A DNA stretch of 33,477 bases from Gammaproteobacteria bacterium CG11_big_fil_rev_8_21_14_0_20_46_22 (GTDB lineage: Bacteria; Pseudomonadota; Gammaproteobacteria; UBA12402). The stretch covers positions 3,678 to 37,154 of the forward strand of contig PCWT01000030.1 in assembly GCA_002796245.1 (NCBI GenBank). Direction: 5' to 3'. Below the pieces are notes generated by a model, which did no database searches, was not told the DNA's origin, and saw only the letters and a list, made by a program, of their open reading frames with translations. The stretch's first letter is position 1; each line of letters starts with the position of its first letter. A program made the position numbers and the translations under genes. This document shows, piece after piece, positions 1 to 33,477 of this stretch.

Positions 1-15
1 CGTGAGAGTCCCAAG

Positions 16-579
16 ATGGCAACGATTAACAGCAGCGAATTTAAAAACGGCCTTAAGGTCATGATCGATGGTGATCCGTATGTGGTGGTGGATCATAACC
101 ACGTTCGCCCGGGTAAGGGCCAGGCATTTCACCGTATGCGTATTCGTAATTTGAAAACAGGCCGCGTGGTTGAGCGCACTTATAAGTCAGGTGAGTCACT
201 AGAGTCGGCAGATATCATGGAAACCGACGTTCAGTATTTGTACAACGATGGTGAAGCCTATCACTTCATGGACCCAGCAAGCTTTGAACAATACGCGATC
301 CCTGGCGATACGCTAGAAGGCGCGCGTGATTGGCTTAAAGAAAATGATACCTGCATTTTAATGTTATTTAACGGTGCGCCTTTGAGCGTGACCCCGCCAA
401 ATTTTGTGGAGCTTAAAGTCACAGAAACCGACCCAGGTTTGCGTGGCGATACTTCGGGTGGTGGCAGCAAGCCTGCAACCTTAGAAACGGGCGCGGTGGT
501 TCGTGTACCTTTGTTCATCAACGAAGGTGATGTGTTAAGAATCGACACGCGCACGGGCGACTACGTATCGCGCGCCTGA
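16..579 (+). CDS. efp: Elongation factor P
   Basis: EF-P enters the ribosomal E site and relieves stalling at polyproline stretches. The 187-residue protein has the normal three-domain length. Its first domain carries the loop PGKGQAF with Lys34, the residue that EpmA lysylates in the E. coli type of EF-P. The C-terminal half holds the family signature region around residues 140-165 ([19 protein letters not shown]) and ends in an oligonucleotide-binding-like domain. The start is an ATG 15 bases into the window behind GAGAG. epmA follows after 5 bases, so enzyme and substrate are probably cotranscribed. The promoter lies outside the window. Identification is certain from the sequence; modification by the neighbouring EpmA is inferred from family knowledge. 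Confidence 0.98.
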
Positions 580-584
580 TCAAC

Positions 585-1508
585 ATGCTCGATCGTTTAC
601 AATCACGCAACGCACTGTATGCTGCTTTGCGTGATTTTTTTTCTGCACGTGAGGTCTTGGAAGTTGAGACGCCGTTGATGGCGCCCACGACTTTGCCAGA
701 CCCCAATGTCCCAAGCTTAACCGTAGCGTACGCGCCAGAAGGCGCAGTACCCAAGCAGTGGTATTTGCAAACCTCCCCTGAGTTTTTTATGAAGCGGTTA
801 TTAGCCCAAGGCTCGGGTTCTATTTTTCAAATCGGTAAAGCGTTTAGAAATGATCATATTGGCAGACACCACCGTCCCGAGTTTTCGATGCTGGAGTGGT
901 ACCGCGTGGGTTTTGATCATCACGATTTAATGGATGAAATGGATGCGCTGCTGATGATGGTGCTAGGTGGTGAAAAAGCGCTGCGCATCACTTACGCTGA
1001 GCTTTTTATGCAGAATGTGAAACTCGATCCCATTGAAGCCAGTGCACAAGATTGTTTGGCTGTGATTGAGCGTGAGCAGATTCAATTGTCAGAGGCTTTG
1101 CAGGCAGCGGATAAAGACACTTTGCTGAATCTGATATTAAGCCATTGCATCGAGCCCAGTCTTGGGTTTGATCGCCCGTGCTTTATGTATGATTATCCCG
1201 CTACGCAAGCGGCATTGGCCCGCTTAAGTGATGATGGTCTGACTGCTCATCGCTTTGAGGTATATGTGTGTGGTATTGAGCTCGCTAATGGCTTTTATGA
1301 ATTGAACGATTCGGCTTTGCAGCGTGAGCGCTTTGAACGCTATCAAGCTGAGCGAATTAAACAGGGTTTAACACGCCTGCCCAATGACGAAGCGTTTTTG
1401 GCTTGCTTAGATCATTTGCCCGATTGTGCGGGCGTGGCTTTGGGTTTGGATCGTTTGCTCATGTTAAAACAAAGCGCTAACACGATTGATGACGTGTTAG
1501 CTTTTTGA
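585..1508 (+). CDS. epmA: EF-P--(R)-beta-lysine ligase EpmA (GenX/PoxA)
   Basis: EpmA is a truncated class II lysyl-tRNA synthetase paralogue that attaches beta-lysine to Lys34 of EF-P. The 307-residue protein lacks the N-terminal anticodon-binding domain, as expected for EpmA. Class II motifs are visible: motif 1 near VETP (27-30), motif 2 with FRND (87-90), PEF and MLEWY (102-106), and motif 3 GVALGLDRLLML (283-294). It is a little shorter than the E. coli protein (about 325). The ATG lies 5 bases after the efp stop, suggesting translational coupling. The 3' end overlaps the convergent pgi gene by 12 bases. EpmB, which makes the beta-lysine donor, is not in the window and may lie just upstream. 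Confidence 0.96.
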   Translation: MLDRLQSRNALYAALRDFFSAREVLEVETPLMAPTTLPDPNVPSLTVAYAPEGAVPKQWYLQTSPEFFMKRLLAQGSGSIFQIGKAFRNDHIGRHHRPEFSMLEWYRVGFDHHDLMDEMDALLMMVLGGEKALRITYAELFMQNVKLDPIEASAQDCLAVIEREQIQLSEALQAADKDTLLNLILSHCIEPSLGFDRPCFMYDYPATQAALARLSDDGLTAHRFEVYVCGIELANGFYELNDSALQRERFERYQAERIKQGLTRLPNDEAFLACLDHLPDCAGVALGLDRLLMLKQSANTIDDVLAF

Positions 1509-3038
1509 TTTAAACCATTCGATCGCGCCAATCTTTGAGGTTTTGTCAGATTCCAGCGCTTTAAAGTAATCATTCGCGAGCGTTTTGCCAAGTTCTACAC
1601 CGAATTGATCAAAGGGGTTGATGCCCCAAATTGCAGACTGTGTAAACACCTGGTGTTCATACAGTGCGATCAGTGCACCTAAACTTTCAGGTGTGAGTTT
1701 ATCGGCTAGCAACAAGTTCGATGAGCGATTGCCTGGCATGACGCGGTGTGGATGATTGTCCGCGGATTTAATGTCCCGACCCAGTGCCAAGGCATCGGCT
1801 TGTGCAATCATATTTGCAAAGAGCAGCGTTTGTTGCGTGTACGTCGGGTTTAAGCTTTGACGAAAGCCGATGAAGTCGATCATGCTGCGCTCATGGCTTT
1901 GATGTAAATGCTGGTGAAAAGCATGTTGACTGTCACTGCCGACACCGCCCCAAATAATCGGGCCCGCGCCAAAGGCGAGAGTTTCGCCATCGCGGCTAAC
2001 CGATTTGCCGCAGCTTTCCATGACAAGCTGCTGAAGATAGGGCACAAAGCGTTCCAAGTAGGTGGAGTAGGGAATAATCGCCTGGTTGTTGATACCTTGA
2101 AAATTTCGTTGCCAAATGTTTAACAGCGCTGTCATCACGGGCAAGTTATTTTCAAACGGCGTATTCAAAAAATGTTGATCCATTTCATGCGCGCCGAGCA
2201 ATAATTGCTTAAAGTTTTTAAACCCAATGCTTAAAGCGATGGGCAAACCTACCGCAGACCATAAAGAAAAACGCCCGCCGACAAAATCCCAGGTTGGAAA
2301 AATATGCGCCTCATTAATGCCAAAGGCTTTGGCTTTTTCCGTGTTTGCGGTGACCGCGACGAATTGATAATCAACACAATTATCAGAGGCGGTCATATGC
2401 GTTAACCAATCCTTGGCCATTTGCGCGTTGATCAGCGTTTCTTGTGTGTTAAAACTTTTTGACGACACAATAAACAAAATGCCGCCAGGGTTTAAATCTT
2501 TTAATTTCAGGCTTAAGTCAGAGGGATCAATGTTTGAAATAAAATGACAACGGACTTTTTTCTTGGCGAAATGGCTTAATGCCTCAGTTGTAAAACGCGG
2601 GCCAAGGTCTGAGCCACCAATACCAATGTTGACAATGTCAGTGATGGGTTGGCCGTTAACCCCTTTAAGTTTGTGTGTGAACACTTCATGGCAAAACTGT
2701 TCCATGTGAGAAAGTGTTTCGGTGATTTTTTTGTGTTCAGTGTTTGGGTCGCGCAAGGCTGTGTGCAGCGCCGGGCGATTTTCGCTGGTGTTAACAGCTT
2801 TGCCGCCAAACAAGGCTTGAATCTGTTCTTCAAGTTTGGCGACTTTGGCGAGCTCAATGAGGGCAGCTAAGCTTTCTTTGTCGACACGTTGGCGTGAGAA
2901 ATCTAAAAGCCAATGTGGTGCATCGATAGAGTAGTGATCAAAACGATGTTTTTCAGTCATCAGATTAGCAAGCGGGGCTGTGCTTAAACGTTCTGCGTGT
3001 GCTTCTAGCGCGGACCATTCTCGGGTTTTGTTTATCAT
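1497..3038 (-). CDS. pgi: Glucose-6-phosphate isomerase
   Basis: This enzyme interconverts glucose 6-phosphate and fructose 6-phosphate in glycolysis and gluconeogenesis in the cytoplasm. The 513-residue protein is slightly shorter than the E. coli enzyme (549). Sugar-isomerase landmarks are visible: GIGGSDLGPR, the first PGI signature around FVGGRFSLWSAVGLP, the ESCGKSVSRDGE segment with the catalytic Glu, the SQHAFHQ segment with the catalytic His, and the C-terminal signature around NPFDQFGVELGK with the catalytic Lys. The ATG is 3 bases downstream of the pcnB stop, so the two genes form a tight unit. The gene ends inside the 3' end of epmA, and I see no terminator between them. Confidence 0.98.
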   Translation of the reverse strand: MINKTREWSALEAHAERLSTAPLANLMTEKHRFDHYSIDAPHWLLDFSRQRVDKESLAALIELAKVAKLEEQIQALFGGKAVNTSENRPALHTALRDPNTEHKKITETLSHMEQFCHEVFTHKLKGVNGQPITDIVNIGIGGSDLGPRFTTEALSHFAKKKVRCHFISNIDPSDLSLKLKDLNPGGILFIVSSKSFNTQETLINAQMAKDWLTHMTASDNCVDYQFVAVTANTEKAKAFGINEAHIFPTWDFVGGRFSLWSAVGLPIALSIGFKNFKQLLLGAHEMDQHFLNTPFENNLPVMTALLNIWQRNFQGINNQAIIPYSTYLERFVPYLQQLVMESCGKSVSRDGETLAFGAGPIIWGGVGSDSQHAFHQHLHQSHERSMIDFIGFRQSLNPTYTQQTLLFANMIAQADALALGRDIKSADNHPHRVMPGNRSSNLLLADKLTPESLGALIALYEHQVFTQSAIWGINPFDQFGVELGKTLANDYFKALESDKTSKIGAIEWFKSKS

Positions 3039-3041
3039 GTC

Positions 3042-4238
3042 CTATCTCTCGGTCTGAGCTTTTTCCCAATAATCAACCATCGGCTTTAAAGTTTTGTCGA
3101 CGATTGTGCGAAGTTTTAATAGATCAAAGCCTGCTCGAAATCGCGGATTGTCCAGTGTGCGACTAAGCTGGCGGCTCGAAGGTTTTTCCAAGCGAAATTG
3201 TAATCGCCATATCTGATGAATACTGGCTTGAAAACGTTTAGGCAGTGAAACAATAGAGTTTTGATCGCCCATGGCTTGAAAGCCTGCTTCGATTAATGAT
3301 TGAGCGTGGGTTAGTTCACCATTTGCATGGATCTCATCTTTCAGCTTAATCACGGCAGGCCATAACAAGGCTGCGAATAAATAAATGGGTGAAGTCGTTT
3401 TATTTTCACTGATACGAGAGTCGCTGTCCTTAAATAGCTGGGTGAATAGTTTGTCGATTTTTTTCGGGTCATCCAACATGGCGTTATGGCTTGCGGGTAA
3501 AATAATTTCAAACAAGCCGTGTTTTTTAAGCAGGCTATACACCTCAACGGCATGGCCTGAGTGGAACAGCTTGATCAACTCATCGAGCATGCGCGATGGC
3601 GGCACGTATTCCAACCAGTCAGCACATTCCTTGATGGGGCTTGCAGTGTCTTTACCCATTTTAAAGCCAAGTTTGGCGGCAAATCGAATCGCGCGCAGCA
3701 TGCGCACAGGGTCTTCACGGTAACGAGTTTTGGCGTCACCCAGGATGTGAATCTCTCTGCGCTTGATGTGTTTAAGCCCGCCGACATAATCCACCAAGCT
3801 AAAGTCAGCAATATTATAGTATAAGGCGTTGATGCTAAAATCACGCCGCCAAGCATCCTCTTCAATCGAACCATATAAATTATCGCGCACCAACATGCCA
3901 TCACGTTTTTGCAGGTGTTCGCTGTCTTCCATGTTCGCACGGAAAGTGGCCACCTCAATAATGTGTCGGCCAAAGTAAATGTGCGCCAAGCGAAAACGTC
4001 GACCAATGATGCGACAGTTTTTAAAGAGTGATTTGACTTCCTCAGGTGTGGCGCTGGTGGCGACATCAAAATCCTTCGGGTGTTTATCTAGGAGTAAGTC
4101 ACGAACACAACCGCCAACCAGATAGGCTTCGTGACCGGCTTCGTGTAGGCGATAGAGTATGTTTAGGGCGCGCTTATCGAACTGACTGCGTGATAAGCTG
4201 TGTTTTTCTCGCGGGATCACCGCAGGTTTAGCATCCAT
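3042..4238 (-). CDS. pcnB: Poly(A) polymerase I
   Basis: PcnB adds 3' poly(A) tails that promote RNA decay; it belongs to the class II nucleotidyltransferases shared with CCA-adding enzymes. The 398-residue protein has the nucleotide-binding loop LVGGCVRD (40-47) and the metal-binding pair D56-F-D58. The segment EEDAWRRDFSINALYYN and the RMLRAIRFAAKLGF helix are typical of the PcnB branch. I prefer PcnB over CCA enzyme because of these segments and the C-terminal REKPSSRQLSR-type region. It is shorter than E. coli PcnB (about 465) and lacks most of the basic C-terminal tail. It lies directly upstream of pgi with 3 bases between them and has its own promoter. Confidence 0.93.
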   Translation of the reverse strand: MDAKPAVIPREKHSLSRSQFDKRALNILYRLHEAGHEAYLVGGCVRDLLLDKHPKDFDVATSATPEEVKSLFKNCRIIGRRFRLAHIYFGRHIIEVATFRANMEDSEHLQKRDGMLVRDNLYGSIEEDAWRRDFSINALYYNIADFSLVDYVGGLKHIKRREIHILGDAKTRYREDPVRMLRAIRFAAKLGFKMGKDTASPIKECADWLEYVPPSRMLDELIKLFHSGHAVEVYSLLKKHGLFEIILPASHNAMLDDPKKIDKLFTQLFKDSDSRISENKTTSPIYLFAALLWPAVIKLKDEIHANGELTHAQSLIEAGFQAMGDQNSIVSLPKRFQASIHQIWRLQFRLEKPSSRQLSRTLDNPRFRAGFDLLKLRTIVDKTLKPMVDYWEKAQTER

Positions 4239-4270
4239 TCTTCGTCTTTAATCGTTATTATGGAGGCAAG

Positions 4271-4298
4271 AGTATAGTCGACTGGTTGCCTGAATCAA
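4271..4298 (-). promoter_or_regulatory. Sigma-70-type promoter for pcnB-pgi
   Basis: On the minus strand the sequence reads TTGATT (4298-4293), 16 bases, TATACT (4276-4271). Transcription would start near 4264, about 26 bases before the pcnB ATG. It sits just below the stop codon of the upstream secreted-protein gene, so pcnB-pgi can be expressed independently. Called by eye from consensus match and spacing. Confidence 0.5.
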
Positions 4299-4300
4299 GC

Positions 4301-4795
4301 TTACTGTATGGCGTAAAGGCGCTGATCGCGGAAAATGAGTTGTGTTGAGGGAATGGTTGGGTTGCTCTGGTAGGTCCAAACGGTTTCTTCCACATTGCGG
4401 TACTGATATTGAACCTGGTTCACAGGCAAGGGCGTGCCGCACAGGTAAGCCACATTGGCTTCAGTCATGCCGATTGCAATGGCATGGGCGGCAGTGCAGA
4501 GTGTGGCTGCTGCGGTTGCGCTGGCCTTGCTGTGGTTGAGTTTTGTGACCACGCCGTTTTGAATGACCACAGATAAGCCATTGGCGGGATAAATCCAAGT
4601 TTGTGTGTTTTCTGTCATTTCGCGCACGCGCGCTGTGCGAGTGGTGGATTGATTCGGTTTGCCGCAGGCTTTGAGGACTTGGCCGATATCATCGCCAGGG
4701 TATATATAGGTGTACGTTTTGGGGCACATGAAGCTTGTGGCGGCCAGACTTGTGCTGACAATAAACAGTGATAAAGAAAAGAGTGTGCGCTTCAT
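4301..4795 (-). CDS. Secreted protein with two tandem DUF2845-like repeats
   Basis: The function is unknown. I chose the ATG at 4795 (164 residues) because it is followed at once by a signal peptide (MKRTLFSLSLFIVSTSLA, cleavage near residue 18) and is preceded by CGAGG. Longer in-frame starts would run into the divergent nudF gene. The mature part has two copies of one unit, residues about 36-86 and 108-163. Each unit has a pattern of CG-x-P, then a Tyr/Arg-rich stretch, then W-x-Y, then a hydrophobic strand ending in L. This CGxP...WxY layout matches the small exported family DUF2845. Likely periplasmic. It is divergent from nudF with 39 bases between the starts. Confidence 0.75.
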   Translation of the reverse strand: MKRTLFSLSLFIVSTSLAATSFMCPKTYTYIYPGDDIGQVLKACGKPNQSTTRTARVREMTENTQTWIYPANGLSVVIQNGVVTKLNHSKASATAAATLCTAAHAIAIGMTEANVAYLCGTPLPVNQVQYQYRNVEETVWTYQSNPTIPSTQLIFRDQRLYAIQ

Positions 4796-4834
4796 GCTTG
4801 AAAACCTCGTGAATACTGGATAAATTCTAAACAG

Positions 4835-5440
4835 ATGAAGACTAAAACACAATACACAGCCGACCAAGATGTTTGTATCGAACGCGTGGAATCCTTGCAT
4901 AAAGGATTTTTCCATTTTAAAGCGTATTACCTCCGTTTTCACTTGTTCGAAGGTGGTATGAGTGAAATGGTGCGGCGTGAGCTTTTGGAGCAGGGTGAAT
5001 CAGTGGGCGTGTTGCCCTATGACCCTGCGCGCCAAACTATTTTATTGCTTGAGCAGTTTCGTGTGGGTGCTCTAGGGGATCGGCGCTCGCCTTGGTTGTA
5101 TGAACTGGTGGCTGGCCGCAATGATCAACCAGAGACACTTGAAAGCTTGGCTTGCCGTGAGTCGCAAGAAGAAGCCGGACTTGATGTCATGCGTCTTGAG
5201 AAGATGTGTGAGTATTGGAGCTCGCCGGGTGTGACCGATGAGCGCTTTCACCTGTATCTTGGGTATGCCGATTTATCAAACGCGCAAGGCGTGCATGGTT
5301 TGAAGGAAGAGCATGAAGACATTCGCGTGCACGAAGTCTCGATAGCTGAGATTCCTCGCTTACTTCAGCAAGGTGATGTGCGAAATGCTATGACTGTCAT
5401 CGCGCTACAGTGGTTTTTACTGCACAAGGTTCGTGTTTGA
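4835..5440 (+). CDS. nudF: ADP-ribose pyrophosphatase (Nudix hydrolase)
   Basis: NudF hydrolyses ADP-ribose to AMP and ribose 5-phosphate. The 201-residue protein has an exact Nudix box at residues 94-116: G94, E100, then RE at 108-109, EE at 112-113, G115 and L116. The segment WLYELVAG just before the box and YWSSPGVTDERFHLYL after it are typical of the ADP-ribose pyrophosphatase subfamily. In E. coli nudF also lies upstream of parE, with yqiB, cpdA and yqiA in between; here those genes are absent and parE follows after about 50 bases. The ATG has a poor ribosome binding site, but the length matches the family. Confidence 0.93.
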   Translation: MKTKTQYTADQDVCIERVESLHKGFFHFKAYYLRFHLFEGGMSEMVRRELLEQGESVGVLPYDPARQTILLLEQFRVGALGDRRSPWLYELVAGRNDQPETLESLACRESQEEAGLDVMRLEKMCEYWSSPGVTDERFHLYLGYADLSNAQGVHGLKEEHEDIRVHEVSIAEIPRLLQQGDVRNAMTVIALQWFLLHKVRV

Positions 5441-5464
5441 CCTTTCAAAGAAACTTGTTATGAT
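5437..5464 (+). promoter_or_regulatory. Sigma-70-type promoter for parE
   Basis: TTGACC (5437-5442), 16 bases, TATGAT (5459-5464). The -35 box overlaps the nudF stop codon. Transcription would start near 5471 and give a leader of about 20 bases. Called by eye from consensus match and spacing. Confidence 0.5.
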
Positions 5465-5491
5465 CGTTCGGTCTTAATAAGGGTGGTGTGC

Positions 5492-7381
5492 ATGGCCTCG
5501 CAATACAATGCTAAAGATATTGAAGTCTTAAGTGGTTTAGACCCGGTCAAGCGCCGGCCCGGCATGTATACAGATACCACGCGTCCCAATCATTTAGCGC
5601 AAGAAGTGATCGATAATAGTGTTGACGAAGCGCTAGCGGGCCATGCCAATGAAATCAAAGTCATTCTATATAAAGATGGTTCTTTGTCAGTTGAAGACAA
5701 TGGTCGCGGTATGCCGGTGGATATTCACCCGGAAGAAAAGCTGCCGGGTGTGGAGCTCATTCTTACACGCTTGCACGCAGGCGGTAAGTTTTCTAACGCA
5801 AATTATAATTTCTCTGGCGGTTTGCACGGCGTGGGTGTGTCCGTGGTCAATGCTTTGTCCACTAAGCTTGACGTGAGCATCAAGCGCGATGGTCATGTGT
5901 ATCACATGAGCTTTGCCAATGGCGATAGAGCCAGCAAGCTCAAGCAAGGTGACGCTGTGGCTAAGCGTGAGACGGGTACGTTTTTGCGTTTTTGGCCGGA
6001 TAAAAAGTACTTTGATTCATCGAAGTTTTCATTGTCGCGTTTAAAACATGTTTTAAAAGCCAAGGCTGTATTATGCCCGGGCTTGAAAGTTGAATTGTTT
6101 GATGAAAACACAGAAGAAACTACGGTCTGGTATTTTGAAGGCGGCTTAGCGAGCTATTTGAGCGAATCATTGCAAGGCTTGGAATGCGTGCCTGAAGACA
6201 CCTTTGAAGGCAGCATGAGCTCTGATCGTGAAGCAGTCGACTGGGCGGTGACCTGGTTGGCCGACGGCGGTGAACTTACGCAAGAAAGTTATGTGAATTT
6301 GATTCCAACAGCGCAGGGCGGTACACACGTTAATGGTTTTCGTACCGGCCTTTTAGAAGCGATTCGAGAATTTTGTGAGTTTCGCAATTTATTGCCGCGC
6401 GGTGTGAAATTAACACCTGAAGATATTTGGCAAAATTGCGCGTATATTTTGTCGGCCAAGTTGCAAGACCCGCAGTTTGCCGGCCAAACGAAAGAGCGTT
6501 TGTCTTCGCGTGAATGTGTCAGTTTTATTTCGGGTGTTGTTCGAGACGCGTTTAGTCTTTGGTTGAATCAACATATCGATCAGGGTGAGCGTTTGGCTGA
6601 CCTTATCATTAGCCAAGCACAAAAACGATTAAAAGCGGCTAAGCAAGTGGCGCGTAAAAAAGTGGGCTCAGGCCCTGCGCTGCCGGGTAAGCTTGCCGAT
6701 TGCACTTGCCAAGACCCTATGCAGGGTGAGCTCTTTTTGGTAGAGGGTGATTCAGCCGGCGGTTCTGCCAAGCAAGCCCGTGAACGCGAGTTTCAAGCCG
6801 TCATGCCTTTGCGCGGTAAAATTTTAAATACCTGGGAAGTCGATTCGGGCCAAGTGCTAGCCTCACAAGGTGTGCACGATATTGCCGTGGCGATTGGTTT
6901 AGATCCTGGTTCCAGCGATTTAAGCGGTCTTCGTTATGGCAAAGTGTGTATTCTAGCCGATGCCGACTCTGACGGTTTGCACATTGCTACATTGTTGTGC
7001 GCATTGTTTATGAAACATTTTCCAGCTTTGGTAAAAGCCGGCCACGTGTTTGTGGCGATGCCGCCTTTGTATCGCATTGATGCAGGCAAGGAAGTGCACT
7101 ACGCACTCGATGATGCCGAAAAGCAAGGCATTATCGATCGCCTGCAGGCTGAAAAGAAAACCGCAAAACTCAATATCCAGCGCTTTAAAGGTTTAGGTGA
7201 AATGAACCCTTCGCAGTTGCGCGAAACCACCATGGCGGTGGAAACACGGCGCTTGGTTCAGCTAACCGTTGAAAGTGAAAAAACGGCTGAAAAATTATTG
7301 GATATGTTGCTTGCGAAAAAGCGCTCGCAAGATAGAAAAGTTTGGCTTGAGAAAAAAGGTGATTTAGCCGAGGTGATATAG
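5492..7381 (+). CDS. parE: DNA topoisomerase IV subunit B
   Basis: ParE is the ATPase subunit of topoisomerase IV, which decatenates daughter chromosomes. The 629-residue length equals E. coli ParE (630). The GHKL ATPase motifs are IDNSVDEALAGHA, the segment around DNGRGMPVD, and the lid GGLHGVGVSVVNALS. The TOPRIM domain shows LVEGDSAGGSAKQAR and the metal-binding DADSDGLHI. The C-terminal IQRFKGLGEMNP is also typical. It is ParE rather than GyrB because it lacks the extra GyrB insertion and matches RRPGMYTDTTRPNHL. I use the ATG at 5492 rather than the in-frame GTG at 5483, since AAGGGTGG at 5479-5486 is correctly spaced for it. parC follows after 81 bases. Confidence 0.97.
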   Translation: MASQYNAKDIEVLSGLDPVKRRPGMYTDTTRPNHLAQEVIDNSVDEALAGHANEIKVILYKDGSLSVEDNGRGMPVDIHPEEKLPGVELILTRLHAGGKFSNANYNFSGGLHGVGVSVVNALSTKLDVSIKRDGHVYHMSFANGDRASKLKQGDAVAKRETGTFLRFWPDKKYFDSSKFSLSRLKHVLKAKAVLCPGLKVELFDENTEETTVWYFEGGLASYLSESLQGLECVPEDTFEGSMSSDREAVDWAVTWLADGGELTQESYVNLIPTAQGGTHVNGFRTGLLEAIREFCEFRNLLPRGVKLTPEDIWQNCAYILSAKLQDPQFAGQTKERLSSRECVSFISGVVRDAFSLWLNQHIDQGERLADLIISQAQKRLKAAKQVARKKVGSGPALPGKLADCTCQDPMQGELFLVEGDSAGGSAKQAREREFQAVMPLRGKILNTWEVDSGQVLASQGVHDIAVAIGLDPGSSDLSGLRYGKVCILADADSDGLHIATLLCALFMKHFPALVKAGHVFVAMPPLYRIDAGKEVHYALDDAEKQGIIDRLQAEKKTAKLNIQRFKGLGEMNPSQLRETTMAVETRRLVQLTVESEKTAEKLLDMLLAKKRSQDRKVWLEKKGDLAEVI

Positions 7382-7462
7382 AGCCTGGTTGCCTCCATAA
7401 ACTAGGCAAATTTTCCGCTTTGCTAATCCAAAATACTTTCCCGATAGGGGTGGGATATTACT

Positions 7463-9697
7463 ATGACGATCACAACCGAACACGAACAGTTAGCACTGAA
7501 TACGTTCGCTGAAAAAGCGTATTTGGATTATTCCATGTACGTAATTTTAGATCGTGCCTTGCCGCACATTTCTGACGGTTTAAAACCCGTGCAGCGTCGC
7601 ATCATTTATGCAATGTCAGAACTTGGGCTCAAGGCTGCTTCTAAATATAAAAAATCGGCCCGTACTGTGGGTGACGTGTTGGGTAAGTTTCACCCGCACG
7701 GTGACACAGCGTGTTATGAGGCTATGGTCACTATGGCGCAACCGTTTGCCTATCGTCATCCGATTGTGGATGGTCAAGGTAACTGGGGCTCGATTGACGA
7801 CCCAAAATCCTTTGCAGCAATGCGATACACGGAAAGCCGGTTATCAAAATATGCCGAAGTGTTGTTAGCAGAGCTTGGCCAAGGCACCGTGGAGTGGAAG
7901 CCGAACTTCGACGGCAGCTTAGATGAGCCTGTGTGTTTGCCGGCCCGTTTGCCAAACGTTTTGCTCAATGGCGGGATGGGCATTGCGGTAGGTATGGCCA
8001 CCGATATTCCTTCGCACAATCTTCGCGAAGTCGTGCGCGCTTTATGCTATCTCTTGGAAAACGGCAAAGCCACCACCGAAGAGTTGTGTGAATTTATCCT
8101 GGCGCCCGATTATGCCAGTGGTGCAGAAATTATTACTCCACGCAGCGAGATCATTGAAACGTATAAAACCGGTAATGGCTCGGTGAAAGCGCGCGCAACC
8201 TATGTGAAAGAAGACGGCGAGATCGTGATTACTGCGCTACCGTACCAATCGTCCGGCGCGAAAATTTTAGAGCAAATTGCTCAACAAATGCAGGCGAAAA
8301 AATTGCCGATGGTGAGCGATCTTCGCGATGAATCGGATCATCAAAATCCCATTCGTTTGGTTATCACTCCGCGATCGAACCGAGTGGATACCGATGCTTT
8401 GATGGGGCATTTGTTTGCGACAACGGATCTTGAGAAAAATTTCCGCATCAACTTTAACATGATCGGCTTGGATGGCCGGCCTCAAGTCAAAAGCCTTGAG
8501 AGTATCTTAAAAGAGTGGCTCGCATTTCGTGCAGAAACGATTAGGCGTCGCTTGCAGTATCGACTCGATAAGGTTTTGGCGCGATTGCATATCTTAGAAG
8601 GCTTGCTGATTGCCTTTTTGAACATTGATGAAGTGATTCACATTATTCGCACTGAAGATGAGCCTAAAGCCAAGCTCATGAAAAAATTCAAGCTGACCGA
8701 AACCCAAGCTGAAGCAATTCTGGAATTGAAATTGCGTCACTTGGCCAAGCTTGAAGAAATGAAGATTAAAGGCGAGCAAGACGAACTTGAAAAAGAGCGC
8801 GATGAGCTCGAAAAAATCTTGGGTTCTGCTCAACGTTTAAAAACCTTGATGCGCAATGAATTTGAAGCCATGGCAAAAGAGTACGGCGATGATCGCCGCA
8901 CCCAATTGGTTGAACGTGATGAAGCGCAAGTCATCAGCGAAACGGCGATGGTGCCCGCTGAGGCCACGACGGTGGTGTTGTCACAAAAAGGTTGGGTACG
9001 TGCCGCTAAAGGTCACGAGCTAGATCCGACAAGTTTAAGCTACCGTGCAGGTGATGCCTATTTGGGATCGGCTCAAGGTAAAACCAATCAGCTTGCGATT
9101 TTTATGGACACGACGGGACGGACCTACGGCCTTCTAGCCAGCAGCTTGCCGTCTGCGCGCGGGCAGGGTGAGCCGTTGACTGGCCGCATTAAACCAGCGC
9201 CGGGTGCGATGCCGATTGCGGTGATGATGGGCGAAGATTCACAAAAAATATTATTGGCTTCAAACAATGGCTACGGTTTTGTGTGTACGTTGTCAGAAAT
9301 GATCACTAAAAATAAAAATGGTAAAGCCGTATTGAAAGTGCCGGCTGAAGGCAAGCCATTACAGCCTCAGAATGTGGCTGATCTTTCTCGCGATTTGGTG
9401 GCTGTCATCAGTAATCAGGGCCACTTGCTTGTGTTTGCTCTAAAAGATTTACCGGAGCTTGCCAAAGGTAAGGGCAATAAAATGCTCAATATTCCAAGTA
9501 AAGCCTTTAAAGAGCAGAAAGAGTGGATGGAGTACATGGTCGTGTTTAGTCCAGAAGACAGCTTGACCCTGCTATCAGGTAAGCGTGAGTTGACCTTGCG
9601 GCCGAAAGATTGGGCACATTATCAAGGTGAGCGCGGTCGACGAGGCAATAAGCTACCGCGCGGTTTCCAGAAAGTGGATGCTTTAATGCGAACGTAA
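7463..9697 (+). CDS. parC: DNA topoisomerase IV subunit A
   Basis: ParC is the DNA-breaking and rejoining subunit of topoisomerase IV. The 744 residues compare with 752 in E. coli. The active-site tyrosine is Tyr122 in [14 protein letters not shown]. The quinolone-binding helix is [12 protein letters not shown], with Thr82 at the position of E. coli Ser80 and Glu86 at that of Glu84. A long charged coiled coil at about residues 410-480 forms the C-gate arm. The C-terminal half is a degenerate beta-pinwheel without the GyrA box of gyrase, which supports ParC over GyrA. It lies directly downstream of parE and upstream of a strong terminator, so parE-parC form one unit. Confidence 0.97.
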
Positions 9698-9704
9698 TGA
9701 AGCT

Positions 9705-9749
9705 AACCCGCCCTGGGCCTGCGGCCTGCGAATAAGTGGGCGGGTTTTT
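9705..9749 (+). terminator. Rho-independent terminator of parE-parC
   Basis: AACCCGCCC (9705-9713) pairs with GGGCGGGTT (9738-9746), followed by a T run (9745-9749). The loop holds a second small GC-rich pairing. It begins 8 bases after the parC stop. Confidence 0.85.
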
Positions 9750-9788
9750 ACGCCGATTTTAGCTGTTTTTGACAAAAACGCGTGGCTG

Positions 9789-9817
9789 TTGACCAATAGC
9801 GCAAAGCCTTTTATAGT
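9789..9817 (+). promoter_or_regulatory. Sigma-70-type promoter for the zapA unit
   Basis: TTGACC (9789-9794), 17 bases, TATAGT (9812-9817). The start would be near 9824, 20 bases before the small coiled-coil gene. A second TTGACA at 9769-9774 has no good -10 box at the right distance. Confidence 0.6.
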
Positions 9818-9843
9818 TGAAAAACCTGCTGGTGGAATGGATT

Positions 9844-10020
9844 ATGGACTTATCAAGTATCGAGAAAAAAATTAAAGCTTTGCTTGAGCGCTGTAAGCAG
9901 CTTGAACAGAAAAATTTGCATCTTGAAAATCGCTGCCGTCACCTTGAGCACACCCACAGTGAGGTGACGCATAAAGCCAAGCGTTTGTTGAAACACCTAA
10001 AAACCTTGCATAAGGATTGA
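9844..10020 (+). CDS. Small coiled-coil protein encoded with zapA
   Basis: This 58-residue protein is almost entirely one charged helix with leucine heptads (IKALLERCKQLEQKNLHLEN and onward), so it should form a coiled coil. Proteins of this size and composition (TIGR02449-like) are commonly found immediately upstream of zapA in gammaproteobacteria and are thought to be linked to cell division. I chose the ATG at 9844, behind GGTGG, over an upstream in-frame start at 9817 that would lie on the promoter. Its stop at 10020 is 2 bases before the zapA ATG, so the two are translationally coupled. The function is inferred only from this neighbourhood. Confidence 0.85.
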   Translation: MDLSSIEKKIKALLERCKQLEQKNLHLENRCRHLEHTHSEVTHKAKRLLKHLKTLHKD

Positions 10021-10022
10021 TT

Positions 10023-10349
10023 ATGAGCGCGCTGGATTTGAATCACTCACCGGAAGTCACGATTAGTGTGCTCGATAAAACCTACCGTTTTCGTTGCGCA
10101 CCTGAAGATCAAGACAGCCTGCACAAAGCTGCAAAGCTTCTTGAGCAACAGTTAAGAAAAACTCGCGAAACAGGTGTTTTAGGCGCTGATCGTCTGCTGT
10201 TGGTTACAGCGCTCAATTTGGCAGGTGATTTTATTGCTGCGCGCGATGATTTAACGTCATACGATAAAAAAGCCAGAGAATCTTTGGAAAAAGTCATACA
10301 CAAAATTGACGAAGCCTTGACAACCGCCGAGCAACTTGAGTTAGAATGA
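10023..10349 (+). CDS. zapA: Cell division protein ZapA
   Basis: ZapA bundles FtsZ protofilaments and stabilises the Z ring. The 108-residue length equals E. coli ZapA (109). The N-terminal part (VTISVLDKTYRFRCAPEDQDSLHKAAKLLEQQL) is the globular FtsZ-binding head, followed by the long helix that forms the tetramer coiled coil (from about residue 70). The segment DRLLLVTALNLAGDF is typical. The ATG at 10023 is set by AAGG at 10012-10015. 6S RNA begins 5 bases after the stop and its likely promoter lies in the end of zapA. This zapA-ssrS-ygfA order is conserved in gammaproteobacteria and supports all three calls. Confidence 0.95.
   Translation: MSALDLNHSPEVTISVLDKTYRFRCAPEDQDSLHKAAKLLEQQLRKTRETGVLGADRLLLVTALNLAGDFIAARDDLTSYDKKARESLEKVIHKIDEALTTAEQLELE
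10317..10347 (+). promoter_or_regulatory. Probable 6S RNA promoter
   Basis: TTGACA (10317-10322) and TAGAAT (10342-10347) with a 19-base spacer, lying inside the last codons of zapA. A start 7 bases after the -10 box would be near 10354, exactly where the 6S RNA closing stem begins. The long spacer is the weak point. Confidence 0.45.
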
Positions 10350-10353
10350 TCAG

Positions 10354-10503
10354 GCTTGTCGGGCAATTAAGTATTTGAGCCGATACGACGTAAAGAGGGG
10401 TGTTCCCTGTCGCTTTGTTGTGATCGTTATTTTTGACGATTCTGATAAGCAGCATATAATCCCCACTTGAACCTTAGGGTTCATTTACGTTTGCCCGACA
10501 AGC
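10354..10503 (+). ncRNA. ssrS: 6S RNA
   Basis: 6S RNA imitates an open promoter and sequesters sigma-70 RNA polymerase in stationary phase. The ends pair perfectly over 13 bases: GCTTGTCGGGCAA (10354-10366) with TTGCCCGACAAGC (10491-10503). The 5' strand holds TTGAGCCGATA (10375-10385), matching the conserved bubble segment from which E. coli 6S RNA templates its pRNA. The 3' strand holds CTTGAACC and GGGTTCA as a small hairpin, also conserved. The distal arm is closed by GGGG (10397-10400) with CCCC (10461-10464) and ends in a hairpin ATCGT/ACGAT. It sits between zapA and ygfA, the canonical location. At about 150 nt it is shorter than the E. coli RNA (184 nt), mainly in the distal arm. Confidence 0.92.
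10433..10460 (+). promoter_or_regulatory. Near-consensus promoter motif inside the 6S RNA gene
   Basis: TTGACG (10433-10438), 16 bases, TATAAT (10455-10460), all within ssrS. If active, transcription would start near 10467 and run through the 3' part of ssrS into ygfA. It may instead be a by-product of the distal arm of the RNA. The sequence match is clear; activity is inferred. Confidence 0.4.
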
Positions 10504-10546
10504 TCATTTCTAGCATTAATCGGATTAGCACGCTTTGGCAGGTAGC

Positions 10547-10562
10547 CCGGGTCGTGACCCGG
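10547..10562. repeat. Short GC-rich hairpin between ssrS and ygfA
   Basis: CCGGGT and ACCCGG pair around a CGTG loop. It is preceded by GGTAGCC, resembling the left flank of the 31-nt hairpin repeats at 24360 and 33350, so it may be a degenerate relative. It has an A run rather than a T run after it, so it does not look like a terminator. It lies in the leader of ygfA. Confidence 0.4.
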
Positions 10563-10583
10563 AAAAAGTAAGTGGGTTAGCTG

Positions 10584-11165
10584 ATGGATCGTGACGCGCT
10601 GCGCCAACACTGTAAAACAGCCCGCGCTGCACTGAGCCAAGTCGAGCGCGATGCGGCGGCTGAAAGTATTCACCAGAAACTTTTATCGCTTGAGGTTTAT
10701 CGCAAAGCTAAAACCATAGCAGCCTATGTGGATTACCAAGATGAAGTGCCCACAAAAGCGCTGCTTCATACCATGCTTTTGCACAGCAAGCGCGTGTATT
10801 TACCAAGAATTACTCAAAGCGTGTCGCGGCAAATACGTTTTTTTTTATACGAAGGCGATAGTACGCTTGAGAAAAACCGTTATGGTATTTTTGAGCCTAG
10901 CCTTGAGTCACCTGAAATCACCGTCGATTCTTTGGATTTTGTCATCGTACCCCTGGTTGGTTTTGATGAACAGTGTTTTCGCTTGGGCACGGGTGCGGGG
11001 TATTACGACCGCGCCTTTGCCAATGCTTCCACACGACCGTTTTTATGCGGCATAGCATTTGAGTGCCAGCGTTGCGAGACCGTGATGCCAGAAGCTTGGG
11101 ATGTGCCCGTTGATTGTGTCCTGAGTAACGAACATGTCTATGGTGACGGTGATGCAGGTGGTTGA
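10584..11165 (+). CDS. ygfA: 5-formyltetrahydrofolate cyclo-ligase
   Basis: The enzyme converts 5-formyl-THF to 5,10-methenyl-THF with ATP, returning this storage folate to one-carbon metabolism. The 193-residue protein shows the family pattern: a basic N-terminal helix (Arg/Lys-rich, residues 1-30), the strand AAYVDYQDEVPT, the NRYGIFEP segment, FVIVPLVGFDEQCFRLGTGAGYYDR with the Gly-rich ATP-binding loop, and a closing VPVDCVLSNEHV. Location after ssrS is the canonical one, and in other gammaproteobacteria the two are cotranscribed. The ribosome binding site before the ATG is weak. The last 28 bases overlap the convergent hypothetical gene. Residues after about 187 (DGDAGG) look like run-on. 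Confidence 0.95.
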   Translation: MDRDALRQHCKTARAALSQVERDAAAESIHQKLLSLEVYRKAKTIAAYVDYQDEVPTKALLHTMLLHSKRVYLPRITQSVSRQIRFFLYEGDSTLEKNRYGIFEPSLESPEITVDSLDFVIVPLVGFDEQCFRLGTGAGYYDRAFANASTRPFLCGIAFECQRCETVMPEAWDVPVDCVLSNEHVYGDGDAGG

Positions 11166-11851
11166 GTAGTTCTGTGGCCAGCGGGGGGTTGACGACATTC
11201 TTTTTGCCATGGTATCAACGACAATGAGTTGACGGTCTCTTTGTGCCCAAAAAGGGCAAGCGCCTGTTTTTGTTCAAGCTTCAAGCCATCACCCCCTAGA
11301 AGCCATTTAAAGCGCGTCGGAAGTTGAAGAGCCAGTTCGTTGCGCTGTTTGGCGGCGTCGTCTCGTAGGTTTTCTTCGGGAACACGGTACTCAGCCAAGC
11401 CAATCCAGTCTGCAAAAGTGTTAAAAGCCTGATTTATGGGGCGATGACGATCGGGAAATCTATCAAAAAATGCGGTCTTTGGCGTCCAAGGTAAATCGTC
11501 TAGGTTAGTAAATAACCCAAAGAGTAGATTGTATGCACAGAAGTCTTCGGGGATATTGTACAATTGATTGTTTTCATCTCTAAGGTATTGGTGGCGAGAT
11601 AGTTCACTAACAAGTTGTTGCTGTACTTCTCTATCAAAATCAATAAAGGTAGCCTGATAAAGTTCGCAAAGTTTAGCCGAAAACGCATCAATCGTCATTT
11701 GTGCTTCAACAGCCGATAAGAAGTAACGCTGAGTAAATTTGGGGTACTCAAGCGCATCCGGATCTAAGCCGGTGTTTATTCTAAAACAAACGGCTGTTTT
11801 TTCGTCATAAGCAGCAAGGGGTCGTTTTTGTGCGGTGCTAGAGGATGGCAT
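11138..11851 (-). CDS. Hypothetical protein, 237 residues, family not recognised
   Basis: I do not recognise this protein. It has no signal peptide and no clear membrane segment. Residues 1-25 are polar, residues 30-180 alternate aromatic-rich and acidic segments that look globular (AVCFRINTGLDPDALEYP, then NIPEDFCAYNLLFGLFTNLD), and the last 20 residues are Pro/Thr/Ser-rich and disordered. That tail is encoded where the gene overlaps ygfA by 28 bases tail to tail. The ribosome binding site is poor (AAGAAT). Composition is moderate, unlike the AT-rich gene upstream. It lies 58 bases downstream of the acyltransferase gene on the same strand, so cotranscription is possible but unproven. A substrate protein or effector is one possibility, with no direct evidence. 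Confidence 0.7.
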   Translation of the reverse strand: MPSSSTAQKRPLAAYDEKTAVCFRINTGLDPDALEYPKFTQRYFLSAVEAQMTIDAFSAKLCELYQATFIDFDREVQQQLVSELSRHQYLRDENNQLYNIPEDFCAYNLLFGLFTNLDDLPWTPKTAFFDRFPDRHRPINQAFNTFADWIGLAEYRVPEENLRDDAAKQRNELALQLPTRFKWLLGGDGLKLEQKQALALFGHKETVNSLSLIPWQKECRQPPAGHRTTQPPASPSP

Positions 11852-11909
11852 GATGATTCTTTTTTACGTTATTATTTTCTGACATTTTAGGCGTTAAATA
11901 TTAAGAGGG

Positions 11910-13142
11910 TTATGGCCTATCAATACAGTGCTCTAAATCTCTTTTTATATTAGACAATACTTCCCTAGCTTGTATTATTGAAGTTAGCGGATAATTATAA
12001 TGCAAAGTTAATGTTAACTTATCATTAAAAATCGAGCTCACAAGAAAAAACCTGTTTGGATCAGCTGAATAAAAATGAGTTGTTGCAGTAACCAAAGTAT
12101 TGACAATACGGTCATTGATTTTTAAGTTACCAGGCTTGAATCGTCCCAAATTACTGATAAAAACAGATGGCTTATTGTATCTAATATTAGAAATCAAAGA
12201 ATCAATAGATAAACATCTAGCATTAAAATCAGATAATAATTTTAGCTCTTCTTGTACGGTTTTGTTAAACACAACGCTGTCAATTTGTTCTGATAACTTC
12301 CCAAAAAGCTCAATGCTGGATTTTTTATTAATAGATTCCAGCTCAAAAAATGAAGCGCCGCTTGCAAAATAGACCTCATCATCACGAACTTTTATATTCA
12401 TAAATGGCCTTAGATTAAAAAGCATACCTAATTGCATATTTTCCAACCCAACTATTTTAGATAATGTTCTATTTGCAACAATAGCCAAATATGAAGTAAA
12501 GCGTATTTTATTTTTTTTGCACCATTCAATTATTCGGTTTAACTCTATTGCATTTATATCGCCTATTATAACCCTCGTCGCTGAATTTTCATTTAGAGTC
12601 CCATTGTAGGGTAGTTTTTTATAAATATACTCACCAAAGTTTAAGTAATTTTCAACTCTATCTAATTTTGTAGAATTAATTTTCACACTTGAATTAAAAA
12701 TTAAATCATTATGATACGCATCTAATATTTTAAAAAGTACATATCTTGCTGGCAATCCATCTATAATTGAATGATGAAAGGTTGAAAAGATATAAATCTT
12801 ATTATGCAAGACTACTAATTTGAACCTAACCAAAGGTGGACTATAAAGATCAAATTTCTTATTTAACTCAATGTTAATAATGTTCTCGGGTAAAATATCC
12901 TTACTTGAAGAAGTTATTTCTATTGGAAAAGTCACATTCTGAGCCTCCTCAAAAAATAAATGACTTTCATTTAAATAATAGTGAAATTGGGTAAGGGTGC
13001 TGCTGTAAGCCTGAATTGTACTAACAAGCTTATCTATATCGTACTGTCCCTCAAGCTCAATATAGGAAACTATGTTATGTGGCAAATATTGACTCAGATT
13101 ACAAGCCAAAAGTTCATGTAACCCAAGAAAACGTTTAGTCAT
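11910..13142 (-). CDS. Stand-alone condensation-fold acyltransferase
   Basis: The 410-residue protein has the catalytic motif HHxxxDG at residues 123-129 (H123, H124, D128, G129) preceded by a hydrophobic strand (IYIFSTF), the hallmark of the chloramphenicol-acetyltransferase-like fold. Near residue 330 it has ISNLGRF, which is more like PapA and alcohol-acetyltransferase enzymes than the DFGWG of peptide-synthetase condensation domains. It should transfer an acyl group to an alcohol or amine; the substrates are unknown. No carrier protein, adenylation domain or polyketide synthase is nearby. The gene is strikingly AT-rich (the 60-base line at 12661 has 12 G/C by hand count), unlike its neighbours, suggesting horizontal transfer. 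An MFS transporter lies 163 bases upstream on the same strand. Confidence 0.82.
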   Translation of the reverse strand: MTKRFLGLHELLACNLSQYLPHNIVSYIELEGQYDIDKLVSTIQAYSSTLTQFHYYLNESHLFFEEAQNVTFPIEITSSSKDILPENIINIELNKKFDLYSPPLVRFKLVVLHNKIYIFSTFHHSIIDGLPARYVLFKILDAYHNDLIFNSSVKINSTKLDRVENYLNFGEYIYKKLPYNGTLNENSATRVIIGDINAIELNRIIEWCKKNKIRFTSYLAIVANRTLSKIVGLENMQLGMLFNLRPFMNIKVRDDEVYFASGASFFELESINKKSSIELFGKLSEQIDSVVFNKTVQEELKLLSDFNARCLSIDSLISNIRYNKPSVFISNLGRFKPGNLKINDRIVNTLVTATTHFYSADPNRFFLVSSIFNDKLTLTLHYNYPLTSIIQAREVLSNIKRDLEHCIDRP

Positions 13143-13263
13143 ATAAAATATCCTTTGTAATTATTCAGCAAATCTCACGGAAGTTTACTCATCCTGATAA
13201 ACAAAAGCGGGTAATCGTCTTTTAAATAAAGTGTCTAACGCTTTAGTGGCGGTCAAATATTTT

Positions 13264-13300
13264 GGTATAAACTCACAAAAAAATATTGTAAATTTATACC
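13264..13300. repeat. Inverted repeat downstream of the MFS gene
   Basis: GGTATAAA (13264-13271) and TTTATACC (13293-13300) pair around an AT-rich centre containing a run of A. It occupies the 163-base gap between the transporter and the acyltransferase. It could be a weak terminator for the transporter or a control site for the acyltransferase. The rest of this gap shows nothing I can name. Confidence 0.35.
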
Positions 13301-13305
13301 GATTA

Positions 13306-14658
13306 TTAGTTTAACTCATTCGTGATTACGGCCGGTTGAATGTCCTGGCTATCAAATCTATGTTGAGGCTTACAATAAGTTTCTTTAATCAACCAAGCGA
13401 TTATTAGGCTTACTATGAAAGCGATAGGCATAATTAATAGCATATGATGAAAATCTGCAATAGAGTATATGGGTAGGCCATTCACAAGTTTATGATCCCA
13501 TCCTAAATCAAGTAACCAGCCAGAAAATGGAAAGCCTATTGCGCCGCCTAATAGGCAGGTAATAGAAACAATGCTTACTGCTGTGCCAGTTAAAATAGAG
13601 GGGTTTCGTTCAGAAACCAAAGGATAGCTAATTACTTGGCTACAAGTCATGAGACCCAGTAAAAAGAAAAGAATGCTTAAAGAGGTAAAGCCCAGTCCCG
13701 ATATATATAAGGTAGGTACAATTATCACAAGAGATACTGCCGAAAAAATAAGCATTGGTAACCGTCGGAGCCCCATTAAATCCGAAATAAATCCCATTAG
13801 TGGTGAGCCAACAATGCTTCCCCAAAACAGCATACCACAAACAAAAGAGGCTTGAGCCGACGAGAGTTTATCTGCTTGCATCAGATACATTTTCCCCCAC
13901 ATAGCCCCTAATAAAAAAATAGGTAGGTTGAGCAAGCATGTATATAAGCCAGCTAACCAGTTTTGTAGATTACCTAATACAAGAAGAATACTTTGCCATA
14001 GGCCTAACTGTTTTAAGCGGCCATACTCTTCGGCAGTTTTTGCATAATGATGTGCTGGCCGATCTTGAATAATGAGCCAGAGCCAGCATGTCAGGATAAC
14101 ACCTAGCGCTCCATTGATAAACATCATACCTCGCCATCCAAAAAAATCGACCAATATAGTTGCGGGCATTTGAGCTACCCATCCGCCAAGCATAGCCATC
14201 ATTACAATCAGACCAGTTAGAAGAGCTATACGTTTTGGAGGAAACCAACGAGAAGCTAAACGGATCGCACTTAACAGGCAAAAGGAACCACCAACACCAA
14301 TAATAGCTCGGCAAATTCCAGCTAGAATAACCGAGGGGGCTAGAGCAAAACCAAATGTACCTGCAGTACACAAAACCATTGCTAGTAAAACTAAATTTCG
14401 AGTGGAAAAACGATCTAGCAAATTCCCTGCAAGAAATAAACAGGCGACGTTAGCATAAAAATATGTAGAAGATAGCTTGCCTAGTGTCTCAGCATTAATA
14501 TGAAAAGTACCCATTAATTCCGTACTAATTGAATTTACAATGTTTAACTGAATAAATTCATAAAAAAATAATAAACCGCCAGATAAGCAAACAAGCCAAG
14601 GTAACCAATGATTTGCTTTAGAAAAGCGCCCCTCCATTATTTTAGTTAAAACTGCCAT
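13306..14658 (-). CDS. MFS transporter, 12 membrane segments
   Basis: The 450-residue protein has about 12 hydrophobic segments in two halves joined by a polar loop near residues 200-220 (RPAHHYAKTAEEYGRLKQ). The loop between helices 2 and 3 is GNLLDRFSTRN, a variant of the MFS motif A, repeated in the second half as GFISDLMGLRR. The stretch LGNLQNWLAGLYTCLLNLPIFLLGAMWG is familiar from the many MFS transporters of Legionella and Coxiella, a group that includes the Pht amino-acid and nucleoside importers. The substrate cannot be read from the sequence. The start is set by a strong GGAGGTAA 4 bases before the ATG. It follows the HdeD-like gene after 18 bases, so the two probably form an operon. 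Base composition is somewhat AT-rich. Confidence 0.9.
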   Translation of the reverse strand: MAVLTKIMEGRFSKANHWLPWLVCLSGGLLFFYEFIQLNIVNSISTELMGTFHINAETLGKLSSTYFYANVACLFLAGNLLDRFSTRNLVLLAMVLCTAGTFGFALAPSVILAGICRAIIGVGGSFCLLSAIRLASRWFPPKRIALLTGLIVMMAMLGGWVAQMPATILVDFFGWRGMMFINGALGVILTCWLWLIIQDRPAHHYAKTAEEYGRLKQLGLWQSILLVLGNLQNWLAGLYTCLLNLPIFLLGAMWGKMYLMQADKLSSAQASFVCGMLFWGSIVGSPLMGFISDLMGLRRLPMLIFSAVSLVIIVPTLYISGLGFTSLSILFFLLGLMTCSQVISYPLVSERNPSILTGTAVSIVSITCLLGGAIGFPFSGWLLDLGWDHKLVNGLPIYSIADFHHMLLIMPIAFIVSLIIAWLIKETYCKPQHRFDSQDIQPAVITNELN

Positions 14659-14662
14659 TTTG

Positions 14663-14670
14663 TTACCTCC
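14663..14670 (-). promoter_or_regulatory. Strong ribosome binding site of the MFS gene
   Basis: GGAGGTAA on the minus strand, 4 bases before the ATG at 14658 and inside the 18-base gap to the HdeD-like gene. It is much the best match to the 16S tail among genes in this window and fixes the start. Confidence 0.8.
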
Positions 14671-14676
14671 GTTTTC

Positions 14677-15264
14677 TTAGTGATGACCACCTGCTTCACT
14701 GTCTGTGCTGGACGGCGCATCTTGATGCTGAGCTTGGGGTTTGATCGCTGTCATGCTGGTAAGCAATGTTGCTACGGCATACACGAAGTAGTTAATGCCG
14801 ACCAACACGCTGATGGTCCAAGCCGATACCATGCCGGTTTGAATCCAGATGATGAAGGCTAAAACGATCACAATGATACCGCCAATAAACATCAAACCCC
14901 AGTTTGAGGTTTCAAAACGTTGAAGGCTGACCAAAAGATCGATAACACCTTGAATCCAGAACAAAAGGGCTAAGAATAAAATTAAGCCATCGACGGAGTA
15001 GGGTGTAGCAGACACGAGCCAAATACCGGCAATTAAATACACGAGTGCGGCTAAGAGTGACAATAAAAAGCCTGGCACAGCAACGGAAGCAAAGCTTCTG
15101 ATGGCCGTGACAACACAGCTGCCTAAAAAAACCAGACCGTAGATTAATTGCGCGTGTTCGCTGAACATGCCACACAAGACTAAGCCTGCGATACCTAAAA
15201 TAATGTACAGCAACCCTTCAAAGGTAAAAGAGCCACGGTGATAAGCGATTCCTTTCATGAACAT
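14677..15264 (-). CDS. HdeD-like (DUF308) inner-membrane protein
   Basis: The protein has about 195 residues and six hydrophobic segments in three hairpins, each about 55 residues long with a shared Gly-rich pattern (LLYIILGIAGLVLCG, LAALVYLIAGIWLV, GGIIVIVLAFIIWIQTG). This is the architecture of the HdeD/DUF308 family, known from acid-stress resistance in E. coli. The C-terminal tail is polar and ends in GGHH. Three in-frame starts lie within 13 bases (GTG 15270, ATG 15264, ATG 15258); AGAGTGAG just upstream fits 15258 or 15264 best. It is the first gene of a likely two-gene unit with the MFS transporter. Confidence 0.88.
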   Translation of the reverse strand: MFMKGIAYHRGSFTFEGLLYIILGIAGLVLCGMFSEHAQLIYGLVFLGSCVVTAIRSFASVAVPGFLLSLLAALVYLIAGIWLVSATPYSVDGLILFLALLFWIQGVIDLLVSLQRFETSNWGLMFIGGIIVIVLAFIIWIQTGMVSAWTISVLVGINYFVYAVATLLTSMTAIKPQAQHQDAPSSTDSEAGGHH

Positions 15265-15330
15265 ACTCACTCTATTAGTTTAACACCCATTAAACTTAGA
15301 CTAAGATTTTGATTTTGTAAAGAAAAAGGC

Positions 15331-15732
15331 TTAGGTCTTAGATTGAAGATAGGCACTTATGAGCAGCGTTTTTCCAGAATAAAGCGCATAGCCGTAAACT
15401 ATCAGATGATTATCGTTCATCAGGATGGCTTTGGTTTTATCAAGTGTGGCGCCCCTGGCCGTGCCTGTGAGAGTGGCGGTGTAGGGCGAGCTTGCTTCAC
15501 AAGCGTATTTTAGCGTTGCTGTTTCCAGGCTTGTGCTGTTGGGCATGGTGTAGTTCACGCTTAATGTATTGTTTGAACCAAAGTGTGCATGGGTCACTTG
15601 CCCAGTTTCTCGGTGCTGGGTTGTGCCATAGGCCCAGGTGCCCTGCCAATCGTGATCAGTAAAGGCACTGGCGCAAGCGGCAAAACTTGATGAAGCAATA
15701 AAAAGACTCGCGATTAAGGTTAAAGTTTTCAT
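15331..15732 (-). CDS. Small secreted protein of unknown function
   Basis: The 133-residue protein starts with a clear signal peptide (MKTLTLIASLFIASSSFA, cleavage near 18). The FAAC at residues 17-20 is a weak lipobox, so a lipoprotein is possible. The mature part is Thr/Ser/Ala-rich with alternating strands (GTWAYGTTQHRETGQVTHAHFG, then TLSVNYTMPN), suggesting a small beta-barrel or lipocalin-like fold; I recognise no family. There are two Cys after the first (one in LKYACEASS). The ribosome binding site is GGAG. It stands alone, 66 bases upstream of the HdeD-like gene and on the same strand. Confidence 0.72.
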   Translation of the reverse strand: MKTLTLIASLFIASSSFAACASAFTDHDWQGTWAYGTTQHRETGQVTHAHFGSNNTLSVNYTMPNSTSLETATLKYACEASSPYTATLTGTARGATLDKTKAILMNDNHLIVYGYALYSGKTLLISAYLQSKT

Positions 15733-15801
15733 GGGGTGGCTCCAGGGTTAATGAATAATACTGTCATTCTAGTCTATAGATGTTAAATAACCAATGTGCT
15801 T

Positions 15802-16956
15802 TTATAATCGATGGCGCTGATCAAAGTCTTGAAAACCGGTGAGTTCGTCGCTATCCAGGCCTTTTGAAAAAGCGATGGCTTTGAAGAGCTCACCCATGGC
15901 ATTGGGGTGGGTGAGTTGTCGGTAGACGTTTTGTGTTTTCAAATCGATCGATTCACCTTGCCTGAGTTTGTCCATTAGGCCGCAATTGACTAAAAAGCTC
16001 GCTTGGTTCGTAAAGCCTGTAAGCTCAAAACCTGCCGCGATGCCAGCTTCAGCCAATGCAGTAAAATCCACATGCGCGGTGATGTCTTGAAGACCAGGGT
16101 GTAAAAAGACATCGTGATGTGCATGATGACGATAGTGACAGGTGAGAGTGCCGCCTGTGCGCTGTGGGTGATAATATTCATGTGCGGGATAGCCGTAATC
16201 AATAATCAGACATACGCCTCGCGTCATGCTCTCAGCTAAAGTTTTTATCCACGGTGCTTGCAGCCGGTTGATTTCAGTGCTGTAGCTGGCGTGTGTTTGC
16301 GAAAGTGCATTTAAAGCTTCGGGAATATCATGAACAGGCTGGCCTAGTCGTTCAATGAACTGGCCGCCATCAGAGCTGATAAGCACCTCATGCCATTGCC
16401 CATTGTGCGAGCGTATTTTATCCACGGGCATGGCATCGATCACTTCATTGGCAAGCATAATGCCTGAGAATGTTTCCGGTAGGGTATCGAGCCAAACAAT
16501 GCGGTCAAAAAAATCAGGACAAGTGTCTTTGAGCATTCGGGCTTGTCTTTCGCGTAAATCGGGGCTGACTTCAAGTATGTAATAGTGATTGGGCAGGCAA
16601 TTTATTTTTTCTAGCGCGCAGAGAATATCGCGCGCCAGCTTGCCCGAGCCCGCGCCGAGCTCTAAAATATCACCGCTATTTTCTAAAGCTAATAATACAT
16701 CTGCACAGGGCTTCGCTAAACATTCGCCGAACAAGGGTGTCAGTTCGGGTGCGGTGATAAAATCTCCGCTCGGCCCAAATTTCGTGCTGCCTGCACTGTA
16801 ATAGCCCAAGCCTTGCGCATAGAGACAAAGCTGCATGTAGTCGTGAAAAGAGATGGCGCCGCCATGGCGTTTGATGTTTTCTGCAATCTGTGCGCGAAGT
16901 TGTGCACTGTGCGCCAAGGCTTCAGGTGAAGGTTGTGGTAAATCGCTTGCTTTCAT
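15802..16956 (-). CDS. SAM-dependent methyltransferase, MidA/NDUFAF7-like
   Basis: The 384-residue protein belongs to the DUF185 family, whose mitochondrial member methylates a complex I subunit; bacterial substrates are mostly unknown. The N-terminal helical part contains FHDYMQLCLYAQGLGYYSAG and GDFITAPE (64-71). The SAM-binding motif I is DILELGAGSGKLARD (residues 96-110). Later segments are GIMLANEVIDAMPVDK and LIIDYGYPAHEYYHP, both typical. I chose the ATG at 16956. A GTG 51 bases further upstream is in frame but would overlap the divergent pteridine reductase promoter region and adds a non-conserved extension. The 52-base gap to folM must hold both promoters. Confidence 0.9.
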   Translation of the reverse strand: MKASDLPQPSPEALAHSAQLRAQIAENIKRHGGAISFHDYMQLCLYAQGLGYYSAGSTKFGPSGDFITAPELTPLFGECLAKPCADVLLALENSGDILELGAGSGKLARDILCALEKINCLPNHYYILEVSPDLRERQARMLKDTCPDFFDRIVWLDTLPETFSGIMLANEVIDAMPVDKIRSHNGQWHEVLISSDGGQFIERLGQPVHDIPEALNALSQTHASYSTEINRLQAPWIKTLAESMTRGVCLIIDYGYPAHEYYHPQRTGGTLTCHYRHHAHHDVFLHPGLQDITAHVDFTALAEAGIAAGFELTGFTNQASFLVNCGLMDKLRQGESIDLKTQNVYRQLTHPNAMGELFKAIAFSKGLDSDELTGFQDFDQRHRL

Positions 16957-17008
16957 CGAAAGAGGCTTTAGTATTAAAAGCACTATTCTACGCAAAGAGT
17001 CTGGCACA

Positions 17009-17740
17009 ATGAAGGATAAAGTCGTTTTAATTACCGGGGGTGCAAAGCGTGTAGGCGCTGAGGTGGTTCGCCATTTGCATGCGTTGGGCTATCGTGTGGT
17101 CGTGCACACGCGTCATAGTTCGGCAGAGCCTTTGCTCAATGAGCTCAATGCCAAGCGAAAAGATTCCGCTGTTAGTTTGCAAGCCGATTTATCTGATATG
17201 AAAGCCATTGAACGATTGGCGCAGGATGCCTTGAAAATTTTTGGCCGCATCGATGCCCTGGTGAACAATGCTTCGAGTTTTTACCCCACCCCGGTCGGGA
17301 AAATTGATGAGGCGGTCTGGGATGATTTGATGAACATCAATGCCAAAGCCCCTTTGTTTTTAACACAGGCTCTGGCTGGCGAGCTTAAAAAGAACCAAGG
17401 CGCGGTGGTAAACATGGTGGATATCCATGTCGAGCGGCCCTTAAAAGATTTTCATGTGTATTCTATGAGTAAAGCGGCATTGGAGATGCTGACCAAAACC
17501 TTGGCGCGTGCCTTAGCGCCGGATGTGCGGGTGAATGCGGTCGCGCCCGGTATTATTTTATGGGGTGAGTCGGAAAAAGATTTTTCTGAAGAGAAAAAAG
17601 CACAGATGATTAAACGCGTGCCATTACAACGCCAGGGTGAGGCGAAAGATATTGCCGAAACCATCGCGTTTTTATTGCAACAAAAATACATCAATGGGCA
17701 GATTATTGCGGTTGATGGTGGAAGACGTTTGGCGGTGTAG
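17009..17740 (+). CDS. folM: Pteridine reductase (FolM/PTR1-like short-chain dehydrogenase)
   Basis: The 243-residue protein is a short-chain dehydrogenase with the N-terminal cofactor motif TGGAKRVG (9-16); the TGxxKR-x-G form is characteristic of pteridine reductases. NNASS (86-90) is the second motif. The catalytic triad reads D138, Y151, K155: Asp stands 13 residues before Tyr where ordinary family members have Ser, exactly as in PTR1. It probably reduces dihydromonapterin or dihydrofolate/dihydrobiopterin with NADPH. The C-terminal IIAVDGGRR is typical. The ATG follows AAAGAG. Longer in-frame reading from 16853 lies antisense to the methyltransferase and is not used. Divergent from the MidA-like gene; a 116-bp dispersed repeat starts 18 bases after the stop. 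Confidence 0.9.
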   Translation: MKDKVVLITGGAKRVGAEVVRHLHALGYRVVVHTRHSSAEPLLNELNAKRKDSAVSLQADLSDMKAIERLAQDALKIFGRIDALVNNASSFYPTPVGKIDEAVWDDLMNINAKAPLFLTQALAGELKKNQGAVVNMVDIHVERPLKDFHVYSMSKAALEMLTKTLARALAPDVRVNAVAPGIILWGESEKDFSEEKKAQMIKRVPLQRQGEAKDIAETIAFLLQQKYINGQIIAVDGGRRLAV

Positions 17741-17758
17741 CTGCTAGAGAATGTAGCG

Positions 17759-17874
17759 ACCGTCTTTGCGAGAAGCGAAGCAACGAAGCAATCTCCAGGT
17801 TAATGAGCCAGATTGCCGCGCTCACCGTCGTTCGCTCGCAATGACTTCGGCGATGAAGTGTAGCCTGTATATGG
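17759..17874. repeat. Dispersed palindromic repeat, copy A (about 116 bp)
   Basis: This copy aligns along its whole length with 24245-24361. Shared landmarks are ACCGTCTTTGCGAG at the left, an exactly shared central block ATCTCCAGGTTAATGAGCC and AGATTGCCGCGCTCAC, and GTAGCCTGTATATGG at the right. The two halves are imperfect inverted repeats (GCAATCT left, AGATTGC right), so the RNA or single strand can fold back. It starts in the folM-EVE gap and runs into the 3' end of the EVE gene. Confidence 0.85.
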
Positions 17875-18327
17875 ACTCATGGCGATAATGACATCCCATT
17901 CATCCGGCTCAACGGGCATCACGGATAAACGGTTGCCTTTTTTTACCAAGCGCATATTGGATAACGCGGGCGATTGCTTAAGTTCATCAAGACTAATGAT
18001 GGTTTTAAACTTTTCTTTAAACTTTACGTCCACCATAAACCAGCGTGGATTATCTTCCGTGCTTTTGGGGTCGAAATATTTACTTTCAGGGTTCCAGGCG
18101 GTGAAATCGGGGTAAGCTTCTTTGACCACTTCTGCGATACCGACAATACCGGGCGGTGTGCAGTTTGAATGATAAAAGAAAATCAGGTCACCTTTTTTCA
18201 TGCTTTTCATGAAATTACGTGCTTGGTAATTGCGCACACCATCCCAATGTTCAGTTTTTTTCGGCATTAATTTTAAATCATCGATACCAAAGACATCGGG
18301 TTCGGATTTCATGAGCCAGTAATTCAT
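17800..18327 (-). CDS. EVE-domain protein with a repeat-derived tail
   Basis: EVE domains resemble the PUA/YTH folds and bind modified bases in RNA or DNA; the bacterial role is mostly unknown. The 175-residue protein has the expected N-terminal MNYWLMKSEPDVFGIDDL, WDGVRNYQARNFM (32-44 region), KKGDLIFFYHS, GIVGIAEVVKEAYPD, and PRWFMVDVKF, covering the single domain. The domain ends near residue 150 (EWDVIIAMS). The last 24 residues and the stop are encoded by dispersed repeat copy A (17800-17874), so they are an acquired tail. The gene follows sbcB after 46 bases on the same strand and may be cotranscribed with it. Confidence 0.9.
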   Translation of the reverse strand: MNYWLMKSEPDVFGIDDLKLMPKKTEHWDGVRNYQARNFMKSMKKGDLIFFYHSNCTPPGIVGIAEVVKEAYPDFTAWNPESKYFDPKSTEDNPRWFMVDVKFKEKFKTIISLDELKQSPALSNMRLVKKGNRLSVMPVEPDEWDVIIAMSPYTGYTSSPKSLRANDGERGNLAH

Positions 18328-18373
18328 TATCAGAGCACCTTATTTTGCAGGACTTGCTATCTTAGGCGCTAGT

Positions 18374-19756
18374 TTAAAATTTAGCTCGGCGAGTGTAAAG
18401 TGAGAGTAGATCGTTAATCAAGCTTTTGTTTTCTGCCTCGGATGACTGAAGAGCGGCTAGGGCAGTTTCCGGTGTCAGCTTGTCTTGCCCGCGATAATCT
18501 TTGGCATAAAAGCAGCGTGCTAGATATTGTTGATACTTATCGGCATAGCGTTCGCTTAAAGCCTCAGGGTAATTTCGCCCGATAATACGAAGAGCAAGCT
18601 CGCGGTTCTCGGCGGTTTCAAATTCTTCGATGAAGTGTTGTTTGAGTTCTGGCTTGGCTTCGTGAAAATTTAAAGCGGTGTTTTGATCGCGTCGCGATAA
18701 AAAATCACTTTGATACAGGATGCTATCAAGATCAGCGTCTGGCACTAAAGGGTATTTGTAATCTAAGTAATGGTTGGTGATGGCTTCCAATATTTCAGGG
18801 TTGTTTTGTAAAAATCGCTGGTTGTTTTCAACGATTGCCAGGCGGTCTTCGCTAAAGTGGCGCATAAAGCGTTTTTTGGTGGGTAAAATAAATGGCGCTT
18901 CAGCCAATTTTTTTTTCATGCACCACGTGGTTTTCTCAAGGCTGTCGATCGTTGTTTCAGCGAGCTCTTCGCGATCTAAACGCAAAAAGCACCACTGATT
19001 ACGGTAATGGCGATGTTGGCCTAAACACAATGCAAAGGTTTGAAAATGTTGTCCGTAGCCGAGCTTGCTATCAACGAGGATGGCTTCTTTGAATGACGTA
19101 TCGCTAAACGCAAAGCTTAATTGCTCCATGCGTTTAGCATCTTCGAGCTTATTGAAGTAGCCGCTGGCGTAAGCCCACATGGCCGTGTTGGCTTTAAGGC
19201 GCCTTGCCAGTGCAAGCGTGGCGCGCACATCGACCATGGCATCGTGTGCTTGGCCACTCGCCAAATTATTTTCCGCGTTAATGTTCTCAAGCTTTAAAGA
19301 CACGCGCCCATCAAGCATAGGCCAACGTAAATCACATTCACCAAATAAATAAAACAATACGGTGATGGGAAAGATATCCATGCGCGCGCACTGGTTCGCA
19401 AACTGATGCGTGTAGGGTGTTAAAAGATTGCGATAAAAGCCAAAGCGTAGAAACTCATCATCAAAGCCCAGTGTGTTGTAGCCAAGGCTTACTGTGCCGG
19501 GCTCATTCATCAGCGCATGAATCGCACGAATACCTTCAACCTCAGGCAGGCCCTCTTGCATGTTTTCAGGGCTGATTTGGTGGGTGAGTACCGCGCCGGG
19601 TGCGGGCACAATATCATCGCGCAGGCGAATGACGATTTCTTTTTCGTCCAATGTATTAAAGGTTTCGTCGGTGCGAATGGCCGCAAACTGCAAGACTTGA
19701 TCAAAGGCAGGGTTTAGGCCAGTGGTTTCGATGTCGTAAAAAAGGTAGGTTTTCAT
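18374..19756 (-). CDS. sbcB: Exodeoxyribonuclease I
   Basis: ExoI degrades single-stranded DNA 3' to 5' and acts in recombination and mismatch repair. The 460-residue length is close to E. coli (475). The DEDDh exonuclease motifs are D8-I-E10-TTG, NTLGFDDEFLRFGFYRN, and HDAMVDVRATLALA. The remainder matches the ExoI SH3-like and helical domains. The start codon overlaps the stop of the upstream ATPase gene as ATGA (19753-19756), so translation of the two is coupled. The EVE gene follows on the same strand. ATPase, sbcB and EVE together look like one transcription unit. Confidence 0.96.
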   Translation of the reverse strand: MKTYLFYDIETTGLNPAFDQVLQFAAIRTDETFNTLDEKEIVIRLRDDIVPAPGAVLTHQISPENMQEGLPEVEGIRAIHALMNEPGTVSLGYNTLGFDDEFLRFGFYRNLLTPYTHQFANQCARMDIFPITVLFYLFGECDLRWPMLDGRVSLKLENINAENNLASGQAHDAMVDVRATLALARRLKANTAMWAYASGYFNKLEDAKRMEQLSFAFSDTSFKEAILVDSKLGYGQHFQTFALCLGQHRHYRNQWCFLRLDREELAETTIDSLEKTTWCMKKKLAEAPFILPTKKRFMRHFSEDRLAIVENNQRFLQNNPEILEAITNHYLDYKYPLVPDADLDSILYQSDFLSRRDQNTALNFHEAKPELKQHFIEEFETAENRELALRIIGRNYPEALSERYADKYQQYLARCFYAKDYRGQDKLTPETALAALQSSEAENKSLINDLLSLYTRRAKF

Positions 19757-20910
19757 GGTGCGATAATAGTGTGGGTTTCGTTAAAGGGTAAAAATAGTGT
19801 GTCTTTTTGTGTTATCGCTTTGCCTGCGTAGATCACGTATTTTTTTTCGACACGATCTTTTGTTAACTCTTGAAAAAAATCCAAGTGTTTTTTAAAGCGA
19901 TCATCGTGGCTTTGGCTGGCTTTGATTTCAATCGGGGTCAGCGTGTTGCCTTGCTTGTAAATTAAATCGATTTCGCGCTCTGTTTTGTCTCGATAATAAT
20001 AGAGCGAAGCAGTCAGGCCACGGTTATAGCACGCCTTAAAGGCTTCCATGACTATCATATTCTCGAATAAAGCGCCCCTTAAAGGGTCGCGTTCGACTTG
20101 TTTTAATTCGTTAATGTCCAGTAAATGGCACGCTAAGCCAACATCATTGAAGTACAGTTTTGGCGATTTAATTACGCGCTTGCCAAAATTTTCAAAATAA
20201 GGCGGCAGTAAGGTGATTAAATAGGAAGCTTCGAGTACCGCTAACCAGTGTTTTATTGTGGGCACGCTCACACCGGTGTCGACGCTTAAGCTATTCATGT
20301 TCAGCACACTGCCCACGCGGCTGGCACAGAGTTTTAAAAAGCGCTGGAAGCTTGAAAGATCTTTAATCTGAATCAACTGCTTGAGGTCGCGCTCAACGTA
20401 AGTGGCAATATAGTTATCATACGCGGTGGCAGGCATCAGTTTGGATTGGTATATCCTTGGATAAAAACCAGTGAACAAATATTCATCCACGGAAAGTCTG
20501 GTACTGGGGTCGATTTCTTCCAGTGAAAGCGGCAGAAGTTTGATGATGGCCGTTCTGCCTGCTAGAGATTGTGTGAGTGCGTACTGCAATGAAAACTGAT
20601 GCGAGCCGGTTAGGATGAATTGCCCGACTTGTTGTGATTTATCGACCTCGACTTGGATATACGACAAAAGCTCAGGGCAGCGCTGCACTTCATCAAAAAT
20701 CGCGCCCTGGGCATATTTTTCAATAAAGCTGACAGGGTCGCCATCAAACTCTGCACGTGTTTGGGGTGATTCTAAATTGACATAGGGTTTGTCGGCAAAG
20801 CACTGTTGTGCCAGTGTGGTCTTTCCCGACTGCCTTGGGCCGGTAATGGTAACCACGGGGTATTGGCCTGCAAGCCGCCGTGCTTGGTTTTCTGCAATAC
20901 GTTTAAACAT
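19753..20910 (-). CDS. AAA_14/DUF4143 ATPase
   Basis: The 385-residue protein has a complete N-terminal AAA ATPase domain: Walker A TGPRQSGKTT (23-32), Walker B AIFDEVQ (70-76) and FILTGSHQFSL as sensor. The C-terminal half is DUF4143, a nuclease-like fold with the pattern LYFNDVGLACHLL, LFENMIVMEA, YYRDKTEREIDLIYK and PIEIKASQS; the E-x-D...E-x-K spacing resembles the PD-(D/E)xK nuclease core. Members of this family are widespread, often patchily distributed and in search of a function; cleavage has not been shown for most. It overlaps sbcB by 4 bases. Upstream lie a perfect inverted repeat and three spaced palindromes, likely control sites. The ribosome binding site is poor. Confidence 0.92.
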   Translation of the reverse strand: MFKRIAENQARRLAGQYPVVTITGPRQSGKTTLAQQCFADKPYVNLESPQTRAEFDGDPVSFIEKYAQGAIFDEVQRCPELLSYIQVEVDKSQQVGQFILTGSHQFSLQYALTQSLAGRTAIIKLLPLSLEEIDPSTRLSVDEYLFTGFYPRIYQSKLMPATAYDNYIATYVERDLKQLIQIKDLSSFQRFLKLCASRVGSVLNMNSLSVDTGVSVPTIKHWLAVLEASYLITLLPPYFENFGKRVIKSPKLYFNDVGLACHLLDINELKQVERDPLRGALFENMIVMEAFKACYNRGLTASLYYYRDKTEREIDLIYKQGNTLTPIEIKASQSHDDRFKKHLDFFQELTKDRVEKKYVIYAGKAITQKDTLFLPFNETHTIIAP

Positions 20911-20930
20911 GGGTGCAGTCTATCATGAGG

Positions 20931-20967
20931 CCGGACAAATTTAAAGTTGAACTTTAAATTTGTCCGG
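20931..20967. repeat. Perfect 17-bp inverted repeat upstream of the ATPase gene
   Basis: Arms 20931-20947 (CCGGACAAATTTAAAGT) and 20951-20967 are exact reverse complements with a 3-base centre (TGA). The element ends 21 bases before the ATPase ATG at 20910. Neither strand has a proper T run after the stem, so an operator or leader hairpin is more likely than a terminator. Confidence 0.85.
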
Positions 20968-21030
20968 TTTTAAAAAAATTATTTGTAAAACAAGGGCTTA
21001 TTTTATTGAGTTTGGGACATCGGGCAAGAT

Positions 21031-21116
21031 TATCCTTATAGATAAGGATGGTTTTTAAAGATATATCCTTGTCTACAGGGATAGATTTCGGGATTTTATC
21101 CTTTTAGACAAGGATA
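21031..21116. promoter_or_regulatory. Three 20-bp palindromes at exact 33-bp spacing
   Basis: Units at 21031-21050, 21064-21083 and 21097-21116 each read TATCCTT, six bases, AAGGATA, with one mismatch in each of the first two. The centres are ATAGAT, GTCTAC and TTAGAC; read on the minus strand the middle one is GTAGAC, so the consensus centre is NTAGAY with the middle unit inverted. Starts are spaced 33 and 33 bases, about three helical turns, so a dimeric protein would bind three sites on one face. The array lies between the uvrD stop and the ATPase start, 120 bases or more upstream of the latter. Confidence 0.85.
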
Positions 21117-21133
21117 GGGGCTGTTTGCGATAC

Positions 21134-23317
21134 CTAAGCAATCGTCTCAAGCTTGGCAAACGATTGCAGCAACCACTTGCTGCCGGCTTTTTTGAAGTTG
21201 ACCTGCACGCGTGCGCCGTCGCCTTCACCTTCCACGGCCAGTACAATACCTTGGCCGAATTTCGCATGCGCCACTAATTGCCCGGGTCGAAAACCTGCGG
21301 CATCGTAGTCTTTAAATTTCGAGACGGGTTTAGGCTTGTGAAAACCCCGGCTTTGCGGGATCGTGACTTTCGCGCGGGGGCGAATTTCTTCCACACATTC
21401 ACGCGGAATTTCATGCAAGAAGCGAGAGGGCGCTTGATAGGTTTCCCGGCCGTAGAGTGCGCGCACTTCGGCATAGCTTAAGATTAATTTTTCCATGGCG
21501 CGAGTCATGCCCACATAACACAGCCGGCGTTCTTCCAGGCAGCCCTTTTGATCTTCCAAAGACATTTGGTGAGGGAATAAACCTTCTTCTAAGCCTGCGA
21601 TAAACACGAGTGGAAATTCTAAACCTTTAGCTGAGTGCATCGTCATGAGTTGGGCGCAGTCGGTAAACTTATCTGCCTGGCCTTCACCTGCTTCCAATGC
21701 CGTGTGTGCAAGGAACTGTGTGAGCGGATCGCCGTCCACATCTTCACGCAGTTCTTCAATAAACTGTGCGGCGGCACTGCTAAGCTCTTCTAAGTTTTCT
21801 ACTTTGGCTCGCGCCTTTTCACCGCGTTCTTTGCGGTAGTGATCGAGCAGGGTGCTAAGATGCAACACTTGTTTAATTTTATCGGGTAATTTTAAATCAG
21901 CAATTTGCACTTGCAGTTCTTGGATCAACTCAATAAAAGCTGAAATGGCCGACACCGCTCGGCTCGGCAGCAAGCTTTCATCCATGATTTTTAAAGCGGC
22001 TTGCCAGAGCGATAAGCCGGATTCGCGGGCAATTTCACGGATGGTGGCTACGCTGCGATTACCAATGCCGCGAACGGGCACATTGATGATGCGCTCAAAC
22101 GCACTATCGTTATTCGTGTTTTCAAGCAGTCGCAGATACGCCAGCGCATCTTTAATTTCTGCCCGTTCATAGAAGCGCAGGCCGCCGTGGATGCGATACG
22201 GTACACCCGCTTGCAAAAAAGCTTCTTCGAGAATACGAGACTGCGCATTGGAGCGGTACAGCACGGCGGCCTCTCTAAGCAGCCTGCCGCTGTGTTGCCA
22301 TTGCTTGATCTTATCGACGATAAAACGTGCCTCATCCAAGTCATTAAACGCGGCATAAATGGAAATCGGCTCACCCTCGCTGCTTTCAGTCCACAGGGTT
22401 TTACCCATTCGATCATTGTTATTTTCAATGAGGGTGTTGGCGGCGTTTAAGATGGTGCCGGTGGAGCGGTAATTTTGCTCCAAACGAATGTGGGTGACGG
22501 GTTTGAAATCTTCTTCGAAGCGGCGAATGTTTTCAACTTGTGCGCCACGCCAGCTGTAGATTGACTGGTCATCATCGCCGACGACCATGATTTTATTGCC
22601 ACTGTGGCATAACAATTTTAGCCAAGCATATTGCAAGCGGTTAGTGTCTTGAAACTCATCCACCAGCCAATAACGAAAACGTTTCTGATAATGATCGAGC
22701 ACCGACAAATTGTCGCGCATCAGTTCAAAGGTGCGCAGCAACAGCTCGGCAAAATCGACGAGGTGCTGTTGAAAGCAGGCCTCTTCATAGAGCGCGTACA
22801 TCTTCAGCATGTTTTTTTCGAAATAATCGAAGGCCTTGATGTCGCCGGCACGTAGGCCATCGTCTTTTTTCTGGTTGATAAACCACTGCACTTGCTTCGG
22901 AGGCCATTGGTTTTCGTCGATATCATGCTCGCGCATGAGGCGGCGTATCATGCGGTATTGATCGTCGCTGTCTAAAATTTGAAAATTCTGGCTTAAGCCG
23001 GCTTCTTGGTAATGTGCACGCAATAAACGATGCGCTAGCCCGTGAAACGTGCCCACCCACATCGCGTTGCTAGAAAGGCCGAGCATGCTTTCTATACGTT
23101 CATTCATCTCGCGCGCCGCTTTATTGGTAAAGGTGACGGCTAAAATATTAAACGGCGACAAACCTTCGGCTGCGATTAGCCAGGCAATTCGGTGAACCAA
23201 AACACGGGTTTTTCCGCTGCCGGCGCCGGCAAGAACCAATAAGTTCGACAACGGTGCGCTCACAGCTTGGCGCTGCGCGTCGTTAAGGTCGTTGAGTATG
23301 TGGGAGATGTCTTCCAT
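21134..23317 (-). CDS. uvrD: DNA helicase II
   Basis: UvrD is a 3'-5' superfamily 1 helicase of nucleotide excision and mismatch repair. I use the ATG at 23317 (727 residues) because MEDISHILNDLNDAQRQAVSAP aligns with the N-terminus of E. coli UvrD (720). A longer in-frame start at 23344 has a better ribosome binding site but no family support. Motifs: Walker A GAGSGKT (31-37), motif Ia TFTNKAAREM, motif II DEFQDTN, motif III GDDDQSIYSWRGA, motif IV QNYRS, motif V TMHSAKGLEFP, motif VI VGMTRAMEKL. The C-terminal HAKFGQGIVL module is the UvrD-type RNA polymerase-binding Tudor-like domain, which Rep lacks in this form. It stands alone on the minus strand. Confidence 0.95.
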   Translation of the reverse strand: MEDISHILNDLNDAQRQAVSAPLSNLLVLAGAGSGKTRVLVHRIAWLIAAEGLSPFNILAVTFTNKAAREMNERIESMLGLSSNAMWVGTFHGLAHRLLRAHYQEAGLSQNFQILDSDDQYRMIRRLMREHDIDENQWPPKQVQWFINQKKDDGLRAGDIKAFDYFEKNMLKMYALYEEACFQQHLVDFAELLLRTFELMRDNLSVLDHYQKRFRYWLVDEFQDTNRLQYAWLKLLCHSGNKIMVVGDDDQSIYSWRGAQVENIRRFEEDFKPVTHIRLEQNYRSTGTILNAANTLIENNNDRMGKTLWTESSEGEPISIYAAFNDLDEARFIVDKIKQWQHSGRLLREAAVLYRSNAQSRILEEAFLQAGVPYRIHGGLRFYERAEIKDALAYLRLLENTNNDSAFERIINVPVRGIGNRSVATIREIARESGLSLWQAALKIMDESLLPSRAVSAISAFIELIQELQVQIADLKLPDKIKQVLHLSTLLDHYRKERGEKARAKVENLEELSSAAAQFIEELREDVDGDPLTQFLAHTALEAGEGQADKFTDCAQLMTMHSAKGLEFPLVFIAGLEEGLFPHQMSLEDQKGCLEERRLCYVGMTRAMEKLILSYAEVRALYGRETYQAPSRFLHEIPRECVEEIRPRAKVTIPQSRGFHKPKPVSKFKDYDAAGFRPGQLVAHAKFGQGIVLAVEGEGDGARVQVNFKKAGSKWLLQSFAKLETIA

Positions 23318-23398
23318 AGTGCGGCGATTGTAGCATGGCTTCATAGGCGTGTCCCTGGGCAAGCTGGATTTTTTAGCGTATCGTTCGCGCATGGGTGA

Positions 23399-23626
23399 AG
23401 CGGTGAGTATCAGCAAGCAAAAAACGGCCTTGGTGCTTATGGCGGCACATCGCCCTTGGTTTCCAGCGCCTTGGTTAAATACACGGGTAGCGCCAGTGCG
23501 CCGGCGGGCTATTTGATGTGCTGTGCGGTCTTGGCCCTTTTTGCCGTTTTAAGTCTCTCGGCTATTCGCCGCCGCCTATCATCGTTTGATGTTAGCACGG
23601 AAAACGCCTACACTAGCGAAAAATAA
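23399..23626 (+). pseudogene. Remnant of an MFS transporter (C-terminal part)
   Basis: Codons from 23399 to the TAA at 23624-23626 read through without a stop and give 75 residues. They include AYGGTSPLVSSALVKYTGS (a GGT-xPL motif followed by a helix end) and the hydrophobic helix [21 protein letters not shown], followed by a basic RRR and a polar tail. This is the layout of the last helices of metabolite:H+ symporter-type MFS proteins. There is a stop in the same frame at 23396-23398 and no start codon or earlier helices upstream, because uvrD begins there. It is therefore a fragment of a lost gene. It occupies most of the 322-base gap between uvrD and engB. Confidence 0.6.
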
Positions 23627-23639
23627 AGCAGGTCCTACC

Positions 23640-24245
23640 ATGCGCATCGCCTTTCAAAAAGCCCATTTTTTATTGAGTGTGGCCAGTGTTAAGCAGCTGC
23701 CACCCGATACCGGGGCGGAAATTGCGTTTGCGGGTCGCTCGAATGCCGGAAAATCCAGTGCATTGAATACGCTCACGCAGCAAAAAAGTTTGGCACGCAC
23801 CAGTAAAACGCCGGGGCGTACACAGCTGATTAATTTTTTCGAGATTGATAATGATCGACGTTTAGTGGACTTGCCGGGTTATGGCTATGCTAAAGTGCCC
23901 GAGGCTCAAAAGCAAAAGTGGCAAGCCTTGATCGATGCCTATTTTCGCAAGCGCGAGTCCTTGGTGGGCTTGGTGCTGCTCATGGACATTCGCCACCCAC
24001 TAAAACCGTTTGATGAGCAAGTGATCGCTTGGGCTAAATCTTGCAGTTTACCGCTGCATATTTTGCTGACCAAATCCGACAAATTAAAATACGGCGCGGC
24101 CAAAAAAACCTTGGATGAGGTAAAGCGTGCCTTGCCATCTGAGTTGATCAGTGTGCAATTGTTTTCTTCCTTGAAAAAAACCGGGCTTGATGAGTGCGAG
24201 CAGGTATTGTCATCGTGGATGTGTAGTAACCGTCTTGGGGGGTAA
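23640..24245 (+). CDS. engB: Ribosome biogenesis GTPase EngB (YihA/YsxC)
   Basis: EngB is an essential GTPase needed for maturation of the large ribosomal subunit and, through it, for division. The 201 residues are close to E. coli YihA (210). GTPase motifs: G1 GRSNAGKSS (32-40), G2 within [13 protein letters not shown]3 DLPGYG (77-82), G4 TKSD (144-147). The start at 23640 is set by CAGG 8 bases upstream and by the family start [10 protein letters not shown]. An in-frame extension to 23586 overlaps the transporter remnant in another frame and is not used. The stop codon touches dispersed repeat copy B. Confidence 0.95.
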
Positions 24246-24361
24246 CCGTCTTTGCGAGGCGCGAAGCGACGCGGCAATCTCCAGGTTAATGAGCCAGATT
24301 GCCGCGCTCACTGGCGTTCGCTTGCAATTGACGTTGGCCATAAAATGTAGCCTGTATATGG
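24245..24361. repeat. Dispersed palindromic repeat, copy B (about 117 bp)
   Basis: This copy aligns over its full length with 17759-17874. Its left inverted half (GCGGCAATCT) and right half (AGATTGCCGC) pair over 10 bases, more perfectly than in copy A. It begins at the last base of the engB stop codon, and its right end overlaps the first bases of the 31-nt hairpin unit at 24360. With the next hairpin and a promoter it fills the 254-base gap from 24246 to 24499. Confidence 0.85.
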
Positions 24362-24390
24362 GTTGATGAGCGTAGCGAAGATAACCCGGG
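24360..24390. repeat. 31-nt hairpin repeat, unit 1
   Basis: The unit starts GGGTTGA and ends GATAACCCGGG; GGGTT pairs with AACCC. It has exactly the same length as units at 33350-33380 and (inverted) 33391-33421. The inner stem here is poorer than in the other two. It is flanked at the left by GTAGCCTG, shared with the copy near rho. Confidence 0.75.
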
Positions 24391-24437
24391 TTTGTGGCCT
24401 GTAAGACGGCAGCTGTTGTTGCAAGACCGAAGAAAAG

Positions 24438-24467
24438 TTGAACTCATTTGCTCTTTAAGTTTATAGT
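24438..24467 (+). promoter_or_regulatory. Sigma-70-type promoter for the first secreted paralogue
   Basis: TTGAAC (24438-24443), 18 bases, TATAGT (24462-24467). Start near 24474, with a leader of about 25 bases that includes AAGGA before the ATG. Confidence 0.5.
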
Positions 24468-24499
24468 GTGATTTCTAATCTAAATAAGGATGTTACAGT

Positions 24500-26014
24500 A
24501 TGAAATCCCTCAGCCCTTTAAAACCTTTAGTGTTAGGTTTGTTTACCGTGTCGTGTTTGAGCATGGGCGCTTCTGCGTTGGCCGCTGAGACAAGTTATTT
24601 TCCAGTGTTTGTTCAAGCTAATGCCCTGTCTGGCTTTCAATCTTTGAAAAAGACAACCGCTAGTGCCGTTAAAATAAATTTGCCCATCCATTATGATGTG
24701 AATTCTTTGAACGATGTTTGGGCCATCATCAAAGGCAACCATAACATTGAGCGTGTTTATCTTGATTCACAAAGCCCTTCTGTTCGTGCGGCAGTTTTTG
24801 ATAGTTATGTTTCAGGTGTTGCTCAGGGAACGATCACTGTGGCATCCACGTTTCCATTTACTCGGTTATCACAAGATGTTTTGCCTGCGTACGGTATTGC
24901 TGGCACCATTCATGTTAACTCTGCAGGTTACCGAACTATCTCCTTTGATTCTAAGAATGTACTTCGCGAGTTGTCAGCTGCGCACGTGAGTATTAAAGCG
25001 ATTGCTCGACTGGCTTCTAGGTTCGGCAAATCACCTTCAAGCTTAGCGAGGGAGGTGATCGATACCCAAAAAATGGCGGATAAAAAGCTTAACGGTAACA
25101 CCGAAAACTTTGTGGAAAACTTGACGCTTGATTCCTCTGATCACCGTTTGGTTCAAGATGTGCTTAGCTCTGTTAAACATCAAAAGGTCAATGTGGGCCT
25201 GCAATTTGAGAGCCGAGGCTTAAGCGCAGAAAATATTAATAGTGCAGTGGCTACACTTGGCTCTGGGGTGATTATCTCGATTGGTTTTTCTGAGCGAAAC
25301 GCTTTTGCAAGTAGGTCATGGTATGGGGCTTTAGATTTGGCTGAGAAAGCATCGTCTAATCTATTGGCTTACCGCAACACGGTTGCTTTGAGTGATTCAC
25401 AATTTGGTCAGCAGCTGGCTACGTTAAAGAAAGCCACCAAGCTTCAACACCTAGCTGTCAATCCAGCAACACCGCGCCAAGCCAGTCAATTGAAGGACTA
25501 CTTTGATAATGGCACGGGTCGATTGGTGAGCGTGGCAGTTGGCTTGCCGGTAGGGCTTTCAAATGCTTCTGCTGGTGGTGTCATGACAGCAGCTGCCAAT
25601 AGTGTCAAGCCCCGCGGGGACGTTGTGTTTATTCGTAAGTCTGCGGCAAAGTACTCGAGTGTGCTGCATGAGATTGCTAAAAAGCATCCAGGTAAACACA
25701 TTAGTACAGCAGATACTTGGAAACAATATCTTCACTATATAGAGAGTCCATTTTATTGCGCAACTGAAAGAACTTGTCCTGCTGATCGTTATATTGCGAA
25801 CAAAATACTACACGAGAACTCGTCAATAGCTAATATGCGCGCCTCTTCTCGTGATCCATATTTTCAAGCTAGAATCGCGACCGCTGAAGACTTTAGCAAA
25901 GACTCGCAGTTGAAAGCCGGAGATGTGACGGACGGGCAAACTATCTATAGGCTGCGCAGCCTTGAAACCTCAGTGAATACCTTAAGCGATAGCGCGAAGT
26001 CGGAAGATAATTAA
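24500..26014 (+). CDS. Secreted protein with three internal repeats, novel family (paralogue 1)
   Basis: I do not recognise a known family. The 504-residue protein has a signal peptide (residues 1-28, cleavage after ALA). Three segments of about 60 residues (55-115, 204-264, 293-350) share one pattern: hydrophobic strand, D/S-rich turn, amphipathic helix with spaced Leu, strand V-x-L, Ser-Pro/Ser-Ala turn, second helix, strand ending in I/V-Gly. This suggests a beta-alpha repeat fold. Residues 48-195 align with residues 52-198 of the next gene product, including PAYGI and a later RFGKSPSSLAREV segment. The last 90 residues (from PFYCATERTCPADRY) hold two Cys and look like a separate end domain. 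Likely periplasmic or exported. Own promoter; a terminator follows. Confidence 0.8.
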   Translation: MKSLSPLKPLVLGLFTVSCLSMGASALAAETSYFPVFVQANALSGFQSLKKTTASAVKINLPIHYDVNSLNDVWAIIKGNHNIERVYLDSQSPSVRAAVFDSYVSGVAQGTITVASTFPFTRLSQDVLPAYGIAGTIHVNSAGYRTISFDSKNVLRELSAAHVSIKAIARLASRFGKSPSSLAREVIDTQKMADKKLNGNTENFVENLTLDSSDHRLVQDVLSSVKHQKVNVGLQFESRGLSAENINSAVATLGSGVIISIGFSERNAFASRSWYGALDLAEKASSNLLAYRNTVALSDSQFGQQLATLKKATKLQHLAVNPATPRQASQLKDYFDNGTGRLVSVAVGLPVGLSNASAGGVMTAAANSVKPRGDVVFIRKSAAKYSSVLHEIAKKHPGKHISTADTWKQYLHYIESPFYCATERTCPADRYIANKILHENSSIANMRASSRDPYFQARIATAEDFSKDSQLKAGDVTDGQTIYRLRSLETSVNTLSDSAKSEDN

Positions 26015-26027
26015 GGCAGGGGTGTTG

Positions 26028-26056
26028 AAAAAAGCGCGCGGTTTCGCGCGCTTTTT
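26028..26056. terminator. Terminator after paralogue 1
   Basis: AAAAAGCGCGCG (26029-26040) and CGCGCGCTTTTT (26045-26056) pair perfectly over 12 bases around GTTT. The T run on the right serves the plus strand; the A run on the left would make it work on the minus strand too. Confidence 0.92.
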
Positions 26057-26083
26057 GCCCCAAGCGCCTAAAACGGCTATACT
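26055..26083 (+). promoter_or_regulatory. Probable promoter for the second secreted paralogue
   Basis: TTGCCC (26055-26060), 17 bases, TATACT (26078-26083). The -35 box starts on the last two bases of the preceding terminator. Start near 26090. Confidence 0.45.
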
Positions 26084-26118
26084 ATGAGCTTCTATAGGCT
26101 AGCAAGGATGCCTTGGGT

Positions 26119-27063
26119 ATGAACACTCACCGTTATCTTCTTTTTTCTTTTGTCATATCGGGCTTTTTTTGCCATGGCTTTGCTCATGCTTTGGCGCCCA
26201 TAGGCCATGGGCTTGATTTGTCTTGCTGGGGTTACAATAAGGCGCCGGTCGTACCTGCCAATGCAAAAGGCTTGAATGCCTTAAAAGCTACGCATGCTGA
26301 GCGTGTTGTGATTCATGTGGGAAAACATACGTCTTCTAAAGATTTAAGTGCGATGTTTAAAGCGGCTAAGCGCCAAGGTGTCAAAGGGGTTTGTTTGCAT
26401 GGCGCTAATTCTGCTTCGCAGGCGCGCAGTGTGGCCTGGGTGATTAATCATTTGTCTCAAAGTCAGAGCAAGGGGCCTGCGGTCTCCACACCGCTCACTC
26501 AAGCCGCAAAAACGGCGTTAAAAGCCTATGGCATACAAACTGCCGTTAATGGGAAGGGTAATAATGCGAGCGTGACACTCACCAGTCAGTCGGTAAAACA
26601 AGCTTTGAGCACAACTGCCGCCGACTCCGCGTCTCAGCAAGATTTAGGCAAGTTGATTAATATGTCACCGAAATCGGTGAGTGATGATGTGGCGCGGGCT
26701 CAACAAGCCGCGGTACAAGCGTCACCCGCGCCTGCTGAAAGTAGTACGGCAGAAGTGGCGCCTGCTTCTCAAAGCAGTAGTGCATCACAAGCGGCATCTA
26801 CGCCTTCAAAACCCCAGGTTCCTGTGCCGCCCAATTTTCCTGGGCCGGTAAACCCAGCGAGTTTTCAAAATGCTCATTCGTCACAAAACCCTGCAACAAA
26901 TCCCAATAATGTGCCGCCAAACAATCCGGCTGTAAATCCCAACGGACCACCAGCACAGCCAACAGATCCTTCGTCGCCGCCGCCTAGCTCCCTTTGTGCA
27001 CCTTGCACATCACCGCCGGCTAACCCGGCGATGCAGTCAACTTCGCGGCCTTTGTCGCTTTAA
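26119..27063 (+). CDS. Secreted protein, novel family, with Pro/Asn-rich tail (paralogue 2)
   Basis: The 314-residue protein has a signal peptide (about 1-26, cleavage after HALA). Residues 52-198 align with residues 48-195 of the upstream gene product: matching points are LNALKATHAERVVIHV versus QSLKKTTASAVKINL, PLTQAAKTALKAYGIQTAV versus PFTRLSQDVLPAYGIAGTI, and the helix ending INMSPKSVSDDVARAQQ versus FGKSPSSLAREVIDTQK. From about residue 200 the protein becomes Ala/Ser-rich and then Pro/Asn-rich (many NP, PP and PPNNP steps), an extended or surface-spanning tail with two Cys near the end. The ATG at 26119 follows AAGGA at 10 bases; an in-frame TTG 6 bases earlier is unlikely. The stop abuts the convergent glutamate-synthase-like gene. 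Confidence 0.8.
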   Translation: MNTHRYLLFSFVISGFFCHGFAHALAPIGHGLDLSCWGYNKAPVVPANAKGLNALKATHAERVVIHVGKHTSSKDLSAMFKAAKRQGVKGVCLHGANSASQARSVAWVINHLSQSQSKGPAVSTPLTQAAKTALKAYGIQTAVNGKGNNASVTLTSQSVKQALSTTAADSASQQDLGKLINMSPKSVSDDVARAQQAAVQASPAPAESSTAEVAPASQSSSASQAASTPSKPQVPVPPNFPGPVNPASFQNAHSSQNPATNPNNVPPNNPAVNPNGPPAQPTDPSSPPPSSLCAPCTSPPANPAMQSTSRPLSL

Positions 27064-28674
27064 TTAATAACCGCAGTACACAAACGCATCGGCGCGCGCG
27101 TAGCTCCAGCATTCTTTATAAAACTTCGGTAAATCATCGCTGCCATCCACCAATTGGTTTTCGCGCAATTGTTCGTAGGCTTCGTTGTAGTGCAAGGCTT
27201 TGGCGTCGGCCACACGGCGATAAATGTGGTGCGGCTTAAGCTGTGAGGGGTTTTCTACGCCGCAGGCACCGATCACTTCTAAGAAACTTTCGAGTGTGGC
27301 GTCATGGAAATTTCTCACATGCGGACCTTTAGTGCTAATACTGATCGCACGGTAATGCACCGGGTCTTGTGAGGTGATACCGGTTGGGCAATCATTTTTA
27401 TTGCAACGACGCGATTGTAAACAACCCAGTGCTAACATCATGCCGCGCGCAGAGTTGCACACATCGGCACCCAGGGCGATTTTCGACGCCATGTCAAAAC
27501 CTGAAATGATTTTACCGCTGGCGATTACGCGAACTTTGTCGCGCACACCAATGCCTTCAAGGCAATTGTTCACAAAAATAATGCCTTCGTTTAGCGGTGT
27601 ACCCAAGCGGTTGGTGAACTCCACCGGTGCTGCACCGGTACCACCTTCGGCACCGTCAACCGTGATAAAGTCAGGTAAAATACCGGTCGAAAGCATCGCT
27701 TTACAAATGCCCATAAACTCAGACGGTGAGCCAATACACAACTTGAAGCCCACGGGTTTGCCGCCACACATTTCACGCAGTTGTTGTAGCCATTTTAGCA
27801 AGCCCTCGGGTGTACTAAAGGTGCTGTGTGCCGCGGGCGATAGGCAATCTTGGCCCATGGGCACATTACGAATCTCTGAAATTTCTTTGGTGATTTTGGC
27901 TGCGGGCAATAAGCCACCGTGAGAAGGCTTAGCGCCTTGCGACAGTTTAATTTCAACCATTTTTACGACATCAAGGTTCGCTTTTTCTTTAAATTTTTCA
28001 GCGTCAAATCCACCTTCAGGGGTACGGCAGCCAAAGTAGGCCGTGCCAATTTGAAACACAATATCGCCGCCTTCCATTAAATGATAACGCGATAAGCCAC
28101 CCTCGCCGGTGTTGTGGTAAAAATTACCCAGCTTCGCACCCAGGTTGAGTGCGCGCACAGCGGTGCGGCTCAAGGCGCCGTAACTCATGGCTGAGATATT
28201 TAAGCGTGAAGCGGAGTACGGTTTTTTACAGTCCGGGCCACCAATACTGATGCGCGAAAAGGCTTTATCAACCACTTTGGGTGCTAAGGAGTGCGCCATC
28301 CACTCATAACCGACGGCATCCACGTCATGTTGTGTACCAAAGGGCAGGGTGTCCAAGGTTTTGGTGGCGCGCTCATAGACCAGCTCGCGTTGTTCACGGC
28401 TAAATGGGCGTTCGCTGGTGTTGCTGGCGATAAAGTATTGCTGAATCATGGGGCGGATGCTGGTCAAAATATAGCGCCAGTGAGCCCAAATCGGGTATAC
28501 ACGCAAGACATTGCGCTGGGTTTGGAATAAATCGTAGACACCGACCAGAAACAAGGGCGCGAAGAGTATTAAAAAATACAAAGTCCATAGCCAGAAAAAC
28601 GACAGGGCAATGGTGGCGGCTAAGCCCAATGTGACGATAATAAACACACCGTTGCGAAGAAAAAAGGCACCCAT
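27064..28674 (-). CDS. FMN-binding glutamate-synthase-family protein
   Basis: The 536-residue protein starts with one or two membrane segments (residues about 1-45) and then has the central FMN domain of glutamate synthase. Visible landmarks are SAMSYGALSRTAVRALNLGAKLGNFYHNTGEGGLS, the FMN-barrel segment DFITVDGAEGGTGAAPVEF, VIASGKIISGFDMA, and the Cys cluster CLQSRRCNKNDCPTG that corresponds to the 3Fe-4S site. It lacks the amidotransferase and the C-terminal GXGXG domains, so it is not a full GltB. The substrate and partner are unknown. I use the ATG at 28674, with AAGGA 8 bases upstream; the ATG at 28683 overlaps that binding site. It is convergent with paralogue 2 with no gap and divergent from pepP. 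Confidence 0.9.
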   Translation of the reverse strand: MGAFFLRNGVFIIVTLGLAATIALSFFWLWTLYFLILFAPLFLVGVYDLFQTQRNVLRVYPIWAHWRYILTSIRPMIQQYFIASNTSERPFSREQRELVYERATKTLDTLPFGTQHDVDAVGYEWMAHSLAPKVVDKAFSRISIGGPDCKKPYSASRLNISAMSYGALSRTAVRALNLGAKLGNFYHNTGEGGLSRYHLMEGGDIVFQIGTAYFGCRTPEGGFDAEKFKEKANLDVVKMVEIKLSQGAKPSHGGLLPAAKITKEISEIRNVPMGQDCLSPAAHSTFSTPEGLLKWLQQLREMCGGKPVGFKLCIGSPSEFMGICKAMLSTGILPDFITVDGAEGGTGAAPVEFTNRLGTPLNEGIIFVNNCLEGIGVRDKVRVIASGKIISGFDMASKIALGADVCNSARGMMLALGCLQSRRCNKNDCPTGITSQDPVHYRAISISTKGPHVRNFHDATLESFLEVIGACGVENPSQLKPHHIYRRVADAKALHYNEAYEQLRENQLVDGSDDLPKFYKECWSYARADAFVYCGY

Positions 28675-28751
28675 GATTGACATCCTTGATACTAATAACA
28701 GGCCCTGATTATGGCAAGGAATAAACGCTCACGCAAACCGATCCTAAAACT

Positions 28752-28780
28752 TTGTAAGTCGACTTAAAAACCCGTAGAAT
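28752..28780 (+). promoter_or_regulatory. Sigma-70-type promoter for pepP
   Basis: TTGTAA (28752-28757), 17 bases, TAGAAT (28775-28780). Start near 28787, about 28 bases before the pepP ATG, which has GGAAG 6 bases upstream. Confidence 0.55.
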
Positions 28781-28814
28781 ACCCCGCTTATAGAAATAAG
28801 GATGGAAGCTTCCT

Positions 28815-30125
28815 ATGATCACTCAACAAGAGCACCAGGCACGACGCCAACGACTTTTTGACCAAATGGAACCCAATACGGTCGCCGTTTTCCCTGCCGC
28901 ACCGGAATACCCGTTAACGCTTGATCACGCGGTGGCTTTTTCGCAAGACAATGATTTTTTGTATTTGACGGGCTTTCCTGAAACACAGGCTGTCGCTGTT
29001 TTGGTGAAAGATGATGAGGGTTGTCGCTATGTGTTGTTCAACCGCATCAAAGACAAAGAAGCTGAAATTTGGGTGGGTGACCGTGTCGGCCAAGAAGGCG
29101 CCTGTTCGCACTATTTAGCAGACGAGGCGCATCCCATTGCTGAGCTAACTGAAAAGTTGCCGCATTATCTAAAAGATAAAAGTGCTTTGTACTACACCTT
29201 GGGGCGTTACGAAGGTTTTGATCAAACGATCCGCCAAGCCTTGAATGATGTGCGCACACGTGTGCGTGGTGGCGTGAAAGTGCCCGTGCAAATCATCAAT
29301 GTTGAATCGATGGTATTTGAAATGCGCTTGGTTAAATCTGACGCTGAGCTTGCGATTCTTAGAAAAGCGGCGGAAATTTCTGCTGCGGCGCACGTGCGTG
29401 TGATGAAAGCTTGCCAAGCCGGTAAGAATGAATACGAGTTAGCGGCAGAGTTGGTGTATGAGTTTTTACGTCACGGTTGTCAAGGCGAAGCCTATGGCTC
29501 TATCGTTGGCGGCGGTAAAAATGCTTGCGTACTGCATTACGAAAAAAATGATTCGGTGTTAAATGATGGCGAGATGTTGCTGGTGGATGCTGGCGCGCGT
29601 TACCACCATTACTGTGCCGACATTACGCGTACCTTCCCCATCAACGGTAAATTCAGCTCAGAACAGCGTGATTTATACCAAGTTGTGTTAAACGCTCAGC
29701 TGAAATCTATCGAAGCGATCAAAGCCGGCCAGCCGTGGAATGTGATGAGCGATGCGGCGGCGTTGGCGATCACCGAAGGTTTGGTGGATCTGAAAATCTT
29801 AAAAGGCTGCCCGAAAACCTTGTTCGAACAGCAAGCCTATGCGCCGTACTATATGCACAGAATCGGTCACTGGTTAGGTATGGATGTGCATGATGTGGGT
29901 TACTATAAAGTCGATGGTCAATGGCGCAATTTGCAAGCCGGTATGATGACCACGATCGAACCTGGTTTGTATTTCCGCCAAGGCGATGACTCTGTGCACA
30001 AGCGCTGGTGGAATATGGGCGTGCGTATTGAAGACGATATCTTAATCACGGATAAAGGTTACGATGTGTTTTCACACGGCGCGCCAAAAACGGTGGAAGA
30101 AATCGAAGCGATTATGCAAGGCTGA
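28815..30125 (+). CDS. pepP: Xaa-Pro aminopeptidase P
   Basis: PepP removes N-terminal residues that precede proline. The 436-residue length matches E. coli PepP (441). The dimetal ligands of the pita-bread fold are all present: D258, D269, H352, E382 and E406, with spacing equal or nearly equal to E. coli (260, 271, 354, 383, 406). The segment HRIGHWLGMDVHDVG and TTIEPGLYF are family hallmarks, and the N-terminal domain (residues 1-170) carries FLYLTGFPET. In E. coli pepP sits in ygfB-pepP-ubiH-ubiI next to zapA; here zapA is 18 kb away and ygfB is not seen. ubiH follows, but a 205-base gap with a palindromic element separates them. Confidence 0.97.
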   Translation: MITQQEHQARRQRLFDQMEPNTVAVFPAAPEYPLTLDHAVAFSQDNDFLYLTGFPETQAVAVLVKDDEGCRYVLFNRIKDKEAEIWVGDRVGQEGACSHYLADEAHPIAELTEKLPHYLKDKSALYYTLGRYEGFDQTIRQALNDVRTRVRGGVKVPVQIINVESMVFEMRLVKSDAELAILRKAAEISAAAHVRVMKACQAGKNEYELAAELVYEFLRHGCQGEAYGSIVGGGKNACVLHYEKNDSVLNDGEMLLVDAGARYHHYCADITRTFPINGKFSSEQRDLYQVVLNAQLKSIEAIKAGQPWNVMSDAAALAITEGLVDLKILKGCPKTLFEQQAYAPYYMHRIGHWLGMDVHDVGYYKVDGQWRNLQAGMMTTIEPGLYFRQGDDSVHKRWWNMGVRIEDDILITDKGYDVFSHGAPKTVEEIEAIMQG

Positions 30126-30171
30126 TTGCTTTGATGCGTTCACTAGAGCGGCATCATGACGTTTTTTTAAG

Positions 30172-30297
30172 CGCCTAGCCAAAGGTGTTTTAGGTGTTGT
30201 GTTTCGAGGCTGTGCGAGGCAGGAAGCCGAGCCCAGAGCGTACAGGGATGTATTTACAGCGTCCTCGAAAGGCAACACCTAACACACTGGCTAGGCG
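30172..30297. repeat. Long imperfect inverted repeat between pepP and ubiH
   Basis: Three blocks pair in order: CGCCTAGCCA (30172-30181) with TGGCTAGGCG (30288-30297), TTAGGTGTTG (30190-30199) with CAACACCTAA (30273-30282), TTTCGAGG (30202-30209) with CCTCGAAA (30263-30270). The 53-base centre (30210-30262) contains GGC-x-GGAAGCC and a GTACAGGGATGTATTTACAG stretch. It can form a stem of about 28 paired bases. It has the look of a small miniature mobile or intergenic palindromic element. I see no coding in it. Confidence 0.75.
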
Positions 30298-30330
30298 TGC
30301 TAACTGCGAATCCACTTCTAAAGGTTGTCA

Positions 30331-31536
30331 ATGAGCAACACCTATTACGACATCACTATCGTCGGCGCGGGTTTAACCGGCGCGCTGTTCGCCTTATTGC
30401 TCGATCAACACAATATCCCGTTTGCACTCATCGATGCCAAAGCGGCCAAACCTTGGCCTGCGGATAAACCCGGTAAAGCTTTAGCGCTATCGGATACCAG
30501 TGTCACCTTATTAAAACACTTGGGCTTGTGGGAGGCTTTGCGTGAAAAAGCGGTGGCGATTAACACCGTGCACGTGTCAGAAGCCGGCCGCTTTGGCGCG
30601 GTGCGCATGCAGGCCAAAGACGCTGGGCTTGACGCCTTGGGCTACGTGATCAATGAAGCGGATGTGTGGGCGGTGGTTTCAGCGGCGTTGGCAACATTAA
30701 ATGCCACCGTGTTTCGCCCGGCCACGGTGACAGCAATCGCACCGAATGAGACGGGTCATGTTTTAACCTTGCACACTGACAATGGCGATCAAACCTTAAA
30801 CGCTGCGCTGGTGATTGCGGCCGATGGTGTGAGCTCACCTTTGCGCGCTTTATCACACATTGGCGTGGACGAAAAAGATTATCACGAGCAAGCTTTGGTG
30901 ACGCGCATTACGATTAGTGGTGATCATCACAACGTGGCGTATGAGCGCTTTAGTGAAAAAGGCACGCTGGCGCTCATGCCGCAACGTGGTAACGAGATCG
31001 CTTTAATTATTACCGCTTCAAACGAGCGTATTGAACACTGGCAAGCCTTGAGTGACGCCGAGTTTTTGCGCGAAGTGCAGCGTTTATCCGGCTATCGCTT
31101 GGGTGAAATGCTCTCTAAAACCGCAAGCTTATGCTTTCCGCTCAAAAGTATTGTGGCCAAAGAGCAGGCCCGCCCCGGGTTAATTTTATTGGGCGCTTCT
31201 GCACATTTTTTCCACCCCGCGGCTGCGCAGGGCTTAAATTTAAGCCTGCGTGAGGCGGCGCTTTTGTTGGATTTGATCCACTCAAGCCGCAAGCAAGGCG
31301 AGCCCTTATGCAGCCAAACCTTAAGCGATGACTACAGCCGTTTGGCGGCGACCATTCAAGCACCGGTGATCGATATGACTGAATCTATCGTCAAGCGCTT
31401 TCACCACTCCCCAGGCCTCGTGCGACACGCTGGCCTGTTGGCTGTCTCGTATCTGCCTTTTTTGCAAAAAAAGTTTGAAACCACAGGCTTGGGCTTGCAA
31501 GGCTACTTGGCCAAGGTGTTGCGTCACAAGCCTTAG
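30331..31536 (+). CDS. ubiH: FAD-dependent ubiquinone hydroxylase UbiH
   Basis: UbiH is a flavin monooxygenase of ubiquinone synthesis (in E. coli it hydroxylates the C4 position). The 401-residue protein has the FAD motif VGAGLTGALFALLL near residues 11-24, the conserved DG motif ALVIAADGVSSPLRAL, and the second FAD segment GASAHFFHPAAAQGLNLSLREA. In that last motif Ser stands where family members usually have Asn or Asp before AH. It is UbiH rather than UbiF or UbiI mainly because it follows pepP. The ATG at 30331 has AAGG 6 bases upstream; an in-frame TTG 6 bases earlier is not needed. trxA starts 47 bases after the stop. Confidence 0.88.
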   Translation: MSNTYYDITIVGAGLTGALFALLLDQHNIPFALIDAKAAKPWPADKPGKALALSDTSVTLLKHLGLWEALREKAVAINTVHVSEAGRFGAVRMQAKDAGLDALGYVINEADVWAVVSAALATLNATVFRPATVTAIAPNETGHVLTLHTDNGDQTLNAALVIAADGVSSPLRALSHIGVDEKDYHEQALVTRITISGDHHNVAYERFSEKGTLALMPQRGNEIALIITASNERIEHWQALSDAEFLREVQRLSGYRLGEMLSKTASLCFPLKSIVAKEQARPGLILLGASAHFFHPAAAQGLNLSLREAALLLDLIHSSRKQGEPLCSQTLSDDYSRLAATIQAPVIDMTESIVKRFHHSPGLVRHAGLLAVSYLPFLQKKFETTGLGLQGYLAKVLRHKP

Positions 31537-31583
31537 GTGAGTAAGATGGGCTCTGCGCATTAACGCATAAAGAGGATAAAACC

Positions 31584-31907
31584 ATGAGCGATTTAAAAGC
31601 GATGACGGATGCACAATTTGACGCCGAGGTGTTGAATGCCGACGGTCCTGTGTTGGTGGACTTTTGGGCAGAATGGTGCGGCCCTTGCCGTATGCTAACG
31701 CCAGTGCTTGAGCAAGTGGCGGGTGAATACGCCGGCAAGCTTACGATTTACAAAATCAATGTGGATGACAATAGCGAAACACCGGCCAAGTTTGGTGTGC
31801 GCGGTATCCCCACCATGATTCTTTTCAAAGACGGCGAAGCCAAAGCCACGAAAGTCGGCGCTTTGTCTAAAGCGCAGCTGACTGAGTGGATCGACGAGCA
31901 GCTGTAA
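31584..31907 (+). CDS. trxA: Thioredoxin 1
   Basis: This cytoplasmic disulfide reductase donates electrons to ribonucleotide reductase and others. The 107-residue protein has the active site W31-C32-G33-P34-C35 in [12 protein letters not shown] and the cis-Pro loop RGIPTM, both exact for the family. The ATG follows AGAGGA. A strong terminator stands 20 bases after the stop, and rho comes next. The trxA-rho order is the same as in E. coli. Confidence 0.98.
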
Positions 31908-31926
31908 ACGCTCACTTGCGATCACA

Positions 31927-31951
31927 ACGGGGCCTGGGGCCCCGTTTTTTT
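31927..31951 (+). terminator. Rho-independent terminator of trxA
   Basis: ACGGGGCC (31927-31934) pairs with GGCCCCGT (31938-31945) around a TGG loop and is followed by T7. Confidence 0.95.
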
Positions 31952-31982
31952 ATCGAAAAACACTGGCTTTTCTTCTGGCTTG

Positions 31983-31991
31983 TGGTACATT
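31983..31991 (+). promoter_or_regulatory. Possible extended -10 promoter of rho
   Basis: TG-G-TACATT (31983-31991) fits an extended -10 box. The -35 region is poor. It would give a leader of about 65 bases before the rho ATG at 32065. No leader peptide gene like E. coli rhoL is obvious in the 113 bases between the trxA terminator and rho. Confidence 0.3.
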
Positions 31992-32064
31992 GACGTTCAG
32001 CAGCGAGCCCGCTGTTGCTCAACCTTTAATCCTAATAACTTATCCAATAAGAGACAAAATCATT

Positions 32065-33321
32065 ATGAATCTCACAGAGTTAAAGCTCAAAACCGCCGAT
32101 CAATTGATGGAAATTGCCAATGAGAAAGGCCTAGAAAACATGGGTCGTGCGCGCAAGCAAGACATTATCTTCGCGATTTTAAAAGCGCATGCAGATTCGG
32201 GCGAAGACATTTTTGGCGATGGTGTCTTAGAGATTTTGCAAGACGGTTTTGGCTTTTTGCGTTCCTCCACGGGTTCATACATGGCAGGCCCTGCCGATAT
32301 TTATGTTTCACCCAGCCAAATCCGACGTTTTGGTTTGCGCACCGGTGACACGGTATCCGGTAAAATTCGCCCGCCTAAAGAAGGCGAGCGTTATTTTGCG
32401 TTGTTGAAAGTCGGTGAAATCAACTTTGAAAAGCCGGAAAACGCGAAAAGCAAAGTATTATTTGAAAACTTAACGCCGATTTTCCCGAAAGAGCGCTTGT
32501 TCATGCAGCGCGGTAACGGTAGCACGGAAGACATTACCTCTCGTGTGATCGATTTGGTCGCACCCTTTGGTAAAGGCCAGCGTGGTTTGATCGTATCACC
32601 ACCGAAAGCCGGTAAAACCATGATGCTACAAAACATCGCACACGCGATTGAAGCCAATAACCCGGATGCGGACTTGATCGTACTGTTGATCGACGAGCGC
32701 CCAGAAGAGGTGACGGAAATGGAGCGCACCGTGCGCGGCGAAGTGGTCGCGTCAACCTTTGACGAGCCGGCCACACGCCATATCCAAGTGGCTGAAATGG
32801 TGATTGAAAAAGCCAAGCGCTTGGTCGAGCACAAACGTGATGTGATCATTCTTTTAGATTCCATCACCCGTTTAGCGCGCGCATACAATACGGCTGTGCC
32901 GGCTTCAGGTAAGGTTTTAACGGGTGGTGTGGATGCGAACGCATTGCAACGTCCTAAGCGTTTCTTTGGCGCTGCACGTAACATCGAAGAAGGCGGCAGC
33001 TTGACGATTTTGGCTACAGCTTTGATCGACACCGGTTCGAAAATGGACGAGGTGATCTTCGAAGAATTTAAAGGTACGGGTAATATGGAGCTTCATTTGG
33101 ATCGCCGTATTGCTGAAAAACGTGTGTACCCTGCGATCAATATCAATCGTTCAGGTACGCGTCGTGAAGAGTTGCTCACGAAAGCCGATGAGCTTCAAAA
33201 AATGTGGATTCTTCGTAAGATTCTTCACCCGATGGATGAAATCGCTGCGATGGAATTCTTGATCGATCGTTTGAAAGCGACCAAAACAAACGATGAATTT
33301 TTTGATTCGATGAGGAAATAA
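32065..33321 (+). CDS. rho: Transcription termination factor Rho
   Basis: Rho is the hexameric RNA-dependent ATPase that ends transcription at C-rich unstructured RNA. The 418-residue length equals E. coli Rho (419). The N-terminal RNA-binding domain has the RNP1-like GFGFLR (61-66). Walker A is SPPKAGKT (178-185), at the same residue numbers as in E. coli. Walker B is [13 protein letters not shown], and the Q-loop/R-loop region [23 protein letters not shown] and the C-terminal [11 protein letters not shown] are unchanged. I use the ATG at 32065, aligned with the family start MNLTELK; a further 25 in-frame codons upstream from a TTG at 31990 are not conserved. Two hairpin repeats follow the stop. 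Confidence 0.98.
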
Positions 33322-33349
33322 TACCTGCCATCGTCTGAAGGTGTAGCCT

Positions 33350-33380
33350 GGGTTGAAATGCGAAGCATTGATAACCCGGG
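33350..33380. repeat. 31-nt hairpin repeat, unit 2
   Basis: The unit starts GGGTTGA, ends GATAACCCGGG, and has an inner stem AATGC/GCATT around GAA. It lies 28 bases after the rho stop and is preceded by GTAGCCTG. It may also help end rho transcription, although no T run longer than three follows. Confidence 0.8.
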
Positions 33381-33390
33381 TTTAAATTCT

Positions 33391-33421
33391 CCCGGATTAT
33401 CACGCCTTCGGCGTTCAATCC
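33391..33421. repeat. 31-nt hairpin repeat, unit 3 (inverted)
   Basis: Read on the minus strand this unit starts GGATTGA, ends GATAATCCGGG, and has an inner stem ACGCC/GGCGT around GAA. It faces unit 2 with 10 bases between them. After it the window ends with 56 bases in which I see no gene. Confidence 0.8.
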
Positions 33422-33477
33422 AATGAAATGGACTCACCCTTCTTGACCTTAGCTGGTCTCGGCGTCACCCTTTCGGG

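Follow-up and report, generated by a model that had tools for sequence, protein, structure and literature searches.

A phased palindrome array downstream of uvrD matches the putative operators of a DUF4143 ATPase subclade that is missing from the genome assembly

Analysis of a 33,477-nucleotide stretch of DNA (the window) identified an array of three palindromes in the intergenic region that follows uvrD and precedes a DUF4143 ATPase gene, both genes lying on the minus strand. The array matches the operators of another group of these ATPases, subclade A1, and the A1 gene itself is absent from the assembly. The reading that we favour, with moderate confidence and on sequence comparison, is that the array was the promoter-operator of a subclade A1 DUF4143 ATPase (PDC-S01, PADLOC PDLC04787-like) that has since been lost, and would thus be a leftover autoregulatory element.

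A mismatch-tolerant motif search bore out the three 20-bp palindromes described in the sequence-only reading, with starts at 21031, 21064 and 21097 and steps of 33 and 33 bp. On the plus strand, unit 1 (21031..21050) reads TATCCTT-ATAGAT-AAGGATG and unit 2 (21064..21083) TATCCTT-GTCTAC-AGGGATA, each with one mismatch, and unit 3 (21097..21116) reads TATCCTT-TTAGAC-AAGGATA with none, so that the arms hold 2 mismatches in 42 bases. The centres follow the NTAGAY pattern given by that reading, with the middle unit inverted (ATAGAT; GTCTAC, which is GTAGAC inverted; TTAGAC). Shuffled sequences gave an expectation of 0.08 chance matches in the window to TATCCTT-N6-AAGGATA with two mismatches or fewer, and the tandem-palindrome score of the array is 28 at lag 33. 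A whole-genome motif search, proposed at the same time, revealed no scatter: all the matches with at most one mismatch fall in the array, except for one site in contig 28, and no second pair of units on a 30–38 bp grid was found elsewhere in the 2.1-Mb genome. The suggestion that the array could be an iteron set is not sustained, as the units are palindromes and not direct repeats, and their neighbours are uvrD and the DUF4143 ATPase gene, with no replication initiator gene.

To find similar arrays, a GTDB-wide scan for two tandem units was run on 84,980 genomes and returned 36 loci. The three most similar to the window, with ATCCTT-type arms on a 34-bp grid (33 bp in the window), belong to a member of the Legionellales (L116), a deltaproteobacterium (L136) and Marithrix (L148). 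Each of these arrays lies directly upstream of a DUF4143 ATPase gene, as had been anticipated when the array was first linked to such ATPases and a clustering of the motif upstream of their genes was proposed as a check. The genes that directly follow the homologous arrays are PDC-S01 members according to PADLOC, and they come from a different branch of the family than the ATPase resident in the window; two of the three ATPases share only about 24% identity with the latter, and the search that gave this figure did not reach the third, more distant one. The L116 protein has 419 aa. In a scan of the phylum for paired ATCC-N10-GGAT, the other matches look like coding or GC-rich chance occurrences.

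In a quick protein tree computed without a mixture model, the two branches, A and B, separate with an SH-aLRT support of 99, and the 20-row subclade A1 within branch A has a support of 100. Tandem palindromes with a score of at least 24 within 130 bp upstream of the gene were detected in 25 of 48 branch-A genes, 22 of them at lag 32–34 (most commonly 33, in 13 genes, and 34, in 8 genes), versus 3 of 46 branch-B genes and 1 of 127 control promoters; none of 288 shuffles of the branch-A promoters reached this score at lags 32–34. The same analysis in an additional set of 23 genes, whose sources include Methanoperedens, an ANME archaeon and Bacteroidales, detected 7 genes at lag 32–34 and 0 of 138 shuffles. 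Branch-A arrays are gene-specific tandem palindromes with a step of 33–34 bp that finish near the start codon, and by this score about half of the branch-A genes lack a clear array. The 12 operators closest to the half-site of the window (YCCTT/TATCCTT type) all belong to subclade A1.

The arrays also show a defined relation to promoter boxes. The -35 box lies in a palindrome centre in 16 of 28 cases, versus 7.5 expected, an arrangement that covers most of the strongest promoters. In the clearest ones the palindrome centre holds the -35 box and the spacer after it the -10 box, as in L186 (TTGACA-17-TATAAT), and the -10 boxes of the window's relatives read TATAGT in L116 and TATATT in L148. The window has a -35-like TTGTCT on the plus strand at 21069–21074, within unit 2 and in the same place as the -35 boxes of subclade A1. 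The place where a -10 box would be expected from the relatives (21092..21097, plus strand) reads GATTTT, with 3 of 6 positions, which makes the promoter of the window look degraded.

Alignment of the window to the L116 array, taken in gene direction, gave a score of 93 over about 95 bp for the plus strand and of 47 for the minus strand. The maximum in 2000 shuffles of the non-arm bases was 90, and the best A1–A1 pair compared scored 73. Unit 1 shares 18 of 20 positions with the first unit in the L116/L176 array, its unusual last G among them, and the odd AGGGATA of unit 2 is common to the window, L116 and L136. L148 and L136 favour the opposite strand (57 and 59 versus 49 and 48), and a leave-one-out test of orientation was correct in 17 of 23 cases. 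The orientation call, made mainly from L116, is therefore likely though not certain: the array probably faces the plus direction, so that it has the resident ATPase behind it and the 3' end of uvrD ahead. In that direction, the stop codon of uvrD (21134..23416, minus strand, complete to the C-terminal tudor domain) comes 17 bp after unit 3, followed only by a 50-codon TTG frame antisense to uvrD.

There is no A1 ATPase gene directly after the last unit, none among the 19 DUF4143 genes of the 73-contig, 99.65% complete, 2.1-Mb assembly, and a tblastn search of the window for a coding remnant of an A1 gene gave only chance-level matches. As no such gene follows the array or is found elsewhere in the assembly, we classed the array as an orphan and not as a working member. 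The gene is missing whichever way the array faces, and it may sit in a gap of the assembly. The good preservation of the units means that the array could still be in use, either as a live operator/promoter giving an antisense RNA into uvrD, as a plus orientation running into this gene would allow, or as a site where an A1 ATPase lands or is decoyed, the protein being provided in trans or encoded in a part of the genome that was not assembled. We consider this unlikely, given the poor -10 box and the failure to find an A1 gene in so complete an assembly.

The resident AAA_14/DUF4143 ATPase (385 aa; 19753..20910, minus strand) belongs to branch B, and its best PADLOC model is PDLC04790, also PDC-S01. 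It is followed by an exonuclease I-like gene (sbcB; 18374..19756, minus strand), which overlaps its stop codon, and by an EVE-domain gene (17800..18327, minus strand); the overlap between the ATPase stop codon and the sbcB start codon (ATGA, 19753–19756) suggests translational coupling. The order uvrD-ATPase-sbcB was not conserved in the relatives examined, so the juxtaposition of these genes is local.

The resident gene has a palindrome of its own, which the sequence-only reading had overlooked: a perfect 37-bp sequence (CCGGACAAATTTAAAGTT-C-AACTTTAAATTTGTCCGG; 20931..20967, minus strand) at -57..-20, with a core, AAGTT-N-AACTT, that resembles the one in several of the closest homologues. Several other DUF4143 genes of the genome and many homologues have a long palindrome, usually of 29–41 bp, just before the start codon, with a sequence that differs from gene to gene. 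Strong palindromes (score of at least 9) occur in 44% of the promoters of branch A and 30% of those of branch B, versus 5% of control promoters from the same genomes (n=127) and about 1% of shuffles, and in branch B the similarity of the palindromes tracks protein distance (Mantel r=-0.45, 0/5000). Since palindromes are common at the starts of the homologues, 20931–20967 is the usual operator-like element of the resident ATPase, and the array is probably not the operator of this adjacent gene.

The ATPase-sbcB-EVE unit had been named as the simplest target of the array, and a location about 120 bp before the start codon of the ATPase gene, in the same intergenic stretch, would suit an extra distal operator bound by the resident ATPase. 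This is nevertheless quite unlikely, because none of the 46 resident-branch ATPases has a TATCC array (one has a stray single site), the 37-bp palindrome of the resident gene has a different sequence, and the best alignment of the array faces away from the gene. It had also been argued that the link to the ATPase would fail if the ATPase genes of relatives lacked the array while uvrD kept it: the first part was observed, which speaks against this target, and the second was not, as the array is absent from uvrD in four relatives. A DNA search with the intergenic region in 94 relatives returned the 37-bp palindrome, one array-like match before an A-branch gene (in G022), and otherwise chance matches only.

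The operator half-sites differ from gene to gene and follow the protein phylogeny (Mantel r=-0.48, 0/5000). The correlation was kept (r=-0.46) for pairs separated by more than 0.9 substitutions per site, a distance at which intergenic homology should be gone. Paralogs within one genome have different half-sites, as in G078 and G022, an argument for binders that are cognate to each gene. Such covariation and paralog-specific codes would follow from binding of every ATPase to the promoter of its own gene and are hard to reconcile with a single shared regulator, and they suggest that every ATPase of the AAA_14/DUF4143 family may have its own DNA code at its promoter.

The TATCC and GGATA half-sites of the array resemble those of the operators of HipB in Escherichia coli, where TATCC-N8-GGATA is present in several copies before the autoregulated hipBA. 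Binding by an unlinked conventional regulator such as a HipB-like Xre protein is very unlikely despite this resemblance: the spacing is N10 in all three units and not N8, the units stand on a 33–34 bp grid, the arrays with the same half-sites in other genomes precede genes of a different protein family, DUF4143 and not hipBA, and the half-sites vary with the ATPase and not with the genome. A role of the units as terminators of uvrD transcription, or an origin as dispersed palindromic repeats, is highly improbable. RNA of the minus strand does fold better than its shuffled versions (z -5), but no T-run follows any unit, the terminator scan reported nothing within the array on the strand of uvrD, and the motif search of the genome found no dispersed, REP/MITE-like copies, results that already contradict this explanation.

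Structure models of two ATPases (pLDDT 93.9 and 92.4) both resemble the archaeal AAA+ ATPases 2qen and 2fna over the AAA domain and the following helical/winged part (Z 15–17). The VIA comparison was the clearer one, as Foldseek alone gave poor TM-scores, and no weight attaches to a family being absent from these lists. A sequence search found no homologue among solved structures and no match in NCBIfam. The winged helix may have a role in DNA binding. In the alignment, the C-terminal part of branch B shows the pattern E...E-V-D...E-x-K, typical of PD-(D/E)XK enzymes, and that of branch A reads E-V-D...Q-V with the lysine not conserved, so that branch A may lack nuclease activity.

Taken as an orphan A1 operator, the array can be placed in a possible mechanism. 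Living members of subclade A1 have two or three palindromes of about 20 bp, three helical turns apart, ending close to the start codon. Dimers of the ATPase would bind these gene-specific palindromes through the winged helix-turn-helix-like part between the AAA and nuclease-like domains, and cooperative binding on one face of the DNA would shut off their own promoter. The simplest history would begin with two DUF4143 genes transcribed divergently, each from a promoter with a separate operator: the resident branch-B ATPase and the A1 gene, which probably lay on the plus strand. A deletion in the interval from unit 3 to the stop codon of uvrD would then have removed the A1 gene and spared the array.

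PDC-S01 consists of AAA_14 (PF13173) and DUF4143 (PF13635) and is a candidate defence system (PADLOC PDLC04786-04792). In a published survey it is reported to rank fourth in abundance among prokaryotic defence systems and to combine an ATPase with a PD-(D/E)XK-like part in one protein, its experimental validation still being pending (PMC12988326). Both the genes after the homologous arrays and the resident gene belong to this family, and what the window lacks is a gene of the right branch. Autoregulatory operators of phage repressors and toxin-antitoxin systems likewise consist of tandem palindromes over the -35 box and start region, three helical turns apart; here, in contrast, a STAND-like ATPase that ends in a nuclease-like domain is the putative binder, and the half-sites are paralog-specific. 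Autoregulatory phased operators are thus of a known kind, and their paralog-specific form in the DUF4143 family appears to be undescribed in the literature searched, the accessible parts of which contained no description of operators for DUF4143/PDC-S01 genes.

The covariation between palindromes and proteins provides a testable hypothesis on the DNA bound by PDC-S01 ATPases and on their control, and a gene-specific code would let the cognate sites of many members be read off their promoters. More tentatively, and with somewhat less than even confidence, we propose that the PDC-S01 ATPases form a large family in which DNA reading is paralog-specific and each member recognises a private palindrome code at the promoter of its gene, through phased arrays in branch A and one palindrome of 29–41 bp in branch B. 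The dozen or more copies per genome would then be separate, non-crosstalking autoregulated switches, possibly phage-sensing, and orphan arrays such as that of the window would mark switches since lost.

We also recorded several observations on gene number and on other palindrome pairs. Besides the 19 DUF4143 matches of the 2.1-Mb genome, the relatives G022, G056 and G078 have 20 or more, and the Candidatus Methanoperedens genome behind locus L117 (G662) has 16 branch-A profile matches in a single archaeal genome. An order-level pattern search, which covered only 7 genomes, found in a genome of the same family (G001) a perfect TATCCTTCTGCAGAAGGATA with a shortened second copy 40 bp on (L329:1501-1560), which follows closely on a gyrase/topoisomerase A-like gene and has no DUF4143 gene in its vicinity; this site is possibly a second orphan array, or a terminator. 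A conserved pair of ATCCCT...AGGGAT palindromes was detected in a dozen viral contigs (L286-L297), which were set aside because their repeat, ATCCCTGTTTTCAGGGAT, is another one, has a step of 39 bp and is not accompanied by DUF4143 matches. The Rhodobacteraceae MAG Prado181 (L118, L125, L138, L141 and L145) contains GATCCTTC...GAAGGATC palindromes as several pairs, which seem to be copies of a dispersed repeat.
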